Assembly: GCA_034521495.1 (NCBI GenBank)
Contig: JAXHMK010000013.1
Location: 1-64,000 of the forward strand
DNA: 64,000 nt
Reading direction: 5' to 3'
From: Balneolaceae bacterium
Lineage (GTDB): Bacteria > Bacteroidota > Rhodothermia > Balneolales > Balneolaceae
Positions 1-64,000 of the stretch are shown one piece after another (the first letter of the stretch is position 1; each line of letters opens with the position of its first letter). A program made the translations under genes and the position numbers. The notes beneath the pieces are model-generated. The model saw nothing but the letters and a program-made list of their open reading frames with translations, was not told the DNA's origin and searched no databases.

Positions 1-799
1 GTTCTTTCAGGTCTTCGTAACTCAGCAAAGAGAGAGCATTTTTGAACTTGCCCGTGCTGCAACGGCAGAAGAAGTGAACGGGCTGTCGATCCAGTTCTTT
101 AATTGTGAATGGTTCACAGGCTTTCTCCATTATGGAATCGATATACTGGTTGTTTTCAAGCATACTTGATACAGATGGCAGTTCCTTCACTGTTTTTTGC
201 AGTGATTCCATCACTGATTCATCGGATTCAGGGAGTCTTTGGATGAGCACGCCCCCGGCTTGATTTACATCCCCATTGTCTTTAAGGCTAACATCAAGCA
301 GAAAAGCGGACAATACCTGCTCCGATTGTACCATGTAATGAGCCATGTCTGAGAGTACATCTCCCTCTACAATCTCAATCGTACTGGTTCGCGGTTCGGC
401 TTCATTGTAAAGCGTTTTTGATACAGTGAGAAGGCCAAGCCCGATTCCGTCTCCAATTTTTACATCCGGCTGACTGTAATCAAGTTCTGCCGCCGGGTTT
501 TGGGAATAACCTCTGATCTCTCCCACACGATTGGCTTCAGCTACAAGAAGACCCACCGGCCCGTTTCCTTGAAGCTGAACTTTAATCCGTTCTTCGCCTT
601 TCAGTTCCGAGGCAAGGAGCATCGCTGCGGTGAGAGTCCGCCCGAGAAGTACGGTATTTAACATGGAAAGGCCATGATTCTTCTTCGCGGTTTGAACTAC
701 ATCCGTTGTTTTTACAACACTGATTTTAAACCGCCCTTCGGCTTCAATTCCCTTGATTAGTCTGTCGTTAAATTTAAATTCTTCTTTCTTCAGAGACAT
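1..799 (-). CDS. hslO: Hsp33 redox-regulated chaperone (partial, C-terminus off the window)
   Basis: Cytosolic holdase that is switched on by oxidation of four zinc-binding cysteines and protects unfolding proteins. The reverse strand is open for 266 codons from the ATG at 799 to the window edge. It shows the family pattern TTDVVQTAKKNHGLS near residue 31, RGYSQNPAAELDY in the middle, and the first cysteine pair C245-R-C247 followed by KNALSLLSYEDL. The family is about 290 residues long, so the second CxxC pair should lie just left of base 1. The start is followed by MSLKKEEFKF, a normal Hsp33 beginning. Family known, identification firm; completeness cannot be judged. Confidence 0.93.
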   Translation of the reverse strand, partial: MSLKKEEFKFNDRLIKGIEAEGRFKISVVKTTDVVQTAKKNHGLSMLNTVLLGRTLTAAMLLASELKGEERIKVQLQGNGPVGLLVAEANRVGEIRGYSQNPAAELDYSQPDVKIGDGIGLGLLTVSKTLYNEAEPRTSTIEIVEGDVLSDMAHYMVQSEQVLSAFLLDVSLKDNGDVNQAGGVLIQRLPESDESVMESLQKTVKELPSVSSMLENNQYIDSIMEKACEPFTIKELDRQPVHFFCRCSTGKFKNALSLLSYEDLKE

Positions 800-945
800 A
801 TGTTTAAATATTAAATATCCTTACAGATTATGAGTGATTTGAAACAAAATTTGGTCCCAAAATCGTTGCAAAGATACGGAGAAATCAGGCGATCAAATAA
901 CGGCTGTATATCTGAAAGATTGAGAATGTGTGAGATTATTTAAAC

Positions 946-1770
946 TCAGTGAAAAGCATTGCTAATCTGAGTAATTGAATATGAAGACGGAATATTCTCC
1001 TTCCTTACAAAAAGATAGATCGCCCCCATAAAAATGGATTGGAGGGACCACTGTACCACCCCCATTCCAATCACCAAAAGTACTCCAACTGCAATACCGG
1101 CAATTGCAGGGGCTCCACCAAATTGCAAGCTCAGAAAAATGATGAAAAAAATCGGGAAACTTATAAGTGCAAATAGTAATCCAAAACTAAAATGACCGAT
1201 AAGCTGCTCACCCCAGGAGTTTTTTAACATTTTTGCAGACAGTTTAAGTGAGGTGACCGGGCCTTTTCCCTCTACGATAAGAATAGGCAAAACAAGAAAA
1301 CTGATAACCGTCCAGCTCAATCCCAAAAATGCTGAGAATATTTTTCCAATCGAATCGGAGGAGTTTTCAAGAGAATTTATGATCAAACCAACTGTTGAGG
1401 CAATGAAGGTCCATCCCAAAAGTGGAGTAATTCTGTGAGTAACCATTTTTAGTGCTTGAGAAATTGTGGGTCTGCCGCCACGCATCACTTCAATGGCATA
1501 TACCACCGATGCAGAATTAAAAAACAACATCACAAAATAAGAGAGAAAATAGAAGAGAAAGAGATAAATGTACCCAAGCACTCCGGGCTGGTTCTCTAAA
1601 AAACGGATGGATTCGAGACTTCCCGTTGCAAAAAAGGGCAACATAAAACTGCCAATTATGAGCAGCGTAAAAATTCCTGAGAGAATTGGAAATATCAGGA
1701 TCATGGCATCTTCTTTTAAAACCCGGAAAGAGCTTTTCATTAACGACCACGTATTCGAAAACCGATGCAT
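946..1770 (-). CDS. Integral membrane protein, DUF6159-like
   Basis: A 274-residue inner-membrane protein with about six hydrophobic segments: near residues 24-48, 66-92, 112-132, 143-165, 192-214 and 220-252. The N-terminus (SFRVLKEDAMILIFPILSG) and the paired long helices resemble the DUF6159 family of uncharacterised membrane proteins. There are no catalytic motifs or signal peptide. It is transcribed with hslO upstream in the same orientation but 146 bp away, so it may have its own promoter. The ATG at 1770 is the natural start. Family assignment is from memory of the pattern and moderate; function unknown. Confidence 0.75.
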   Translation of the reverse strand: MHRFSNTWSLMKSSFRVLKEDAMILIFPILSGIFTLLIIGSFMLPFFATGSLESIRFLENQPGVLGYIYLFLFYFLSYFVMLFFNSASVVYAIEVMRGGRPTISQALKMVTHRITPLLGWTFIASTVGLIINSLENSSDSIGKIFSAFLGLSWTVISFLVLPILIVEGKGPVTSLKLSAKMLKNSWGEQLIGHFSFGLLFALISFPIFFIIFLSLQFGGAPAIAGIAVGVLLVIGMGVVQWSLQSIFMGAIYLFVRKENIPSSYSITQISNAFH

Positions 1771-1822
1771 AGGTATTGAATTTGTTTATTGACGATGTTC
1801 TAAAAAATATCAAAATGGCTGA

Positions 1823-1987
1823 TTAATAAAACAGGGCATAGTAGATCACATAAAACCAGCTAAGAATTCCATGGATAATAGCCCATATGATCGACTTGTT
1901 GACCGACCATGAGATGGTTACTGCCAATGCTGATCCGAGTGTAATACCGCCCCGAACGGATTCTTTTACCTTTCCATTATTTTCCAT
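1823..1987 (-). CDS. Small hydrophobic membrane protein (54 aa)
   Basis: Short reverse-strand frame of 54 residues beginning MENNGKVKESVRGG and ending YYALFY. A polar N-terminus is followed by hydrophobic stretches around residues 15-27 and 31-53, giving one or two membrane helices. It lies 52 bp upstream of the DUF6159-like gene in the same direction, so the two may be cotranscribed. The composition (Gly-Ser turn, Trp-Ser-Val-Asn-Lys loop) looks like a real small inner-membrane protein of this bacterial group rather than a chance frame. Function unknown. Confidence 0.55.
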   Translation of the reverse strand: MENNGKVKESVRGGITLGSALAVTISWSVNKSIIWAIIHGILSWFYVIYYALFY

Positions 1988-2113
1988 CACTCTTTAAACT
2001 TTGTTAGAGTTTTATTTACAATTTTATGCATATATAATGCTGTATTTAGTAATGATATTTCGAGAATTCAAACACAATACGATCTTCTCTGGTAATTATT
2101 TACAGCAGGAAAT

Positions 2114-2142
2114 AAAAAAAGCAACCCGTTTTACCGGGTTGC
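2114..2142 (-). terminator. Rho-independent terminator of the leucine dehydrogenase gene
   Basis: Read on the reverse strand: an 8-bp perfect stem GCAACCCG/CGGGTTGC with a 6-nt loop, followed at once by seven T. It lies 84 bp after the stop codon of the dehydrogenase at 2226 and fits a simple intrinsic terminator. Confidence 0.8.
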
Positions 2143-2225
2143 CCTGTATGGTGAGCTATGGGTCTCTTACCTGCTCATTTTAAACTCTCTCTTCGTCTTA
2201 TCTATTTTGGCTCATGTGATTAAGA

Positions 2226-3350
2226 TTAGGTTAAAATATTTTTAAGACTGCCAATATTTTGAATACGCTTTTCGGCAAGTTTATTGGATGCTTCAATCGG
2301 GGTCAGATTATGATTTTCAGCATATTCAAAAATGTTGAGAACGGTATCATAAATTTCAGCAGTTTTCTCCATCGCAAGGTTTTCATTATATCCCTGGGCT
2401 TGTAGTTCACTTGATATATTGATGATTCCACCGGCATTTATTACGTAATCGGGTGTGTATAAAATTCCTCTGTCCTGAAGCATCTGTCCGTGCTCTTGTT
2501 CATCATCCAAAATATTGTTTGCACCACCGGCAATAATATCACAGGATAGATGGGGAATGGTGTCCTCATTGATAATTCCACCGAGTGCACAAGGACTTAA
2601 TATGTGGAGATCGAGTGTATAAATTTCATCGGGGTTTACAACTTTTGCTCCTGTCTCCTCTGCAAGTTTATGGGCTTTTTCATCAAAAATATCAGTGATA
2701 AAGAGGCTGACATTTTCGTTCTCCAGGTGTTTTGCAAGATAGGTTGCAACCGAGCCCGCACCCTGAATTCCAATTCGTTTTTCAGAGAGCGAATCACTGC
2801 CATAGGCTTTTTTTGCGGCCGCTTTTATTCCCATATACACGCCATAAGCAGTTACAGGTGAGGGGTCGCCACTGCCGCCAAGAGATTTTGGAATTCCGGT
2901 TACGTAGTCTGTTTCTGTATGAATCCAGCTCATTTCGCGCTCTGTCATTCCAACATCTTCGGCAGTAAAATACCGGCCGCCTAAACCGTCAATAAATTTT
3001 CCAAAAGCACGAAACATCTCTTCGGTTTTGTCAGTTCTGGAATCGCCAATGATGACCGCTTTTCCACCCCCAAAATTCAGGCCCGATATAGCTGCTTTAT
3101 AGGTCATGCCCCGGGAAAGTCTTAAAACATCTTTGATGGCCTCATTTTCGGAAGCATAATTCCACATTCGGGTGCCGCCTAAAGCGGGCCCGAGTGTGGT
3201 ATCATGGATTGCAACAATTGCTTTCAACCCGACCTCTGGGCGAGAGCAAAATACAAGTTGTTCGTGCTCCATGTTTTCAAGCTTCGAAAAAAGAGGATAG
3301 TTATTATTTGATGATACTTTGTTATCAGAAAACAGAACAGAATTTTTCAT
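2226..3350 (-). CDS. ldh: Glu/Leu/Phe/Val dehydrogenase, leucine dehydrogenase type
   Basis: Cytosolic NAD-dependent oxidative deamination of branched-chain amino acids to 2-oxo acids. Length 374 residues, normal for leucine dehydrogenases. The substrate domain carries LGGTRMWNY (residues ~57-65), RGMTYKAAISGLNFGGGKAV with the Gly-rich catalytic-lysine motif near residue 80-99, and TAEDVGMT near 129. The Rossmann half begins near residue 190 with GIQGAGSVATYLAKHL, a GxGxxA-type nucleotide fold. ILSPCALGG and GGANNIL follow as in the family. The N-terminus has about 25 extra residues before MEHEQLVF. Stand-alone gene ending in its own terminator. Substrate preference among Leu, Val and Phe cannot be read from the sequence. 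Confidence 0.9.
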   Translation of the reverse strand: MKNSVLFSDNKVSSNNNYPLFSKLENMEHEQLVFCSRPEVGLKAIVAIHDTTLGPALGGTRMWNYASENEAIKDVLRLSRGMTYKAAISGLNFGGGKAVIIGDSRTDKTEEMFRAFGKFIDGLGGRYFTAEDVGMTEREMSWIHTETDYVTGIPKSLGGSGDPSPVTAYGVYMGIKAAAKKAYGSDSLSEKRIGIQGAGSVATYLAKHLENENVSLFITDIFDEKAHKLAEETGAKVVNPDEIYTLDLHILSPCALGGIINEDTIPHLSCDIIAGGANNILDDEQEHGQMLQDRGILYTPDYVINAGGIINISSELQAQGYNENLAMEKTAEIYDTVLNIFEYAENHNLTPIEASNKLAEKRIQNIGSLKNILT

Positions 3351-3549
3351 AAATAACAGATAACCCTATACGATAAAAATTGCTTTGGTAGCGCTTCCAA
3401 ATATATAAAGTTTTATGAATTATTTATAATTATCTGTAAATAAATTTTACTTTCTGAATTCACTGAACTCATTGATAGAAAAGACTTTAATGTTAAATAA
3501 TTATAAATGAGCCTGATCTGCTATGAGCCTGTTTTGGAATAGTTGAATA

Positions 3550-3697
3550 GAAGGCTTTGCAAAACTCTGACCGTCATCCTGAACTTTCCCATCGTTCCTC
3601 CGGGGGATTCAGGATCTCCAGATACTGGCTATAAAGACGAATGGAGAATCTGAATCGAGTTCAGATTGACCAATAACCACGGTTTTGCAAAGCCCTC
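3550..3697 (+). mobile_element. R1 MITE-like element, copy 1
   Basis: 148-bp non-coding element with terminal inverted repeats GAAGGCTTTGCAAAAC / GTTTTGCAAAGCCCTC. It is flanked by the 5-bp direct repeat GAATA at 3545-3549 and 3698-3702, read as a target-site duplication. The interior has smaller inverted repeats (TCATCCTGAACT...GATTCAGGAT and AGAATCTGAA...TTCAGATT). It sits alone in the gap between the divergent dehydrogenase and AsmA-like genes; the rest of that gap holds nothing recognisable. Confidence 0.88.
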
Positions 3698-3733
3698 GAA
3701 TAATGTACTTTTCTAATCTTTAAAAATGACAAG

Positions 3734-4411
3734 ATGATGCAAAAAGGACTAAAAATAGTTGTAGGAATATTTGTTGTATTAGCCGCCGTATTTATCATTT
3801 TGAATGTGACTATTGACGGTATTGTGAAATCAACAATTGAAACGAGTGGGTCGGAGTTGTATCAAACAGAGGTGAAGGTTGGTAATGTTAATGTTTCTGT
3901 TTGGAATGGATCAAGTGAAATCAATGAATTTGTAGTTTATAATCCCGGACAATTCAGTGATCAACCGGCAATAGAGATGGATGAAATCCATTTGAAATTT
4001 GATCTGACAACCATGTTATCGGATACAATTCTTATCGAAAATATTCGGATATCCGGTGCAAGGCTTTTTTTCGAGCAACAGGGATTTGGCATCAATCTAA
4101 GGCAGTTGAATGAGAATATGAATCTTTCGGAGGAGGATGATGAACCGGTTGTGGTGATTGATTATCTGATAATGGAAAATGCGACAGTTAGAGTGAGCAG
4201 TACAATTGACCGCGAAAGAACAGCAGAAGCAAGTATTGAGACTTTTGAGCTTGAGGGAATTGGCCGTAATGGGAGTAATACTATAAAACAGAGTATGCAA
4301 CAAATAATGGAGCCATTGATTGAACGAGCAATTCGAGAAGCGATGACCGGTGGTTTACTGCAGCAACTCGAAAACAGGATAAAGGATCTGCTTGGCGGGG
4401 ATGATAATTAG
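3734..4411 (+). CDS. AsmA-like / DUF748-type membrane-anchored protein
   Basis: 225-residue protein with one N-terminal membrane helix (residues ~5-25) followed by a soluble periplasmic domain. The pattern VGNVNVSVWNGSSEI, ILIENIRISGARL and VVVIDYLIMENATVRV is the beta-rich repeat seen at the start of AsmA/DUF748/TamB-like proteins that bridge or regulate the outer membrane. It is much shorter than true AsmA and ends in an amphipathic region (residues ~190-220). The larger protein at 8557-10164 has the same N-terminal design, so the two may be distant paralogues. Start at the first of two tandem ATG codons. Exact role unknown. Confidence 0.75.
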   Translation: MMQKGLKIVVGIFVVLAAVFIILNVTIDGIVKSTIETSGSELYQTEVKVGNVNVSVWNGSSEINEFVVYNPGQFSDQPAIEMDEIHLKFDLTTMLSDTILIENIRISGARLFFEQQGFGINLRQLNENMNLSEEDDEPVVVIDYLIMENATVRVSSTIDRERTAEASIETFELEGIGRNGSNTIKQSMQQIMEPLIERAIREAMTGGLLQQLENRIKDLLGGDDN

Positions 4412-4413
4412 TT

Positions 4414-5295
4414 TTACGCATCCAGGACTATTTGAAAAAGAATCATAGCTATAGCTGTAATGATCATTAAAATATATACACGGTGAGACTTTAACTCATC
4501 GCGGGCATCAGGTAAAAGTTCCCTGAAAACCATCCAGAACATAGCGCCTGCAGCAATTCCCAGGCCAATGGGCAGGTAGGTTTTAAATGCCAGTACAAAT
4601 AAAAACGCCGGAACGGCCATAATGGGCTGAGGCAGGCTGCTGAATATACTCCAAAAAGCCGCCTTCCGAACAGTAGTTCCGCGCGGAATAAGAATAAGGC
4701 TGATAGCCAGCCCTTCCGGTATGTTATGGATGGCAATTGCAATGGAGATGAAGGAGCCAAAGGATGAGCTTTCGCCAAACGATACTCCAACGCCAACTCC
4801 TTCAGCAAATGAGTGAACCGTCATAATACCAACAATCATCAACATTTTAATGGCGCTTGCACCGGTTACCTGTCCTATCGAATAATCTTCATCGGTATTG
4901 TCAAGAATCTTATGAGAGAGCAACACCAGTATTCCGCCTGCAATGAGGCCGCCGATAACTTTAATGATGCTATATTCCACCCCTTCAATCGTAAAACCCT
5001 CATAAACAAGCCCGATGCTTGCCCCGAGCATCAGGCCGGCGGCAACTGAATTTCCAACTCCAAGCCACTTATTGTCGAAACTTTTTATAAATAAAAAAGG
5101 TATTGCCCCGAAACCTGTGGTTGCAGCCGTTATGAATGCAGCTACAAACACATGATAGATAGTCACGTTTCCGTCAGTCATATCTCCCACCACCCAGTAG
5201 GAAGCTGCCATAACAGCTATGAGCAGGAGTACAGCAATTGCGCCATTAAGAAAATCGTTTTCTTTAGGCCGTTCGATTGAATTTTTAGCGCTCAT
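4414..5295 (-). CDS. ZIP family divalent metal transporter (ZupT-like)
   Basis: Inner-membrane importer for zinc, iron or related divalent cations. 293 residues with about eight helices. The two metal-binding helices are clear: HSFAEGVGVG (helix IV) and AIHNIPEGLA (helix V), matching the H-x-x-x-E and HNxPEG signatures of ZIP proteins. Its stop codon is 2 bp from the stop of the convergent AsmA-like gene, so the two transcripts must overlap. N-terminal 20 residues are polar and cytosolic, a little longer than usual. Which metal it carries cannot be told from sequence. Confidence 0.9.
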   Translation of the reverse strand: MSAKNSIERPKENDFLNGAIAVLLLIAVMAASYWVVGDMTDGNVTIYHVFVAAFITAATTGFGAIPFLFIKSFDNKWLGVGNSVAAGLMLGASIGLVYEGFTIEGVEYSIIKVIGGLIAGGILVLLSHKILDNTDEDYSIGQVTGASAIKMLMIVGIMTVHSFAEGVGVGVSFGESSSFGSFISIAIAIHNIPEGLAISLILIPRGTTVRKAAFWSIFSSLPQPIMAVPAFLFVLAFKTYLPIGLGIAAGAMFWMVFRELLPDARDELKSHRVYILMIITAIAMILFQIVLDA

Positions 5296-5416
5296 CTACG
5301 GAGTTTAACAATTGAGAGGTGGAAGATTCGTTCGTTTGTATACGAATTCTACGGAATGTTTAGAGTGGATAAAATATAAATTGTAATAGAAGAGCTTTAC
5401 ATTATCGATAAATCTA

Positions 5417-5767
5417 TTATTTCAGCGTCTCCTGATCTTTCATTGGCAATTTTGCTACTACCAGGTCATAGGAATTCATGATCCATGATTTAAGCAAATC
5501 ATCCGGGAGATTGTTAGGCATCTTTACAGTGTTCCAGTGTTTCTTATTCATATGATAACCGGGAATAACAATGTCGGGATATTTTTCACGGAGCTCTATA
5601 GCTTTAGCCGGTTCACATTTTACATTCAAGCTGTCAAATTGATCCACATTGCAAAGTGCAAATATCTTTCCCTTTACTTTGAACACGAGCGTGTTATTAT
5701 CAAACGGAAACTCCTCGTTTACTTTTCGAAAAGACAGGCAATAGTCGCGGAATTTTTGAATGTTCAT
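5417..5767 (-). CDS. MmcQ/YjbR family protein
   Basis: 116-residue cytosolic protein of the MmcQ/YjbR (DUF419) family, which has a double-wing DNA-binding-like fold and no settled function. Typical features: FRDYCLSFRKVNEEFPFDN at the start, VFKVKGKIFALCNVD in the first half, and GYHMNKKHWNTV with the conserved W in the second. It follows the exported protein gene at 5782 by 14 bp in the same direction, so they probably share a transcript. Confidence 0.88.
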   Translation of the reverse strand: MNIQKFRDYCLSFRKVNEEFPFDNNTLVFKVKGKIFALCNVDQFDSLNVKCEPAKAIELREKYPDIVIPGYHMNKKHWNTVKMPNNLPDDLLKSWIMNSYDLVVAKLPMKDQETLK

Positions 5768-5781
5768 AAGCGGACCCAGTT

Positions 5782-6318
5782 TTAATTCGCCTGTTTATAA
5801 TCATCAATAAACTGATTTATTACATTTTCTGCCGCCTGGTTTATCAGCGGAAGCCGATCCTGCGAGACAATGCCAACCATTCCGGTATCCCAGGTACTGG
5901 CTGATGTTTGAAGATCTCTGTTTAAGATGAGTTTTACAGGCTGGTAAAGCTGAAGATTTATCGAAAAGGGAATAAGCCCGTTATCCAATCTCATGGTATT
6001 AATATGCATATACAGAAAGGGAATGTCGGCGGAAGATTCTACCTCTTCATCAGATATAAATCTAATTCCGGCTTCTACAAGTTGATTGATCGCCTGCTGA
6101 CGTATCACGGAAGGGGTTAGAGAATCGTGATCCACTACTTGCCGGCTGCCCTCAATATTTGCTGTAAATCCAAATTCCTGGAGACCCTGCAGTGAAATTC
6201 TGCCCCTTTCAATTTCATTTTGGGCAAAAAGTGATGCCGGAAAAATTATGAATAACAAAAGAATTGCAAGCTTTATTTGATTTAAAAACCATTTTTCTGA
6301 AAGCAATTGGGTATCCAT
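5782..6318 (-). CDS. Exported protein of unknown function
   Basis: 178-residue protein with a Sec signal peptide: a polar start, a hydrophobic core LAILLLFIIFPASLFAQ near residues 17-33 and a likely cut after AQ. The mature part contains no motif I recognise; it is acidic and contains the segments VDHDSLTPSVIRQQAINQL and LINQAAENVINQFIDDY, the latter likely helical. I chose the ATG at 6318 over the in-frame GTG two codons earlier. First gene of a two-gene unit with the MmcQ/YjbR gene. Function unknown. Confidence 0.75.
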   Translation of the reverse strand: MDTQLLSEKWFLNQIKLAILLLFIIFPASLFAQNEIERGRISLQGLQEFGFTANIEGSRQVVDHDSLTPSVIRQQAINQLVEAGIRFISDEEVESSADIPFLYMHINTMRLDNGLIPFSINLQLYQPVKLILNRDLQTSASTWDTGMVGIVSQDRLPLINQAAENVINQFIDDYKQAN

Positions 6319-6500
6319 AATCACGACCGTTTTGGGTATAGTTTTTCGTGTTTCTATTTACAATATAACAGATGATCTGAATTTGCAAAGAGGAGCTTCT
6401 GCATCTATTTAGTGTTATTAGAAAGCTCATTATACCCTAAGAAAAACGTCAAGATCAAGGCGAGGGAAAAGTGCCGATGCTTCTGGCATGTTTTCTAATA

Positions 6501-6740
6501 GAAGGTTTTGCAAAACTCTGACCGTCATCCTGAACTTCATATCCCTGGAGAATCAGAACTAGTGCCGACGCCTCCGGCATGTTTCTCAGCAGAAGGTTTT
6601 GCAAAAACTTTCGACCGTCATCCTGAACTTTTCCATGGATCCCTCGGGGATTCAGGATCTCCAGATACTGGCTATAAAGACCAATGGAGAATCTGAATCG
6701 AGTTCAGATTGACCAATAACCACGGTTTTGCAAAGCCCTC
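6501..6740 (+). mobile_element. R1 MITE-like element, copy 2 (internally duplicated)
   Basis: Outer ends match R1 (GAAGGTTTTGCAAAAC at 6501; GTTTTGCAAAGCCCTC ending 6740) and are flanked by TAATA at 6496-6500 and 6741-6745. Inside, a truncated left part (6501-6540) is followed by a short palindromic motif GTGCCGACGCCTCCGGCA and then a nearly complete copy from 6592. The same GTGCCG...GGCA motif also stands just left of the element near 6472, so a flank-plus-left-end duplication is likely. It fills most of the gap between the exported protein and dedA-like genes. Confidence 0.78.
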
Positions 6741-6749
6741 TAATAAACA

Positions 6750-7340
6750 CTATTTATTTCTGATGATATATATGATATAAGAGAGTATAATGAATCCAAA
6801 AACAGCGAATCCAACAGGGTCCAGGTAAGCCTCAACTCGGTGGTAATTTCGGCCAAGTATCTGTCCAAAGTAGGTTAGCAAACCTATCCAAATTGTAGTG
6901 CCGGCAACAGACAGAGAGATAAAACTAAAGAAGTTCATGCGTGCAACTCCGGCGGGAATGGAGATGAGTGTTCGTATACCGGGAATTAAGCGGCAAATGA
7001 ATACGGAAGAGGCATCATGCCGTTCAAACCACCGGGTGGCTCTGTCGATATCGTTAGGACTCAACATTATCCATCGCCCATATTTTTGTGCCCAACTCTT
7101 AATTTTATCCTCGCCAATTTTTAATCCGAGGTAATAAAATGGAATCGTTCCAAGAACTGAACCGAAAGTACCCGCAACTATCACTCCAAAGAAATTAAGT
7201 TCTCCCTGCTCCGTTACAAATCCGGCAAACGGCATGATTACCTCCGATGGAATAGGCGGAAAGATGTTTTCAAGAATCATCAAAAAAGCAATTCCGGGAT
7301 ACCCAATCGACTCAATGATATTTTTTACCCAATCAAACAT
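6750..7340 (-). CDS. DedA family membrane protein
   Basis: 196-residue inner-membrane protein of the DedA/VTT family, related to undecaprenyl-phosphate and phospholipid flippases. Family signatures are present: ENIFPPIPSEVIMPFAGF (residues ~24-41, with the conserved E and P-x-P-S-E), GSVLGTIPFYYLG near 60, and RLIPGIRTLISIPAG near 117-131. Final helix FGFIILSYIIYIIRNK. It is 34 bp downstream of the AI-2E gene in the same direction, suggesting one transcript of two membrane proteins. Length is normal. Confidence 0.92.
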   Translation of the reverse strand: MFDWVKNIIESIGYPGIAFLMILENIFPPIPSEVIMPFAGFVTEQGELNFFGVIVAGTFGSVLGTIPFYYLGLKIGEDKIKSWAQKYGRWIMLSPNDIDRATRWFERHDASSVFICRLIPGIRTLISIPAGVARMNFFSFISLSVAGTTIWIGLLTYFGQILGRNYHRVEAYLDPVGFAVFGFIILSYIIYIIRNK

Positions 7341-7374
7341 AGATAGTTCAGAAATTTAGAATACGAAATAAAGA

Positions 7375-8457
7375 TTACTCGGAATCTTGACCGGATTGAA
7401 GAAAACTGAGCTGGATAGTGTGCCGTTCCGTCCCGCGCGTTCCAAGCAGGTATCCAATCGGTTTGAGTGATTCGATATTTTCACAAACAATTTTCATCAT
7501 GGCCAGGTAGGGAATAACCATAAACATTCCGGGCATGCCCCATATCATGCCTCCCGCGATCAGTGAAAAGATAATGACCAGCGGATTGATCTGAACATAG
7601 GAGCCTGTAATATTGGGAGTGAGAATATTGTTCTCGAAAAACTGCACCACAAAGAACTGCCCCACAACACCAAGTGCAACACCGGGCGATTGGGTTGCAA
7701 CTACAAAAATAAAGACAATTCCATATCCTATAACTGTGCCCAGGTAAGGAATGAGATTAAAGATCGCCGCGATAATTCCAAATAAAATGGCATACTGAAC
7801 ACCAATAAGATAAAATCCCAGGGAGTTGATCCCCATCAGCACAAAACAAACAATAAAAAGTCCTTTCATATATTTTGGCACAACTTCAGATGCCTGCTCA
7901 ATGATATTATCGGCAATATTCTGTTTATCGTCAGGAACCAACAACTGGATAAAATTTTTGAACTTATCCCGGTAAAAAAGAAGAAGAAATGTGTACACGG
8001 GAACAAGTGCTACAGCCAGAATTGAGTTTGCTGTTGCCGTAAAAAATGTTTGTAGATATTGGCCTGTGTTTCCTACAGCATTTTTAATCATTGAATCTTG
8101 TTCACTTTCCTGAACCCCGATTAAACTACCGAGTGAACGCTGGAAACTGCTTAGATTCTGTCGAAACTGTTCCTGTATCTCAGGAAGATCTGCTGTAAAT
8201 GTAGCTACTAACAGAGCCATACCATAAACAGATCCAATGACTATCACCGTTGTAAAAATAATGAGTACAAAGTTGGTGAGGATTCTTGACAACCCTTTTT
8301 TTTCGAGCCGTTCTGCAGCCGGGTAAAGCAGGTATGCAAGGAGTATGGAAAAGCAGAGAGGAACGAGAAGTGTTTTTGTGATGATAAGCGCAGCAATAAT
8401 CAGAAATGCGAGCGATAACAGGATAAGAGACCGAATAACAAGTGGATATTTGTCCAT
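7375..8457 (-). CDS. AI-2E family transporter (PerM/TqsA-like)
   Basis: 360-residue inner-membrane protein with eight or so helices. The family hallmarks are the N-terminal paired helices with LLAYLLYPAAERLEKKGL, the long amphipathic region (~95-130), and the C-terminal half AIFNLIPYLGTVIG and ITGSYVQINPLVIIFSLIAGG, which contains the conserved N-P-L segment. Members export autoinducer-2 or other small molecules, or work as Na+/H+ antiporters in halophiles; the substrate here is not known. The last 25 residues are polar and cytosolic. Confidence 0.88.
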   Translation of the reverse strand: MDKYPLVIRSLILLSLAFLIIAALIITKTLLVPLCFSILLAYLLYPAAERLEKKGLSRILTNFVLIIFTTVIVIGSVYGMALLVATFTADLPEIQEQFRQNLSSFQRSLGSLIGVQESEQDSMIKNAVGNTGQYLQTFFTATANSILAVALVPVYTFLLLFYRDKFKNFIQLLVPDDKQNIADNIIEQASEVVPKYMKGLFIVCFVLMGINSLGFYLIGVQYAILFGIIAAIFNLIPYLGTVIGYGIVFIFVVATQSPGVALGVVGQFFVVQFFENNILTPNITGSYVQINPLVIIFSLIAGGMIWGMPGMFMVIPYLAMMKIVCENIESLKPIGYLLGTRGTERHTIQLSFLQSGQDSE

Positions 8458-8556
8458 AGAAATAGAGTTTAAATACGATCAGCCTTATTTATGTGATGAT
8501 TATTAACTTGATTGCATATAATTATTCGCGAACAACCGGAATTACGCTCCTATCGG

Positions 8557-10164
8557 TCATAATCCTACATTATCTTTCAAACCGGTAGATAATGACTTCC
8601 ACCAATAGCTGAAAATTGATTTTGTTCGTTTGCGTTCTTTGGAAACTTCACCTCTGCGGAATGGATCTTGATCATTATCCTCCTTTATTTTTATCAAATT
8701 TGCAAGCATTGTTTTAAACCACCGGCTGCCTCCATCGTTTACATTCTCGGTATTGAGTACGGCAATTTTCAGATCGCTGTACACAAGTTGGGTCCAGCCG
8801 GATGCAGAGTCTGCGCCGAGATTCATCAAAAATTGCAGGGAATGAATGGTGCCCCGCTCAGCACGAACAAGTCCCACCGGTTCCAGGATCGGGTTTAGTT
8901 GGGCGGCTTGCATGCCGGCAAGCGTTCCCCGCACAGTATGGTCTCCGTTCTCATCCATAGGAAATACAAAATGAGCATCCAGTTCTGCGCTTCCCATCAC
9001 GTCCGATGTTACATCCAGGGTAATTTCATGTCCCCCGCTAATGGTCGTTGAGTCGTTCGTTACGTTGGCAAACACGCCATTCACGTTTGCAAACGTAACG
9101 GTTCCAGGCCGATCCACATCCGGCAGATGCTCGCTGTAACTGATTTCGGATTGGTTGATTGCAATAGTGTCTATAGTAACGGGAAAATTGAGATTTTTGA
9201 ACGCTACATGAGGAAACGTCTTCACCCGATCAGGATCATCCGGCAGAAGTTTACTGTGAAAAACGTCCAGGTTTGCCTTGTCGATAATCAATTTTTCGGC
9301 GATGAAGTTGCCCGTGTTGACCGAATCAATATTGAGATTTTCAAGACTTACCTGATCCACGGTTAAAGAAATCCTGTCTTGTTGATGACCAATCTGCTGT
9401 GCAAACTCGTACCGGGGATACTTCGGTATCAATTTCAGTGAATCGATCGAAGCAATATTTTTAGCAGTGGAATATTCGGTTTGATGAGATTCGAGTGTAT
9501 AAAGACCGTTTTTAAAAGCATACCGGATCTTTCCGGTTGATGTTGTAACCGATTCAAAGTTAAAAAAAGGAGAGGTGAGCCTGCTTGATGAATCAACCCG
9601 AACTCCTGAAATTGTCAAGTCAAAATTATGGAGTTCAGCCCTGGAACTGTCCTGCCCGGAGATTTGAACAATCACTGAACCGTCCTCAACGGTAAACCGA
9701 TCAACAATAACATCCGGTGGTTTTATTAGGTTTGAAGAATCATCTTGCCGGTTCAGAAATGCAAGAGAATCCGGACTGTTTTCTATAAGAGTTACAACAG
9801 GATGGATCAGTTGAACATCGCCAAGGTTTACAGATCCATTCAGCAGATATGAAAGAAATTGTATGCCGGTGACTGACAATTGATCGAAGTCAACTTTGGG
9901 AGCAGTAGATGATGAGTTGGTGGGGTGAAGGCTCACATCATTCAGCTCCATTTTACGATTCCAGACACTGAGAGAAAGCTCCCCGACATTCATTTCATAT
10001 TGATTTTGAGTCTGTTGATTTACTGCATCAACAAGCCGGCTTTCAACAAAATCATCTATGTAAAAACTCAGAAAAATCTGGATTCCGGCAAGAATAAGCA
10101 GGATGACTATGGCAATTGTCAGCCCGATCTTGAGTAATTTACGGCGGGTATCTCCGGAACTCAT
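8557..10164 (-). CDS. AsmA-like / DUF748 family protein
   Basis: 535-residue protein with an N-terminal membrane helix (residues ~13-33) and a long periplasmic part of repeating beta strands. Segments such as MNVGELSLSVWNRKMEL, VNLGDVQLIHPVVTLIE and IVDRFTVEDGSVIVQISG have the regular strand-turn pattern of DUF748/AsmA proteins that act at the inner face of the outer membrane. Length is at the short end for the family. It precedes the AI-2E and DedA genes on the same strand with a 99-bp gap. The C-terminus (RRGEVSKERKRTKS) is basic. Role in envelope homeostasis is inference. Confidence 0.8.
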   Translation of the reverse strand: MSSGDTRRKLLKIGLTIAIVILLILAGIQIFLSFYIDDFVESRLVDAVNQQTQNQYEMNVGELSLSVWNRKMELNDVSLHPTNSSSTAPKVDFDQLSVTGIQFLSYLLNGSVNLGDVQLIHPVVTLIENSPDSLAFLNRQDDSSNLIKPPDVIVDRFTVEDGSVIVQISGQDSSRAELHNFDLTISGVRVDSSSRLTSPFFNFESVTTSTGKIRYAFKNGLYTLESHQTEYSTAKNIASIDSLKLIPKYPRYEFAQQIGHQQDRISLTVDQVSLENLNIDSVNTGNFIAEKLIIDKANLDVFHSKLLPDDPDRVKTFPHVAFKNLNFPVTIDTIAINQSEISYSEHLPDVDRPGTVTFANVNGVFANVTNDSTTISGGHEITLDVTSDVMGSAELDAHFVFPMDENGDHTVRGTLAGMQAAQLNPILEPVGLVRAERGTIHSLQFLMNLGADSASGWTQLVYSDLKIAVLNTENVNDGGSRWFKTMLANLIKIKEDNDQDPFRRGEVSKERKRTKSIFSYWWKSLSTGLKDNVGL

Positions 10165-10230
10165 GATTCTATTTTCCTCTTAAGAATTTTTTAAATCCCA
10201 AGCTGCTGATATCATAAAAAAAAACACTTT

Positions 10231-10359
10231 GAAGGCTTTGCAAAACCGTGGGTATGCGTCAATCTGAACTCGATTCAGATTCTCCATTCGTCTTTATAGC
10301 CAGTATCAGGAGATCCTGAATCAAGTTCAGGATGACGGTCATAGTTTTGCAAAGCCTTC
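10231..10359 (-). mobile_element. R1 MITE-like element, copy 3
   Basis: 129-bp form, opposite orientation to copy 1, with ends GAAGGCTTTGCAAAAC and its complement. Flanked by ACTTT at 10226-10230 and 10360-10364. It lacks the ~20-bp C/G-rich stretch that distinguishes the 148-149 bp form. Confidence 0.88.
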
Positions 10360-10445
10360 ACTTTATGATATAGTTGGATGTTAAAATATAGTAACAAAAT
10401 TTTTAGAAAGTGTGATGGTTCAACTGAAGCCCGTGCACTTACTTG

Positions 10446-10823
10446 TTACTCTTTTTTCAGAACAGCAATAAATAGAAATATCCACCCAAGAATAAAAGCA
10501 ACACCGCCGATGGGAGTAATAGCTCCGAGCCATCCGATATCCAAAAGCGTGAGGAGATAGAGGCTGCCTGAAAAGATGAGAATACCGGCGATCAGGGAGT
10601 ACCCACTCCATTTCATCCATTTGTTGTTGATGTGGTATGAGACAGTGCCAACGATCAATAAACCAAGTGCATGATAGAAGTGGTATTGAACGGCAGTTTG
10701 ATACACTTCAAAGCGCTGCGGAGTTAACATTCCCTCAACAATGTGAGCGCCAAATGCTCCGAAAACTACTGCAAGTGCCATGAAGATTGCGCCGATTTCG
10801 AGAAATTTTTTAGGTTGATTCAT
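10446..10823 (-). CDS. DUF423 family membrane protein (YwdK-like)
   Basis: 125-residue, four-helix inner-membrane protein of the DUF423 family. The signature GAFGAHIVEGMLTPQRFEVY (residues ~22-41), the HFYHALGLL helix and the closing ITPIGGVAFILGWIFLF (with the conserved TPIGG) are all present and the length is typical. Function of the family is unknown. It stands alone between R1 copy 3 and a pair of R2 elements. Confidence 0.92.
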   Translation of the reverse strand: MNQPKKFLEIGAIFMALAVVFGAFGAHIVEGMLTPQRFEVYQTAVQYHFYHALGLLIVGTVSYHINNKWMKWSGYSLIAGILIFSGSLYLLTLLDIGWLGAITPIGGVAFILGWIFLFIAVLKKE

Positions 10824-10828
10824 ATTAA

Positions 10829-10968
10829 GTACAACGGGCAGCCTGCCCGTTTCTATTATTCTATATTAAGTTTCATACAATTATTCGGGCCAATCCGTCA
10901 GTATCAATCGAAAAGGGTTATTTTGTCTTAACGAAGTATCCTGGAGCCGGAGAAGCTCTCCGGTGTAC
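10829..10968. repeat. R2 element (GTAC paired-hairpin), copy 1
   Basis: 140-bp element starting GTAC + hairpin ACGGGCAGCCTGCCCGT and ending hairpin GCCGGAGAAGCTCTCCGG + TGTAC. The interior is unlike other copies. It begins 6 bp from the DUF423 start codon and may therefore lie over that gene's promoter region. Confidence 0.75.
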
Positions 10969-10971
10969 TAT

Positions 10972-11113
10972 GTACAACGGACAGCCTGTCCGTTACTACA
11001 AATTGTTAAAAGGGTTTGATATATCGGTTCGGGTTTATCCAAAAAATTCATCATAATTGAGGGTCATAAAACTTGTTATATTCAATCAGTGCCGGAGAAG
11101 CTCTCCGGCGTAC
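10972..11113. repeat. R2 element (GTAC paired-hairpin), copy 2
   Basis: 142-bp element directly after copy 1 (3 bp apart). Left hairpin ACGGACAGCCTGTCCGT differs from copy 1 by an A/T pair in place of G/C, a compensated change. Right end GCCGGAGAAGCTCTCCGGC + GTAC finishes 2 bp before the stop codon of the convergently read SelA-like gene (complement at 11116). Confidence 0.78.
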
Positions 11114-11115
11114 GT

Positions 11116-12333
11116 TTATGCCATAGCATTTTCCAGTTCCTCTTTCAGCCGTTTGGCTACAATGCCAACCTCCTCCGGCTGCATCATAAACACACTGACC
11201 TCAACCGATTCATCGCCTCCAAACGTAACAATAGATGGATACCCGCTTTCCAGATTTTCACGCAGCTTGGGAGGTGTAATTTGGATCGTTTCCTGATCCC
11301 ATTTGATGGACAGATGGGGAACATGATTGGCAACGGGAAACACATAATGATTCGTCTCTACGGATGGAACAGTACTCACAGCCTCATCAATTCGGGCTAC
11401 ACGATTTTCCCACTCTTTCCAGTCTTTCTCATGATCGCGTTCAAGATATTTTTCCAACGCTACCATCATTGCTAAGATCTCCTCTTTATTCACTTTCATG
11501 CCACGCCCAATGGTATCACTGTGTGGAACCGTGTTGAGCCGAGCCGCTTCAATCAACTCCTTTCGGCCGAACAGCAACCCGGCACTCTGTGGCCCCCGAA
11601 TGGCTTTTCCGCCCGAGAAGGTTACAAGGTCGAATCCAATTTCTGTGTATTTAAAAAGGTTTTCAACAGGAGGAACATCAGCCGCCGCATCGATAAATGT
11701 GGGGACATTGTGATTTTTGCCAATCTGAACAAACTGCTCATGACTTACGCTATGCTCGCCGGCGGCGTTAAAAAAGAGCATCATCACCGTCCGGTCATTA
11801 ATCGCGTTTTCCATCTCTTGCGGACCGTCCACTTCAACCATTTTTATGCCCGTATTCCGAACGGCATGATCGTAGCCAAAACGGTGGGTTTTTTGAATAA
11901 TCACTTCCAATTGTTCTCCGGGCAGATTGGGCAGTGTCCGAATTTTTTCAGGGTCTTTACCCGTAATCGTTGCAGCTGTACCCAGTGTTAATGCAGAAGC
12001 TGCACCTGCCGTCACCATTGCCCCCTCGCATTTCAGCATCTCTGCAATTCGCTCGCCGACTTTGTCTTGCAACTCATTCAAATCCACAAACTGTTGAGAA
12101 GCATAATTGTATGCTTCAATCACTTCCGGGTGCATCAGCGATCCCGACTTCGCCGTAATCGTGCCCCAGGCATTAATAAACGGTTTCACTCCCAGTTCTG
12201 TGAAGAAATCGCGGCTGTATTTCGGCCGAGTCAATTTTTCACCTGATACTTTTCTGATCGCATTTGATCCCGCAAGCCCACCCATAAACGGAAGAGTTGC
12301 AAGCATTTTTAACATCGTTCGTCGGTTTAACAT
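11116..12333 (-). CDS. Exported PLP-dependent lyase, SelA / D-glucosaminate-6-P ammonia-lyase-like
   Basis: 405-residue fold-type I PLP enzyme of the branch that includes DgaE (D-glucosaminate-6-phosphate ammonia-lyase) and SelA. Visible motifs: the start of the fold VKPFINAWGTIT, the Gly/Ala-rich cofactor segment AMVTAGAASALTLGTAA near residue 100-120, and the Schiff-base lysine in VTFSGGKAIRGPQSAG near residue 240. Unusually for such an enzyme it begins with a twin-arginine signal (MLNRRTMLKML, hydrophobic core, cut near GSNA), so a periplasmic location is predicted. Last gene of the reverse-strand operon with two RidA genes and an amidohydrolase. A lyase releasing an enamine/imine would suit the RidA neighbours. 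Substrate unknown. Confidence 0.82.
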   Translation of the reverse strand: MLNRRTMLKMLATLPFMGGLAGSNAIRKVSGEKLTRPKYSRDFFTELGVKPFINAWGTITAKSGSLMHPEVIEAYNYASQQFVDLNELQDKVGERIAEMLKCEGAMVTAGAASALTLGTAATITGKDPEKIRTLPNLPGEQLEVIIQKTHRFGYDHAVRNTGIKMVEVDGPQEMENAINDRTVMMLFFNAAGEHSVSHEQFVQIGKNHNVPTFIDAAADVPPVENLFKYTEIGFDLVTFSGGKAIRGPQSAGLLFGRKELIEAARLNTVPHSDTIGRGMKVNKEEILAMMVALEKYLERDHEKDWKEWENRVARIDEAVSTVPSVETNHYVFPVANHVPHLSIKWDQETIQITPPKLRENLESGYPSIVTFGGDESVEVSVFMMQPEEVGIVAKRLKEELENAMA

Positions 12334-12368
12334 TGGTTTATTTTTGATTAAAAAATTAGGGGTTTTAA

Positions 12369-12504
12369 GTCTCCCCTTGAGGGGAGACAGAGTTTTTCAA
12401 ATGTTCTTGAAAAACTCAGAGGGGTGTTAACGGCACGAGTCTTGAGACATCCCCCGAGTTCATTCGCTATACGCTCATTTCACTTTCCCCCTTCAAAGGG
12501 GGAA
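12369..12504. repeat. R3 repeat (CCCC-type palindromic element)
   Basis: About 135 bp with ends GTCTCCCCTTGAGGGGAGAC and TTTCCCCCTTCAAAGGGGGAA, each itself a palindrome, and internal GACATCCCCCGAGTTC. Its close relative is at 13096-13234. The right end touches the stop codon of the ridA gene, so it fills the whole gap between two operon genes. Confidence 0.75.
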
Positions 12505-12505
12505 T

Positions 12506-13066
12506 TTAATCCACAACCTCCACAATCATCTCAATTTCTACGGGAATATTACTTGGCAAGGAGCCCATCCCAACCGCAGATCTCGCATGTTTTCCGCGAT
12601 CACCAAAAACTTCAACCATCAAATCAGAAAAACCGTTGATAACCTGTGGATGGTCGCCAAAAGTGGGTTCAGCATTCACCATCCCCAGCACTTTTACAAT
12701 TCGTTTTACTTTGTTCAAATCGCCAATCTCAGCCTTCAGGGAATTGATGAGAGAAATTCCTGTCAATCGAGCGGCTTCTTTGGCTTCTTCAACGGTAATC
12801 TGATCCGTACCCACACGGCCGGTAACAAGTCCTCCTTCTGGTTTGTCGGGACCATGACCTGAGAGAAATATGAGATTTCCGGTTCGAACAGCTTTCACAT
12901 AATTCGCAACCGGTGGAGTTGGAGGGCTCAGTTCAATTCCCAGCTCCGAAATTCGCTCCTCCACATCGTAATCATAGAGGTTTTCTGAATTGGTTTGATT
13001 GTCGGGTTTTGCACATGTCATAGTAAAAAGTGGGATTAGGATTAATAGGGTTACATTTTTTAGCAT
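12506..13066 (-). CDS. RidA family protein, lipoprotein-anchored
   Basis: Rid family enamine/imine deaminases hydrolyse reactive intermediates released by PLP enzymes. The mature domain shows LIFLSGHGPDKPEGG, GRVGTDQITVEEAKEAARLTG, NLNKVKRIVKVLGMVNAEP-like pattern and the C-terminal ARSAVGMGSLPSNIPVEIEM with the conserved arginine and the G-LP-x-x-x-VE-E motif. I place the start at ATG 13066 because it gives MLKNVTLLILIPLFTMTC, a lipoprotein signal with a lipobox cysteine at residue 18; the longer frame to 13144 reads through an R3 repeat. A lipid-anchored RidA is unusual. 186 residues. Confidence 0.85.
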   Translation of the reverse strand: MLKNVTLLILIPLFTMTCAKPDNQTNSENLYDYDVEERISELGIELSPPTPPVANYVKAVRTGNLIFLSGHGPDKPEGGLVTGRVGTDQITVEEAKEAARLTGISLINSLKAEIGDLNKVKRIVKVLGMVNAEPTFGDHPQVINGFSDLMVEVFGDRGKHARSAVGMGSLPSNIPVEIEMIVEVVD

Positions 13067-13095
13067 AAACAAGAAATAGGTTGAGGGTTTAAAAA

Positions 13096-13234
13096 TCTCC
13101 CTTTGAGGGGAGACATGATTTCTCAATTGTTCTTGAGAAATCAAGAGGGGTGTCTGCGTGGTGCGGTGACATCCCCCGAGTTCTCCCGATTCTGATAAAT
13201 CAGATCGGTATCACTTTCCCCCTTCAAAGGGGGA
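13096..13234. repeat. R3 repeat
   Basis: Close relative of the element at 12369: CTCCCTTTGAGGGGAGACAT at the left, GACATCCCCCGAGTTCTCCC in the middle, TTTCCCCCTTCAAAGGGGGA at the right. It fills the gap between the lipoprotein RidA gene and the amidohydrolase gene. Confidence 0.75.
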
Positions 13235-13238
13235 TTTA

Positions 13239-14504
13239 TTATTCCTCAAAAGGAGTAGCTGCCAGTCCATTCAGATCCCAAACTACACTCCCGGCGCGAA
13301 TGGTCAGTTCCGGTTGTAGTTTTTGAGATCCGGGGAGGCTGAATCCACGGGAATCAATAAACCCGAAATCTCCTTCTTGAAGACTAAAAACGGCAATATC
13401 CGCAACGGCACCTTCACTTAAATGTCCCAGTTCTTCGCGCTGAATAACCTGTGCCGGTTTCCAGGTGGATGCCTCAATAACTTCATTCAAAGTCATCCCA
13501 AGATTCATAAATTTAGACATCAGATTCGCCATATTTTTCATACCGCCATTCATACTGCCGATGTGAATATCCGTGCTGATGGTATTTGGCCACAATCCCT
13601 GCTCAATCGCCGGAACGGCTACACTGTAAAAGAAGCTGCCTCCTCCGTGGCCCACATCAAAAATGATTCCATTTTCCTGGGCCTCCAGCATACCATCACG
13701 CAGTTGATCGTTTTCATCAATTACCGCCTGCCGGACTTCCACACCACCGCCATAAACATGTGTGTAGATGTCTCCGGGACGCAGAATATCATTCACAAGA
13801 CTGTCAATCGGAAGCGGCGGAATAGCTCCGCCAAAATCTACCATCACCGGGATGTTTGATTTTTCGGCTGCAGTGACCGTTCTGCGATAGGGCTCCCAAT
13901 CTCTGCCGTTGTAGTGAGCAATTTTAACTCCTACAATCTCAGAGTGTTGATTTGCAATAATCGAGGTCATTCTCGGATCCATATCCGCAAGATTCTGTTC
14001 GGGCGCGCCACTCATACCATCGCCCACAATGTTGATAAACGCCAGAACGCGGGTTTGTGACCGGTCAATCACCTGGTCTTTGAACTGCTGAAAATTTCTC
14101 CAACCAGCACCGCCAACATCCACCACGGTGGTTACACCGGATCGAAATGTAAAACCATCCGGGGGAAGTGCATTAAAACCATCGCTGTAGGCGCGATAAG
14201 GTTCCGTACCGTAGAAATTGTGGCTGTGCATGTCTATCAGGCCGGGAGTGATATAGAGCCCGGAGGCGTCCACAACTTTCTTCGCCTCATTTTCCGGGAT
14301 ATTTGCTGCAACACGGGCAATGGTGTTACCGGAAATAGCGATATCAAAAACACCGTCAATCTCATTTCTTGAGTCTATGACATGTCCGTCTTTTAGCAGG
14401 AGATCATAATTCTGGGCAAACAGAAGGGATGGTAAAAGCAGGATTAGTGTGATGAATAACGAAGCGGTTTGTTTAAAATGAACCTTAAATAGTGAGCAGG
14501 TCAT
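13239..14504 (-). CDS. Exported amidohydrolase / deacetylase-type metallohydrolase
   Basis: 421-residue TIM-barrel metal hydrolase of the amidohydrolase superfamily, closest in pattern to the EF_0837-type group that sits beside DgaE-like lyases. Metal ligands visible: HSH in GLIDMHSHNF (residue ~92), VGVKIAHYN with a candidate carboxylated lysine (~198), YTHVYGGG (~248), DVGHGGGSFF (~287) and TDIHIGS with the last aspartate (~314). A Sec signal peptide (hydrophobic core SLFITLILLLPSLLFAQ, cut after AQ) predicts periplasmic location. 24 bp downstream of the second ridA gene and so in the same operon. Substrate unknown; an N-acyl amino acid, amino sugar or cyclic amide is plausible. Confidence 0.85.
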   Translation of the reverse strand: MTCSLFKVHFKQTASLFITLILLLPSLLFAQNYDLLLKDGHVIDSRNEIDGVFDIAISGNTIARVAANIPENEAKKVVDASGLYITPGLIDMHSHNFYGTEPYRAYSDGFNALPPDGFTFRSGVTTVVDVGGAGWRNFQQFKDQVIDRSQTRVLAFINIVGDGMSGAPEQNLADMDPRMTSIIANQHSEIVGVKIAHYNGRDWEPYRRTVTAAEKSNIPVMVDFGGAIPPLPIDSLVNDILRPGDIYTHVYGGGVEVRQAVIDENDQLRDGMLEAQENGIIFDVGHGGGSFFYSVAVPAIEQGLWPNTISTDIHIGSMNGGMKNMANLMSKFMNLGMTLNEVIEASTWKPAQVIQREELGHLSEGAVADIAVFSLQEGDFGFIDSRGFSLPGSQKLQPELTIRAGSVVWDLNGLAATPFEE

Positions 14505-14528
14505 AATTGCAAATAGTTTAGATTACGA

Positions 14529-15020
14529 TTAAAGAGCGGCAATACAGTCAATTTCAACCAGTGAATTTCCGGGTATTCCGCCGTGGCAGGAAACGGTTGT
14601 GCGAACAGGCGGGCTGTCTCCAAACCGACCGCGGTAGGCCGCATTCAAACCATCATAATCGCGGATATCATGAAGGTACACATTCACCTTCAGGACTCTG
14701 TCCATGGATGACCCCGCTTCTTCAAGAGCTTCTTCAATCTGATCTAATACCGAATTGGTATGAACCGTAATATCTCCCTCTCCGTGTTCGCCTTTTCCGG
14801 CTACGTACACAAGGCCGTCATGAATTTTTACGCTTGAAAAAAGCGGAACTTCGCCTTGTTGATTTTTACCGGTAATGGATGTAATCGGTTTAGAAGATTC
14901 TTCACTTGAAGCAGCTTTTGCCTGTGAGATTCCGAAAAGTCCGGCACCGGCAGCCAGGAGTCCACTAAACATTGATTTGATGGCAGATTTTCGTGTTGTT
15001 TTTTGGGTGTTGTGATCCAT
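14529..15020 (-). CDS. RidA family protein with export signal
   Basis: 163-residue RidA-fold protein. N-terminus has TTRKSAIKSMFSG followed by a hydrophobic stretch ending ISQAKAA, a Tat-like or Sec signal with an imperfect R-K pair. The Rid domain shows VKIHDGLVYVAGKG, TNSVLDQIEEALEEAGSSMD, VLKVNVYLHDIRDY and the C-terminal PVRTTVSCHGGIPGNSLVEI, including the conserved Arg and IPG-x-x-VEI. First gene of the lyase/RidA/amidohydrolase unit if the promoter lies in the R3-containing gap upstream. Two RidA proteins of different anchoring in one operon is noteworthy. Confidence 0.85.
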   Translation of the reverse strand: MDHNTQKTTRKSAIKSMFSGLLAAGAGLFGISQAKAASSEESSKPITSITGKNQQGEVPLFSSVKIHDGLVYVAGKGEHGEGDITVHTNSVLDQIEEALEEAGSSMDRVLKVNVYLHDIRDYDGLNAAYRGRFGDSPPVRTTVSCHGGIPGNSLVEIDCIAAL

Positions 15021-15060
15021 TTGTTTTGAGCTGTTTATTTGAATTTAAGTTGGTTAATAA

Positions 15061-15195
15061 ATTCCCCCTTTGAAGGGGGAGAAATCAACAAAGTTGGTTC
15101 AGGGGGGATGACTTTTATGTCTTCATTCAATAACTAAATTTGTTAATTGTTTTCAGGATTGGCCATCCCCCATTGCCCCCTTCGAAGGGGGACAC
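15061..15195. repeat. R3 repeat
   Basis: Ends TTCCCCCTTTGAAGGGGGAG and GCCCCCTTCGAAGGGGGACA, with internal AAGTTGGTTCAGGGGGGATGA and GCCATCCCCCATTG. Nearest relative is at 47413-47545. It occupies the gap before the SMP-30 gene; the remaining ~190 bp to 15384 show nothing I recognise. Confidence 0.75.
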
Positions 15196-15384
15196 TTTTG
15201 AATTAAAATCATCGACCTGTAATGTACTTCCGACAGGATAGATTTACAAAATGAAGATCGGCTCGGCGAGCCGATGTATGTAGCAGTGCTTGCTGAGCAA
15301 TGAAATCCTTTTTTTACCCAAAAAATCTATACTGGCGCAAGTTTGTCCCTGGGGATCTCTATAAGGTAACTTACACTTTACTAT

Positions 15385-16311
15385 TCAAGATCTATCAAAC
15401 AACTTCCAGCTTCTTCCCGGTGTATCTGTTCTGAACAGCTGGATATTTCCAATATCGGCAACGGTGCAGTAAACAGTTTTACCATCCGGCCCGCCAAACG
15501 CAAGATTGGTAATGTTTTTTCCGTCCGCCATCTTAATTTCACGAATAATTTCTCCCTCCGGCGAAACGATTACAACCGTGCCTTTGCTGTGGCGGGTGAT
15601 ATAAAGGTTTCCTTTTTGATCACATCGCATTCCATCTAATCCAAAATCGGGGAATTCTATCAAAATTCGTTTGTTGCTGATCTCTCCAGCTTCAGACAGA
15701 TCGTACTGCCACACTTTTCGCTGAACCGATTCACCTACATAAAGCTTCTTCTCATCCGCACTGACCTCTACGCCATTGGTCGTTCCCATATTTTCTTCAA
15801 GTAGTGTTGTGGTTCCGTTCGTATCAATCCGCCAAAGCTGACCGGTGGATTCACTCCAATTGGGATCACTCGCGTACAAAATATCATTGGCTCCGATTGC
15901 CAGGTCGTTGGGTTGATTCATTCTTGGTTCATGCGCAAATACAGAGATCTCTTTCGAATCCATATCCACTTTCAGCACATTGTGATTCACATAATCCGCC
16001 AGGAACATTTCACCCCGGCTGTTAAATCGAATTCCGTTGGCAATGCTCCCATCAGACAGTTCTATAAAAACAGAGCCATTTCCACCTGGTGTGATTTTTC
16101 CGATGGTTCCCTGCCGGGCAAAATTCACAGCGTAGAGATTTCCATCTGTATCCACGGCCGGCCCTTCCGCACCGGATGTAAAACTGCCCGGCTCCGTAAA
16201 ATGAGTGACTTCAAAAAGTTCCTGTTTGCTGATTTTCGGTAAAGCGGATAAAAGTGAAGGTGCTGCTAAAACTGATCCTCCGATTACTTTTAAAAATCTC
16301 CGTCTGTTCAT
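15385..16311 (-). CDS. SMP-30/gluconolactonase/LRE family protein, Tat-exported
   Basis: 308-residue six-bladed beta-propeller of the SMP-30/gluconolactonase family, which opens sugar lactones. It starts with a textbook twin-arginine signal MNRRRFLKVIGGSVLAAPSL. Propeller motifs: GAEGPAVDTDGNLYAVNF near residue 48, MNQPNDLAIGANDILYASD with the metal-ligand N-D near 130, TTNGVEVSADEKKLYVGES near 180 and LDGMRCDQKGNLYITRHS near 220. It diverges from the PQQ dehydrogenase gene across a 156-bp gap. A sugar dehydrogenase making a lactone and a lactonase opening it form a standard periplasmic pair. Confidence 0.88.
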   Translation of the reverse strand: MNRRRFLKVIGGSVLAAPSLLSALPKISKQELFEVTHFTEPGSFTSGAEGPAVDTDGNLYAVNFARQGTIGKITPGGNGSVFIELSDGSIANGIRFNSRGEMFLADYVNHNVLKVDMDSKEISVFAHEPRMNQPNDLAIGANDILYASDPNWSESTGQLWRIDTNGTTTLLEENMGTTNGVEVSADEKKLYVGESVQRKVWQYDLSEAGEISNKRILIEFPDFGLDGMRCDQKGNLYITRHSKGTVVIVSPEGEIIREIKMADGKNITNLAFGGPDGKTVYCTVADIGNIQLFRTDTPGRSWKLFDRS

Positions 16312-16467
16312 GTAAGTATCTGCGTTTATTAGATTGAATTCTATTATATGTTTTCATGTCGTCATTACGAGGAATAACCATCATGAAAAATATTCAATTC
16401 GAATATGTGCTCGAACTTATATATTTATTACCTAATTTTCCGATGCTAATTTTCAGGGATTCTTTTT

Positions 16468-17931
16468 TTGAACGAACAATATTTACATAAAAACTTTTTC
16501 ACGGGACAGATTCTTTTTCTGTTGAAATCTGCAGCCCTCTTTGGTTTTCTTCTGATAAGCTCCATCTCTTGTCAGTTTGAAAACCGTGTTCAACTTCCGC
16601 CCGGTGATCGGGATGATGGAGGGCTTACTCTGCCCGATGACTTCGAAGCAGTAGTGGTGGCCGATAGTGTTGGCCCGGCCCGCCATCTTGTGGTAAATGA
16701 AAATGGCGATATCTATGTAAAGTTGAAGCGAGCTTATGAAACCGGCGGAATTGCAGCGTTTCGTGATACGACCGGAGATGGAAAAGCAGATATCATCAAA
16801 ACATTCAGCCTGGATCAGACCCGGGGGAATTACGAAACCGGTATGGAGATTCACGACGGTTATCTCTATTACAGCACACATCTGTATGTTTTTCGGTATC
16901 CATTGATTCCCGGTGAGTTGATTCCAGATACCACCCGCCGCGATACCATTGTGATTGACGATCACGATCCCGGTCATCATGAGCATATTGGAAAACCTCT
17001 CTCATTTGATGGTGAAGGAAATCTGTACACGGCTTATGGAGCACCCTCGGATGCGTGCCAGGAGCAGAATCGTATTCCGGGTTCGCCGGGACAAGATCCC
17101 TGCCCGATTCTTGAAGATCATGCAGGAATCTGGAAGTTTCAGTCGAATCAATTCAACCAGGTTCAACAGAAAAGTTCGAATGCAGAAAATAACTCTGTCT
17201 TAAATCCAACCGGAAAGAGATATGCTTCCGGCCTGCGCAGTATTGTGGCGATGGACTGGAATCCGGTTGATAACGAACTTTATGTGGTACAACACGGCCG
17301 CGATAATCTTCACAGCATGTGGCCTCAGCTGTTTACCGCCTGGGATAATGCCGTGCTGCCGGCCGAGGAATTTGCCAGGGTTGCAGACGGATCAAACTTT
17401 GGATGGCCCTACTGTTTTTACGATCAGTTTCAAGAGAAGAAAGTTTTGGCGCCGGAGTATGGTGGGGATGGAAAAGTAATCGGGCGATGCAGTGAGTTTG
17501 ATGATCCGCTGGTTGGATTTCCGGGTCACTTTGCACCGAATGATTTGAAGTTCTATCAAGCCGACCAGTTCCCGGAGTATTACAGGAATGGGGCGTTCAT
17601 CGCATTTCACGGATCAACCATTCGAAATCCCTACCCGCAGGCCGGTTATTTTGTGGGATTTGTGCCTTATAAAGATGGAGAATTCTCCCAGGATTGGGAT
17701 GTTTTTGCAAACGGATTTACAGAGGTTGATCCGGTGGTAAATACAAACGATTCAAACTATCGCCCGATGGGATTGGCGGTGGGTCCGGATGGATCATTGT
17801 ATATCAGCGATTCCGTGAAAGGAAAAATTTGGCGGGTGATGTATAAAGGAGACAGGGAATCATTATGGAGAGGAACAACTGGCCAAAATGAAAGAAGTAA
17901 AACGAACAGCCAGCAATATTCGATACCCTGA
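16468..17931 (+). CDS. PQQ-dependent sugar dehydrogenase (sorbosone dehydrogenase type), N-terminal part of a frameshifted fusion
   Basis: 487-residue frame encoding a lipoprotein beta-propeller. Signal and lipobox end at ISSISC near residue 35; propeller motifs include DSVGPARHLVVNENGDIYV, GKRYASGLRSIVAMDWNP (~250), YVVQHGRDNLHSMWP and DGSNFGWPYCFYDQ (~310), and AVGPDGSLYISDSVKGKIWR near the end. Start is TTG (no ATG available) with AGGGAT 9 bp upstream. The last ~20 residues are out of the family pattern. In the +1 frame the sequence runs on as HYGEEQLAKMKEVKRTASN into the cytochrome c domain; removing one G from GGG at 17855-17857 joins both into one ~599-residue protein. Periplasmic sugar oxidation with electrons passed to its own haem is inferred. 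Confidence 0.82.
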   Translation: MNEQYLHKNFFTGQILFLLKSAALFGFLLISSISCQFENRVQLPPGDRDDGGLTLPDDFEAVVVADSVGPARHLVVNENGDIYVKLKRAYETGGIAAFRDTTGDGKADIIKTFSLDQTRGNYETGMEIHDGYLYYSTHLYVFRYPLIPGELIPDTTRRDTIVIDDHDPGHHEHIGKPLSFDGEGNLYTAYGAPSDACQEQNRIPGSPGQDPCPILEDHAGIWKFQSNQFNQVQQKSSNAENNSVLNPTGKRYASGLRSIVAMDWNPVDNELYVVQHGRDNLHSMWPQLFTAWDNAVLPAEEFARVADGSNFGWPYCFYDQFQEKKVLAPEYGGDGKVIGRCSEFDDPLVGFPGHFAPNDLKFYQADQFPEYYRNGAFIAFHGSTIRNPYPQAGYFVGFVPYKDGEFSQDWDVFANGFTEVDPVVNTNDSNYRPMGLAVGPDGSLYISDSVKGKIWRVMYKGDRESLWRGTTGQNERSKTNSQQYSIP

Positions 17932-18268
17932 TGAGGTCGAGGATAATCTGCAGAAAGAAATTGGAGTGGCAGGCCAGAGGATTTATGAATTGTACTGCGC
18001 GGCTTGCCACCAGCGAAATGGAGAAGGAGTAGCCGGGCGTTTTCCGCCGATTAAAGGATCAACAAAAATACAACACAAAGATTCGCTTTTAACGGTGATT
18101 CTATCCGGTCAGAATACTCCCGATTATGAAATTCAAATGCCCCCGCATGACTTTTTGAGTGATGAGGAGGTTGCCGGGCTTTCAACCTATATTCTGCAGG
18201 AATTTGGGGGTTATCCGGATAGTGTTGCTTCGGATCAGGTTGGAAAAATCCGCGAAGTTTTGGAGTAA
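17888..18268 (+). CDS. Cytochrome c domain of the split PQQ dehydrogenase
   Basis: 126 residues with one c-type haem site, LYCAACHQRNGEG (CxxCH near residue 37-41), a likely axial methionine in QMPPHDFLSDEEVAGL, and the family ending LSTYILQEFGG. It has no signal peptide, which a c-type cytochrome needs, and it overlaps the dehydrogenase frame by 44 bp. This supports it being the C-terminal domain of that protein, cut off by a frameshift, rather than a separate gene. Confidence 0.75.
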   Translation: MKEVKRTASNIRYPDEVEDNLQKEIGVAGQRIYELYCAACHQRNGEGVAGRFPPIKGSTKIQHKDSLLTVILSGQNTPDYEIQMPPHDFLSDEEVAGLSTYILQEFGGYPDSVASDQVGKIREVLE

Positions 18269-18326
18269 GTTTATTCTCCGGATTTTCATACAATCCTAAA
18301 TCCAAAAAAAGAAACTTCGCGGATTT
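18246..18326. repeat. 15-bp perfect inverted repeat at the end of the cytochrome gene
   Basis: AAATCCGCGAAGTTT at 18246-18260 and its exact complement at 18312-18326, 51 bp apart. The left arm lies inside the last codons of the cytochrome domain. No T-run follows, so it is not a clear terminator; it may be the border of an inserted repeat. Confidence 0.6.
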
Positions 18327-18342
18327 CTTATACGGTTTAACT

Positions 18343-18492
18343 TGTTCCGAAGGTCCTCCTTCGGAACACACTCGTAGAAGCTCTGCTTCTGGTAATACAA
18401 CTGTAGAATTTGATTCCATTTGGGTGAGGTGACGGAGGAATGGAAGCGGAGCTTCGGTTTAGCATTCCGAAGGAGGACCTTCGGAACGAGTA
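18343..18492. repeat. R4 repeat (TTCCGAAGG palindromes)
   Basis: Begins ACTTGTTCCGAAGGTCCTCC, then GAAGCTCTGCTTCT and AATTTGATTCC, and closes with the inverted GGAGGACCTTCGGAACGAGT near 18472-18492. The left half (to about 18416) matches 28485-28562 nearly base for base. Fills the gap after the cytochrome domain. Confidence 0.65.
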
Positions 18493-18550
18493 AAGTGAAA
18501 AAGGTTAGGAATTTAGAATAGAGCAAGTCATCGGATGAGGTCAGATCTAT

Positions 18551-18723
18551 GTACAACGGGCAGCCTGCCCGTTTCTACAAATTGTGTTTAAGGACTCATT
18601 CATTCTGGTTCGATTTCAATTCATTTGATCACCATAAGGATGTTCGGGTTTTACTCGATTCCGGGTCATGGGTGCCGGAGAAGCCCCGAACGATCGGGAT
18701 GGCCTGGCCACTCTCCGGCGTAC
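18551..18723. repeat. R2 element, copy 3, with a 27-bp insertion in its right hairpin
   Basis: Left end GTACAACGGGCAGCCTGCCC as in copy 1; right end GCCGGAGAAG ... CTCTCCGGCGTAC. The loop region of the right hairpin is split by about 27 bp (18684-18710) rich in C and G. Without it the element would be 146 bp, in line with the 140-142 bp of the others. Ends 3 bp before the convergent CDGSH gene's stop codon. Confidence 0.7.
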
Positions 18724-18726
18724 AGG

Positions 18727-19383
18727 TTATTCGGCTTCAAACCCAATCTCTTTATGTGTCCCGTCACAAAAGGGTTTGTTGGATGAACCACCGCACCGGC
18801 AAAGTGCAATACCTTTTGAGGATGTCACTTCGCCAATTTTGGATGATTCCAACGTATATATGCCCTCGAGCAGTACCGGGCCGTTCTTCATAAGTTTGAT
18901 CAACAACGTATCCTGGTTTTCCTCGTCCATCTGTTCCATACCGGAAGTATCCGCGCCAACATCAGCACTCCAGTTTAAATCTTCATGAGAGTTGTCGCAG
19001 GCAGGTTTGTTGGCGGAAGCCCCACATCGGCATAAAGCAAAACGGGTGTCCTTTAAAACAGTATTTCCCTCAGCATCCTGTACTTCCAGGTCACCGAAAA
19101 AATATAAGGGACCGTTTTCCCGGAGTTTAATTCGGTTTTTTGAGGATGGTTTTTCTGATCGGTCTCCGTTTTTCACTTCATAATGAAGCGCACCTGTCGG
19201 GCATCGTTCAATCACTTCTGTAATTTCATCAACGGACCCTTTTTCAGGTTGTATCCAGGGTTTTTGATCGGGATCGAACACATCATTTAATCCATGCACA
19301 CACTCCTCCGCATGGATACACCGTTTTTTATCCCAGGTTACTTTTATTTCATCGCTGTCGTAAGAGAAAGTTCGTTCCTGCAT
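18727..19383 (-). CDS. CDGSH iron-sulfur protein with N-terminal Fer4_19 domain
   Basis: 218-residue cytosolic Fe-S protein. Residues 10-70 form a divergent single-cluster ferredoxin-like domain (C22, C28, and CPTGAL at 61). Two mitoNEET-like CDGSH motifs follow: CRCGASANKPACDNSH (118-133) and CRCGGSSNKPFCDGTH (195-210); each has the three cysteines and one histidine that hold a 2Fe-2S cluster, though the first has N in place of the usual G. The (YjdI-like)-CDGSH-CDGSH order is known in bacteria; role in electron transfer or cluster handling is unproven. Single gene on the reverse strand. Confidence 0.88.
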   Translation of the reverse strand: MQERTFSYDSDEIKVTWDKKRCIHAEECVHGLNDVFDPDQKPWIQPEKGSVDEITEVIERCPTGALHYEVKNGDRSEKPSSKNRIKLRENGPLYFFGDLEVQDAEGNTVLKDTRFALCRCGASANKPACDNSHEDLNWSADVGADTSGMEQMDEENQDTLLIKLMKNGPVLLEGIYTLESSKIGEVTSSKGIALCRCGGSSNKPFCDGTHKEIGFEAE

Positions 19384-19668
19384 ATCCTGAAGTTATTTCT
19401 TTAAAGTTTGTAACGTTTATGTTTGATAAGAGGATAAGCCTGTAAATGATTATAATCATTCCAAATTATGGGTTATCCATTACAAGCTGCAATACAAAAA
19501 AGTGGCAGCAACTGTCCGGAAGGGATGCCCAAATCAATGATAGTGCCACTGTATAGATCAAAAACTTGGTATAAAGAGATGATATTGAGAGTAAAACCGG
19601 ATGAAGAAGGACACAGCAAAGAATTTAATAAAATCAGGTTGATATAAAACAACAAGATTGCCGTGTGG
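19384..19668. other. Intergenic, nothing recognised
   Basis: Upstream of the CDGSH gene. No open frame with coding character, no clear repeat or tRNA-like fold seen. It probably holds that gene's promoter at its left end. Confidence 0.4.
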
Positions 19669-19906
19669 AGGACTTGCCCCATTTTTATGGTTTAAAGGTA
19701 TTACTGTAGTATGTTCTTTTGGCTTGACCCAAAAGGAACCAAAAAGTCAAGACTGTGAATACTTGGCGGCGGACACGAGTTCACCGTGGAATCCTTTCAA
19801 TGGTCCATATCACTCAAAAACTTTAAAATTCGCTACTCGCCGGTATGAAAGGATTCTCCTCACGGTTCAATCGTTGTCCTTTTATCCGCCAACTATTCAA
19901 GGTCAA
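19669..19906 (+). repeat. R7 repeat, copy A
   Basis: About 240 bp matching the reverse complement of 43965-44205. Shared blocks: ACTTGCCCCATTTT at the left, a small hairpin TTCTTTTGGCTTGACCCAAA, the best-conserved core TACTTGGCGGCGGACACGAG followed by ATGGTCCAT, then CCGGTATGAAAGGATTC and CGCCAACTATTCAAGGTC. Codons do not look protein-like in any frame. The 270 bp to the kinase start hold no other feature I can name. Confidence 0.75.
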
Positions 19907-20182
19907 TCCATTTTTCTCAGTTTCGTTTATAAAATTATATAAGCCATTGATATTATTATAATTATAGATTATAAAGTATGAATATCGGGGTAACTTCACT
20001 GCCGTGTGCTCTTTTAATGCAAAAATTAAATGTTTATGATGATCAAATTAGTATAATTTTTTTATCAGGAAATGATCTATCATCAACAAGAGAAATTAAT
20101 TAAAGCCAATTCAAAACGTGGCGCTAACTCAATACATACGCGGCTAAAAGTTTAAAAGGCAGCGGGTACACAATATCGGTTT

Positions 20183-22102
20183 ATGAATAAATCAGATCGA
20201 ATAGTCGGAAATCTGGAAAAGGTGAGTAAGCTGCTTGAATCAACCAATGGGATTCAGCAGGATGATATAGCGAAAATTCGCGAATTATTGGATGGAATAA
20301 ATGAGGAGATTCAAGAGAGAACTTCTGGCAAGGGATCGACTAACGAGTTGGGAATCGATCTATATCAAACCATATTTGAGAAATCACCCATTGGAATATT
20401 GCACTATAATGAGAAGGGAGAGATTACTATCTGCAATAAACGATTTACTGAAATATTGGGAACTACCTCTGATAAAATAATCGGCTTGAATATGACTGAG
20501 CTTCCGGATGTAAAGATTGTTGAAGCGGTCAAAAAAGCATTAGATGGCAAGAAAAGCGAATATGAGGGAAAGTACAGATCAGTTACATCAGGAAAGACAG
20601 TACCGGTGCGGGTTATCTTTCATCCGTTGAATAACACGGAGAATAACTTGGGTGATGGAATTGCCATGATAGAAGATATTACGGAGCGATATAATGCTCG
20701 TAAAAAACTTATAGAGAGTGAAAACAGGTATCACAGCCTTTTTGAAAATAAGCATATTATTATGCTTGTGATCGATCCGGATAGCGGACAAATTTTGGAT
20801 GCCAATCCGGCTGCCATTGAATTTTACGGATGGCCGCGGGAAACATTAAAGAAAATGAAAATATCCGATATTGATACCCTTTCTCCGGAGGAAATAAATC
20901 AAGAAATAGACGGAGCTAAAAACGAAAAGAGGAATGTTTTTCATTTTAAACACAGGCTTGCCGACGGTTCCGTGCGGGATGTAGAGGTGTTCACCGGGCT
21001 TAATAAGAAGGAGGGAAAGCTGGTATTATTTTCCATTGTACATGATATTACAACCCGTGTCAGAGCCGAAAAAGAGCTATTAAAGTTTAAGCTCGGAATT
21101 GAACGTTCACCCAATATCATCTTTATAACTGATAAGGATGGATACTTTCAATACGTTAATCCATCGTTTCAGAAAAAATATGGATATACGATAGATGAAC
21201 TTGAGGGAAAAACCCCCAGGGTTTTAAAGTCCGGTGTGCAGACTGATGATTTTTACGAAGAGTTCTGGGAAACAATATTAGATGGCCAGGTTATGGAAGG
21301 AGAGATAATGAATAGGACTAAAGGTGGAGATCTTTTAGATATAAAATTCTCCAGTAACCCGATTATTGATGAAAATGAAGAATTGATGGGTTTTATAGCG
21401 ATCCAGGAAGATATTTCCGAAAAGAAAAAGAAAGATCGCCAGCTTCGGAAATCGCTGAAAGAGAAGGAGGTACTGCTTTCCGAAATCCATCACCGGGTCA
21501 AAAATAATCTCGCTGTAATCTCAGCACTGCTGGAATTGAATTTGTACCAGGGCGACGAAATGTCGGTTGAAGAGTATATCCAAAGCAGTCAGCTAAGGAT
21601 TAAAACCATGGCAAATGTTCACGAGATGTTTTATCAATCAGAATCCTTTGCAAGTATCTCTTTCGGGAAGTATATCGAACGATTGATTTCAACGATTCAG
21701 TCTTCATTGCAACCAAATACTACTTACGTTGAATTTGAAACAGATCTTAATGAAGCGGAGTTAAACATTAACCAGGCTGTACCCTGCGGTTTAATAATAA
21801 ATGAATTGATTACTAACTCTCTGAAGCATGCTTTTCCTGGTAAAAAAGAGGGCAAGGTCTGCGTAACTCTGGACTCTGATAATGACACTTTTATATTGAT
21901 AATTGAAGATAACGGCATCGGTTTGCCGGATGGTTTTAACATCGAAACGGCCCAGGACATGGGAATGACCCTGGTTCGCATTTTGAGTAAACAACTGGAG
22001 GCAGATCTTACCGTTAATAACAGCAAAGAGGGTGTGGCATTTACAATCACTTTTCAGGCGAACGATACATTTAAAGGCTCGATCAGCAGCTTGTCTGTTT
22101 GA
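20183..22102 (+). CDS. PAS-domain sensor histidine kinase, HisKA_2 (HWE-like) type
   Basis: 639-residue cytosolic two-component kinase. A short coiled N-terminus is followed by three PAS domains (roughly residues 60-175, 185-300 and 305-425; each ends in an I-x-D-I-T/S PAC signature such as IEDITERYNARKK). The phospho-acceptor box is HHRVKNNLAVISALLEL near residue 436, typical of HisKA_2 kinases. The ATP-binding domain has NELITNSLKHAF (~540) and EDNGIGLPDGF (~575). No membrane segment, no receiver domain and no adjacent response regulator, so it is an orphan kinase. Such kinases often act through stand-alone regulators or general stress circuits; that part is inference. Confidence 0.9.
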   Translation: MNKSDRIVGNLEKVSKLLESTNGIQQDDIAKIRELLDGINEEIQERTSGKGSTNELGIDLYQTIFEKSPIGILHYNEKGEITICNKRFTEILGTTSDKIIGLNMTELPDVKIVEAVKKALDGKKSEYEGKYRSVTSGKTVPVRVIFHPLNNTENNLGDGIAMIEDITERYNARKKLIESENRYHSLFENKHIIMLVIDPDSGQILDANPAAIEFYGWPRETLKKMKISDIDTLSPEEINQEIDGAKNEKRNVFHFKHRLADGSVRDVEVFTGLNKKEGKLVLFSIVHDITTRVRAEKELLKFKLGIERSPNIIFITDKDGYFQYVNPSFQKKYGYTIDELEGKTPRVLKSGVQTDDFYEEFWETILDGQVMEGEIMNRTKGGDLLDIKFSSNPIIDENEELMGFIAIQEDISEKKKKDRQLRKSLKEKEVLLSEIHHRVKNNLAVISALLELNLYQGDEMSVEEYIQSSQLRIKTMANVHEMFYQSESFASISFGKYIERLISTIQSSLQPNTTYVEFETDLNEAELNINQAVPCGLIINELITNSLKHAFPGKKEGKVCVTLDSDNDTFILIIEDNGIGLPDGFNIETAQDMGMTLVRILSKQLEADLTVNNSKEGVAFTITFQANDTFKGSISSLSV

Positions 22103-22399
22103 ACAAATAGTTGTCTCTTCCTGTTTTTGCGCGTCGCCGACGCTTCAAATTTTACTTGTTCCGAAAGAGGACCTTCTGTGAGTAAACAAATGAAAACTCC
22201 GAAAGTCATCCCGGGTTAGACCCTGGATCTCCGTATGTTGCATAGGAGTAGTTGATCTCAACGGCAGGTAACCCTGGCACACTTGGGAGATTTCGGCTCG
22301 TCGGCCGAAGTGACGGATCTGCTAATTTACTTACACCAGTTGATAGGTGTTTAGCGATCTGGTAAATAAAAAAGATAAATCACTGGCAAAATCGGTGTA
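22103..22399. other. Intergenic with fragments of R4-like repeats
   Basis: Contains ACTTGTTCCGAAAGAGGACC near 22154, a degenerate R4 piece, and GTCATCCCGGG...CTGGATCTCC, another small palindrome. No gene seen. Confidence 0.45.
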
Positions 22400-22567
22400 T
22401 CGCCCTCTCTCCTTCGGAGGTTGTCCAAAAAGGATGGCCTGAACTCGATTTAGAATCTCCACTCTTAAACTATGCTTGGAGATACCGGATCGGGGTCCGG
22501 TATGACAATAAGAATATTGATTTTTCTCACATCCTTTTTGAAAAAGCTCGTTTGGGGGAGAGGGCGA
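22400..22567. repeat. Inverted-repeat-bounded element (CGCCCTCTC ends)
   Basis: 168-bp stretch bounded by TCGCCCTCTCTCC at 22400-22412 and GGGGAGAGGGCGA at 22555-22567 (12 of 13 paired). Internal palindromic motifs include CCAAAAAGGATG...CATCCTTTTT and GATACCGGATC...GGTCCGGTATG. No second full copy in the window. The following 300 bp before the flippase gene show no feature. Confidence 0.55.
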
Positions 22568-22869
22568 AATAATAAATGACACATGGTGAGCCGAGTTTTT
22601 CACTGCTAAAACAAGCAGAAAAGAAGGTCTTCGATACGAGTAAATTTTTTTAAGCCTGTTTTAAATTTCGGTTATTCACCAACGGATCGGATTATGGCAG
22701 AGTTTGAATGTGTTTGGGATCAATATTTACTCACAGTCTTATATGTTACGGATACCAGTCCATCAGTCCGATAGGTTGAAATAGATCGCCTATTTGTATT
22801 TGTGGGATCTGATTATTGGAAGTACTTTTCTTTTCATGAAATGAATAAAACAAACCTGCAGAATACCTG

Positions 22870-23925
22870 ATGGCAACCCGGTGGCAATTTGAAAATCCAA
22901 AATGGCGCATCTTATTATTTGGACTGCTTTTTATAGGTTTAACCGGGGCCGGTATTTATGTAGTGTACAGTGCATTTGCTAATCAAAACTTTACGTTCGA
23001 CCGCAGGCTGCTTTCTCCTTCAGCTATAGCTTTGACAATTACACTACTGTTTATCTATTTTTCGAGCGATGGGCTTCGATTATATTATACACTGCGTGCG
23101 TTGGGACAACAAGTCAGCTTTTCTGTAATAACCCGACTCGTATTTATTAACCTCTTTTTTTCTAATATTACTCCAATGGCAACGGGAGGTGGATTTGCTC
23201 AAATATGGTATTTGCACAAAAATGGAGTGTCGGTGGGCCATGCAACCGCAGCAACAACCATTCGAACTGTGTTGGCTGTACTTTTTATTTTTACGCTTAC
23301 CCCCATCTGTCTGTTTACGTTAGATCCGCTCAATTCGTCATCTATTTTTAGAGATATTGGCAGCACATTAATTCTTCTGGTGATCGTGTACATATCTTTT
23401 TTTGTAACCGTCATTTTCAGAACCCGATGGTTGATTTATCCCTCAATCAGCTTTTTAAGACTCCTTTTCCGATTCAAAATCATCAAAAAAGAAACCTTCC
23501 GAAGGTGGCATTTTAAAATCCGGAGAGAAATACTGAGGTTCAGTCTTTCTTTCATAGAATATTTTTCAGGCCGGACGATTTGGGTTGTGTTGTCGGTCGT
23601 ATTTACAATGATCTTTTTGGCAAGCCTGTTTTCCTTTCCCGCCATACTGATTTATGCTTTAGGATACGAAGTGAACTATTTTACAATTATTGGATTATTG
23701 GTTGTTACAACATTTGTCATGTATTTTTCACCTACACCCGGTGCATCCGGTATTTCAGAAGGTGTTTTTGGCTCATTTTTTAAAGATATACTTGGCAGCA
23801 ATCATCTTGTTCTTGTGATTGTAGCCTGGCGATTTTTAACCATCTATCTCGGAATGATCATCGGAATGTTCATATTTCAAAAAACCATTTCCGAATCTGC
23901 AAATAATAACAATGAAGATGCATAA
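22870..23925 (+). CDS. Flippase-like membrane protein (LPG synthase TM / UPF0104 family)
   Basis: 351-residue polytopic inner-membrane protein of the lysylphosphatidylglycerol-synthase transmembrane (AglD2/UPF0104) family. It has eight or so helices and the family motifs FFSNITPMATGGGFAQIWYL (residues ~96-115), where the conserved T-P-x-x-x-G-G lies, and TPGASGISEGVFGSFF near 293-308. It ends by overlapping the glycosyltransferase gene by 14 bp, strong evidence of translational coupling. With a diacylglycerol-type glucosyltransferase next to it, a role in moving a glycolipid or lipid-linked sugar is the natural guess. Confidence 0.88.
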   Translation: MATRWQFENPKWRILLFGLLFIGLTGAGIYVVYSAFANQNFTFDRRLLSPSAIALTITLLFIYFSSDGLRLYYTLRALGQQVSFSVITRLVFINLFFSNITPMATGGGFAQIWYLHKNGVSVGHATAATTIRTVLAVLFIFTLTPICLFTLDPLNSSSIFRDIGSTLILLVIVYISFFVTVIFRTRWLIYPSISFLRLLFRFKIIKKETFRRWHFKIRREILRFSLSFIEYFSGRTIWVVLSVVFTMIFLASLFSFPAILIYALGYEVNYFTIIGLLVVTTFVMYFSPTPGASGISEGVFGSFFKDILGSNHLVLVIVAWRFLTIYLGMIIGMFIFQKTISESANNNNEDA

Positions 23926-26155
23926 ACCGCTCAAACTGATCTTCTATGCGGTAATATTACTCGTTGTAGTAATATTGGTATACAAGGTTTATTTGAATGT
24001 CAATGTCACTGATATTGAAGCCAAGCATACAGAGCAGATCGATGCTATTAAAAACAAGTTGGCGGGACAAACCCAATTTAATTTTGCTGTTGTTGGTAAT
24101 ATCAACAATTCTATAGGAATCTTTGAAAAACAGTTGATTCCAAAAATTAACGCATCAGATAGTCAGTTTTTAATTTCCGCAGGTAATGCCGTTTTGGATG
24201 GCGGCGTAGATAAATACCAGGCACTTGAAGGAACATTAAATCATCTCAACATTCCTTATCTGCTCACATTTGGAGAAAACGAATATGAATCGTTTGGCGG
24301 CTTTCGCTTTTATGAACATTACGGCCCCTATTATTTTAGCTTTGTAGTTGCTGATTCACGATTCATTTTTTTAGACAGTACCGGCAAAACTCCCTGGAGC
24401 TGGCAATTGCAGTGGCTCACTGAGCTTATGAAAAGTGATCAGTCCAATCACCAATTTATATTTGTTTCAAAACCCGTTCTTAAAGTACCCAATGAGTATC
24501 TGTTTGGGGACGATGATGAAGATGCAATACCTGATTCCACTCGTACAGAACTCATTGAGATCATCGAGCGATACAGTGTTGACGCCGTATTCTCTTCGGA
24601 AATTCCAACATTTAATGTTCAGAAAAGAGAAGACACATATTTTGTCACCACCGGTGGAGCCGGAGGTTTGGACCTCAATACAGATCGTAGTTTTTATCAT
24701 TACGTGGATGTATCCGTTTCTAAAGATAGTATTCAAATTCAACAAAAAGCTATCGACGAAGGCCAGGGACTCATAGCCCGGCAACTTGAAAATCTTTGGT
24801 TTTTCATTTACTCCTTTTTCTATGTTGGGTATTTGAATTTTTTCTTGTTGGTAGGTGTGCTCGTTTTAATTTCCATTAAACTGTACACCACTATTTATGA
24901 ATCCAAAGAGTTTTACCCCATTTATGAAGTTGATCCCTCTCCGTGGTTAGACAAAACCATAAGGGTGGCCATGTTTACCGACAACTACCTGCCTTTTATT
25001 GGTGGAGTACCCATTTCTATTTCAAGGCTATACAAAGGCTTAAAACAGCTTAAAAACAAGGTTCTGATCATTGCTCCGTCCTATCACAATCAATCAGAAA
25101 AAGAGGAAGATGTTTTCCGGGTTCCGTCTTTGATATCCTTTGGCAAAGAAAGTGAGTTTAGAATGGCGAATATCTTCCTCAAAAAGATTCGAAAGGCTGT
25201 TTATGCTTTTAAACCGGATATTATTCATGTTCACCACCCGTTCTGGATGGGGTCTTTAGGCTTGTTTATAGCTCGATGGAAAAAAATCCCAGCGGTATTT
25301 ACGTATCATACCCGGCTCGAGCACTACGCCCATTTTGTACCACTCCCTACGAGATTATTTCGAAACCTTATTTCACATTTACTGATCCGAAGATTTGCCA
25401 ATAAATGTGATGGCATTATTGTTCCAACCAACTCTGTTGAGAAATATCTGCACATGATAGGAGTGGAAACTCCCTGTTTTGTACAATCTACCGGTATAGA
25501 ATTTGAAGAGTTCCAGCAAGTGGAACCGGAAAAAATTCAAAACTTAAAAGAATCACTGGGCATAAAAGATGAAATAGTTCTGTTAAGCGTATCGAGATTA
25601 TCGGATGAAAAGAATATTGATTTTATGATTGAGGCTCTCAGTAAATTAAAAAAGAGTATTCAGCAACCGTTTACTTTTTTGATGATTGGAGACGGCCATA
25701 AAAAAGATGAATTACAAAAAAAGGTGGCTCGTTTAGGCTTATCTGAAAACGTACAGCTGGTTGGATCAGTTGATCCCGACGAGATGAAAACCTGGTATAA
25801 TTTAGGTGATATTTTTCTGTTTGCTTCAAAATCGGAAACACAAGGCATGGTAATCCTTGAAGCCATGGCAGCCGGTTTGCCGGTAGTAGCTGTTAAAGCT
25901 ACCGGAATAGATGATGTGGTTGAAGACGGAGTTAATGGATATAAAACACCGGAGAAGATTGCCTTATGGGCGAATAAAGTACAATTACTTATTGATGATA
26001 AGAATCACAGAAAGAAGCTGTCAGATAATGCCCGGGAGTTTTCAAGTTCTTTTTCGATCGAATATTTTGGAAGAAATGTACAGGAGATCTACGCTATCAT
26101 ATTGGCTGCCTATAATCAAAATAAGTCAGGTACAAAATCTAAAAAGGTTCAATAA
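23912..26155 (+). CDS. Glycosyltransferase family 4 fused to a degenerate calcineurin-like phosphoesterase domain
   Basis: 747 residues. Membrane helix at ~8-28, then a domain (~50-285) that follows the layout of calcineurin-like phosphoesterases but with altered metal motifs: FAVVGNINN where FxxxGDxH is expected, SAGNAVLDGG for GDxxxxG, FGENEYES for GNHE. It still has LDSTGK and WLTEL. A second helix lies at ~297-320. Residues ~350-735 are a GT4 transferase similar to 1,2-diacylglycerol glucosyltransferases: MFTDNYLPFIGGVPISI, IIHVHHPFWMGSLG, SVSRLSDEKNIDF, MIGDGHKKDEL and the E-x7-E site SETQGMVILEAMAAG. Overlaps the flippase-like gene. The pseudo-enzyme domain fused to a lipid glucosyltransferase is uncommon; glycolipid synthesis is inferred. 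Confidence 0.85.
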   Translation: MKMHKPLKLIFYAVILLVVVILVYKVYLNVNVTDIEAKHTEQIDAIKNKLAGQTQFNFAVVGNINNSIGIFEKQLIPKINASDSQFLISAGNAVLDGGVDKYQALEGTLNHLNIPYLLTFGENEYESFGGFRFYEHYGPYYFSFVVADSRFIFLDSTGKTPWSWQLQWLTELMKSDQSNHQFIFVSKPVLKVPNEYLFGDDDEDAIPDSTRTELIEIIERYSVDAVFSSEIPTFNVQKREDTYFVTTGGAGGLDLNTDRSFYHYVDVSVSKDSIQIQQKAIDEGQGLIARQLENLWFFIYSFFYVGYLNFFLLVGVLVLISIKLYTTIYESKEFYPIYEVDPSPWLDKTIRVAMFTDNYLPFIGGVPISISRLYKGLKQLKNKVLIIAPSYHNQSEKEEDVFRVPSLISFGKESEFRMANIFLKKIRKAVYAFKPDIIHVHHPFWMGSLGLFIARWKKIPAVFTYHTRLEHYAHFVPLPTRLFRNLISHLLIRRFANKCDGIIVPTNSVEKYLHMIGVETPCFVQSTGIEFEEFQQVEPEKIQNLKESLGIKDEIVLLSVSRLSDEKNIDFMIEALSKLKKSIQQPFTFLMIGDGHKKDELQKKVARLGLSENVQLVGSVDPDEMKTWYNLGDIFLFASKSETQGMVILEAMAAGLPVVAVKATGIDDVVEDGVNGYKTPEKIALWANKVQLLIDDKNHRKKLSDNAREFSSSFSIEYFGRNVQEIYAIILAAYNQNKSGTKSKKVQ

Positions 26156-26339
26156 AGTTGAAACTCATACTTTAAGATTTAGATGTAAACCGGTAAACGC
26201 GTTCGAACAGTTATAACAGAGCACTCTTTTCAAAATTAAATCTCAATACAAATCTTAGAAATTCTCCAGTAAATTCAATCCTCTATTTTCTTGCGATACA
26301 ATTCTTTTGAGAGGCAAGCAATTGAAGTATTATTGAGTA

Positions 26340-27191
26340 ATGGATGAATTAGGTTTAAATAATATGATGGCATCAGATTCTATCTATGGGGAACTTATCA
26401 GTACAGTTATTATAATAGCTACAGTATTTCTTTTTCATTTTTTGGTTACCCGCTATATTCGGAAAAAGGTGCGGTCGAATGAACTGAGGCGCAAGTGGCT
26501 GGTTCAGTCTCGCAATGCTTTTATCCTGCTCCTTTTGTTAGGTCTTGTTTTTATCTGGGGTTCAGAAATCCGTACACTTGCACTATCGATGGTTGCCCTT
26601 GCTGTTGCACTGGTAGTTGCAACAAAGGAACTTATCCTTTGTGTCTCCGGGTCCATACTCAAAACAATTTCTGGATCTTTTGATTTGGGAGATCGAATAC
26701 AAATCAAGGATTTTCGGGGAGATGTGATTGATCAAAACTTACTTGCAACAACGATACTGGAGGTGGGACCGGGCAAAATTACTCACCATCGAACGGGCCG
26801 ATTGTCCGTAATTCCCAATTCGTTATTTGTGTCAGAACCGGTCATCAATGAAAGCTATACTTCCGATTATATTCTCCATGTTTTTACAGTGCCTTTTAAA
26901 CGGGAGGATGACTGGCAAACGGCCCAGAAAATGTTTTTGGAAGCGGCAATCAAATATTGCGAACCCTATCTTGATGATGTTCGTAATCATATGAACCAAT
27001 TAAGTAAAACGAAGGGTCTTGATGTTCCAACCGTTGATCCGCGTGTGACTATCCAGGTACCCTCGCCAGGTGAAGTTCTTTTGATTATAAGAATGCCCGC
27101 TAAATCCAAGCAGCAAGGGTATGTGGAACAGGCAATTTTGTCGGAGGTGTTAACTGAGCATGATTTCTCATCGACCAAAAATGAAAAATAA
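26340..27191 (+). CDS. MscS-like mechanosensitive ion channel family protein
   Basis: 283-residue small-conductance channel-type protein. Three hydrophobic helices (residues ~14-36, 57-75 and 80-105) and the MscS beta domain: FDLGDRIQIKDFRGDVID near residue 118, TTILEVGPG, GRLSVIPNSLFVSEPVINES near 155-174. The pore helix (VALAVALVVATKELILCVSG) is less Gly/Ala-regular than E. coli MscS. The C-terminal domain is shortened, ending VLTEHDFSSTKNEK. It lies 184 bp after the glycosyltransferase gene and may have its own promoter. Confidence 0.88.
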   Translation: MDELGLNNMMASDSIYGELISTVIIIATVFLFHFLVTRYIRKKVRSNELRRKWLVQSRNAFILLLLLGLVFIWGSEIRTLALSMVALAVALVVATKELILCVSGSILKTISGSFDLGDRIQIKDFRGDVIDQNLLATTILEVGPGKITHHRTGRLSVIPNSLFVSEPVINESYTSDYILHVFTVPFKREDDWQTAQKMFLEAAIKYCEPYLDDVRNHMNQLSKTKGLDVPTVDPRVTIQVPSPGEVLLIIRMPAKSKQQGYVEQAILSEVLTEHDFSSTKNEK

Positions 27192-27213
27192 TAAATCCGG
27201 TGACTGAAGATTC

Positions 27214-27416
27214 ACGGCGGTAAATCTGTGATGTTAAAAGCATTAAAGTCATCATTCAAAGACAAAGAAGATGCTCTTCAATATTTTACCGTTCAATTCA
27301 GGGAAACCGATTACTTTATTACACGAAATGTGGAAGATTACAAACCACATGTTGAGTTTCTTGAAGTGATGACACCCACAGAATTTGTGGATTTAATTGA
27401 TGATTTTGAATAGAAA
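27214..27416 (+). pseudogene. Truncated duplicate of the PIN toxin C-terminal half
   Basis: Bases 27214-27459 repeat 28189-28433 with few changes and one single-base indel in an A run. The copied reading frame gives the C-terminal ~62 residues of the neighbouring PIN protein (SFKDKEDALQYFT, FRETDYFITRNVED, HVEFLEVMTPTEFVDLIDDF). The N-terminal acidic motif is absent, so it cannot be an active nuclease. The GTG start at 27228 lacks a good ribosome site. The copy extends past the stop codon through the R5 hairpin, so it is a DNA duplication and not a converged gene. Confidence 0.8.
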
Positions 27417-27421
27417 AAAGG

Positions 27422-27454
27422 GGCACAAGTGACGCTTCGCTTAACACTTGCGCC
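27422..27454. repeat. R5 hairpin
   Basis: GGCACAAGTG and CACTTGCGCC pair as a 10-bp stem (one G-T) around a 13-nt loop. The same unit stands after the intact PIN gene at 28396-28428 and, in opposite orientation, between the units of the 50-51 kb tandem array. Confidence 0.7.
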
Positions 27455-27490
27455 AGTCGTGGAGTACCTGTTAAGCGGTTCGAATTAAAT

Positions 27491-27611
27491 AACCTGACAG
27501 CACCCACTGGATCTGTCAGCGTTATGAAGCAAAGACAATTCCCTTCGACGCTGATCCCGACGCTTCGGGAAGAAAAGCACGGGACCACGCTGTCAGGTCG
27601 GTAAACACGTA
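27491..27611. repeat. R6 repeat (CCTGRCAG ends), copy A
   Basis: Begins AACCTGACAGC and ends GCTGTCAGGTCGGTAAACACGTA. Copy B at 48567-48700 shares both ends, AACCTGGCAG and CTGCCAGGTCGCTAAACACG, with compensated changes, while the middles differ. Non-coding. Confidence 0.65.
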
Positions 27612-27715
27612 TGAAGGAGAACCTCCGGTACGAGTAAAACAGTTATAAAGTATCACTCTTTTCAAAATTAGAAACTAATACGTATTTTCAAATAAACACG
27701 TGTAAATAGATTTCT

Positions 27716-27967
27716 ATGAAGAAGAAACTCACACTTACCGTTGAGGAAGAGATTATAAAATCCGCCAAAAGACAGGCGAAACGGCATGGAACGTCTGTGT
27801 CTCAACTGTTTGAAGAGAGCTTTAAAGAGGAGCGGGTACATACAATTCAAACAGAATCACAAAAAGCGGCGGGTCAACTGTTGAAAAAATTGGAAGCCTC
27901 AGAAAGCACACAGGCAAAACGGGATAAAGAATTAATCAAAGAACATGTTAAAAGGAAGTTTGCCTGA
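27716..27967 (+). CDS. Type II antitoxin (DUF6364 family)
   Basis: 83-residue protein with a basic ribbon-helix-helix-like N-terminus (KKKLTLTVEEEIIKSAKRQA, residues 2-21, then KRHGTSVSQLFEESF) matching DUF6364 antitoxins that pair with PIN toxins. The charged C-terminal half would bind the toxin. Its end overlaps the PIN gene by 23 bp. The protein should dimerise, bind its own promoter and neutralise the toxin; the promoter is likely in the ~100 bp upstream, after the R6 repeat. Confidence 0.85.
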   Translation: MKKKLTLTVEEEIIKSAKRQAKRHGTSVSQLFEESFKEERVHTIQTESQKAAGQLLKKLEASESTQAKRDKELIKEHVKRKFA

Positions 27968-28388
27968 GGTATTTCTCGACACAGATGTATGCTTTGATAT
28001 TTTATCAAAAAGAGAACCCCATTATAAACATTCTGTTCAACTGCTTGAGCTTGCCGAACAAGACCGCATCTCTTTAATGATGGCAGAAAGCGGCCTCGCA
28101 AACCTGATCTACCTGATGTTTGACATCCATAAAATTGATGATGCCAAAGAAAAGCTGATTGACTTTACCAGGGCAACCCAAATCATTTACGGCGGTAAAT
28201 CTGTGATGTTAAAAGCATTAAAGTCATCATTTAAAGACAAAGAAGATGCTCTTCAATATTTTACCGCTCAATACAGGGAAACCGATTACTTTATTACACG
28301 AAATATCAAAGATTATAAACCACATGTTGAGTTTCTTGAAGTGATGACACCCAAGGAATTTTTGGATTTAATTGATGATTTTGAATAG
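27945..28388 (+). CDS. PIN domain toxin (VapC-like)
   Basis: 147-residue PIN-fold ribonuclease. Acidic site residues: D in EVFLDTDVCFDILSKREP (residue ~12), E in MMAESGLANLIY (~48), and D in ETDYFITRNIKDYKPHVEF (~117 and onward). Members cleave RNA and are held inactive by the upstream antitoxin. The ATG lies inside the antitoxin end, so translation is coupled. The C-terminal half is duplicated at 27214-27416. Complete and likely active by its motifs. Confidence 0.87.
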   Translation: MLKGSLPEVFLDTDVCFDILSKREPHYKHSVQLLELAEQDRISLMMAESGLANLIYLMFDIHKIDDAKEKLIDFTRATQIIYGGKSVMLKALKSSFKDKEDALQYFTAQYRETDYFITRNIKDYKPHVEFLEVMTPKEFLDLIDDFE

Positions 28389-28395
28389 AAAAAAG

Positions 28396-28428
28396 GGGCA
28401 CAAGTGACGCTTCGCTTAACACTTGCGC
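28396..28428. repeat. R5 hairpin
   Basis: Same 10-bp stem as 27422-27454, 7 bp after the PIN stop codon. It may also help to terminate or protect the TA transcript, although no T-run follows. Confidence 0.65.
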
Positions 28429-28484
28429 CAGTCGGGTTCAATTGATGATTCTGAATAGAAAAAACGGGCTTCCCTTTGCAGTTT

Positions 28485-28562
28485 ACTTGTTCCGAAGGTC
28501 CTCCTTCGGAACACCCGTTGGGAAGCTCTGCTTCTACTATCACAACAGTAAAATTTGATTCC
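28485..28562. repeat. R4 repeat
   Basis: ACTTGTTCCGAAGGTCCTCC, TTCGGAACAC, GAAGCTCTGCTTCT and AAATTTGATTCCG in the same order as at 18343. The rest of the gap to 28729 is AT-rich and probably carries the promoter of the lipoprotein gene. Confidence 0.65.
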
Positions 28563-28729
28563 GGATGAGTGTTCATGTTTTGATATCGTATTCAAGCTAT
28601 TTCAATCATCCGATGACTACAATGGTTTCATGGAAATGGCTGTCAAAACAATTTATTACAGACGTGAAGTTGTATTGATTGTATCTTAAATTTATTCATT
28701 CATAATAAGATCTAACACAAACATACTCT

Positions 28730-29047
28730 ATGAAATCTATTAAAGTTTTTTCTACACTTGCTCTACTTTTATTTATGATCTCCGCTTGCGGGGAAGATAC
28801 CTCCGTTGTGGAATCCGGAACCTATACAGGCACGATTCAGGAAGTGAATGCCGAGGAAACTGAAATCTATGTGGAACTTGAGAGCGGTGACGTCATTGAG
28901 TTGTACTTTACCGATACAACCACTCTGACCCAAAATGGCGAAGATGTTCCCTTTTCCACCATCCAGGTTGATGATCGCGTAGAAGTTACGGTAGAAAAAA
29001 CCGGTCAGCGGCTTGATCCTGTAAGTGTTGAACTGCTCAACGAATGA
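28730..29047 (+). CDS. Small lipoprotein of unknown function
   Basis: 105 residues with a lipoprotein signal (hydrophobic core STLALLLFMIS, lipobox ISAC with the cysteine at residue 20). The mature part looks like a small beta-barrel (OB-like): YTGTIQEVNAEETEIYVEL, VIELYFTDTTTLTQ, VDDRVEVTVEKTG. Its last codons overlap the start of the DUF2231 gene (ATGA), so both are translated together. Possibly membrane-anchored on the periplasmic side; role unknown. Confidence 0.8.
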   Translation: MKSIKVFSTLALLLFMISACGEDTSVVESGTYTGTIQEVNAEETEIYVELESGDVIELYFTDTTTLTQNGEDVPFSTIQVDDRVEVTVEKTGQRLDPVSVELLNE

Positions 29048-29550
29048 ACGAGCTTCCGGGCATTTGGAGAACAGAACTGTGGCACCCAATGGTCGTGCAT
29101 TTTCCAATTGTGCTATTGTTGGGCGCAGCAGTTTTAAGAATGTTATCGAAATTCTTTGCTGAAGAAAAAAGTGCATTTCTAAAGAATACAAGCCGGCTGA
29201 GTTTATACATCGGTGTAGTTACTGCATGGATTGCAATCTACACCGGTTCGCTGGCAGACAGTATTGTTGTGAGGGAACTCTGCGACCCAACTGTGCTGGA
29301 AGACCACGAAAATGCAGCGTTCACGCTGGGTTATATTTTTACTGCATCTGTACTTTTTGATTCTCTGGATCTCTTTTCGTGGCATAAGCTCTCTTTTCTT
29401 AAAAAACCATTTATAGAATGGATTGTGATCGGTTTACTGCTTACAGGAACTGTTTACCTGGGCTACACGGCACACCTTGGGGCCACTCTTGTCTATCAAC
29501 AAAGTGCTGCTGTTTACCAGCCTACGGAAGGTTGCGTTGAGTTTGAGTAA
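29044..29550 (+). CDS. DUF2231 family membrane protein
   Basis: 168-residue inner-membrane protein with four helices. The family opening WHPMVVHFPIVLLLGAAVL (residues ~13-31), with the conserved HPxxVHFP, is clear. Others: YIGVVTAWIAIYTGSLA, FTLGYIFTASVLF, IVIGLLLTGTVYLGYTAHLG with G-x-H. The DUF2231 fold is thought to hold haem or act in redox; this is family-level inference. Coupled to the upstream lipoprotein by a 4-bp overlap. Confidence 0.9.
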   Translation: MNELPGIWRTELWHPMVVHFPIVLLLGAAVLRMLSKFFAEEKSAFLKNTSRLSLYIGVVTAWIAIYTGSLADSIVVRELCDPTVLEDHENAAFTLGYIFTASVLFDSLDLFSWHKLSFLKKPFIEWIVIGLLLTGTVYLGYTAHLGATLVYQQSAAVYQPTEGCVEFE

Positions 29551-29702
29551 ACCTCAACTGCAAGCCCTCATAGAAAGATCGCTACCGTTCAGCTAAAAAA
29601 TGGGTTAAAGGCTGCTATCAACGGGAACAGTTATAGACGGCATAATACAATCTGATTTTTTTGACACAGATATAATATACACCGTCAATAACAACTATCA
29701 AC

Positions 29703-29797
29703 GCTGTCGTTCAGAAGGAGCGAAGCGACTGAAGAATCTCATCGCAAAAGAGGAACTCTTAGAAAAGAAATTCTTCAGATTCGTTTAGAATGACAGC
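29703..29797. repeat. Palindromic repeat with GCTGTC ends
   Basis: 95 bp bounded by GCTGTCGTTC and GAATGACAGC (9 of 10 paired). Internal AGCGAAGCGACTGAAGAATC and GAAATTCTTCAGATTCG add further pairing. Single complete copy here; similar words recur in the R8 element. The remainder of the 29551-29859 gap shows nothing else. Confidence 0.6.
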
Positions 29798-29859
29798 TTG
29801 AGTTTTCACATTTGTAATGAATACCAATAATTGGTACTCTTTGAAAAAACTACATTCCT

Positions 29860-30102
29860 ATGAGTAAAAATACATCCATAACCTTAAGTGATCACTTTCA
29901 GGACTTCATAAAAAAAGAAGTCTCATCCGGTCGATATACCAATGCGAGTGAAGTTATCCGAACGGCCCTTCGGCTACTTCAGAATGAAGAACAAAAAATG
30001 CAAAATTTGAGAAATGCATTGGAAAAGGGAGAAGAAAGTGATTTAAGAGAAGATTTCGATCCAAAAAAGCATTTGAAGTCTCTGCATGAAAAACATTTAT
30101 GA
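29860..30102 (+). CDS. ParD-like type II antitoxin
   Basis: 80-residue ribbon-helix-helix antitoxin: TSITLSDHFQDFIKKEVSSG then YTNASEVIRTALRLLQNEEQ, followed by the acidic toxin-binding tail ending DPKKHLKSLHEKHL. Family and length are typical of ParD/CC2985-type antitoxins. The toxin gene begins in its stop codon (ATGA overlap). A shortened relative of this protein is encoded at 33164-33301. Confidence 0.9.
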   Translation: MSKNTSITLSDHFQDFIKKEVSSGRYTNASEVIRTALRLLQNEEQKMQNLRNALEKGEESDLREDFDPKKHLKSLHEKHL

Positions 30103-30403
30103 AAAAGCCCGTTTATAAAATCCGGGATGAGGCAATCAACGATCTTGAAAAGATTTGGGAGTACACATTCGAAAATTGGTCAATAGATCAAGCAGACAGA
30201 TATTACAATTTGCTTATCTTAGAGATTGAATTTATTGCTGAGAACTTTTTGGCCGGTAAATCTATGGAATATATCAAAGAAGGTTATCGGGCTTCAAAGA
30301 TTAAATCTCACCTGATCTTTTACAAAAAAGGACGGATAATGTAGTTGAGATAGTGCGGGTACTTCACGAACGAATGGATATTGAGAACAGGCTGAAATCG
30401 TAA
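30099..30403 (+). pseudogene. ParE/RelE-type toxin, frameshifted
   Basis: The frame gives 81 residues (KIRDEAINDLEKIWEYTFEN, ADRYYNLLILEIEFIAENF, YRASKIKSHLIFYKK) and then a stop at 30342-30344. In the next frame the missing ParE ending follows at once: DNVVEIVRVLHERMDIENRL, to a stop at 30401-30403. Adding one G to GG near 30333 restores a 101-residue ParE. ParE poisons gyrase or, in related RelE proteins, cleaves mRNA. As the sequence stands, the toxin lacks its last strands and would probably be inactive; sequencing error is possible. Confidence 0.8.
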
Positions 30404-30481
30404 AATTGCAGCCATGAATCCAATCACAAAACTTCCCTTTGTAGTTCACTTCTGATTTTATTAGGATAAAGTGCTTTAAAC

Positions 30482-31493
30482 AAGGCGGGTAAAGCCCGGC
30501 TGCTGGCGGATGTGATCGAAAAAGCCCTGAATGCCGATGCCGAAAATGCCGACCGCGTGAATGAGTCGGCCAATAACACGCTTCGGGAGCAGCTTTCGGC
30601 GTTTCAGAACGTGCTGATTCATGACATCGGGGCGAAGGAGTTTGCCGATATTTATGCGCAGACCATCGCCTACGGGATGTTTGCCGCCCGGCTGCACGAT
30701 CCGAGCCTCGACACTTTTGACCGACACGAAGCCGCCGCGCTCATCCCCAAAACCAATCCCTTTTTGCGGAAGCTGTTCCAGTACATTGCCGGCTACGACC
30801 TCGACGACCGCATCACCTGGATCGTGGACGGACTCGCCGATATTTTCCGCGCTACGGATGTGGACGGCCTGCTCAAAAACTTCGGGAAATCCACGCAGCA
30901 GCAAGATCCCATCATTCACTTTTACGAGACCTTTTGGCCGAGTACGATCCCTCACTGCGCAAAAGCCGGGGCGTTTGGTACACGCCCGAGCCGGTGGTCA
31001 ATTTTATTGTCCGCGCGGTGGATGATATCCTGAAGGATGAATTCGGGCTGAAAGACGGCCTGGCCGATACTTCCAAAACCACGGTGAAGGTGAATACCGA
31101 TGTGCCCGACAAACGCTCGCCCACCGGCTACAAACAGGTGGAGAAGGAGGTCCACAAAGTGCAGATTTTAGACATCGCCACGGGAACCGGAACCTTTTTG
31201 GCGGAAGTGATTAAGCAGATTTATTCCCGTTTTAAGGGACAGCAGGGCATCTGGAAGCAATATGTGGAAAAACACCTGATTCCCCGACTGAATGGATTTG
31301 AGATTTTGATGGCCAGCTACGCCATGGCGCATCTGAAGCTGGACCTGCTGCTCCGCGAAACCGGGGTTGAACCCAGCGGCACTGAGCGATTTCGGGTGTA
31401 TCTCACCAACTCGCTGGAAGAACACCACCCCGATACCGGAACCCTGTTTGCAAGCTGGCTGAGCCAGGAGGCGAACGAGGCCAACCATGTGAG
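30482..31493 (+). pseudogene. Type ISP restriction-modification enzyme remnant, helicase-to-methylase part
   Basis: GC-rich island (clearly above its surroundings). Frame from ~30482 reads KAGKARLLADVIEKAL, FADIYAQTIAYGMFAARL and FYETF; after a lost T in the T-run at 30932-30935 the frame shifts and goes on AEYDPSLRKSRGVWYTPEPV, VNFIVRAVDDIL and the AdoMet-binding motif I ILDIATGTGTFLAEVI near 31165-31212. The text ends within LFASWLSQEANEAN near 31492, before the catalytic NPPY motif. The translocase/nuclease N-terminus and the target domain are gone. This is the pre-methylase and motif-I region of a single-chain Type ISP protein, now non-functional. Confidence 0.85.
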
Positions 31494-31528
31494 TTATCCT
31501 TTGGATAGTGCTTTTTGTGAGTTTCACA

Positions 31529-31678
31529 ATGGTTATGATTGAAAATAAAATCAAAGAAAATCCCGATTTTAACTTTAAATCTGCTTGGTATCACTTTATT
31601 CCACATATTTTTATGGCTTCATCCTTTGGATATGGTTTTGTGAGTCTCATAATTTTTGCCATTACTAATAATAATTAA
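31529..31678 (+). CDS. Possible small protein (49 aa) inside the R-M remnant
   Basis: Short AT-rich frame MVMIENKIKENPDFNFKSAW ... ending IIFAITNNN with one hydrophobic stretch near residues 27-46. It lies between the two pieces of the broken R-M gene, where composition falls back to the AT-rich norm. Possibly the tail of something inserted there. Weak evidence. Confidence 0.25.
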   Translation: MVMIENKIKENPDFNFKSAWYHFIPHIFMASSFGYGFVSLIIFAITNNN

Positions 31679-31719
31679 TGATGTAATTACTTCAAGAAGC
31701 GTTTTCAAAATCTCTATAA

Positions 31720-32118
31720 ATGAAAATTATCGAGTCAGGCGATAATGTGATTTCGAATCGGTTGACGAAAAGAGATCCGGGGTTTGTGTTGGATGAGCCT
31801 GAACAGGGAGAGGAATCGGAAAAAGAGATCTCCCCTGGAGGGGAGAGCCGCGAAGCGGGAGGGGTGTCAGATCCCGGAACACCCACCGATCTCCAAACCG
31901 GCAAAGTGTGGATCAACGAAACCCAGTATTTCGGCAACGTCCCAAAAAAAGCCTGGGAGTTCTACATCGGCGGCTACCAACCCGCCGAAAAATGGCTCAA
32001 AGACCGCCGCGACCGAGAGCTTTCTATCGAGGAAATCCGCCATTACCAAAAAATCATCGTGGCCCTGATGGAGACGGATCGGATTATGGGGGAGATTGAT
32101 GGGGTTTTTGAGGTGTAG
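31720..32118 (+). pseudogene. C-terminal remnant of the Type ISP restriction-modification enzyme, with in-frame repeat insertion
   Basis: 132-residue frame. Residues ~63-128 (VWINETQYFGNVPKKAWEFY, IGGYQPAEKWLKDR, IRHYQKIIVALMETDRIM) match the conserved C-terminus of Type ISP enzymes. Residues ~36-50 (EISPGGESREAGGVSDPG) are unlike the family and are encoded by an R3-type palindrome at about 31828-31878 (TCTCCCCTGGAGGGGAGA ... GGGAGGGGTGTC), inserted without breaking the frame. Together with 30482-31493 it shows an R-M gene that has lost its middle and N-terminus. Confidence 0.8.
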
Positions 32119-32170
32119 TTCATTATAAATCGGTTAGTGAATTGAATAATATTAAGCAATAGCTTAACTT

Positions 32171-32572
32171 ATGAATCGAAATGCAATCATAATAAAACAA
32201 TCTTCTGATGGCGGGCGAGCTATTGCTGTTGATGAAGAAAATGCAGAAGACCTACTAACGTTCTTTCGGCAGGATAAACGATACCAGAAGAAATTTAATC
32301 ACATATGTGAGTTGATATTGGGGAATCACATCAACCGTGAGCTTTATGATAAAGAAGAACCGGATGATAAAAGCAAAGGCGTTCGGGCGATGAAGTTTTT
32401 TAAAGGTCAGGAGAACGCCAGGGTTTATTGTAAGGAGGTTAGTACCACTGATAAAACAACTGTTATTATAGCAGCAGAAGTGTTAAGAAGAAAAAAGCAG
32501 ACCAAACTGACACACAAAGAAATCAACATCATACATCGGGTAGCGAGTTATGAGTACGACACAATCAAATAA
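32171..32572 (+). CDS. HigB/RelE-like toxin of a HigBA-type pair
   Basis: 133-residue basic protein placed before an XRE antitoxin, the HigB-HigA order. ENAEDLLTFFRQDKRYQKKF, AMKFFKGQENARVYCKEV and IHRVASYEYDTIK resemble phage-type RelE/HigB toxins that cleave mRNA on the ribosome. Stop overlaps the antitoxin start by 23 bp. Assignment as toxin rests on gene order plus pattern; the fold is not certain. Confidence 0.72.
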   Translation: MNRNAIIIKQSSDGGRAIAVDEENAEDLLTFFRQDKRYQKKFNHICELILGNHINRELYDKEEPDDKSKGVRAMKFFKGQENARVYCKEVSTTDKTTVIIAAEVLRRKKQTKLTHKEINIIHRVASYEYDTIK

Positions 32573-32915
32573 AGCGGAAAATATTCGAAACGAGTTCCAA
32601 AAGCTGTTCGAACAATCTCCTGAAGAGCAGGTGGAGCACCGGGCACAGATGCTTTCCTATATTTTTCTGAGTGAAGCCCAAAAAGCGATGGATCGCAAGG
32701 AATGGACCCGTAAACGGTTAGCCAAAGAGATTGGTACATCCGCCAGCTATCTAACACAACTTTTCCGGGGAGACCGGCTTTTGAATCTCAAAACAATTGC
32801 GAAGATTGAAGCGGCACTGGAAATAAATTTCGGAGTTTCTGCTTCACAGGATACTGTTACTTACCAGAGCCGTGAAGAGTTGAATCTGGATCCTTCCCAG
32901 GTAAATGAACCTTGA
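32550..32915 (+). CDS. XRE-family antitoxin (HigA-like)
   Basis: 121-residue protein with a central helix-turn-helix (WTRKRLAKEIGTSASYLTQL, residues ~50-69, then FRGDRLLNLKTIAKIEAAL) of the Cro/C1 class. N-terminal 45 residues are charged and helical and may bind the toxin. Expected to repress the shared promoter and neutralise the toxin. Its gene overlaps the toxin gene upstream. Confidence 0.85.
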   Translation: MSTTQSNKAENIRNEFQKLFEQSPEEQVEHRAQMLSYIFLSEAQKAMDRKEWTRKRLAKEIGTSASYLTQLFRGDRLLNLKTIAKIEAALEINFGVSASQDTVTYQSREELNLDPSQVNEP

Positions 32916-33067
32916 TTGTGGATGTGATTGCATATTCAGCGAGGCAAATGTACGAGCCGAACAAATACATGAAGAAGAAGGGTGGGCACAATTTTTACAA
33001 ACGATTGATGCCGGTTTTAAATACAGCGGCATCCACAAAACATGAACTGGGAATTGTGGAACAATAA
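32912..33067 (+). CDS. Possible third gene of the HigBA operon (51 aa)
   Basis: Frame starting at TTG 32912, overlapping the antitoxin stop, giving LIVDVIAYSARQMYEPNKYM and KKKGGHNFYKRLMPVLNTAA, ending GIVEQ. The composition is protein-like and the overlap suggests coupling. No family recognised and the start codon is weak; it could equally be the end of a decayed gene. Confidence 0.35.
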   Translation: MIVDVIAYSARQMYEPNKYMKKKGGHNFYKRLMPVLNTAASTKHELGIVEQ

Positions 33068-33163
33068 CGCAAAAAATAAGGGACGGCTTTCACCGCCCCG
33101 GGGGAATCCTAATAACGGGACTGGCCCGATTTCGGATTCATAACCAATATAATAACGTTTATA

Positions 33164-33301
33164 ATGAGTAAAAAAATTTTAATAAAACAGACAGCAATCA
33201 AACAGTTAATAAATGCTTTATTTAAAGGGGAGAAAAGCAAATTAAGAGAAAGCTTTAATCCAAAAAAGCATTTAAAATCATTACACAAAAAATATAGATG
33301 A
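33164..33301 (+). pseudogene. Remnant of a ParD-like antitoxin
   Basis: 45-codon frame MSKKILIKQTAIKQLINALF ... ending FNPKKHLKSLHKKYR. The C-terminal third matches the ParD at 29860 (KGEESDLREDFDPKKHLKSL vs KGEKSKLRESFNPKKHLKSL), and the MSK start matches too, but the ribbon-helix-helix core is missing. Best read as an internally deleted paralogue; no toxin follows it. Confidence 0.7.
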
Positions 33302-33346
33302 GTAATTTGTTGATTTTAAAGACCGATGGGCTCTAAAACGTGTAAA

Positions 33347-33379
33347 CCCGTCTGACCGAAAAAGCAACGGTCGGACGGG
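33347..33379. promoter_or_regulatory. 12-bp hairpin in the leader of the CDF exporter gene
   Basis: CCCGTCTGACCG and CGGTCGGACGGG (one G-T) around a 9-nt loop, 25 bp before the CDF start codon. A comparable hairpin (CCCGTCTGCACGC ... GCTGACGGG) follows the RND adaptor gene near 41921-41951. Whether it is regulatory or another repeat cannot be settled here. Confidence 0.4.
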
Positions 33380-33403
33380 GTAGTATTGCAAAACCATTAC
33401 CCT

Positions 33404-34303
33404 ATGCCACACAACCACTCACATTCACACGATCAATCTCACGCAAAAACCTACGGAAAGGCATTTGCCATTGGCATCGGCCTGAATGTAGCCTATGTCA
33501 TTGTTGAGGCAACCTACGGGTTGCTGATCGATTCGTCGGCTTTGCTGGCAGATGCAGGACATAACCTGAGTGACGTCTTCAGCCTGATCTTCGCCTGGTT
33601 CGCGATGGCGATTGCACAAAAACGTCCCGCGAAGAAGTTTACCTATGGGTTGAGGCGAAGTACCATTTTGGTCTCCATTCTGAATGCACTGCTGCTGTTT
33701 GGAGCCGCCGGAGTGATTGGCTGGGAGGCCTGGCAAAAACTTTATAATCCCGTTGAAATTCCCGGAAACACCATCATGATTGTAGCCGGAATCGGGTTGG
33801 TGATCAATACAGCTACAGCGCTTCTGTTTATGAAGGGCCAAAAAGATGACCTGAATATCAAGGGAGCGTTTTTACATATGGCGGCCGATGCCGGAGTTTC
33901 GCTTGGAGTGGTGGTTTCCGGGCTTTTAATCACCGTAACCGGCGCCATGTGGATCGACCCGGTAACCAGTTTTCTGATTCTTATTGTGATTGTTTACGGT
34001 ACGTGGGGACTCTTTATCGATTCCATCAACCTTGCGCTGGATGCCGTTCCAAAAGATATAGACTACGAAGAGGTGGAAAGTTTTTTGAAAGATCACGAGG
34101 AAGTTGAGTCGATCCATGATCTGCATATCTGGGCGATGAGTACAACGGAGAATGTTTTGTCCGTGCATATCGTCTTAAAAACTGACAAGACAGATCAATT
34201 TTTGACAGAGATAAAAGAGGGGTTGAGAGAAAAATTCAAAATAGACCATTCAACCATCCAGGTGGAAGTATCTGATTTGAAGGATAGTTTGATGAGGGAT
34301 TAA
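33404..34303 (+). CDS. Cation diffusion facilitator, zinc/cobalt/cadmium exporter (CzcD/ZitB-like)
   Basis: About 299-residue inner-membrane metal/proton antiporter. His-rich start (MPHNHSHSHDQSHAK), six helices, and the transport-site motifs SSALLADAGHNLSDVFSLIF (HxxxD, residues ~42-61) and LHMAADAGVSLGV (HxxxD, ~157-169). The cytosolic C-terminal domain has VPKDIDYEEVESFLKDHEEV and IHDLHIWAMSTTE with metal-site histidines. I prefer ATG 33404 over the TTG at 33386. It begins the metal-resistance block that includes the RND system at 36-42 kb. Confidence 0.93.
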   Translation: MPHNHSHSHDQSHAKTYGKAFAIGIGLNVAYVIVEATYGLLIDSSALLADAGHNLSDVFSLIFAWFAMAIAQKRPAKKFTYGLRRSTILVSILNALLLFGAAGVIGWEAWQKLYNPVEIPGNTIMIVAGIGLVINTATALLFMKGQKDDLNIKGAFLHMAADAGVSLGVVVSGLLITVTGAMWIDPVTSFLILIVIVYGTWGLFIDSINLALDAVPKDIDYEEVESFLKDHEEVESIHDLHIWAMSTTENVLSVHIVLKTDKTDQFLTEIKEGLREKFKIDHSTIQVEVSDLKDSLMRD

Positions 34304-34334
34304 TCCAGTAAATGTTTCTTTAAATTGATTAAAT

Positions 34335-34483
34335 GAGGGTTTTGAAAAACTCTGACCGTCATCCTGAACTTTCCCATCGTTCCCTCCGGGGGATTCAGGA
34401 TCTCCAGATACTGGCTATAAAGACGAATGGAGAATCTGAATCGAGTTCAGATTGACCAATAACCACGGTTTTGCAAAGCCCTC
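34335..34483 (+). mobile_element. R1 MITE-like element, copy 4
   Basis: 149-bp long form with ends GAGGGTTTTGAAAAAC (two changes) and GTTTTGCAAAGCCCTC, flanked by TAAAT at 34330-34334 and 34484-34488. The interior is almost identical to copy 1. Confidence 0.85.
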
Positions 34484-34488
34484 TAAAT

Positions 34489-34804
34489 CTTATATTCCAC
34501 TTATTACGTGTTCGGTTGTGTTCACTTTTGAATTGTCGATGGAGGGGTTGCCCGTTTCAAATAGTGAATGATGACCATTACAATAAGTGATCGCTTTGGA
34601 GGAAGTGTTGCTAAACAGTAAATTTTTATTTGAATATGAGTTTGATATAAAACTTTGAAAAATGAGTTTCATTTTCTTCGTAAAGAAATGACTTTATTGC
34701 ATCCAAAACAGAGACTTTATCTCGAACTCAAGTCACTTTTTATAAATTGACTTTTAGGCTAATCTGAAATTCGCACATTTGTTAAATCACATATCATTCA
34801 AATA
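34489..34804. other. Intergenic, nothing recognised
   Basis: AT-rich leader of the nucleoside phosphorylase gene. No coding frame, palindrome or RNA fold that I can support. Confidence 0.4.
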
Positions 34805-35596
34805 ATGACCCACAATTTCCTGTCACAAAAGAAAGACTACAAGGAACCATCTGTATTCAAACCGGAAAATCTGCTGCGGGAAGCCCGGCGTCAAAAATCG
34901 ATCCCGGAGTGTGAGATTCCGGCCATCTGTCTGTTGGATCCCGATGGGGATATTGTTGACTATCTTAAAAAAAGAGGGAGAGCTTCCGTCAATCGCTGCT
35001 GGGCGGGGTATCATACAACAATGTACCAGTTTGAACTGGATGGAAAGACGATTGGAATCATCGGCCGGGCGGTTGGAGCCTCGTTTGCAGTTCTTCTTGC
35101 AGAGCAGATGTTTGTGAGCGGCTGCGAACTGCTGATCAGCATCACATCGGCCGGAACCATAATTTCGCCGAAAGGAGGTCAAAGGTTTATTCTGATTGAA
35201 GAAGCCCTTCGGGATGAAGGCACCAGCTTTCATTATTTGCCCCCGGATAAACCGGCTCAGATCAACCCGAAGCTTTTGATGAAGCTGAAAGATCTGGAAT
35301 CAGATTCTGATATTTCGATGGGAACCGGGAAAAGCTGGACGACGGATGCACCCTACCGTGAAACGCAAGCGGCGATCAATCACGCAGAGCAGCAAAAGGT
35401 TACCGCCGTGGAGATGGAGGCCGCGGCTCTCTATGCATTTTCCAGGTCAAGGAATAAAAAAGTGGTATGCTTTGCTCACCTAACCAACACGATGGCCCGG
35501 GAAGGGGAAGATTTTGAGAAGGGAGAAGAGGGCGGAAGCATCGCTTCGCTGGAACTTGTGAAAAAGGTGATCTCAAAGCTGGTCAGTGAATCATGA
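34805..35596 (+). CDS. Nucleoside phosphorylase family protein
   Basis: 263-residue cytosolic enzyme of the purine nucleoside / uridine phosphorylase (PNP_UDP_1) superfamily, which splits nucleosides with phosphate. Motifs: IGIIGRAVGASFAVLLAEQM near 84-103, LLISITSAGTIISP (~108-121) and the ribose/base-binding VEMEAAALYAFSR near residue 198-210. N-terminal 50 residues (FLSQKKDYKEPSVFKPENLL) are typical of the uridine-phosphorylase-like subgroup. Single gene; substrate not resolvable. Confidence 0.85.
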   Translation: MTHNFLSQKKDYKEPSVFKPENLLREARRQKSIPECEIPAICLLDPDGDIVDYLKKRGRASVNRCWAGYHTTMYQFELDGKTIGIIGRAVGASFAVLLAEQMFVSGCELLISITSAGTIISPKGGQRFILIEEALRDEGTSFHYLPPDKPAQINPKLLMKLKDLESDSDISMGTGKSWTTDAPYRETQAAINHAEQQKVTAVEMEAAALYAFSRSRNKKVVCFAHLTNTMAREGEDFEKGEEGGSIASLELVKKVISKLVSES

Positions 35597-35857
35597 ATTG
35601 AAATATCTGTTTTCAGTATTAGAATATAGAATATGAGCTTTTCCTCCTTCAAAAAAATTGTGTTCTTTTACAGTATGGGTAATCAATTTGATGGAAAGAA
35701 TATACGAGTGTCAAAAAAGGGATTTTAAATCCACAATAATTAAAAAAGATGAAAGATTTTCGTATAGACAAATTGGAGCATCTCTTTATCCATGTCTTAC
35801 TCTTAACCTCAACTTGTTGCACTGCATTCAAGAAATGAGTATCCTTTCAAATCTTAC

Positions 35858-36188
35858 ATGAAAGTTATTTCCTACATATTAATCCTGCTGATGACTCTTA
35901 TGGTGCTTCGCCCCCTGTGCAGACGCTGCTGAGATTGGAACGCATCAAAAGGAACAGGTTGTCAAGATCAGCTCGCAAAACCTCACTCTTGAGAACGGCA
36001 CGGATCAGCATGCTGAAGCCTGCTCACCATTATGTTCTTGCAAGTGTTGTCCCTCTGTAGCGAGTGACTCGCTGGATTTATTAGAATTGAATTCAACTTC
36101 CCCTATGTTGAGAACGGTTCAAAACAAACCAGATCTCTTTACCAGCCCTCCAGATATCATCTGGTCCCCTCCACGGCTCCTTTCCTAA
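35858..36188 (+). pseudogene. DUF6660-like small exported Cys-rich protein, frameshifted
   Basis: Reading starts MKVISYILILLMTLMVLRP (signal peptide) and then hits a stop because the C-run at 35911-35915 has one base too many. With four C the frame continues CADAAEIGTHQKEQVVKISS ... EACSPLCSCKCCPSVASD to a stop at 36186-36188, 109 residues. The CSPLCSCKCC cluster is the signature of DUF6660 proteins found just before RND metal-efflux genes in Bacteroidetes; a periplasmic metal-binding or sensing role is inferred. It lies 82 bp upstream of the RND pump gene. Confidence 0.72.
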
Positions 36189-36270
36189 CTTCCTTTCCAT
36201 CTATTATCGCGCAGTAACAGGAAAAGTCTATCCTGTCTGTACCCTTTCAAACCTATTAACCGGACTATCC

Positions 36271-39200
36271 ATGATTAATCGGATCATTACGTATTCCGTA
36301 AAGAATAAACTTATCATCGGGCTGTTTACCCTTGCACTTGCTGCCTGGGGAGCCTACTCATTAACGCAGGTATCTGTGGATGCCGTACCTGATATCACCA
36401 ATAACCAGGTTCGCGTTATCACGACCTCACCAAACCTGGCAACGCAGGAAGTGGAACAGTTTATCACCTTCCCTGTTGAGCTTTCCATGGCAAACTTGCC
36501 GGGCGTTGTGGAAATGAGATCGGTCTCCAAGCTGGGACTGTCCATTGTCACCATTGTCTTTGAGGAGGATCTGGGAACCTACCTCCCACGCCAACTTGTC
36601 TCCGAACAACTCAAAGAAGCTGAAAGTCAGATTCCGGGACATATGGGAACACCCAAAATGGCACCGATAACTACCGGCCTCGGAGAAATCTATCAATATA
36701 TTCTTGATGTGAAGCCCGGCTATGAAGATCAATATGATGCCATGGAACTGCGCTCCATCCAGGACTGGATTATTCGGCGTCAACTCTCCGGAATTCAGGG
36801 TGTTGTTGAGATCAATAGCTGGGGAGGATTTTTGAAGCAGTATGAGGTAGCTGTCAATCCCGAGAAGCTTCGCAGTATGAATATTACGCTGACCGAGATT
36901 TATGAGGCACTTGAAAGCAACAATGAGAATACCGGCGGAAGTTACATCGAGAAAGGCTCCGAAACCTTTTTCATCCGGGGAGAGGGACAGGTTCAGGCAC
37001 TTGAAGACATCCGAAATATCGTTGTTAAAACCGAGAATAACTTTCCTGTAACGATCGGTGACCTGGCAGATGTCCGCTTTGGTCATGCGGTTCGATACGG
37101 AGCGATTACTGCCAATGGTGAAGGTAATAAAGTGGGCGGTCAGCTTTTGATGTTGAAAGGCGAAAATACAGCAGAAGTTATTGAGCGAATCAAAGAGAGG
37201 ATTGCCCAGGTTCAGCAAACACTGCCGGAAGGAGTCGTCATCAAACCGTTTCTGGACCGGACGGAACTGATCGATAAAACCACGGCCACCGTTGCCGAAA
37301 ACCTGACGCTGGGTGGATTGATTGTGATTTTTGTACTGGTATTGTTGATTGGAAACTTCCGCTCCGGTTTGATTGTCGCCTCCGTCATTCCCCTGTCGAT
37401 GCTCTTTGCACTCGGAATGATGAACCTGTTTGATGTGTCGGCCAACCTGATGAGCCTCGGCGCGATTGACTTCGGAATTATCATTGATGGAGCTGTGATT
37501 ATCGTGGAATTCACGTTGTTTCAACTGGCTTCGAAAACGGGGGTTCTGGCGGGGCTTACAGGAAAAGAGCGCCAAAACAAGCTCGATGAACTGACGATTC
37601 AATCCTCCAGCCGAATGATGCGCTCAGCCATTTTCGGGCAGGTTATTATCCTGATTGTGTTTATTCCCATCCTTACGCTCACTGGTATCGAAGGCAAAAT
37701 GTTCAAACCAATGGCTCTAACGTTCGGCTTTGCCATGCTGGGTGCCATGATTCTGTGTCTTACGTACGTCCCTATGATCTCTTCGATGTTCCTGAACGAA
37801 AATGTGAAAGCGGAGAACGGCATTTCCCAGCGCATTATGAATGTCTTCCACAGATTTTATGACCCTGCAATCCGGTTTGCCTTGCGAAGAAAGGGTATTG
37901 TGATTGTTACAGCAATATTGCTTTTTGGGGCGGCGCTGGTGGTGTTCTTACGAATGGGCGGTGAATTTATCCCCCAGCTTGATGAAGGCGATTTTGCCAT
38001 TCATCCGCTGGTGAAACCAGGAACATCACTTACCCAGACTGTGGAGACAAACACTCGAATTGAACGGATTCTGATGGAAGAATTTCCAGATGAGATTGAA
38101 CAGGTGGTTTCGCGAATTGGAACCGGTGAAGTCCCGAACGACCCCATGTCGATGGAGATGTCGGATTTGATCGTGGTACTACACGAGAAAGATCAGTGGA
38201 CCAAAGCCGAAACCAAGGAAGAGCTGGGCGAGCAGATGAGAGAAGCCATGTCGGCTGTTCCCGGAGTAAACTATGCGTTTTCACAGCCCATTGAGATGCG
38301 TTTTAATGAATTGATGACCGGTGTCCGTTCGGATGTCGCCATCAAGATTTATGGAGATGACCTGAATCTTCTGTTCAACAAAGCGAACGAAGCAGCCGGA
38401 ATCATCGCCAACATTCAGGGTGCGGCGGATATAAATGTTGAACAAATTACAGGTCTTCCGCAGATGGTCGTCGATTATGATCGTGATAAAATGGCCCGGT
38501 ATGGATTAACCATTGAAAATGTGAACAACACCATCCAAACGGCTTTTTCAGGAGGAATTGCCGGAGTTGTGTTTGAGGGTGAACGCCGGTTTGATCTTGC
38601 AGTTCGGCTTCAGGAACCTTTTCGACAGGACATTGAACATTTGCGTGGCCTTTATATCAGCCTCCCGAATGGAGAACAGGTTCCGCTGGATCAGCTTGCA
38701 AGTATAGAATACCGGGAAGGCCCGGCCCAAATTTCACGGGATGATACCCGGCGAAGAATCGTCATTGGTGTCAATGTCCGTGACCGGGATGTGGAGTCGC
38801 TGGTTGATGAAATCAGCCAAACTTTGGATGCAGAGTTGACACTTCCCGCCGGTTATTACATCACGTATGGAGGTGCATTTGAAAACTTGCAGCGGGCCAA
38901 AGATCGGCTGGCGATTGCCGTACCATTGGCGCTTGGACTCATCTTCCTGTTGCTCTTTTTCACATTTAATTCTATTAAACAGTCACTCATGGTATTTACG
39001 GCGATTCCACTCGCGGCCATCGGCGGAGTGTTTGCCCTGTGGATTCGCGGTATCCCGTTCAGCATTTCGGCGGGTGTTGGATTTATCGCACTGTTTGGAA
39101 TTGCGGTACTGAACGGAATCATTCTGATTAGTTTCTTTAATCAGCTCAAGGAAGAAGGAGTGAATGATATCGATGAACGGATTTTGCGTGGAACTCGTCA

Positions 39201-40629
39201 GCGATTGCGACCCGTTCTGCTAACCGCCTTCACCGATGCACTCGGTTTTCTCCCGATGGCACTTTCTGCATCTGCCGGTGCGGAAGTCCAGCGTCCACTG
39301 GCCACAGTAGTAATTGGAGGATTGATTTCCGCAACATTTTTAACCCTGGTTGTGCTGCCGGTGCTCTACCGTATTTTTGATGAAGGCGTTTCATGGAGTC
39401 CGGTTTCTCCGAAAACAGCCATTGCAGGAGTTCTCTTGCCTGCCCTGTTTTTAGGCCTGGCAGGAAGTGTCATTGCCCAGGATAGCAATGGAATTACCCT
39501 CGATCAGGCGATTGAATCTGCCCTGCAGGAAAATAAACAGTTGCAGTCGGAGGAGTATAAGATCGAACGCAGAGAGGCTTTGAAGAGATCAACATTTGAT
39601 CTCGGTGATACCGAACTGTTTTATTCCCGGGCGGAGGCTGAAACCGGAATTAGCTGGGGCATCGAATCCTATGGAATCAGCCAGGAACTCCCGTTTCCAA
39701 CACGATTCATCAATCGGCGGAAATCAGAGGGATCAAAGGTTGATCTGCAGCAATCGGCCTATAATCTGACCAAGTCAGAACTGATTCGAAATGTCCGGAC
39801 AGCCTATTATCAGGTAGCATACGGACATCAAAAACTGAATCTGCTGAGTGAGCTTCGAACGGTCTTCGAAGATTTTCAACGGGCCGCGGAAGTTCGATTT
39901 GAATCGGGTGAAACCGGAAAGCTTGAACAGGTTGCCGCTCGCTCCAGGTATCATCGTTTGGAGGCAGAATGGCAACAGGCACGGGCAGATCTTGAGATCT
40001 ACTACGATGAACTCCAGCGATGGTCCTATCTCAGTGATTCTACTCGTATTTCTGAACAACCCCTTGAAGCCATGGTTCAGCAAGAAATCATATCGGGGGA
40101 AGAAGCAATTCTGTCTCAAAATCCGCTTCTCCAATACCGGGAAAATGCTGTGGATGTTGCTGAAGCAGAGCGATCACTGCAACGGTCTGAATGGCTGCCT
40201 GACCTGTCGTTAGAATATCGCTGGCAGCAGATTCGGGGTGCTGACGGATTTTATGGTTTCCACGTGGGAGTAAAAGTTCCGTTATGGTTCCGTGGTCAGC
40301 AGCAGCGCTCAAAAGCGGCCTCTTTGGATCTGCGTGCTGCACAGGCTGAATTTGAAGACCAACGGTTTGCACTGCAAAACCAAATAGATCAATTACAAAA
40401 TGAGCTTTTGAAGCTGCAAACACAGATTGATTTCTATCAAACCGAACAGATGGCACTGGCGGACGAACTTCTCAATACAGGCCGGAAAAGTTATAATGCC
40501 GGCAATATCGACTATGTAACCTATGTGAACTATATCGATGAGGCCATCGAGATCAAACATTCCTACCTGGATTTGTTGTATGAGTATCTCCTTCTTCAGG
40601 CAGAATGGAAGCAGATCATCGGACAATAA
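36271..40629 (+). CDS. Heavy-metal RND efflux pump (CzcA/CusA family) fused to a TolC-like outer-membrane channel
   Basis: 1452 residues. Residues 1-~1040 are a full HME-RND proton antiporter: first helix IITYSVKNKLIIGLF, VDAVPDITNNQV (residues ~31-42), the proton-relay helix GAIDFGIIIDGAVIIVE (~395-411), GEFIPQLDEGDF and the DPMSMEMSDL segment near 622-631 in the metal path. Residues ~1055-1452 are an outer-membrane factor: a signal-like stretch VLLPALFLGLAGSVIAQ, then coiled TolC-type helices (AIESALQENKQLQSEE, NVRTAYYQVAYG, SYNAGNIDYVTYVNYIDEAI). Such fusions are known in Bacteroidota. How the C-terminal part reaches the outer membrane is unclear; cleavage at VIAQ-DS is possible. Metal: Cu/Ag or Zn/Co/Cd, not resolved. 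Confidence 0.92.
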   Translation: MINRIITYSVKNKLIIGLFTLALAAWGAYSLTQVSVDAVPDITNNQVRVITTSPNLATQEVEQFITFPVELSMANLPGVVEMRSVSKLGLSIVTIVFEEDLGTYLPRQLVSEQLKEAESQIPGHMGTPKMAPITTGLGEIYQYILDVKPGYEDQYDAMELRSIQDWIIRRQLSGIQGVVEINSWGGFLKQYEVAVNPEKLRSMNITLTEIYEALESNNENTGGSYIEKGSETFFIRGEGQVQALEDIRNIVVKTENNFPVTIGDLADVRFGHAVRYGAITANGEGNKVGGQLLMLKGENTAEVIERIKERIAQVQQTLPEGVVIKPFLDRTELIDKTTATVAENLTLGGLIVIFVLVLLIGNFRSGLIVASVIPLSMLFALGMMNLFDVSANLMSLGAIDFGIIIDGAVIIVEFTLFQLASKTGVLAGLTGKERQNKLDELTIQSSSRMMRSAIFGQVIILIVFIPILTLTGIEGKMFKPMALTFGFAMLGAMILCLTYVPMISSMFLNENVKAENGISQRIMNVFHRFYDPAIRFALRRKGIVIVTAILLFGAALVVFLRMGGEFIPQLDEGDFAIHPLVKPGTSLTQTVETNTRIERILMEEFPDEIEQVVSRIGTGEVPNDPMSMEMSDLIVVLHEKDQWTKAETKEELGEQMREAMSAVPGVNYAFSQPIEMRFNELMTGVRSDVAIKIYGDDLNLLFNKANEAAGIIANIQGAADINVEQITGLPQMVVDYDRDKMARYGLTIENVNNTIQTAFSGGIAGVVFEGERRFDLAVRLQEPFRQDIEHLRGLYISLPNGEQVPLDQLASIEYREGPAQISRDDTRRRIVIGVNVRDRDVESLVDEISQTLDAELTLPAGYYITYGGAFENLQRAKDRLAIAVPLALGLIFLLLFFTFNSIKQSLMVFTAIPLAAIGGVFALWIRGIPFSISAGVGFIALFGIAVLNGIILISFFNQLKEEGVNDIDERILRGTRQRLRPVLLTAFTDALGFLPMALSASAGAEVQRPLATVVIGGLISATFLTLVVLPVLYRIFDEGVSWSPVSPKTAIAGVLLPALFLGLAGSVIAQDSNGITLDQAIESALQENKQLQSEEYKIERREALKRSTFDLGDTELFYSRAEAETGISWGIESYGISQELPFPTRFINRRKSEGSKVDLQQSAYNLTKSELIRNVRTAYYQVAYGHQKLNLLSELRTVFEDFQRAAEVRFESGETGKLEQVAARSRYHRLEAEWQQARADLEIYYDELQRWSYLSDSTRISEQPLEAMVQQEIISGEEAILSQNPLLQYRENAVDVAEAERSLQRSEWLPDLSLEYRWQQIRGADGFYGFHVGVKVPLWFRGQQQRSKAASLDLRAAQAEFEDQRFALQNQIDQLQNELLKLQTQIDFYQTEQMALADELLNTGRKSYNAGNIDYVTYVNYIDEAIEIKHSYLDLLYEYLLLQAEWKQIIGQ

Positions 40630-40655
40630 ATTTAATCACTCAAACCAATCAACTC

Positions 40656-41894
40656 ATGAAAACTTTATCAAACTCAATACGATGGATGACATTGCTTCTC
40701 TTCATTTCTCTGGTGGGATGCAATAATCAACAAACCGGCGAAGCCTCACATGATGATCACGCTGAGGAAGAAGAACACGCTGAAGAAACGATGGAAGTGG
40801 AACTGACCTCCCGGCAATTGGACGCGGTGGGCATCGAAACGGGCTCCTTTTCTCGTCTTCCATTGCAAAATTCAGTCAAGGCAAACGGCATCCTTGAACT
40901 GCCACCTCAAAACAAGGCGGATGTCAGTTCGCTCGTTCCCGGATCGATCCGTTCTATTGAAGTGATCGAAGGGGACCGGGTTGCCAAGGGCGAAGTCTTA
41001 GCTGAACTTGAGGATCTGAGCATCATCGACTTGCAGCAGAATTATGTAGAGGCCAGTGAACGACTTGCCTATTTAGAACAGGATTACGAACGAAAAAAAC
41101 GATTGATGGATGAAGGTGTTGGATCTCAGCGTGAATTTCAGCAGGCTTCATCGGAGTACAACTCAACCCGGGCCAAGACTTCTGCAGTAAAGGGAAAACT
41201 TGAACTTTTAGGGTTGAATCCTGCAGAAGTCCGGGAAGGAATGATCAAAACATCCGTTCCTATCCGTGCTCCATTGGAAGGGTTTGTTCGAAAAGTCGAA
41301 GTGAACACAGGCAGTTTTGTCACTCCCGGTCAGCACTTGTTTGAGATCGTGGATAATCATCACATCCATATCGATCTGATGGTATATGAAAAAGACCTGC
41401 ACAAGGTCCGCGATGATCAAATCGTCAAATTCCGATACACCAACCAGCCGGACGACAAACTGTACGAAGCAAGAATTTTTGCTGTGGGAAAAGCTTTTGA
41501 ACAGGAACCCAAAGCGGTACAGGTTCACGCCGAACTCACCAACAGACAACCGGATCTGTTACCGGGAATGTACGTGGAAGCCTGGATTGTAACTGACAGC
41601 ACACAGGTATTGGCACTACCGGAAGGCGCTGTGGTTTCAGATAGTGGTTCATCCTATATCTTTATCCGGGAGCATGAGGAAGAACACGCAACAGTTGAGC
41701 AGGTTTCCGATTCCGACGAACATGAACATGGATCACGGTTTAAAGCGATGGAAGTGATTACCGGTGTAACTGACAAGGGATATGTGGAAATAAAGCTACT
41801 GCAAGACCTTCCCGAGGATACAGAGGTCGTAACGAATGGCGCTTTTTTCATTCTTTCTGAGATGAAAAAGGGTGAGGGTGGACATCATCATTAA
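40656..41894 (+). CDS. RND periplasmic adaptor subunit, CzcB/CusB-like lipoprotein
   Basis: Membrane-fusion protein that links the RND pump to the outer-membrane channel. I take the ATG at 40656: it gives a lipoprotein signal with lipobox LVGC near residue 19; the frame upstream to 40605 lies inside the pump gene. Length 412. His/Glu-rich regions HDDHAEEEEHAEE (near residue 30) and HEEEHATVEQVSDSDEHEHG (near 340), plus a C-terminal GHHH, suggest metal binding. Domain pattern: ADVSSLVPGSIRSIEVIEGD (barrel-sandwich), helical hairpin ~125-185, FVRKVEVNTGSFVTPGQHL. 26 bp after the pump gene, same operon. Confidence 0.92.
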   Translation: MKTLSNSIRWMTLLLFISLVGCNNQQTGEASHDDHAEEEEHAEETMEVELTSRQLDAVGIETGSFSRLPLQNSVKANGILELPPQNKADVSSLVPGSIRSIEVIEGDRVAKGEVLAELEDLSIIDLQQNYVEASERLAYLEQDYERKKRLMDEGVGSQREFQQASSEYNSTRAKTSAVKGKLELLGLNPAEVREGMIKTSVPIRAPLEGFVRKVEVNTGSFVTPGQHLFEIVDNHHIHIDLMVYEKDLHKVRDDQIVKFRYTNQPDDKLYEARIFAVGKAFEQEPKAVQVHAELTNRQPDLLPGMYVEAWIVTDSTQVLALPEGAVVSDSGSSYIFIREHEEEHATVEQVSDSDEHEHGSRFKAMEVITGVTDKGYVEIKLLQDLPEDTEVVTNGAFFILSEMKKGEGGHHH

Positions 41895-41902
41895 ACGAAG
41901 GC

Positions 41903-42010
41903 TTTGCATTACTGCCCGTCTGCACGCTGTGTGTGCGGGCTGACGGGTTGGGGACACCCATCAGCCGGTAAAAACAACCGACAGATGGGTATTTCAAACC
42001 CCCGTGATCG
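41903..42010. repeat. Hairpin-rich stretch after the adaptor gene
   Basis: Contains GGCTTTGCATTACTGCCCGTC with CCCGTCTGCACGC / GCGGGCTGACGGG pairing, and a second hairpin ACCCATC ... GATGGGT near 41948-41986. The first resembles the hairpin before the CDF gene in inverted orientation. It may serve as terminator for the metal operon, but no clear T-run follows. The rest of the gap to 42242 holds nothing clear. Confidence 0.4.
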
Positions 42011-42242
42011 GTAGTTAAAAGTTCACCCTATTTTTAGAATGAATGAAATACTCATTTAAAAGACAATGCATTTTTCTTGCCAGTTCAGAATTCTACATCC
42101 ATTATTAGCATTGCAGTAATTCCGCATTGCTTGCAAGCAGGAAAAAATACAATGTCTGAAGAGGGCAGTTTTGGAGTCATCGGATGAGTGGAATTGCCAA
42201 AAAATGGGATATGGCTCGAATACTCATCCGATGATTGCTATG

Positions 42243-42629
42243 TTAAATAGCTTTTATCACCTTCTCCAATTTCGATTTTACCTCGCCTGCAATTTTCCCA
42301 AGGCTGTCATTTTCAACCGCCTGCATGGAGTCTAACGGATTGACCGCAGAAACTTCAACGGTTCCGTCTTCATGCTCTTCCACAATTACATTGCAGGGAA
42401 GCATCGTACCGATTTTATCTTCAGCCTGGAGGGCTTTGTGAGCAAAACCGGGATTGCAGGCTCCAAGAATTTTATACTTTTTAAAATCCACATCCAGTTT
42501 CTTTTTCAGTGTTTCTTTTACATCGATTTCGGTGAGTACACCAAACCCCTCTTTCTTAAGTTCATCGGTGGTTTTTGCAATTGCATCTTCAAAAGATCCG
42601 TCAAATTTGGTTGATACGTAGTAACTCAT
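42243..42629 (-). CDS. DUF302 domain protein
   Basis: 128-residue small cytosolic protein. DUF302 motifs are clear: FDGSFEDAIAKTTDELKKEG, FGVLTEIDVKETLKKKLDVD, KILGACNPGFAHKALQAEDK and IGTMLPCNVIVEEHEDG, with the conserved cysteines in GACNP and LPCN. I choose ATG 42629 (AGGACA just upstream) over an earlier in-frame ATG. DUF302 proteins often sit near metal-resistance or sulfur genes; here it follows the RND block. Function unknown. Confidence 0.92.
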   Translation of the reverse strand: MSYYVSTKFDGSFEDAIAKTTDELKKEGFGVLTEIDVKETLKKKLDVDFKKYKILGACNPGFAHKALQAEDKIGTMLPCNVIVEEHEDGTVEVSAVNPLDSMQAVENDSLGKIAGEVKSKLEKVIKAI

Positions 42630-42815
42630 GATTGTCCTGTTATTATTAAGATTTGTGTATTTATAATGTAACAAGATTTACGATGACAAGATGCCACAAG
42701 CGGATTCGATTTTATTGATCGGCTGGATTTATTACTATGATCAGATCTGGTATTGTAGAGGCAAGCATTATATTAACGTAAACTCAGGATAAGAATATCA
42801 AGAATTGGCATAGAA

Positions 42816-42933
42816 AAGTCCCCTCCTTTTCCAAGGAGGGGATTTAGGGGTGGTTGATACAGAATTTAGTTTCAGTTTCAAGATTTAATCTCCTTTCTAC
42901 CTCCCCGAACCCCTCCTAATCATAGAAGGGGAT
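42816..42933. repeat. R3-type repeat, GGGGTGGTT subtype
   Basis: Starts AAGTCCCCTCCTTTTCCAAG, then GAGGGGATTTAGGGGTGGTT; ends CCCCGAACCCCTCCTAATCA and GAAGGGGATT. The partner copy is at 45007-45141. Non-coding; the rest of the gap (42630-42986) shows no gene. Confidence 0.7.
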
Positions 42934-42986
42934 TTCATTTTCAACTATATTATCCCAAACTCAGGTTATATTAGAAAAATGTAAAA

Positions 42987-43655
42987 ATGCTAAATAAAAT
43001 TAAACATGCTCTAAAAAAACTCTCAACATGGGAGCCCTCTTTTGACCCGTCAAAATTTAAGGATGATATTGCTATGGAAACCCAATGGTCGCCCCTGAAA
43101 CGCGGCGGGTCTAATTTTCAAACTCACAAATTAGTTGAGGTTAATTATAACCGGTTGGAATTTAAATCTACACTTGGGGCGAAAATTTTCAGCCTCATAT
43201 TTTTATGCGTTGGATTAACAGTGCCTGTATTTTTTGGAATAAAGATGGTTCAGGAGACGGGAGACCTGTTTCAAAAGGATTTTCTGTTCATTCTTCTGTT
43301 TGGGTTGATTTTTGGGTCCGTCGGCGGCTGGTTGTTTTACAGTTTTTCGAAACCTGTAATTTTCGATAAAAGCATGAGCCTCTACTGGAAGGGATGGAAA
43401 GCTCCAAAACGTTACATGGCAAAATTGAAAGAAGATGACAGCAGCAGAATTGGCAATATTTATGCTTTACAAATTATCCCGGAACTGGTTCGAAATGATA
43501 ACAAAAGTTACGTGAGCTACGAGTTAAACCTGGTTCTTAAAGATGGGTCACGGATGAATGTGGTGGATCATGGAAGTCCTATTAAACTTCGGGAAGATGC
43601 AAAGGTCCTGTCTGAATTTTTGGGAGTGCCCGTCTGGGATGCAGTACATGCTTAA
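42987..43655 (+). CDS. Membrane protein of unknown function
   Basis: 222 residues. Polar N-terminus, two membrane helices (about residues 65-87 and 97-120, IFSLIFLCVGLTVPVFFGI and FILLFGLIFGSVGGWLFY), and a C-terminal cytosolic beta-rich part: VIFDKSMSLYWKGWK, YALQIIPELVRNDNKSYVSY, ELNLVLKDGSRMNVVDHG. The last pattern is like DUF3592/PH-like membrane proteins in bacteria. Complete, with ATG 87 bases after nothing recognisable. No family named with confidence. Confidence 0.75.
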   Translation: MLNKIKHALKKLSTWEPSFDPSKFKDDIAMETQWSPLKRGGSNFQTHKLVEVNYNRLEFKSTLGAKIFSLIFLCVGLTVPVFFGIKMVQETGDLFQKDFLFILLFGLIFGSVGGWLFYSFSKPVIFDKSMSLYWKGWKAPKRYMAKLKEDDSSRIGNIYALQIIPELVRNDNKSYVSYELNLVLKDGSRMNVVDHGSPIKLREDAKVLSEFLGVPVWDAVHA

Positions 43656-43964
43656 AAATTCTAAATTCAACGGAAAAAGTTCAAATATACCTGTAAGTCC
43701 GAATTCAGAAACAGGAGTAGCCATTTTGAGTGGGAAATCAGTGAATTATGTAACAGATCCATATATTTATATATTGGTCAAAAATGAGCCAATTATCTTA
43801 ACTATACTAAAATAGATAAATAATATGTGCGGTAAGTATATTGTATAAAAGGTGATAGAATCTTATTCGAGAAGTTACCCTAATATTTTCAATGTAAAAC
43901 AATTAAGATAAATATAATCAATAATTTATAATTTTTATTGAGTAGAAATAGTAAACATGGGAGT

Positions 43965-44205
43965 GTAATGGACCTTGAATAGTTGGCGGGAAAAAGGACA
44001 ACGAGAGAACCGTGAGATGAATCCTTTCATACCGGTGAGAAGCGAAATTTAAGGGTTGTAAGCCTGATGGACCATTGAAAGGATTCCACGGTGAACTCGT
44101 GTCCGCCGCCAAGTATTCACAGTCTTTTTTCGTTCTTTTGTATCAAGACAAAAGAACAAACTACATGTAACATGTTTACATCATAAAATGGGGTAAGTCC
44201 TCAAT
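43965..44205 (-). repeat. R7 repeat, copy B
   Basis: Reverse complement of the 19669-19906 element: GACCTTGAATAGTTGGCGGG, GAATCCTTTCATACCGGTGA, the core ATGGACCATTGAAAGGATTC and CTCGTGTCCGCCGCCAAGTA, ending AAAATGGGGTAAGTCC. Copies A and B are 24 kb apart and inverted. Flanks are AT-rich with no gene. Confidence 0.75.
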
Positions 44206-44268
44206 CTTATTCATGTGTAATCAATACGATGTTTTGCCTATTTTACAGTTTTTATTAAGTGTTGCAAT

Positions 44269-44831
44269 ATGAAGCTATACATAAAATACATGGTTAGCTT
44301 GCGATGTAAGATGCTGGTTAAATCTGAGTTGGAAAAACTTGGCATTGATTATTTATCGGTGGATCTTGGTACGGTTGAAATTCGGGAAGATATTACAGAG
44401 AAGCAGAGGGAGAAATTCAGGAAGAACTTGAAAAAGGCAGGACTGGAACTGCTGGACGATAAAAAGAATATCCTGGTTGAAAAAATTAAAGCCGTCATTG
44501 TGGAGATGATTCACTATTCGGAGGAAGTTCCCAAAGTGAATGATTCCAATTACATTAGCGAAAAGCTGGGATACGACTATACATATCTCTCCAATATATT
44601 TTCGGAAGTGAAAGGAATTACCATACAGCAGTATGTGATCATGCACAAAATTGAAAAAGTAAAAGAACTTCTTACTTGTATGACGAACTAACGCTCACCG
44701 AAATTGCATACCGGTTACATTACAGTAGTGTTGCCCACCTCTCCAATCAGTTCAAAAAAGTGACCGGACTCACTCCCACCTATTTTAAAGAAGTAAAAGA
44801 GAAAAGGGAGAAGAATCTCGAAGACCTGTGA
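44269..44831 (+). pseudogene. Short AraC-family regulator, frameshifted
   Basis: The frame from 44269 gives 140 residues (MVSLRCKMLVKSELEKLGID, KLGYDYTYLSNIFSEVKGIT, first helix-turn-helix) and stops at 44691. In another frame the missing second helix-turn-helix follows: YDELTLTEIAYRLHYSSVAH, LSNQFKKVTGLTPTYFKEVK, to a stop at 44829-44831. Two surplus bases (or one lost) near 44676-44680 explain it. The intact protein would be a ~187-residue AraC regulator of a small Bacteroidota type without ligand domain. Confidence 0.8.
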
Positions 44832-44916
44832 TAGGATATCTATTCAAAAAATGAAAGTAATGAGGGTTTAATCTAAAGTGGTTTAGTTCACCGAGCCTCT
44901 GGGTCGGAAAAAGACT

Positions 44917-45141
44917 AAAGTCCCCTTCGAAGGGGGAAAGCGAGCGGAGTAGGGAGGATGATGTTCTAGCCTGAGTTCGATTCTTAATCTGTATCAAAGT
45001 ACCTCAAAAGTCCCCTCCTTTTCCAAGGAGGGGATTTAGGGGTGGTTGAAAAAGAATGAATCAGTCAAATTTTAAATTTCAACCCTGATTAAGTTACTAT
45101 AACCACCCCCAACCCCTCCTTACGAAGGAGGGGAGCCTCTT
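44917..45141. repeat. R3-type repeats: one partial and one full GGGGTGGTT copy
   Basis: Partial palindrome AGTCCCCTTCGAAGGGGGAA at ~44919-44938. Then 45007-45141: AAAGTCCCCTCCTTTTCCAA with GGGGATTTAGGGGTGGTTGA at the left and ACCACCCCCAACCCCTCCTT with GAAGGAGGGGAGC at the right, an inverted arrangement that matches 42816-42933. Confidence 0.7.
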
Positions 45142-45241
45142 TTATTGATTTTTAGAATCGAACTGAGGTTTCTACGTTTTGTATTGTTCAGACCTTGGTT
45201 CTGAGACACAGGAGTTCATCCCCCATTGCACCCTTCAAAGG

Positions 45242-45531
45242 CTATGGTGTGGACACATCTTTAAAAAAAATAAACATGCGTTCTTTGACTACGTTTTTAA
45301 CAGTCGACAGGAGATTCTTCGACCCAGACACAAAAACACTGTCCGGATCTCAGAATGACAGCAATCATTGAGTAAGAAGAAAGGCAGGCGGAGGAAAACT
45401 GGCGGTTTTCCTCCGCCTGCCTTTCTGTGTCTGCTTGCATTAATGTCATCCTGACGAATTCCGTCAGCGTTTTTGTGACGGGATGAGGAAGGATCTCCTT
45501 TTTCTATACCAAACTTGTGTCCACACGATAG
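45242..45531. mobile_element. R8, 290-bp MITE-like insertion with 9-bp target duplication
   Basis: Terminal inverted repeats CTATGGTGTGGACACATCTT (45242) and, as complement of the right end, CTATCGTGTGGACACAAGTT (45531): 17 of 20 match. CTTCAAAGG stands on both sides (45233-45241 and 45532-45540) and only once in undisturbed R3 repeats, so it is a 9-bp target duplication. The centre carries a 22-bp perfect hairpin (45378-45399 / 45405-45426). No transposase frame. Only copy in the window. Confidence 0.85.
45378..45426. repeat. 22-bp perfect hairpin inside R8
   Basis: Arms AGAAAGGCAGGCGGAGGAAA+AC at 45378-45399 and their exact complement at 45405-45426, with loop TGGCG. By far the longest perfect stem with a short loop in the window. 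Confidence 0.9.
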
Positions 45532-45822
45532 CTTCAAAGGGGGACACTTCACAATAAGTGCATAGATTGTTAAAAAATTTGGATTATAAGTTGATACCTC
45601 GCGGGCTCTGCACCGAGGTAGTTCATTAGAGGTAAGCTGATCAGGTGATAGCCTATAGTTTGGATATTTCGAGACAAAGTGGAAAGGTTCTTTTGTTTAC
45701 TGACTCGGGAACTTCAACTATGGACAGAAGTGAACCATTCATCGAGTCCCACCTGGTTCACTACAGCACAGTGGAAAACAGCAGAATCGAGAAAACGAAA
45801 ACAAAGAAAATGTTAGGTCACT

Positions 45823-46725
45823 TTAGATTTGGGATCCATTAACTAACATTGAACCATTTTTAACAATAGAATGGGCCCCGTTCTTTCGATCTGAATTTTT
45901 ATAGGGAATTGGAAATGAGATTGAAAATGTTGTCCCTGAGTCTATTTCACTTTCCAAAAAAATCCGTCCGCTATATTCGGAAACCATATGGATAATATGC
46001 TGAAGGCCGATGCCAAAACCTGGTTCACCATTGGTCCCCATCGATTTGCGTATGGGTTTACCCTGATTAAACGCTGATACCTGATCGGGTGATATGCCCT
46101 TCCCTGTATCAGTAACAGTCATGTTCAGTGTATTGTAATTTTTATCAACATTCAGGTTAAAAACCACATCAACAGATCCTTTAGAAGGAGTAAATTTGAC
46201 GGCATTCGCAACCAAATTTCCAGTGATTTGTATCAGATTAATGAAGAAATTGGGTTGGAGTTGTATCTCTGTATCGATTTGACTTTTCAGCGACAGTGAA
46301 ATGTCTTTGTTTTGTGCCATTGGAAGATATAAACGTCTAACTTCTGTGATAACGGAAGAAAGGTTTCTGTCGATATTCACACCTTCTTTCAGGTTATTTT
46401 GATTGTCCTCAATCACCAATGCACCATTTATAAGATCAAGCAAGGATTCAGCGGATTCCTTAATCAAGAGTAGATCACTGGTTTGCACTTCAATCTGATC
46501 TTTACCTTCAATAATTATCAGGTCAATCATTCCCGAAATACCACTAAGTGGGTTCCTTAGATCATGTTTTAGATTTTGTACGCGTTTTTTCAGAAGATCT
46601 AATTTTGAGGAAAGCTGTACGTAATTATTTTCAAGGTCTTGATTCTCGTCAACCCACCAGGAAATCTTATGTAACTGTTTTGTTTGATCGGATTTAATGG
46701 ATCGATCATTTTTGTTAGTCTCCAT
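45823..46725 (-). CDS. Soluble sensor histidine kinase without input domain
   Basis: 300-residue cytosolic kinase. After a coiled N-terminus (ENNYVQLSSKLDLLKKRVQN) comes the HisKA box LKHDLRNPLSGISGMIDLII (phospho-acceptor His near residue 54), then the ATPase domain: GNLVANAVKFTPSKG (~172), VTDTGKGISPDQ (~210) and GEPGFGIGLQHIIHMV (~238-253). No PAS, GAF or membrane domain, so it must be driven by a partner or by coiled-coil interactions. Typical orphan kinase of this group. No response regulator adjacent. Confidence 0.9.
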   Translation of the reverse strand: METNKNDRSIKSDQTKQLHKISWWVDENQDLENNYVQLSSKLDLLKKRVQNLKHDLRNPLSGISGMIDLIIIEGKDQIEVQTSDLLLIKESAESLLDLINGALVIEDNQNNLKEGVNIDRNLSSVITEVRRLYLPMAQNKDISLSLKSQIDTEIQLQPNFFINLIQITGNLVANAVKFTPSKGSVDVVFNLNVDKNYNTLNMTVTDTGKGISPDQVSAFNQGKPIRKSMGTNGEPGFGIGLQHIIHMVSEYSGRIFLESEIDSGTTFSISFPIPYKNSDRKNGAHSIVKNGSMLVNGSQI

Positions 46726-47024
46726 TTTAAGTTCGTTTTGTTATTCTTGATACTTAAAAATATGAGATGGAAACCAGCTACTTGTTATAATAACTACGGA
46801 TAATATTACAAATATCACATGTTTTTTGGGTAAATAAATCCCATGATCCAATTTCAGCTTCATGAAGTGAACCTAAAACTGGACAAAAAAACCAAAGACC
46901 TGTGAAATGTATAACCATTCAGCCCATCTTCTATAACGGTTAAACGGTTTCATATAAGTAGATTGCAGTTGTGAAATTCAATTCACAACTGACCCGCAAG
47001 CTGCGGGAAATGAATGGGTTTGAT

Positions 47025-47237
47025 ATGCGAAAAGCCGGGATCATTATTCTTGTCGTTGGGCTGATTATTACAATCATCAGCGGTTACAATTATGTAACCA
47101 AAGAAACCATCGTGGAGATTGGGGAGCTAAAAGTTACCGCTGACAGAACTCAAAGCGCAGGCTGGTCGCCCCAGGCAGGAGTTGCCGTAATGCTTGCAGG
47201 TAGTGTTGTTTTCCTGGTTGGCGGTAAAGAACAATGA
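47025..47237 (+). CDS. Small two-helix membrane protein
   Basis: About 70 residues: helix AGIIILVVGLIITIISG, a periplasmic or cytosolic loop (TKETIVEIGELKVTADRTQS), then helix GVAVMLAGSVVFLVGG. The same plan recurs in Bacteroidota small membrane proteins placed in stress clusters. The frame is open back to a GTG at 46971, but MRKAG at 47025 is the likelier start. First gene of the small-protein cluster 47.0-50.0 kb. Confidence 0.65.
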   Translation: MRKAGIIILVVGLIITIISGYNYVTKETIVEIGELKVTADRTQSAGWSPQAGVAVMLAGSVVFLVGGKEQ

Positions 47238-47308
47238 TTACCGCAATGATCATCGGCTTGGTTCTGTTTTTATTTAAAGACAAGAAATCAGAAGAGAGTA
47301 AAACATAA
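47234..47308 (+). CDS. Possible 24-residue membrane peptide
   Basis: ATG overlaps the stop of the preceding gene (ATGA). Encodes MITAMIIGLVLFLFKDKKSE and ends SKT: one short hydrophobic segment with a charged tail. Translational coupling makes it possible; too short to be sure. Confidence 0.3.
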   Translation: MITAMIIGLVLFLFKDKKSEESKT

Positions 47309-47412
47309 CAATTTATAGCGAAACCGGCGGCTTTACTGCTAATATGGCCGCTCGGTAAACCAATTTTTTTAAAAGATAACGTGAGTTCGAGATAATGAAA
47401 AAGCTTTTAAAA

Positions 47413-47545
47413 TCCCCCTTTGAAGGGGGAAAGAATCAACGAAGTTGATTGAGGGGGATGACCCAACCTTATTTGAATGTACATCAGTAAATCAAATTCG
47501 AATCACGTAAAATCATCCCCCTGCGCCCCCTTCAAAGGGGGACAC
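47413..47545. repeat. R3 repeat
   Basis: TCCCCCTTTGAAGGGGGAAA at the left, AAGTTGATTGAGGGGGATGA next, ATCATCCCCCTGCGCCCCCT and TCAAAGGGGGACA at the right. Same subtype as 15061-15195. It lies in the leader of the lipoprotein gene and lets a false start upstream (47477) appear open. Confidence 0.75.
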
Positions 47546-47593
47546 ACCAATAAATTCTTATCCCAAATTCACATTAAAATAGATATCAACAGT

Positions 47594-48046
47594 ATGAAAA
47601 AATCAAACCTGCTATTTACAAGTTTAATAATTGTATCATTATCAGTTTTTATGGCTTGTGAGAATTCCTCACAAAAAATGGAAAGAGCGGAAAACCCGAT
47701 AGCAAAGTCAGACCGGAATGTGGATATGAGCGAAAGCAAAGTGTTGGCTGAAGTCCGAATGTTCAGATTCAAAACCGCGAATGAGATTAAAGCTAATTTT
47801 CGAAAGATTGCAGCTATTAAAGACAAAATTAAAACCAGTGATGAAAGCTTAAGAGAAAATTATGAAGTCAATCTTGAAGTTCTTGATGAAGCCAACCGGG
47901 AGATGAAACGAACAATCGACAATTTCACCGAATCCGGAAGAGGTGAGTGGACGACTTTCAAAGATGAATTCAGCGACTCGATGGATGGCCTTGCAAATTC
48001 TTTAGACAACTTCTTTGATGCAAGCAATACTAATTCTTTAAAATAA
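47594..48046 (+). CDS. Helical lipoprotein, stress-cluster type
   Basis: 150 residues with a lipoprotein signal (LLFTSLIIVSLSVFMAC, cysteine near residue 21). The mature protein is almost fully helical and charged (EIKANFRKIAAIKDKIKTSD) and ends with EWTTFKDEFSDSMDGLANSL, a W-x-x-FK-x-EF-x-x-DM pattern seen in sll1863-like stress-response proteins. I chose the ATG at 47594; upstream sequence is the R3 repeat. Function unknown. Confidence 0.8.
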   Translation: MKKSNLLFTSLIIVSLSVFMACENSSQKMERAENPIAKSDRNVDMSESKVLAEVRMFRFKTANEIKANFRKIAAIKDKIKTSDESLRENYEVNLEVLDEANREMKRTIDNFTESGRGEWTTFKDEFSDSMDGLANSLDNFFDASNTNSLK

Positions 48047-48070
48047 ACAACATTTAAAAACTCAAATATT

Positions 48071-48226
48071 ATGGGAAATCTATTATACCTCGTAGCAGTC
48101 ATCTTAGTCATAGCCTGGCTGATCGGTTTTGTGGGCTACAGCACCGGTGGCCTTATCCATATCCTGCTGGTTATTGCTGTAATTGTAATTATACTGCGCA
48201 TAATACAGGGAAAACGAATTTTTTAA
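48071..48226 (+). CDS. lmo0937 family membrane protein (DUF5670)
   Basis: 51 residues: MGNLLYLVAVILVIAWLIGF, the conserved GYSTGGLIHILLVIAVIVII segment, and a basic end RIIQGKRIF. Two membrane helices; very close to the usual lmo0937 pattern, including GLIHILLVIA. Such proteins accompany YtxH and CsbD genes in stress clusters. Between the lipoprotein and YtxH genes with gaps of about 20 bp, so probably one operon. Confidence 0.88.
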   Translation: MGNLLYLVAVILVIAWLIGFVGYSTGGLIHILLVIAVIVIILRIIQGKRIF

Positions 48227-48244
48227 ACTCAAAAAAATAAATAT

Positions 48245-48523
48245 ATGAAAGCATTAAAGATTATAACTACCACATTAGGTGCAACGGTTATTGGAGTTGC
48301 ATTGGGAATACTATTTGCTCCCAATAGGGGATCAAATACAAGACATAAAATTTCTAAAAAAAGTCATAAATACGCGGATCACCTGTCTGACAGTTTTGAT
48401 GGTTTTCTTGATACGATTTCCCATTCATTTGAAAGCGTAGAAAACGAAACTGCACGTCTCGCAAAAAAAGGGAAAGATCAGGCCAAAAAGGTGGCTGCTG
48501 ATTTAAATTCGAGCAAGCCTTAA
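48245..48523 (+). CDS. YtxH domain protein
   Basis: 92 residues. One membrane helix with the Gly-rich YtxH motif (GATVIGVALGILFAPNRGSN, residues ~13-32) followed by a long amphipathic helix (KISKKSHKYADHLSDSFDGF to the end). Cell-envelope stress protein family; partners unknown. Follows the lmo0937 gene by 18 bp. Confidence 0.9.
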   Translation: MKALKIITTTLGATVIGVALGILFAPNRGSNTRHKISKKSHKYADHLSDSFDGFLDTISHSFESVENETARLAKKGKDQAKKVAADLNSSKP

Positions 48524-48566
48524 CACAATCAGGCTGACTAACGGCTCAGCCGGCAGATGACTTAAC

Positions 48567-48700
48567 AACCTGGCAGAGTGCCGTTCTTTTTCGGCTCCTG
48601 CCAGAGTTGTTGAACAAAGAAAATGTCCTTTGAAACAACTATCCGCGACTCTTGCAGGAGCTCTCTGCCGTTCGCACTCTGCCAGGTCGCTAAACACGTA
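48567..48700. repeat. R6 repeat, copy B
   Basis: AACCTGGCAGAGTGCCG at the left and CACTCTGCCAGGTCGCTAAA ACACGTA-type right end; the CTGGCAGAGTG / CACTCTGCCAG ends are an 11-bp perfect inverted repeat. Compare copy A at 27491-27611. Inside are GGCTCCTGCCAGAG and CTCTTGCAGGAGCTC palindromes. Confidence 0.65.
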
Positions 48701-48732
48701 CTTTTTTAAATCAAACTTAATTAAAATTCATT

Positions 48733-49980
48733 ATGAAGAAATTATACATTTTAGTAATTCTTGCACTATTTGCATCAGTTACTGTTGTTCCGGTGTTAAC
48801 AGCACAGGAAAATCAAGAACCGAACAGGCTAAGTATTGGCCTGTTAGGGGGAGTAACCCTGGGACATATGAATATCGGGACAGAATATGATCCTGCATTT
48901 GGATTCAATTTGCGATATGCAGCCAATCCCACATTTGCTGTTCAGACAAATTTTCTTTTTGGGACATTTACGTCAAGTGATGAAGATGGTTACCAGAACG
49001 AGAACAATTACTTTGACCGGCATTTTGAAAACAGTTACTTCACCACATCTGTTACATCACAAATTAACATGCTGAGATTACTGGGTTCTCAATCGGAAAC
49101 AGTAAATATCTATACGAGTGTTGGTTTAGGCCTGATATTTAATGACGTTACCACGGAGCTAAACAATAGTACACCCAGTAACTGGCCGGAATATATCGGT
49201 GAAGATCATTCTGAACCGGCATTTTTTGCTACCTTTGGGAGCGGGCTTCGATTGAATCTTACAAGAAGGATTGACCTTTTTGCCCAGTACGACTATTCCA
49301 TTTCGAATAGTGATTTGATTGACGGCTACAGAACACGCCCCGAACTTGATATCGATTTACACCGGCGTACGCCGGATAGCTGGAGCTCCCTTACAGCCGG
49401 AATTCAGATAAAATTTGGAAGCAGTGATAAAGATGCAGATTGGCATACATACACGCCCGGGCTCGACCCGAGTGCACTTGACGGTATCAACCGAAGACTT
49501 AATGATCTTGATGGCCGCGTAGCGGATAACAGATCCTGGCTCGACGAACATCAAAATTATCTTGAAATGCTTGAAGAACGAATGGATAGGTTTGAAGAGC
49601 GGCTGAATAACCTCGATCAGATGATTCGGGATATGGATCGCGTAGATCTGACAATTGGCAGTGATGTTCTTTTTGCATTCGACTCTTCAGTAATCCGGGA
49701 AAGTGCGAAGCCAACTCTTGCCAAAGTTGCTCGTGCATTGAACAGTAATCCTGATAAAACATTGAATGTCGCTGGTCACACCTGTGATATTGGCACGAAT
49801 GAATATAACCAAGGGTTGTCAGAACGACGAGCTGCTGCTGTGAAGGAATACCTGGTTAAATCAGGAATTTCTTCAAATCGAATTACTACAGCTGGATTTG
49901 GTGAATCCGATCCTCTTGTACCGAATGAAAGTGATGCTGCACGACAACTGAACCGACGCGTAGAACTAACGATTCAATAA
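48733..49980 (+). CDS. OmpA family outer-membrane protein (barrel + peptidoglycan-binding domain)
   Basis: 415 residues. Signal peptide to about residue 26 (TVVPVLTAQ). Residues ~30-240 are an eight-strand-type barrel (LSIGLLGGVTLGHMNIGTEY, FGFNLRYAANPTFAVQTNF). A coiled linker follows (RRLNDLDGRVADNRSWLDEH, ~260-300). The C-terminal OmpA domain holds VLFAFDSSVIRESAKPTL, NVAGHTCDIGTNEYNQGLSE (the usual HTD is HTC here), RRAAAVKEYL and ESDAARQLNRRVELTI. Binds peptidoglycan and anchors the outer membrane. Ends with a strong terminator. Likely separate promoter after the R6 repeat. Confidence 0.92.
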   Translation: MKKLYILVILALFASVTVVPVLTAQENQEPNRLSIGLLGGVTLGHMNIGTEYDPAFGFNLRYAANPTFAVQTNFLFGTFTSSDEDGYQNENNYFDRHFENSYFTTSVTSQINMLRLLGSQSETVNIYTSVGLGLIFNDVTTELNNSTPSNWPEYIGEDHSEPAFFATFGSGLRLNLTRRIDLFAQYDYSISNSDLIDGYRTRPELDIDLHRRTPDSWSSLTAGIQIKFGSSDKDADWHTYTPGLDPSALDGINRRLNDLDGRVADNRSWLDEHQNYLEMLEERMDRFEERLNNLDQMIRDMDRVDLTIGSDVLFAFDSSVIRESAKPTLAKVARALNSNPDKTLNVAGHTCDIGTNEYNQGLSERRAAAVKEYLVKSGISSNRITTAGFGESDPLVPNESDAARQLNRRVELTIQ

Positions 49981-50004
49981 AGTATAATTCTGTCGGAAGA
50001 TTTT

Positions 50005-50039
50005 AAGGGTTGTCATCGAAAGATGGCGACCCTTTTTTT
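50005..50039 (+). terminator. Rho-independent terminator after the OmpA gene
   Basis: AAGGGTTGTCATC / GATGGCGACCCTT (13 bp with two G-T pairs), GAAA loop, then seven T. 25 bp after the stop codon. Confidence 0.9.
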
Positions 50040-50046
50040 GGGGAAA

Positions 50047-51013
50047 GTACAACGGACAGCTTGTCCGTTACTTCAAAATGTTAGTTCGATCGCGATCTGG
50101 TGTTTGGCGGAATAAACGTTGAACAACAAGCATATCATTCGGAAATGGAATATAGGTTTAGAGGGCCGGAGAAGCTCTCCGGCGTACATTAAATCCCCGT
50201 CTGGCGCAAGTGTTAAGCAAAGCGTCACTTGTGCCAGTTTGGGGAAAGTACAACGGACAGCTTGTCCGTTACTTCAAAATGTTAGTTCGATCGCGATCTG
50301 GTGTTTGGCGGAATAAATGTTGAACAACAAGCATATCATTCGGAAATGGAATTTAGGTTTAGAGGGCCGGAGAAGCTCTCCGGCGTACATTAAATCCCCG
50401 TCTGGCGCAAGTGTTAAGCAAAGCGTCACTTGTGCCAGTTTGTGGAAAGTACAACGGACAGCTTGTCCGTTACTTCAAAATGTTAGTTCGATCGCGATCT
50501 GGTGTTTGGCGGAATAAATGTTGAACAACAAGCATATCATTCGGAAATGGAATATAGGTTTAGAGGGCTGGAGAAGCTCTCCGGCGTACATTAAATCCCC
50601 GTCTGGCGCAAGTGTTAAGCAAAGCGTCACTTGTGCCAGTTTCGTGGCAAAGTACAACGGACAGCTTGTCCGTTACTTCAAAATGTTAGTTCGATCGCGA
50701 TCTGGTGTTTGGCGGAATAAACGTTGAACAACAAGCATATTATTCGGAAATGGAAGATAGGTTTAGAGGGCCGGAGAAGCTCTCCGGCGTACATTAAATC
50801 TCCCCTCTGGCGCAAGTGTTAAGCAAAGCGTCACTTGTGCCAGTTTGGGGAAAGTACAACGGACAGCTTGTCCGTTACTTCAAAATGTTAGTTCGATCGC
50901 GATCTGGTGTTTGGCGGAATAAACGTTGAACAACAAGCATATCATTCGGAAATGGAATATAGGTTTAGAGGGCCGGAGAAGCTCTCCGGCGTACATTAAA
51001 TCCCCGTCTGGCG
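50047..51013. repeat. Tandem array of five 201-203 bp units (R2 element + R5 hairpin)
   Basis: Unit starts at 50047, 50248, 50449, 50652 and 50854. Each unit is an R2 element of about 141 bp (GTACAACGGACAGCTTGTCC ... GCCGGAGAAGCTCTCCGGC+GTAC) joined to a ~60-bp spacer with the R5 hairpin (GGCGCAAGTG ... CACTTGTGCC). The units are nearly identical, differing by a few single bases and 1-2 bp indels. The last unit ends at GTAC 50990-50994 and its spacer is cut short after CCCCGTCTGGCG, where an unrelated palindromic sequence begins. Near-periodic small open frames cross the units but have no coding signs. The 51014-51232 stretch is otherwise empty and holds the next gene's promoter. Confidence 0.92.
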
Positions 51014-51232
51014 ACATCCTTTTTGGACAGCCTCGGGAATGAAACCATTTATAGATTCAAAATAAGCCTTTAAGAAACTGTTAGTTCTACAACACTAATA
51101 TGAAAATGTGTAACGTCTCTTTGCTTATATATGCAGACATTGACTTAACACAGTGATTATTCCGGTTATAAATCTGACTGATCGAATAAGCAACTGCGAA
51201 GAATATAACCTTAATTTATAACTCCCTATAAG

Positions 51233-51676
51233 ATGAAAACAATACGCCTTTTAATTACTTCCATTTTTTTACTGTTTGCCGTTCAGTCGATGGCTGTTGC
51301 ACAATCAACAAACATTACGGAAACGTTTAAGAAACATTTCAACGAAACCGTTCAGGAGGTTCAGCAGGCAGAGAGTGCCGATGAAAAGCGATTAATTCTA
51401 AATGAATCGTTTACCAAAATGATCGATGCCATAGATCGCATCGAATCGCTGGCTAACCTATCTGAGGAGGAAACTGCACAGCTTCAATCCTATAAACTTG
51501 GGATAGAAGAAAAACAGAATGAATTAAACGGTTTAGACGGGTTTGACGAAGTTCAGGATGAAGATCTTGAAGATTTCTCCAACTTTTCCCAGGATTTTAT
51601 GGAGCAGGCCGACCGTACAGTAACCATTGGTGTTACAACCGTTCTTTTGATCCTTATCATACTTCTGTTGCTATAA
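51233..51676 (+). CDS. Exported helical protein with C-terminal membrane anchor
   Basis: 147 residues: Sec signal (LLITSIFLLFAVQSMAVAQ, cut after AQ), an acidic helical middle (ETVQEVQQAESADEKRLILN, then LSEEETAQLQSYKLGIEEKQ) and a C-terminal hydrophobic helix VTIGVTTVLLILIILLLL. No family I can name; the pattern recurs in stress clusters of related bacteria. Followed by a clear terminator, so it is a single-gene transcript. Confidence 0.78.
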   Translation: MKTIRLLITSIFLLFAVQSMAVAQSTNITETFKKHFNETVQEVQQAESADEKRLILNESFTKMIDAIDRIESLANLSEEETAQLQSYKLGIEEKQNELNGLDGFDEVQDEDLEDFSNFSQDFMEQADRTVTIGVTTVLLILIILLLL

Positions 51677-51728
51677 AAATGTGAGTTCTGCCACGGCCAT
51701 GCCCTGGCCAAATTATAAAATTAGTAAT

Positions 51729-51771
51729 AAAGTCTCCCTTCTTAGTTATGTACTTGAGAGGGAGACTTTTT
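51729..51771 (+). terminator. Rho-independent terminator
   Basis: Arms AAAGTCTCCCT (51729-51739) and AGGGAGACTTT (51759-51769), 19-nt loop, T-run at the end. 53 bp after the stop of the exported helical protein. Confidence 0.85.
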
Positions 51772-51778
51772 ACTTTCC

Positions 51779-51907
51779 GAGGGCTTTGCAAAACCGTGAT
51801 TATCGGTCAATCTGAACTCGATTCAGATTCTCCATTCGTCTTTATAGCCAGTATCAGGAGAGCCTGAATCAAGTTCAGGATGACGGTCAGAGTTTTGCAA
51901 AGCCTTC
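51779..51907 (-). mobile_element. R1 MITE-like element, copy 5
   Basis: 129-bp form with ends GAGGGCTTTGCAAAAC and GTTTTGCAAAGCCTTC, flanked by TTTCC at 51774-51778 and 51908-51912. It landed just behind the terminator and before the C11 peptidase gene. Confidence 0.88.
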
Positions 51908-51956
51908 TTTCCAATTGTTATTAGATCAAGATCTCGATCATTCTTAAAACAAGTTT

Positions 51957-53052
51957 ATGTTCAATTCATCTTCAGCATATAAAACCCTGATCTGGCCGGC
52001 CCTGATTATGGGATTTTTTTTATCTGGGTGCGGCTCTGTTTCTGAACTATTCAGAGAGGCTCAAATGGATGAAACTGTGAACGTGGACTATTCGGTGATC
52101 TACTACATCCATGCCGATGCCGATTATCTCTATCATGATGCTGACGGGAATCCGGTCCGGGGGAACAGCAAGGTTCTTGATACTGCGCTCAGTGTAGCTG
52201 AAGAAGCGAAATCGGGGGAGGTTTTTGTTTTTTACCAGCGTCCGGAGAAAAAATTCCTGGGCCTGTTTCCGCGAAAAAAGAGCCGGTTTTATCACTATAC
52301 AAACGGGGAATTAACCAGCCAGGTAAAGTATCGTCATTCCGATAAGAATGAAGAATTCCTCACCACAGAAGCCCAAATCTATAACCAATATCGAATTCAT
52401 TCCCGGAATGAAGATCAAGATCAGCGAAACTACTTTCTCTATTTCGGCCACGAAATACCTGATGACGATGGAAAAAATTACCACCGAACGATTGCCGGAT
52501 ATTGTGGTAAATACCAGGTCTTTTTCAGAAGGCATTCAGAAGTTTTTGGTCTCAGATGAAGATCGATTTGATCTTGTTGTGCTCTCAACCTGTAATAACG
52601 GAACTCCTGTGATGGCAGAACATCTGATGCCGGTTTCCGACCTTCTGCTGGCTTCCCCGCAAAATCTGCATCTGTCTCATATCGATTCGGAAAGTTTGGG
52701 TATGATGGAGAGCAAGCCAGGGATCTCTTCCATTCAGGTAGCTGATTCCATGGCCGAACGTACCTATCAACGTCTCGAAAAAGAAATTCAAACAACGATT
52801 ACACTTACCGTGTATGACCTTGAAATAATACAGGAATACAAAAACGCACTTCAAAACTTTTCCACAAAATATGAGGCGTTAGGCAGCATGCAGCATTTTT
52901 CTGATAATGTTGATTGCAAACAGATTGAATTCTTTGATGACGAACTATTCAGAAAGGGATTAAACAGATGGTATAAACCCGCGAGATTTGGAAGAAGATC
53001 ACCCGCCTCTGATCATTCCGGTTGGGGATGTAAGCCGCTTATACAAAATTGA
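51957..53052 (+). pseudogene. C11 (clostripain-like) peptidase lipoprotein, frameshifted
   Basis: First frame (51957-52559): lipoprotein signal with lipobox LSGC at residue 25, VDYSVIYYIHADADYLYHD (~43-61), and the catalytic histidine in YFLYFGHEIPDDDG (H165). The protein then continues in the +1 frame (to 53052): LPDIVVNTRSFSEGIQKFLV, FDLVVLSTCNNGTPVMAEHL with the catalytic cysteine, LLASPQNLHLSHIDSES, and an ending RRSPASDHSGWGCKP. One extra base between about 52472 (A6 run) and 52491 explains the break. H and C of a caspase-fold (clan CD) protease are both present, so the intact protein would be an active lipid-anchored cysteine peptidase; the target is unknown. Confidence 0.78.
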
Positions 53053-53227
53053 AGGAAGATGGTACCCCCGCCATCAAATCACATGGCTGTTTGAATATGT
53101 GATCTATATAACATCTTTCTTCTATTCCGTAACAATCCCAAGTTAAAATTCATGCATTTTGCTTGTACTTGGAAGGATTCCAAAGGGATGAAATTACCCT
53201 GACAAGAACATTTAAAAAAACAAAACC

Positions 53228-53800
53228 ATGAAATTTTATTTGATTACAATCATTACCATGCTGTTTATGGCTGTGAGCACAGTAAGTGCACAAAACATAA
53301 ATATCGGTACGAAAATAGGGCTGAATTCATACACGATTAATAGTGACAATAACTCTGATTTTGACTCAAGAATCGGGATTCATGCAGGCTTGCTGGGGCA
53401 TATTCACCTGAACAGCCAGTTTGCTCTACAGCCGGAAATTGTCTATTCCATGCAGGGTGCAAAGAGTGGCAATAACGAATTAAAGCTGGACTATATTAAT
53501 GTTCCGGTTATCATACAATACATGTTTGATAATGGATTTAGATTCCAGGCCGGCCCGCAGTTAGGCTTGCTGGTTAACGCTAAAGCAGAACACAATAACT
53601 CTTCTAACGATATTAAAGATGATTTTAAATCTGTTGACGCAGGATTAAGTTTTGGTGTGGGGTATGTCCATCCACCTACTGATTTTGGTATCGATTTAAG
53701 ATATAATCTCGGATTAAATGATATCTCTGAAAGTTCAAATGTAGAGTCAACCAACAGGGGATTCCAGATAGGTGTTTTTTACCTGTTTAATCATAATTAG
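53228..53800 (+). CDS. PorT-like outer-membrane beta-barrel protein
   Basis: 190 residues. Signal peptide to about residue 21 (AVSTVSAQ), then a small barrel: NIGTKIGLNSYTINSDNNSD, GIHAGLLGHIHLNSQFALQP, EIVYSMQGAKSG, YINVPVIIQYMFDNGFRFQA, GPQLGLLVNAKAEHN, ending in an aromatic residue-rich strand FQIGVFYLFNHN. The LDYINVPVI and GPQLG motifs are typical of Bacteroidota PorT/outer_membrane_beta-barrel families. Ends with a terminator. Confidence 0.9.
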   Translation: MKFYLITIITMLFMAVSTVSAQNINIGTKIGLNSYTINSDNNSDFDSRIGIHAGLLGHIHLNSQFALQPEIVYSMQGAKSGNNELKLDYINVPVIIQYMFDNGFRFQAGPQLGLLVNAKAEHNNSSNDIKDDFKSVDAGLSFGVGYVHPPTDFGIDLRYNLGLNDISESSNVESTNRGFQIGVFYLFNHN

Positions 53801-53832
53801 AGCGATCATAAATAACAAATCATACACGTTCC

Positions 53833-53884
53833 GACAGGCGATGAACTGGCATCAAATAGCCGGTTCAATACCTGTCTTTTTTTC
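53833..53884 (+). terminator. Rho-independent terminator
   Basis: Arms GACAGG / CCTGTC close an extended stem containing GAACTGGC / GCCGGTTC, followed by TTTTTTT. 33 bp after the barrel gene. Confidence 0.8.
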
Positions 53885-53911
53885 ACTAAATAAATTTTAA
53901 AATCAAAAATA

Positions 53912-54583
53912 ATGAATATTATAAAATCATCACTCATCGTATCGATGTTATTAGCTGCAGGCCTGTTAGTGTCAGGTTGTAAGAGCATGAGTAATACGAC
54001 GAAAGGCGCAGTAATAGGAACAGGAGGAGGGGCGGCTGTTGGCGCTGTTATTGGTAAAACTCTTGGTAATACAGCAGCCGGTGCCATTGGCGGAGCCGTT
54101 GTTGGCGGCACTGCAGGTGCAATTATCGGGCAAAATATGGACAAAAAAGCCAAAGAACTGGAAGAAGAGGTGGATGGAGTTACTGTCCAGCGTGTTGAAG
54201 AAGGAATTGCTGTCAGCTTCGATAGCGGTATACTATTTGACTTCGACTCAGCAACTTTGCGCCAGGAAGGATACGATAATCTTCAAAAACTGACCAGGAT
54301 CTTAAATCGTGATAAAGAGACGACTCTTATGATTGTTGGCCACACAGATTCAAGAGGTGAAGAGGATTACAACCTGAAGTTAAGTGAACGCCGTGCAGAA
54401 TCTGCGAGCACATACATGAAATCTCAAGGACTTGCATCATCCAGAATCCAAGTTGTAGGCAGGGGAGAATTAGAGCCTCTTTCCGAAAATGAAACGGATG
54501 CGGGGAGACAGAAGAACCGCCGCATTGAGGTGGCTATCTATGCCAGTCCGGAATATGTAGATCGGGTGCAATCAGAAATTTAA
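53912..54583 (+). CDS. OmpA-family lipoprotein with glycine zipper (YiaD-like)
   Basis: 223 residues. Lipobox LVSGC near residue 23; glycine-zipper membrane segment (GAVIGTGGGAAVGAVIGKTL and following, residues ~31-75); then the OmpA peptidoglycan-binding domain: GILFDFDSATLRQEGYDNL, MIVGHTDSRGEEDYNLKLSE, RRAESASTYMKS, DAGRQKNRRIEVAIYA. This is the YiaD/Pal-like lipoprotein class. Followed by a terminator and the group II intron. Confidence 0.92.
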   Translation: MNIIKSSLIVSMLLAAGLLVSGCKSMSNTTKGAVIGTGGGAAVGAVIGKTLGNTAAGAIGGAVVGGTAGAIIGQNMDKKAKELEEEVDGVTVQRVEEGIAVSFDSGILFDFDSATLRQEGYDNLQKLTRILNRDKETTLMIVGHTDSRGEEDYNLKLSERRAESASTYMKSQGLASSRIQVVGRGELEPLSENETDAGRQKNRRIEVAIYASPEYVDRVQSEI

Positions 54584-54668
54584 CAGCAGTTATTTCTTAA
54601 GCGTAGCCGGGCAAAAGTGGACTACTGTCCGGCATCATAAACTATCTGATTACTAACTAATATACTTC

Positions 54669-54700
54669 AAGCCATACAATTTATTTTGTGTGGCTTTTTT
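54669..54700 (+). terminator. Rho-independent terminator at the intron insertion site
   Basis: AAGCCATACA (54669-54678) pairs with TGTGTGGCTT (54687-54696) with one G-T, 8-nt loop, six T. 86 bp after the OmpA lipoprotein stop. The group II intron begins two bases after the T-run. Confidence 0.88.
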
Positions 54701-54702
54701 AT

Positions 54703-55296
54703 GTGTGCCCGGCATGGCGCAGAACCTATATAGGGTGCAAATCCCGATCACGCCCCGATAGCGGGAAGTGTTAGCTAAAGGCAAGGGTGTCCTCTGTAAG
54801 GAGGAATCTGAAGGAAGCCTAAGGCAACGCTCTGATCCGACGAACAGGAACCATATACGGAGGCGATGCAGGAGGATAAGCCTGCCAAACAAGGTGAAGT
54901 CCAATGGTTATCCGGGATCTTGCAGGCGTAAATGTGGCGGATAGATGGAGCAACAGGTTTTGCCCTTACCCGGGGAGATCTGACTGCCCGTTTTCGGTCA
55001 GAAGTCAGCCGAGGTCATAGTACTACGCCAAAAGTGTGGGAAGGGCTGAACATTGCATACTAACGAGTCGTATTGGTTACATAGCAGGTATGAAGACAGC
55101 CAATCCCGATATTAAATTGTCGGGACTGATTCGGTGAGAATAGGATGGAATCTGAAGGTACCCGGACAGAGTCGAGCTACTGTGTGCACCATACGGAAAC
55201 CGAAGTAGTAAAGCAGTGAACCGCCGTATACCAGACCGGTACGTACGGTGGTATGAGGGGACAGATAGGGAACTAATCCCTATCTTCCTACTCGAT
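54703..55296 (+). ncRNA. Group II intron without reverse transcriptase gene (probable class IIC)
   Basis: 594 nt. The 5' end GTGTGCCCGGCATGGCGCAG and GGGTGCAAATCCC fit the group II GUGYG start and domain I beginning. GAAGTCAGCCGAGGTCATAG near 55001-55020 is the segment that normally precedes the RT start codon. The RT gene is absent: only about 14 sense codons (MKTANPDIKLSGLIR) follow before a stop. Domain V is recognisable at 55218-55256 (GAACCGCCGTATACC ... TACGTACGGTGGT: lower stem with CGC triad, 2-nt bulge, upper stem). Domain VI is the AGATAGGG / CCCTATCT hairpin, then CTACTCGAT as the 3' end. Position directly after a terminator and the CGC triad point to class IIC. Splicing activity cannot be judged. 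Confidence 0.82.
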
Positions 55297-55505
55297 CAAT
55301 CCAGATTATCTCTTTTGTTCATTGTTAATTTTTCGTCAGATCAAACGCTAATCAGTAAAGGCAGATCCTGGAAATACAAATATGAATAAAGCGAAATAAA
55401 CTTTCGCCTAAAGCCTTTAAGCGTAGAATTATTCGTAATATGATGTCTCATAATAGAATACGTAAAAGCTGATTACATTAACCAGGCAAATAAAAAACAG
55501 TAAAG
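55297..55505. other. Leader of the Crp-family gene
   Basis: AT-rich, no repeat or RNA fold recognised. Presumably holds the promoter. Confidence 0.35.
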
Positions 55506-56087
55506 ATGGAAAAAGAACTTTTTGGATTTATTTCAAAATACATGACACTAACTGCTGATGAAAAGCAGATGATCATGGATTCGGATATTTTCAGAAGCTT
55601 TAAAAAAGGGACTGTTTTACTAAAAGAAGGAGAGTTTTCAAAGGAGAGTTATTTTGTCATCAAAGGATGTTTGAGAATCTATTTCATCATCGATGGCGAG
55701 GAGAAAACAACGGCCTTTTATACCGATTTGGAATCCATCACGCCTGCCTCCCTTAAGACTAAAATTAAATCAGACTATTTTATCTCTTGTGTGGAAGATT
55801 CCATTCTCACCGTTTCCAATCCGGATATGGAGAGAGAATCGTTTGAAAAATTTCCACGGTTTGAAACTCTTTGCCGAATCATGTCGGAAGAATTATTGAT
55901 AAAGAGCCAAACCTCTTTTGCAAATTTTATGAATTCAACACCGGAGCAGCGGTATGTAAATCTGATCAAAATAAGGCCCGATTTAGTACAGAGAGTGCCT
56001 CAATATCAATTGGCAAGCTATTTGGGAATGAAACCGGAATCATTGAGCCGTATCCGGAAACGGTTATTACAAAAGAGTAAACTCTGA
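55506..56087 (+). CDS. Crp/Fnr family transcriptional regulator
   Basis: 193 residues. N-terminal cyclic-nucleotide-binding fold (residues ~15-125): FKKGTVLLKEGEFSKESYFV, IKGCLRIYFIIDGEEKTTAF, and no obvious cAMP-binding arginine cluster. C-terminal winged helix: RVPQYQLASYLGMKPESLSR (~162-181) then IRKRLLQ. This is the short Crp type common in Bacteroidota that answers to unknown signals. Single gene; a barrel-protein gene follows 136 bp later. Confidence 0.88.
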   Translation: MEKELFGFISKYMTLTADEKQMIMDSDIFRSFKKGTVLLKEGEFSKESYFVIKGCLRIYFIIDGEEKTTAFYTDLESITPASLKTKIKSDYFISCVEDSILTVSNPDMERESFEKFPRFETLCRIMSEELLIKSQTSFANFMNSTPEQRYVNLIKIRPDLVQRVPQYQLASYLGMKPESLSRIRKRLLQKSKL

Positions 56088-56222
56088 ATAATCATGTCAT
56101 TTATCGGAGTAATTTTCTTCTTATTGGCTCACCCTTCTTTCTTAACTTAAGTTAAGGAGATATAGGCATTGACACTCATAACTTTGTGACAGATCAATTT
56201 TATCATTTCTAATCACAAATTT

Positions 56223-56843
56223 ATGAAAAGAACAGTTTTTATTTTCTCACTCATTATAGCTCTTTCTCTTAACGATGCACATAGCCAGCATTCAGATCAG
56301 GATTTTCCGGACGGCAGATTCTTCATTGGCAGTTCGGCATTTGTTTTAGTGAATGCTATTCCTGACCAGGCAAATCCCCCAAATTTTTATCAGTTAAACG
56401 TCGGCTATTGGCTAACCCCCAAAGATGTAATCTCTGTTGAAGCCATAACCTGGAAATATCATGCCCCTTTAGGGATTCCATTTGGCCCGAATTACGGATC
56501 ATCGGATGAATCCTATACCGGACATATCAGAGAATTCGGACTTGGAATTGCCTATCAGCGTTTCATTTTGAAGGGATTTTATTCAGGTACCCATGCTACA
56601 CCGATGTTACAGATCTACGTAAACAGTGAAAATGAAAAAATTCAGAATGGGTTCCAGTTATTCTTAACGCAACGGTTCGGTTATCACTTTAAAATTAAAA
56701 ACCGATTCTTTATTGAGCCCTCCATTGCTTTCACTCATTGGCCAATTAATACGAACGTGCCTGAATCTTTTCGGGAAGTTGAAAACAAGTGGCCTAATTA
56801 CTTTCTGTTTGAGCCGGGCCTACATTTTGGTGTTAAGTTTTAG
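56223..56843 (+). CDS. Exported beta-barrel-like protein of unknown function
   Basis: 206 residues. Signal peptide (FIFSLIIALSLNDAHSQ, cut after SQ); the rest alternates polar and aromatic strands (FYQLNVGYWLTPKDVISVEA, IAYQRFILKGFYSGTHATP, FQLFLTQRFGYHFKIKNRFF) and ends FEPGLHFGVKF, a terminal aromatic as in outer-membrane barrels. No named family. The stop merges with a diverged R1-like sequence. Confidence 0.72.
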   Translation: MKRTVFIFSLIIALSLNDAHSQHSDQDFPDGRFFIGSSAFVLVNAIPDQANPPNFYQLNVGYWLTPKDVISVEAITWKYHAPLGIPFGPNYGSSDESYTGHIREFGLGIAYQRFILKGFYSGTHATPMLQIYVNSENEKIQNGFQLFLTQRFGYHFKIKNRFFIEPSIAFTHWPINTNVPESFREVENKWPNYFLFEPGLHFGVKF

Positions 56844-56995
56844 AGGACTTTGCAGAACCAACCATTTGTTTTTAGTAGTCGGGATCGTACCTCCTCATAG
56901 TATTCAAACTGACGCCCTATTGAGACGAAGAGAGCAGCCTGTCCCGAATCGTCGGGGAAGTCGAAATATATCCGGTATTTCAAAGCCCTCTTACA
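56841..56995. repeat. Diverged R1-like repeat
   Basis: Ends AGAGGACTTTGCAGAACC and TTTCAAAGCCCTCTT are related to the R1 terminal repeats. The interior differs and includes GTCCCGAATCGTCGGGGAAG. The left end overlaps the stop codon of the barrel gene by a few bases. 57060-57350 holds nothing recognised. Confidence 0.45.
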
Positions 56996-57358
56996 AGAAT
57001 AAGACAGTGATTTATCCAGCCAAATCTGTGAATGGTGCAACTATTAAACGGTGAACTGTAACAACAATGGGGCAGAATTTGTGCACCTTATTGATTGGAC
57101 TACTTCATCACGAAATTCCATCGTAACTTTTACTGGAATCATCCATACATAGGAGGAGAATGAGCTGAAACAACTGTGATTTTAGATAAAACATAGTTAT
57201 TCAGCCTCAAGGCCAAGTGAGAGCATACATATAGAATAAACTGTTATTTACTCAGTTTTAATAAAAAAGGCAGGATCGCATTGAGCAGGGTTGCTCTTCT
57301 TTATGAAGCTTCTTTTATGGCATCATGAACATTTCTGAAATATGGATAGTCATTATAT

Positions 57359-57487
57359 GAAGGCTTTGCAAAACCGTGATTATTGGTCAATCTGAACTCG
57401 ATTCAGATTCTCCATTCGTCTTAATAGCCAGTATCTGGAGATCCTGAATCAAGTTCAGGATGACGGTCAGAGTTTTGCAAAGCCTTC
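57359..57487 (-). mobile_element. R1 MITE-like element, copy 6
   Basis: 129-bp form with ends GAAGGCTTTGCAAAAC and GTTTTGCAAAGCCTTC, flanked by TATAT at 57354-57358 and 57488-57492. Almost identical to copies 3 and 5. Confidence 0.88.
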
Positions 57488-57577
57488 TATATACCGGTTA
57501 GAATAATAGTTGTTCAAACCATACTCAGAAAAAACAACATCGTTGTAAACACTTGTAATTTTAAGTAGGTTTTAATT

Positions 57578-58051
57578 ATGAAAACAAAAAAAGAGTATTT
57601 GCCAATCGATAACAAATTAAGCATAATCCTTGCTGAGGATGATTTTGACGACCGCCTCCTTTTTGAAGAAGCCATTGAAGAATTACCGGTTTCTGTTCAA
57701 ATTAAAACATTTAACAATGGTGATGAACTGATGGAGTGGCTCACTCGCAATAATAATAAGCTGCCTGACGCTCTTTTTCTTGACCTGAATATGCCCCGTA
57801 AAAACGGATTTGCAACATTGGGCGAGATAAAGAGGAACACTAAACTGCAGGATTTACCCGTAATTATTTTTTCCACTGCTACTAATGAAGAAATGATAAA
57901 GCAGGTTTTTAAAGATGCAGCACACTATTACATTAAAAAACCGACCGATTTTCGTAAACTTAAAGAGCTTTTATACAAATCACTTAAATTGATAGCAGAT
58001 AATGAGCTGGATCTTCCCGGAAAAGAAAGCTTTATCCTAACTACTGAATGA
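57578..58051 (+). CDS. Single-domain response regulator (REC only)
   Basis: 157 residues, one receiver domain of the Rcp1/CheY-like type found beside hybrid or phytochrome-like kinases. Acidic pocket LAEDDFDDRLLFEEA (residues ~18-32), phosphorylated aspartate in PDALFLDLNMPRKNG (D near 70), conserved Ser/Thr in VIIFSTATNEE (~96-100), Lys in YYIKKPTDF (~119). No output domain. 316 bp upstream of the CheB-CheR kinase gene, whose other side carries a second regulator of the same type. Confidence 0.92.
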   Translation: MKTKKEYLPIDNKLSIILAEDDFDDRLLFEEAIEELPVSVQIKTFNNGDELMEWLTRNNNKLPDALFLDLNMPRKNGFATLGEIKRNTKLQDLPVIIFSTATNEEMIKQVFKDAAHYYIKKPTDFRKLKELLYKSLKLIADNELDLPGKESFILTTE

Positions 58052-58151
58052 ACTACTCGACAATGCCATCGAGGTATCAACTAAAAACGGACATCTTTTT
58101 TTGTATGTTTTTTTAAGGAGCACCCATTTTGAAAGAGACTTTATTTTTTTA

Positions 58152-58337
58152 GACCGTCCAAATAGGGCGTCATTTCGCACTTTCCCTACTAAAGGGATCT
58201 CTTTCGGGAGATTCGTGACCTCCTCTCTTTGGTAAGGGCCAGGAGATATGGCTCCGCTGGGAACAGATGAGTGGATCGGTGTCCGGTATGACGGATCTGG
58301 AACATACATTTTTACTGAGCGCCCTTTATGGACAGCA
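58152..58337. repeat. Inverted-repeat-bounded element before the CheB-CheR gene
   Basis: Left GTCCAAATAGGGCGT (58156-58170), right complement GTCCATAAAGGGCGC (ends 58333): 12 of 15 match. Palindromic words inside (AAAGGGATCTCTTTCGGGAG). It lies in the leader of the kinase gene and makes an upstream ATG at 58248 look open. Confidence 0.5.
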
Positions 58338-58367
58338 TCGGAATTAAATCACTTACGATTAAATAAA

Positions 58368-59597
58368 ATGGCCGAAAAGTCAGAAAATCAGACAACTAAA
58401 AAGGGAAAAAGTAAAAAATCTGAAAACTTATTTCCTGTTGTTGCTATTGGTGCCTCAGCGGGGGGGTTAACTCCTTTCAAAACATTACTCAGAGCCACCG
58501 GAGAAGAGCCCGGCATGGCTTTTATTTTTGTACAGCATTTAGATCCTGACCACGAGAGCCTGCTGCCCGAAATTCTTCGAAAAGAGACAAAAATGCCGGT
58601 AGCAGAGATGTCGGGTGAATGTAAAATTGAGCCCAACCACGTCTATGTGATGCCCAGTAATAAATTGATGAGGGCAGAGGATGGTAAATTGCAGCTCACA
58701 GATCGGCCCGAAAAGAAAAAATCAGAACGTGTTCTTCCCGTCGACCTGTTATTTACAGCGCTGGCTGAAGTTTATGAATCACGTGCCATTGGAGTGGTAC
58801 TGTCTGGCACGGCATCGGATGGCACCAAAGGGTTAAAAACCATAAAAGATGCAGGGGGCATAACATTTGCACAGAGTGTGGAGTCGGCAGAATATAATGG
58901 AATGCCCGGCAGCGCAATACATGCAGGGGTCGTTGATTTTGTGCTACAACCGGAGGAGATTCCCAAAAAATTACTTGAGATAAAGCACTTCATTAAAACG
59001 GATGATGCTTTAGAGACCTCTTCGGACGATGATGATGATGAGAGTGACTATATGCAAATTATCACCCTGTTGCGGGTTCGGAAAGGCACTGACTTTACCT
59101 ATTACAAACAGACCACAATCCGCAGAAGAATACTTCGAAGGATGGCAATCAACAAAATTAAAAAGGTGTCCGCCTATCTTGACTATTTAAGAGAGAACAG
59201 AGAGGAACAAGATACCCTTTATAGCGATTTTTTGATTCCGGTTACCTCATTCTTTCGTGACCCAAAAATATTTGAACATCTATCCAACCAATTTTTACCG
59301 GATCTTGTCGATAACATTCCCGATGATAAAACCGTACGGGTATGGGTGGCAGGTTGCAGCACAGGCGAAGAGGCGTATACTCTGGCCATTCTGTTTAGAG
59401 AACTTTTAGAATCCCGAACAGTGGGAAACCCCGGAAAAAAAGTACAGATCTTTGCATCTGATCTAAGCGAATCCGCAATCGACCGGGCTCGTTTGGGTAC
59501 GTATTCTACAACGGAATTGGCAGGGGTGTCTGAGCAACGGATTAAAAAGTACTTTACCAAAATCAAATGGAAATTTTCAGGTAAACCGGCAGATTAG
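58368..59597 (+). CDS. CheB-CheR part of a chemotaxis-type hybrid histidine kinase (frameshifted)
   Basis: 409 residues from ATG 58368. Residues ~22-205 are a CheB methylesterase: VVAIGASAGGL with the catalytic Ser30, FVQHLDPDHESLLPEI with His57, GVVLSGTASDGTKGL with the third catalytic residue near 160. Residues ~225-409 are the CheR methyltransferase: TTIRRRILRRMAI, IPVTSFFRDPKIFEHL, and VRVWVAGCSTGEEAYTLAIL with the AdoMet site. The frame ends early; removing one T from the run at 59574-59577 leads into QVNRQIRDMCVFAVHNFLKD, the normal CheR continuation, and so into the next feature. Confidence 0.85.
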   Translation: MAEKSENQTTKKGKSKKSENLFPVVAIGASAGGLTPFKTLLRATGEEPGMAFIFVQHLDPDHESLLPEILRKETKMPVAEMSGECKIEPNHVYVMPSNKLMRAEDGKLQLTDRPEKKKSERVLPVDLLFTALAEVYESRAIGVVLSGTASDGTKGLKTIKDAGGITFAQSVESAEYNGMPGSAIHAGVVDFVLQPEEIPKKLLEIKHFIKTDDALETSSDDDDDESDYMQIITLLRVRKGTDFTYYKQTTIRRRILRRMAINKIKKVSAYLDYLRENREEQDTLYSDFLIPVTSFFRDPKIFEHLSNQFLPDLVDNIPDDKTVRVWVAGCSTGEEAYTLAILFRELLESRTVGNPGKKVQIFASDLSESAIDRARLGTYSTTELAGVSEQRIKKYFTKIKWKFSGKPAD

Positions 59598-59601
59598 GGA
59601 T

Positions 59602-61824
59602 ATGTGCGTTTTTGCCGTTCATAATTTCTTAAAAGACCCTCCATTTGGTAAAATAGACCTGGTAAGCTGTCGTAATGTACTGATCTATTTTGAACCCTAT
59701 CTGCAGAAAAAAGCACTGACCACATTTCATTATGTACTAAACCAAAACGGGAAATTATTGCTCGGTAAATCGGAAACAACCAGCGGGGTTCCCGACCTTT
59801 TTTCTGAAGCTGCCAAAAGTGACAAAATATATTCACGTAAAGAAGCATCCAGTAAGTTCGTGCAGGTGGTTAACCGGAGATCGGAACTTGATTATAATGA
59901 GAGAGAGAAATACAACACACGGGAAAAGAAGAGTCCCGACTTTCAAAAAACGGCAGACGAGTATTTGCTCAAAAATCATACCCCTGCCGGTGTAGTGGTA
60001 AATAAAGCGATGGATATTGTACAGTATCGGGGAAAAACCGGTCCATATTTAGAGCAAACGTCAGGGAAACCGAGCCATAATTTGATAGCACTGGCAGTGC
60101 CGGGCCTGGCTTTTGAACTGCGAAATGTTCTGCATAAAGCAAAACAAGGGAATAAAGAAGTAAAAAAAGAGAACATCCCGATCAAGCTGAATGATGAAAT
60201 CCATACGGTTTCCATCGAAGCTATTCCGCTTCCCAATACCATAGATCCTCACTTTTTAATCCTGTTTCACGATACCTCTTCAGAAAAAAACAGACAAGAG
60301 TCTGAAACGGAAGACGCACAAACAGTCGAAGAACCGGATACCGACAAAGATGATCGCATTCAGCAATTAGAGCAAGAACTTGTTGACACAAGGGAGGACA
60401 TGCGCAACATCACGGAAGATCAGGAAGTTGCCATTGAAGAGCTCCAGAGCGCCAACGAAGAGTTGATGAGCAGCAGTGAAGAGCTGCAGAGCCTGAATGA
60501 AGAGTTAGAGACCAGTAAGGAGGAGCTTCAATCCACGAATGAAGAGCTGATTGTCCTGAACCAGGAAATGAACAGTTTAAATGAACAGTTAGAATCTGAA
60601 AGAAATTATTCTGAATCTATAGTTGCAAACATTCGCGGGCCGCTGCTGGTTCTGGATAAACACCTGCGGATAAGAACGGCAAACAAAGCCTTTTACAAAA
60701 AGTTTAAAGTAACTGAAGAGGAAACGATTGGGAGCCTGATTTATAACCTGAACAACAAGAAGTGGGATTTCCCTGAATTGAGAAAGCTACTTGAAGAAGT
60801 TATGACCGAAAAACAGGTTGTTGTGGATTATGAGGTTATTCATACTTTTCCCGATTTAGGCGAGATGCATTTGTTGCTAAATGCACGGGAGATTATCAAA
60901 GATGATGAATCAGATAATTTAATTCTGCTGTCGCTTGAAGATATTACCGAACAGGTAAAAGAGAGAGAAAAAAGGCGTGAAATCCAGGAGCAGTATACCA
61001 AAGAACTGGAAAAGAAAATAGAAGAACGGACTGTTGAGTTAAGAAATGCTATTGAAGAGCTCCGGGAAATGAACAAGGAATTGGTGGAAACAAATAAAGA
61101 GCTGGAAGCATTTACCTATATTTCCAGTCACGATCTGCAGGAGCCGCTCCGAAAAATTCAAACCTTTGCAGGTATGGTACTCGAAAAAGAGAATCAGAAC
61201 CTTTCCGATAAGGGTAAAACCTATTTCAATATTATGCGGAGCGCCGCAAAACGGATGCAGAAGCTTATTAATGATCTGCTTGAGTTCTCACGCCTCAACA
61301 CGACAGAGAGAACGTTTGAGACCATAGATCTGGGTACTATTATTGAAGAGGTTTTAGCAAACTTCAATGACGTTATTAAAGAAAAAAATGCCAATATTGA
61401 GCTGCAGGAAATGTGTGAGGCAGATGTTATCGTTTTTCAGTTCCGGCAACTGATGCACAATCTTATCAGCAATGCGCTTAAGTTTTCAAAACCCGGAGAA
61501 AGTCCTCATATAAGGATCAAAAGCAGTATTGTAAAAGGGAGTGAACTGAAGTCAAAAGGACTTTCCCCCGATCAAAACTACTGCCATGTTTCCGTGTCTG
61601 ATAACGGTATCGGTTTGGATAAAAAATTCAAAGGAAAAATATTCGAGGTATTTCAAAAACTCCATTCAAAAGATGAATATCCGGGTACGGGAATCGGGCT
61701 GGCAACGGTGAAGAAAATTGTAAATCATCATAATGGAGAAATATTTGTTGATAGTGCCTTGAATAAAGGAACTACATTTGATATTTATATTCCTGCAGAG
61801 GCTCAAACATCGACCGAAAAATGA
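59602..61824 (+). CDS. CheR C-terminus, PAS domain and histidine kinase part of the hybrid protein
   Basis: 740 residues. Starts inside CheR (PFGKIDLVSCRNVLIYFEPY) and runs on through a PAS-like region, a long coiled coil (IEELQSANEELMSSSEELQS, ~275-335), a PAS domain (SIVANIRGPLLVLDKHLRIR, ~340-455), a second coiled coil, and a HisKA/ATPase kinase: ISSHDLQEPLRKIQTFAGMV (His near residue 511), LMHNLISNALKFSKPG, VSDNGIGLDKKF, GTGIGLATVKKIV. The intact fusion would be ~1150 residues. Its stop overlaps the next response regulator by 4 bp, so they work as a pair. Methyl-group enzymes in a kinase suggest signal adaptation outside flagellar chemotaxis. Confidence 0.88.
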   Translation: MCVFAVHNFLKDPPFGKIDLVSCRNVLIYFEPYLQKKALTTFHYVLNQNGKLLLGKSETTSGVPDLFSEAAKSDKIYSRKEASSKFVQVVNRRSELDYNEREKYNTREKKSPDFQKTADEYLLKNHTPAGVVVNKAMDIVQYRGKTGPYLEQTSGKPSHNLIALAVPGLAFELRNVLHKAKQGNKEVKKENIPIKLNDEIHTVSIEAIPLPNTIDPHFLILFHDTSSEKNRQESETEDAQTVEEPDTDKDDRIQQLEQELVDTREDMRNITEDQEVAIEELQSANEELMSSSEELQSLNEELETSKEELQSTNEELIVLNQEMNSLNEQLESERNYSESIVANIRGPLLVLDKHLRIRTANKAFYKKFKVTEEETIGSLIYNLNNKKWDFPELRKLLEEVMTEKQVVVDYEVIHTFPDLGEMHLLLNAREIIKDDESDNLILLSLEDITEQVKEREKRREIQEQYTKELEKKIEERTVELRNAIEELREMNKELVETNKELEAFTYISSHDLQEPLRKIQTFAGMVLEKENQNLSDKGKTYFNIMRSAAKRMQKLINDLLEFSRLNTTERTFETIDLGTIIEEVLANFNDVIKEKNANIELQEMCEADVIVFQFRQLMHNLISNALKFSKPGESPHIRIKSSIVKGSELKSKGLSPDQNYCHVSVSDNGIGLDKKFKGKIFEVFQKLHSKDEYPGTGIGLATVKKIVNHHNGEIFVDSALNKGTTFDIYIPAEAQTSTEK

Positions 61825-62273
61825 AAACTCCAAAAGCTCCACTTCGTGTCCTTCTAACCGATGATGATGAGGACGACAGGCTTATTTTTAAAGAGATCCT
61901 GGATGAGATGGATAAGGATATCATCGTCCGGATGGTGAATGATGGCAAACAGCTGATGGATTTTCTCGCAACCGAAAATAAACCACTTCCCCACATTATC
62001 TTCCTGGATCTCAATATGCCGACTATGAACGGATTAGAATGTCTGAAGGAGATCAGAAATGATGACAGGTATAGCGATATTTCCATTGCAATCTATTCTA
62101 CTTCAATCTCTGAAAAGGATATTGAAGAGACGTTTCTGCATGGAGCCAATATCTATATCACCAAACCGGCTGCTTATAGTGAACTCAAAAAAGTATTGAA
62201 AAAATCTCTTACTGCTGTTCGTATGAACCTGAATTCTGAATTAGATAGGTCAAATTTTGTGCTTAAGATTTAG
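61821..62273 (+). CDS. Single-domain response regulator (REC only)
   Basis: 150 residues. LLTDDDEDDRLIFKEIL (acidic pocket ~12-28), PHIIFLDLNMPTMNGLE with phospho-Asp near 65, IAIYSTSISEKD, IYITKPAAYSELKK with the conserved Lys. Paralogue of the regulator at 57578-58051. Start overlaps the kinase stop (ATGA), a sign of stoichiometric expression as its cognate receiver. Confidence 0.93.
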   Translation: MKTPKAPLRVLLTDDDEDDRLIFKEILDEMDKDIIVRMVNDGKQLMDFLATENKPLPHIIFLDLNMPTMNGLECLKEIRNDDRYSDISIAIYSTSISEKDIEETFLHGANIYITKPAAYSELKKVLKKSLTAVRMNLNSELDRSNFVLKI

Positions 62274-62293
62274 TTTCATGCCGTTGTCGGCTT

Positions 62294-62345
62294 CCGGGGA
62301 TCCTGAATCAAGTTTAGGATGACGTACACGGTTTTGCAAAGCCTC
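62294..62345. mobile_element. R1 element, right-end fragment
   Basis: GGGGATCCTGAATCAAGTTT, then AGGATGACG and CGGTTTTGCAAAGCCTCC, the right part of a 129-bp R1 copy. The left terminal repeat is missing. Its right end coincides with the point where the PIN toxin frame on the reverse strand stops. Confidence 0.75.
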
Positions 62346-62414
62346 CTAAGAATGAAAGTGATCATTTTGGTTCAAAAATGCTACAATTGGGCCAGTATCA
62401 ATTAGTACTTTCAC
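62346..62414 (-). pseudogene. PIN toxin N-terminal fragment cut by an R1 element
   Basis: On the reverse strand a GTG overlaps the antitoxin stop (GTGA) and encodes VKVLIDTGPIVAFLNQNDHF then HS and a stop: the exact opening of a VapC/PIN nuclease, with the first catalytic Asp in LIDTGP. The stop TAG is formed at the junction with the R1 fragment, so the rest of the ~130-residue toxin is gone. Confidence 0.75.
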
Positions 62415-62674
62415 CGCCCAAAATCTTTCATGTGAGCTGGATTTATAGAAAGATCACCCGGTCCGTTAACAGAACCTGACAAGTGTTCAATACCATGTAA
62501 AAATGAGTTTTTTGGGGCGGGCCCGGTGTTTTCTCTTGTTTTTTCTTCAATCAAATCCATAACGGCCTGTTTTTGGGTAACCCCTTGCCGCCGTGCTAAC
62601 ATTCGGATTTTTTCTTTCTGTTCAGGTGTCAGCTTCATGCCAAACCAAACGGTTTTATCTTTCGTTTTACTCAT
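62411..62674 (-). CDS. Orphaned ribbon-helix-helix-type antitoxin
   Basis: 87 residues: KTVWFGMKLTPEQKEKIRML then ARRQGVTQKQAVMDLIEEKT, a CopG/RHH-like DNA-binding half, and a C-terminal half that could wrap a toxin (SINPAHMKDFGR). The ending DFGR and overlap with a PIN start are typical of such pairs. Its toxin has been truncated by the R1 fragment downstream, so it may persist as an orphan antitoxin. Confidence 0.8.
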   Translation of the reverse strand: MSKTKDKTVWFGMKLTPEQKEKIRMLARRQGVTQKQAVMDLIEEKTRENTGPAPKNSFLHGIEHLSGSVNGPGDLSINPAHMKDFGR

Positions 62675-62690
62675 CAGAACAAGTGTTAAT

Positions 62691-62721
62691 TAGATTGCAA
62701 CTAGAATCTAAACGTTGCAAC
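62691..62721 (-). promoter_or_regulatory. Possible antitoxin operator
   Basis: 17-47 bp upstream of the antitoxin start: direct repeats TTGCAAC at 62695-62701 and 62715-62721, and the inverted repeat TAGATT ... AATCTA at 62691-62710. Autoregulation by RHH antitoxins is the rule; the sites are a guess from symmetry. Confidence 0.35.
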
Positions 62722-63377
62722 AAAAATGAAAGTATTTAAAATAAGCCCTTTATTCATAGCAGTTTTACTGTTCTCCCCACTTTCTCTGTGAACTTTTTTA
62801 GATGCCCCCTATCCCTGCATTGCTGCAATACTGATTTTAAGATTATCCAACGTCCTTTCCGTTGTTTAACAACATATATAAAACCAGATTGGAATAGCCA
62901 CTAAATAACATAGTGCAGTGCGCTCTGCCATAAATGAAAGCCCTGCCACGAAGTGATCCCCGGGGGAAAGGGGCGCAATCCAGACAAAACATTGCCTATT
63001 TTTATAACATAAAAACAAGTTAAACCTGGGTTTTCATACCCACATAAACCTGTTTGGCTACCGACGGATCAACATAGCCAATTTTTTTTGGTTCATTCAT
63101 TTAGATTACAAACACTCATGCCGGTTGAATCGCCTTATCATAAAAGCCGCATATCTACATTCGGTGAGATATTTATCCCCCGGAATTGGCGGCCCGGGTT
63201 CTTACACTTATTCTGAAAATGTTACATCCTTTACGGATTTTGACCGGCAGCTTTTTAATTGGCGGATTCTGCAATATATTGAAATTCTAAATGGTAGATT
63301 CAAGGTTCACGCTTTCTATTTATGAATCTTTCTATCGATACAACTCAACATTAATAAATAAGTCAAGAGCTTCTTCT
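62722..63377. other. Long intergenic region without a recognised gene
   Basis: 656 bp, low coding character. Words such as GGGTTTTCATACCC and AGTGATCCCCGGGGGAAAGG are short palindromes, not assignable. Small forward frames (63125-63325) lack a ribosome site and family pattern. Confidence 0.4.
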
Positions 63378-63536
63378 ATGGATATTATAAAAATCATTTT
63401 TGCAATCATTCTGCCACCTCTCGGAGTCTTTTTGGAAGTTGGAATAACCGGGGCTTTTTGGTTAAATATTTTACTAACGATCCTTGGCTTTATCCCGGGC
63501 ATTATCCATGCGGTGTGGGTGATTGCCAAAAACTGA
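63378..63536 (+). CDS. YqaE/Pmp3 family membrane protein
   Basis: 52 residues with two helices and the Pmp3/YqaE signature: IIFAIILPPLGVFLEVGITG then FWLNILLTILGFIPGIIHAV. Small hydrophobic proteins of this family help keep membrane potential under salt or cold stress. ATG 63378 gives the normal length; the frame is open further upstream without homology. Confidence 0.92.
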   Translation: MDIIKIIFAIILPPLGVFLEVGITGAFWLNILLTILGFIPGIIHAVWVIAKN

Positions 63537-63608
63537 TATTCTGAATAAAATCTACCGGAACACAGGACATTAGTCGTGAGCTATTGTAATTATCATTGAA
63601 CAGAGGGT

Positions 63609-64000
63609 ATGTATTATAAAAAACTTCACTTATATGGTGTTTTTTTCTTGCTGGTCGCCATCGCTTTACCGGCTTTGGTATCGGCACAAGGTGACGACCA
63701 GACCTTACCGCCGGAAAGTACTTTTGAAACATCCGTACCGGAACAGGTAGATGTTCGTCCCGAGGCATCAGATTTCGAGATCCGGGAGCGCCTGAGTGGA
63801 ATATTAGCTGCAACAGGCTGGTTTGTGGACACAGAAGTGGAGGTGAACGATGGGGTTGTGTTTCTCCGGGGTTCAACAGAGACCGATGATTTCAAGCGAT
63901 GGGCCGGAGAACTCGCCAGTAATACACAGGATGTTACTGCGGTTGTCAATCAAATACAGATAACGGAACCTGATATTTGGAATTACGAACCCGCGTTTAC
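63609..64000 (+). CDS. Exported BON-domain protein, probably the start of an MscS-type channel (partial)
   Basis: Open from ATG 63609 (AGAGGG just upstream) to the window edge, 130 codons. Signal peptide (GVFFLLVAIALPALVSAQG, cut after AQ). A BON domain follows at residues ~55-115: DFEIRERLSGILAATGWFVD, VNDGVVFLRGSTETDDFKRW, NTQDVTAVVNQIQIT. In this bacterial group a BON domain at this place, then W-N-Y-E-P, often leads into mechanosensitive channel helices; that part is outside the window, so the full identity is inference. Confidence 0.75.
   Translation, partial: MYYKKLHLYGVFFLLVAIALPALVSAQGDDQTLPPESTFETSVPEQVDVRPEASDFEIRERLSGILAATGWFVDTEVEVNDGVVFLRGSTETDDFKRWAGELASNTQDVTAVVNQIQITEPDIWNYEPAF

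Follow-up and report, generated by a model that had tools for sequence, protein, structure and literature searches.

A predicted exported PLP lyase, Rid and amidohydrolase module in a Balneolaceae genome, possibly for amino-sugar acid breakdown outside the inner membrane

Results

Genes and repeats at the locus

The window analyzed here is a 64,000-nucleotide stretch of a Balneolaceae bacterium genome (contig JAXHMK010000013.1, positions 1 to 64,000). All the genes named in an earlier sequence-only reading were found where it had placed them. The features are as follows, with the supporting profile, structure or search in parentheses.

11116..12333, minus strand: Tat-type DgaE/SelA-like PLP-dependent lyase, 405 aa (TIGR01437, PF03841, 7lc0)
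12334..12505, no strand: intergenic repeat element with palindrome CCCCCTTYRAAGGGGG at 12487-12502 (repeat search)
12506..13066, minus strand: RID1, lipoprotein-type Rid-family protein, 186 aa from ATG (PF14588, PF01042)
13067..13238, no strand: second copy of the repeat element, palindrome at 13218-13233 (repeat search)
13239..14504, minus strand: AMH, Sec-type EF_0837-type amidohydrolase/deacetylase, 421 aa (PRK09237)
14529..15020, minus strand: RID2, Tat-like RidA-family protein, 163 aa (PF01042)
15064..15191, no strand: palindrome pair at 15064 and 15176 (repeat search)
15385..16311, minus strand: Tat-type SMP-30/gluconolactonase-like protein, 308 aa (PF08450)
16468..17931, plus strand: PQQ-type pyranose/aldose dehydrogenase domain, probable lipoprotein, 487 aa (PF07995, AF2 fold)
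17888..18268, plus strand: cytochrome c domain, the frameshift-split C-terminal part of the dehydrogenase gene (PF00034, tblastn)

The palindrome occurs at 82 sites genome-wide. RID1 most likely starts at the ATG at 13066 rather than at an upstream TTG, with the orthologue in genome G068 used as comparison.

The lyase

The closest PDB entry to the lyase by sequence is 7lc0, the structure of DGL. The lyase scores below the cut-offs of TIGR01437 (191.9 bits in a profile search; cut-off 385.3) and of a further family profile (140.3 bits; cut-off 600), and reached 40.9 bits against PF03841 in a Pfam search. Its AF2 model (pLDDT 89.7) had 8t7j and 7lc0 as top Foldseek matches, with TMt of 0.87-0.90. 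The PLP lysine Lys243, which aligns with K213 of DGL in 7lc0 (named Lys-217 in the text of PMC9529869), is present in 84/84 exported lyases, as is the equivalent of H112, and the R226 position is occupied by arginine in 54 and lysine in 30. In contrast, the DGL proton donor H163 was found in 0/84, in a loop whose differing length makes the alignment approximate, H162 in 8/84, and the phosphate-binding arginines R301, R332 and R346 in 0/84, 4/84 and 0/84, respectively. According to PMC9529869, the H163A variant of DGL releases the enamine in free form. The lack of His163 and of the phosphate arginines therefore predicts an unphosphorylated substrate and enamine release, and the exported lyases are predicted to act on a beta-hydroxy amino acid.

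The loss of His163 was considered as a simple cause of RidA recruitment, and rejected. In six hand-picked regions (Granulicella included) from the 70 matches listed, 4/4 alphaproteobacterial lyases with His162/His163 have RidA nearby, and among the 7 annotated features of the stretch around one haloarchaeal lyase lacking His163 there is no RidA; proton-donor loss alone thus does not predict RidA.

It might also be that the lyase-type protein works as Cap15 does, as an oxidase/decarboxylase dependent on O2 and PLP, with the Rid proteins removing its imine. Foldseek puts Cap15 (8t7j) level with DGL, an equal nearness in fold that counts against the pathway proposed below, and His163 is absent. 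However, sequence and profile comparisons favour DGL over Cap15 (108 vs 98 bits and 187 vs 160 bits), and the frequent deacetylase and RraA-like aldolase neighbours would fit elimination better. We consider the oxidase reading improbable.

Rid proteins, amidohydrolase and lactonase

Both Rid proteins pass a Pfam cut-off for the Rid/RidA superfamily, RID1 with PF14588 (60.1 bits, cut-off 35; also 46 bits for PF01042) and RID2 with PF01042 (68.9 bits, cut-off 27.3). Both miss the cut-off of the detoxifying-hydrolase subfamily TIGR00004 (106.25 bits; RID1 33.1, RID2 59.2). The PDB entries closest to RID1 are 3d01 and 9bk9. Arg188 and Glu203 of RID1 (TTG-start numbering) are each kept in 29/29 sequences, and in RID2 Arg140 is kept in 58/58 and Glu156 in 57/58; the catalytic arginine presumably corresponds to Arg105 of E. 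coli RidA.

The amidohydrolase scores 422.5 bits against PRK09237, above the cut-off of 371, and 232.8 bits against TIGR03583 (EF_0837 itself), below the cut-off of 432.15. The residues that we take to be its metal ligands are well kept: H93, H95, K194, H249 and D312 in 56-57/58 alignment rows, H286 in 45/58. The SMP-30 protein (PF08450, 143.9 bits, cut-off 26.3; PDB relatives 7plb, 7ris and 8djf) has E49, N135, N179 and D226, presumably the four metal ligands, in 19/19 rows.

Dehydrogenase and cytochrome c

The dehydrogenase domain scores 38.2 bits against PF07995. Its AF2 model (pLDDT 80.7) matches AA12 dehydrogenases with Z of 37.0-37.4 and 2.5-2.8 Å over 353-361 residues, the best match being 6h7t_A (Z 37.4, 2.5 Å, 353 residues), which indicates a quinoprotein sugar dehydrogenase propeller fold. 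The label of a classic glucose dehydrogenase is not established: the nearest fold is that of an AA12 pyranose dehydrogenase; on this model, a PQQ cofactor and sugar oxidation are predicted.

The downstream cytochrome ORF (PF00034, 44.1 bits) was ruled out as a separate protein by tblastn and blastn. A tblastn search with the G068 orthologue passes from frame 2 into frame 3 at a 1-nt frameshift near 17864, so the ORF at 17888-18268 has no signal of its own because it is the C-terminal dehydrogenase domain, split off by that frameshift. A string search in four orthologues, part of the same analysis, found nothing. At other loci, 34/42 dehydrogenase ORFs are single (577-646 aa), 3 are truncated or at locus ends and 3 are longer; the gene is also in two pieces at one other locus, L121.

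No PqqE above the cut-off was found in the 97%-complete assembly, and 14 control genomes likewise match only below it; we therefore rejected own PQQ synthesis, and PQQ may need uptake. No AA10 LPMO was found in the same assembly either, so that the aldonate would not derive from LPMO-cut chitin; LPMO-derived GlcNAc1A was thus rejected as a source in this strain.

Export signals

PLP deaminases and Rid proteins are regarded as cytosolic. The sequence-only reading had proposed that all products of the locus carry export signals of differing types, and Tat, Sec and lipoprotein N termini were indeed found, the signal-less cytochrome ORF being the dehydrogenase tail. Signals were called with a home-made heuristic, in which all ATG starts within the first 70 codons were tried. 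The N termini of the lyase (MLNRRTMLK..), RID2 (TTRKSAIKSMF..AKA) and the SMP-30 protein (MNRRRFLK..) score as Tat, that of the amidohydrolase as Sec, and that of RID1 as lipoprotein only when started at its ATG. The script scores the dehydrogenase as Sec, not lipoprotein, but Cys35 is kept in at least 90% of 23 alignment rows, making a lipoprotein likely.

The lyase has the twin arginine before a hydrophobic stretch, and the genome the Tat system (TatC, 190 bits), expected of a Tat substrate. R4 is kept in 34/34 rows of the chosen alignment and R5 in at least 90%. Chance would not explain that in 83/84 full-length lyases the N terminus extends (by a median of 39 residues) beyond the first DGL-homologous residue and that this extension contains R[RK]. 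SRR motifs are present in several RID2 orthologues.

Across the loci compared (see below), export was predicted for 86/88 lyases, 56/59 RID2, 28/29 RID1, 25/26 RraA-like aldolases and 56/61 amidohydrolases, as against 242/556 other ORFs; when no start but the first was allowed, these numbers were 77/88, 47/59, 26/29, 25/26, 51/61 and 211/556 (ORFs touching a locus edge were left out). The script is lenient, as it wrongly flagged 2/6 cytosolic lyases and counts membrane proteins as exported (22/22 symporters). Checked by eye, the misses L072_06 and L113_06 have an ORF start too far upstream, L080_08, L135_04 and L081_04 are fragments, L097_15 is no Rid homologue, L127_00 is visibly Tat-like, and L061_05 is a 210-aa RraA truly without a signal. 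The remaining amidohydrolase, SMP-30 and dehydrogenase misses are hydrophobic near the N terminus by eye, as is a Granulicella RraA with no signal by script.

Could the mature enzymes be cytoplasmic, their starts mis-called or their N termini inward-facing membrane anchors? The leniency of the script and the fewer export calls with first starts only would allow this, but signals of three types occur on the lyase, RID1, RID2 and amidohydrolase and are conserved in comparison with extension-less homologues. This argues against it, as does a Granulicella (Acidobacteriota) locus, one full cluster in which lyase, RidA, amidohydrolase and lactonase repeat the export-type N termini. We regard this explanation as very improbable. 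The predicted export of the lyase, Rid and amidohydrolase module is well supported by sequence, and such signals on normally intracellular enzymes suggest that a nutrient is broken down outside the inner membrane.

Conservation of the gene set

The loci compared were the best-scoring 80 of 487 lyase loci rather than a random draw; a single Balneolaceae assembly contributes 6 of them and a single Pareuzebyella strain 2, and at L077 the lyase was missed by the ORF caller. Among these best 80 of 487, an amidohydrolase was found at 55, a RID2-type protein at 56, a RID1-type protein at 26, a dehydrogenase at 40, an RraA-like aldolase at 28, a BASS-type symporter at 21 and SMP-30 at 18. Recurrent neighbours also included a CBM9-type protein (13 loci) and a PIG-L deacetylase (only 3/80). 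Lyase, amidohydrolase and a Rid occur together at 51/80 loci, and at 50/68 non-acidobacterial ones; the 12 acidobacterial loci have an amidohydrolase in 1 and a Rid in 3. The exported core is thus kept in Bacteroidota/Balneolota, as asked of the gene set when the locus was first read. The lyase itself is sporadic, being present in 11/244 genomes of the class (E<=1e-20) and 8/395 genomes of a phylum sample (E<=1e-60).

The frequencies of SMP-30 (18/80) and dehydrogenase (40/80), and the partners mostly absent from the acidobacterial loci, count against one pathway. The SMP-30/dehydrogenase pair might serve plain aldoses beside a separate amidohydrolase-RidA-lyase operon: the window dehydrogenase is divergent, and each member of the pair is absent from at least half of the best 80 of 487 loci. 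Yet at 31/79 loci the dehydrogenase lies at most 4 ORFs from the lyase on the same strand, and we hold two pathways to be rather unlikely.

The window operon has no RraA or BASS gene in its vicinity; these genes are on other contigs. On contig C8 an RraA-like aldolase/BASS pair flanks a Tat-type sugar-acid-dehydratase-like protein, on C4 a second signal-bearing RraA adjoins another such protein, and on C9 a lyase paralogue adjoins a ManD-like one (family scores below curated cut-offs in all three cases). The product type common to these neighbourhoods would be a 2-keto-3-deoxy acid.

Discussion

A proposed pathway outside the cytoplasm

We propose, at about even chance, that the locus encodes a catabolic module that degrades a 2-amino-3-hydroxy acid outside the cytoplasm. 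The likeliest substrate would be an N-acetylated amino-sugar acid, for example N-acetyl-glucosaminate (GlcNAc1A). Amino-sugar acids, suggested when the locus was first read, are a good substrate class. The cytosolic Ong pathway acts on GlcNAc1A with a deacetylase, a PLP deaminase and RidA. No gene in the window identifies the sugar.

In the proposed module the enzymes, rather than the substrate, would cross the inner membrane. The PQQ dehydrogenase would oxidize C1 of an (N-acetyl)amino sugar, with its fused cytochrome c accepting the electrons; lactone opening would fall to the SMP-30 protein and deacetylation to the amidohydrolase. The PLP enzyme, exported by Tat as a holoenzyme, would then eliminate water and, without the DGL proton donor, release the enamine, which RID1/RID2 would turn into 2-keto-3-deoxy acid and ammonia. 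This acid may be imported by the BASS or TRAP carriers of sister clusters; alternatively, their exported RraA-like aldolase may first cleave it to pyruvate. We infer substrate, step order, products and actual export from sequence.

The same exported module could act on an N-acyl beta-hydroxy D-amino acid (e.g. N-acyl-D-Ser/Thr from peptides or cell wall), yielding pyruvate or 2-oxobutyrate via a RidA-cleared enamine. D-serine and D-threonine are further substrates that cytosolic OngC deaminates (PMC9537276), RidA is known to act on enamines of this kind (PMC9529869 discusses 2-aminoacrylate), and a paralogous cluster, L044, adjoins an MlrC-type metallopeptidase pair, one by Pfam. This substrate would, however, leave unexplained the sugar-dehydrogenase/lactonase arm, the CBM9-type neighbour at 13 loci and the pairing of signal-bearing RraA with sugar-acid-dehydratase-like proteins, and we see it as possible but unlikely.

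More tentatively than the amino-sugar-acid module itself, we suggest that Bacteroidota/Balneolota and some Acidobacteriota may degrade amino-sugar acids entirely outside the inner membrane, by a non-phosphorylating route resembling the Entner-Doudoroff pathway. It would run from oxidation, lactone opening and deacetylation through PLP-dependent deamination with a released enamine to hydrolysis by Rid proteins of the periplasm or cell surface and cleavage by the exported RraA-type aldolase, and only pyruvate-like keto acids would be imported (BASS/TRAP).

A clade of lyases thus seems to be exported along with Rid proteins of two types and an RraA-like aldolase. If the proposal is true, reactive enamines would be kept from the cytosolic PLP enzymes they poison, periplasmic Rid proteins would have a physiological reason, the lyase would be a natural candidate enamine-releasing enzyme for tests of the Rid paradigm, and Bacteroidota could use amino-sugar acids as nitrogen and carbon sources with no need to take up the intact molecules.

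Comparison with known systems

Signal-less homologues in syntenic clusters had been named as what would speak against the idea, and this is in part the case: Alphaproteobacteria have cytosolic lyase, RidA and amidohydrolase clusters with an ABC importer (lyase identity 28-34%). L147, L150 and L151 share the homologous grouping as amidohydrolase-RidA-IclR-lyase, and in L146 the lyase, RidA and ABC genes are present but the amidohydrolase is not. Unlike the window proteins, theirs have no export-type N termini by eye, and their lyases retain both His162/His163 and two of the three arginines that bind phosphate; a tree of 41 rows places exported and cytosolic lyases apart (98/96). As a cytosolic version exists, it is the relocation that is new. 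Tat-exported PLP enzymes as such are not: PvdN and PtaA of pyoverdine tailoring were shown experimentally to be exported folded by Tat (PMC6206403), but are biosynthetic, and the passages of that paper on them mention no Rid partner. No exported Rid or exported DgaE-type pathway was found among the open-access matches listed; in PMC7688666 a Rid6 protein is predicted to take part in nicotine breakdown, with all of the enzymes but NdhAB assigned to the cytoplasm.

DGL (PMC9529869) shares fold, PLP lysine and His112 with the window lyase at 26% identity; the latter lacks His162/His163 and the phosphate-binding arginine cluster, has a Tat-type signal, and lies in an operon without PTS genes. A haloarchaeal chitinase cluster combines a glucose dehydrogenase, a DGL homologue and RutC (PMC12343721). 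The AA12 PQQ pyranose dehydrogenases (6h7t, 6jt5), nearest in fold to the window dehydrogenase domain, are fungal, whereas the window enzyme has a C-terminal cytochrome c and a predicted cofactor.

The Ong pathway of Pseudoalteromonas prydzensis, for an oxidized chitin sugar, likewise uses a deacetylase, a PLP deaminase and RidA to reach a 2-keto-3-deoxy acid (PMC9537276, PMC12017989). Its deacetylase is of D-aminoacylase type and its deaminase of fold-type III, whereas the window has an EF_0837-type (PRK09237) amidohydrolase and a DgaE/SelA-like lyase of SelA/DGL fold; the Ong enzymes are predicted to act in the cytoplasm after import, and the export-type N termini of the window enzymes speak against such a location. 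The RidA gene is essential for growth on GlcNAc1A, with a role that its discoverers state to be unknown (PMC9537276), and a separable lyase/Rid enzyme pair makes this question testable.

Organization of the gene set

The sequence-only reading had proposed that window 11116-18268 encodes a catabolic pathway predicted to work outside the cytoplasm. This observation proved right and wider than that reading could know. The genes, in a host assembly of 4.57 Mb whose closest named relatives belong to the Balneolaceae, are arranged as follows:

15385-16311, minus strand: SMP-30 protein
14529-15020, minus strand: RID2, a RidA-type protein
13239-14504, minus strand: AMH, an EF_0837-type amidohydrolase
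12506-13066, minus strand: RID1, a RidA-type protein
11116-12333, minus strand: PLP lyase
16468-17931, plus strand, diverging: PQQ-type dehydrogenase
17888-18268, plus strand, diverging: cytochrome c ORF

The successive minus-strand genes are separated by 364, 24, 172 and 172 bases. AMH passes the PRK09237 cut-off (422.5 versus 371 bits), and the lyase is a DgaE/SelA relative that scores under the curated NCBIfam cut-offs. The RID1 orthologue in genome G068 begins at an ATG matching window 13066. Aligned to the window, the G068 dehydrogenase orthologue runs in frame 2 first and in frame 3 after, placing a 1-nt frameshift at window 17860-17935; the cytochrome c ORF is the tail of the dehydrogenase gene. 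The break reflects either a sequencing error or a recent split. Elsewhere, 34 of 42 dehydrogenase ORFs are single (577-646 aa), and the gene at locus L121 is likewise in two pieces.

A palindrome, CCCCCTTYRAAGGGGG, is found at window 12487-12502, 13218-13233, 15064-15079, 15176-15191, 47414 and 47526, four copies lying between operon genes. Across the genome 82 sites match it, against 0 for the reversed pattern used as a control; many of those listed are paired 72-144 bases apart, and it looks like a REP/MITE-like repeat. Downstream of the cytochrome c ORF, at window 18337-18494, lies an inverted repeat, TTCCGAAGG/CCTTCGGAA, with 30-nt arms that are 93% complementary.

Export signals

Within the window, our signal script assigned Tat scores to the lyase, RID2 and SMP-30, Sec scores to AMH and the dehydrogenase (in which Cys35 is conserved), and a lipoprotein score to RID1 taken from its ATG; 17 of the 45 remaining ORFs also score as signal-bearing.

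Signal calls in the best 80 loci, with every ATG within the first 70 codons tried, or the first start only. ORFs at a locus edge were left out. The script tends to over-call: it wrongly flagged 2 of 6 cytosolic lyases, and membrane proteins score too.
Protein; all ATG starts; first start only
Lyase; 86/88; 77/88
RID2; 56/59; 47/59
RID1; 28/29; 26/29
RraA; 25/26; 25/26
AMH; 56/61; 51/61
Dehydrogenase; 35/39; 28/39
SMP-30; 15/18; 13/18
Other ORFs; 242/556; 211/556

Independently of this script, 83 of 84 full-length lyases have R[RK] within an N-terminal extension (median length 39 residues) that precedes the first residue homologous to the related Salmonella lyase DGL. Arg4 of the lyase is invariant in the chosen alignment (34/34 rows). 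The host genome encodes TatC, canonical RidA proteins on contigs C10 and C18 without any extension, and a third RidA, on C4, in which the script found no signal.

Conservation across genomes

A scan with the lyase alignment, covering 84,980 species at one genome apiece, found at least 487 relatives among the candidates, and the best 80 loci were retained. Cultured carriers include Fodinibius roseus (L063) and Mucilaginibacter (L093, L106). Within 10 kb on either side (E<=1e-5), these best 80 of at least 487 loci contained matches to RID2-type (56), AMH (55), dehydrogenase (40), RraA-like (28), RID1 (26), SusC (25), SusD (22), BASS symporter (21) and SMP-30 (18) proteins. Further recurrent neighbours, defined as BLAST clusters with one or two members each identified by Pfam, were CBM9-type (13 loci), sulfatase-type (11), TRAP DctP and DctM (6) and PIG-L type (3). 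The lyase, AMH and a Rid occur together in 51 of 80 loci, 50 of these among the 68 non-acidobacterial ones; in the 12 from Acidobacteriota, some of which lie on short contigs, AMH is present in one and a Rid in three. On the same strand and within four ORFs of the lyase we found AMH in 52/79 and RID2 in 50/79. Since the entire host genome has only five RidA-family genes, chance neighbours should be rare by our own estimate.

The module is accessory: within the class, 11 of 244 genomes contain the lyase, and within the phylum 8 of 395. Seven lyase matches occur in G069, another Balneolaceae genome, where their surroundings differ and include an MlrC-type peptidase and a signal-less RraA; lyase substrates may therefore have diversified.

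The lyase active site

The AF2 model of the lyase (pLDDT 89.7; residues 13-35 below 50) best matches Cap15 (8t7j) and DGL (7lc0). All 84 full-length exported lyases share K213 and H112 with DGL, and the R226 position holds Arg in 54 and Lys in 30. His occurs at the H163 position in 0/84 and at H162 in 8/84; the phosphate-site arginines R301, R332 and R346 are found in 0, 4 and 0 of the 84. In DGL, His163 is the residue that gives a proton to C3, the H163A variant reportedly sets enamine free, with millimolar levels suggested, and the three arginines form a docked phosphate site (PMC9529869). From the missing His163 and phosphate arginines, the exported lyase is predicted to use an unphosphorylated substrate and to release an enamine. 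Four alphaproteobacterial lyases retain His162, His163 and two of the three phosphate-site arginines and nonetheless have RidA neighbours, so loss of His163 does not by itself account for RidA.

Cytosolic counterparts

In Aminobacter, Qingshengfaniella and Martelella, plasmid records combine lyase, RidA, AMH, IclR regulator and ABC importer genes, and Rhizobium has lyase, RidA and ABC importer genes; by eye, no export-type N termini were seen on these alphaproteobacterial lyases, RidA or AMH. Granulicella (Acidobacteriota) carries the exported form, with a lyase, a RidA and a lactonase of Tat type, an AMH of Sec type and, by eye, a hydrophobic RraA N terminus. A lyase tree of 41 rows was built from 29 of the 84 exported lyases together with that of Granulicella, five longer paralogues of Tat type and six cytosolic lyases; in it, exported and cytosolic rows split at 98/96, with one label change and several long branches. 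The longer Tat-type lyases (532-558 aa; L049_08, L052_02, L058_05, L034_00, L148 7701-9299) constitute a second family, forming their own clade beside the exported lyases.

A haloarchaeal record (Halomontanus, L149) has a lyase and no RidA in the stretch viewed. This DGL-like lyase adjoins D-aminoacylase, PIG-L deacetylase and heparinase II/III genes, neighbours hinting at amino-sugar polymers.

Partner enzymes

At the positions that align with RidA catalytic residues, RID1-type and RID2-type proteins alike have the Arg and the Glu. In AMH, five putative ligand positions are conserved in 56-57 of the 58 rows and H286 in 45/58; SMP-30, which resembles 7plb, 7ris and 8djf, keeps four in 19/19. 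The dehydrogenase fold is nearest to AA12 pyranose dehydrogenases (Z 37), then to other sugar dehydrogenases (Z 28-32). R182/D183 of the RraA-like protein (L042 numbering) are kept in 26/26.

Elsewhere in the host genome, with signals judged by eye and family scores below cut-offs, a signal-bearing RraA and a BASS gene flank a Tat-type galactonate-dehydratase-like, enolase-superfamily protein on C8 (L143 7352-10982), a second signal-bearing RraA adjoins another Tat-type sugar-acid-dehydratase-like protein on C4 (L144 6195-8695), and a lyase paralogue adjoins a ManD-like protein on C9. The C8 and C4 sets are possibly an extracytoplasmic sugar-acid pathway of their own. The pairing of RraA with either a sugar-acid-dehydratase-like protein or the lyase suggests that both would yield 2-keto-3-deoxy acids. 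Contig C12 carries a KDG-kinase-like gene, a KDPG aldolase (196 versus cut-off 156 bits) and TRAP genes.

Comparison with known systems

The module is best filed as an exported amino-acid or amino-sugar-acid deamination set with its own Rid proteins, of which no description appeared among the open-access matches listed; what it acts on, the order of its steps and where its proteins reside are inferred. Tat can export PLP holoenzymes, PvdN and PtaA being examples (PMC6206403). A haloarchaeal chitinase cluster combines glucose dehydrogenase, a DGL homologue and RutC, interpreted by its authors as a GlcNAc route through glucosaminate via a phosphate (PMC12343721). The closest logic is that of Ong, a pathway for oxidised chitin sugar, in which N-acetyl-glucosaminate is deacetylated and a PLP enzyme then deaminates the product to KDG; its RidA gene is required for growth, with its role given as unknown (PMC9537276). 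The window module would likewise couple deacetylation to PLP deamination with Rid, and its dehydrogenase and lactonase could in principle supply the aldonate. Whereas the Ong enzymes are predicted to be cytoplasmic (PMC9537276), the window enzymes belong to other families and bear export-type N termini, so that these steps would take place outside the cytoplasm.
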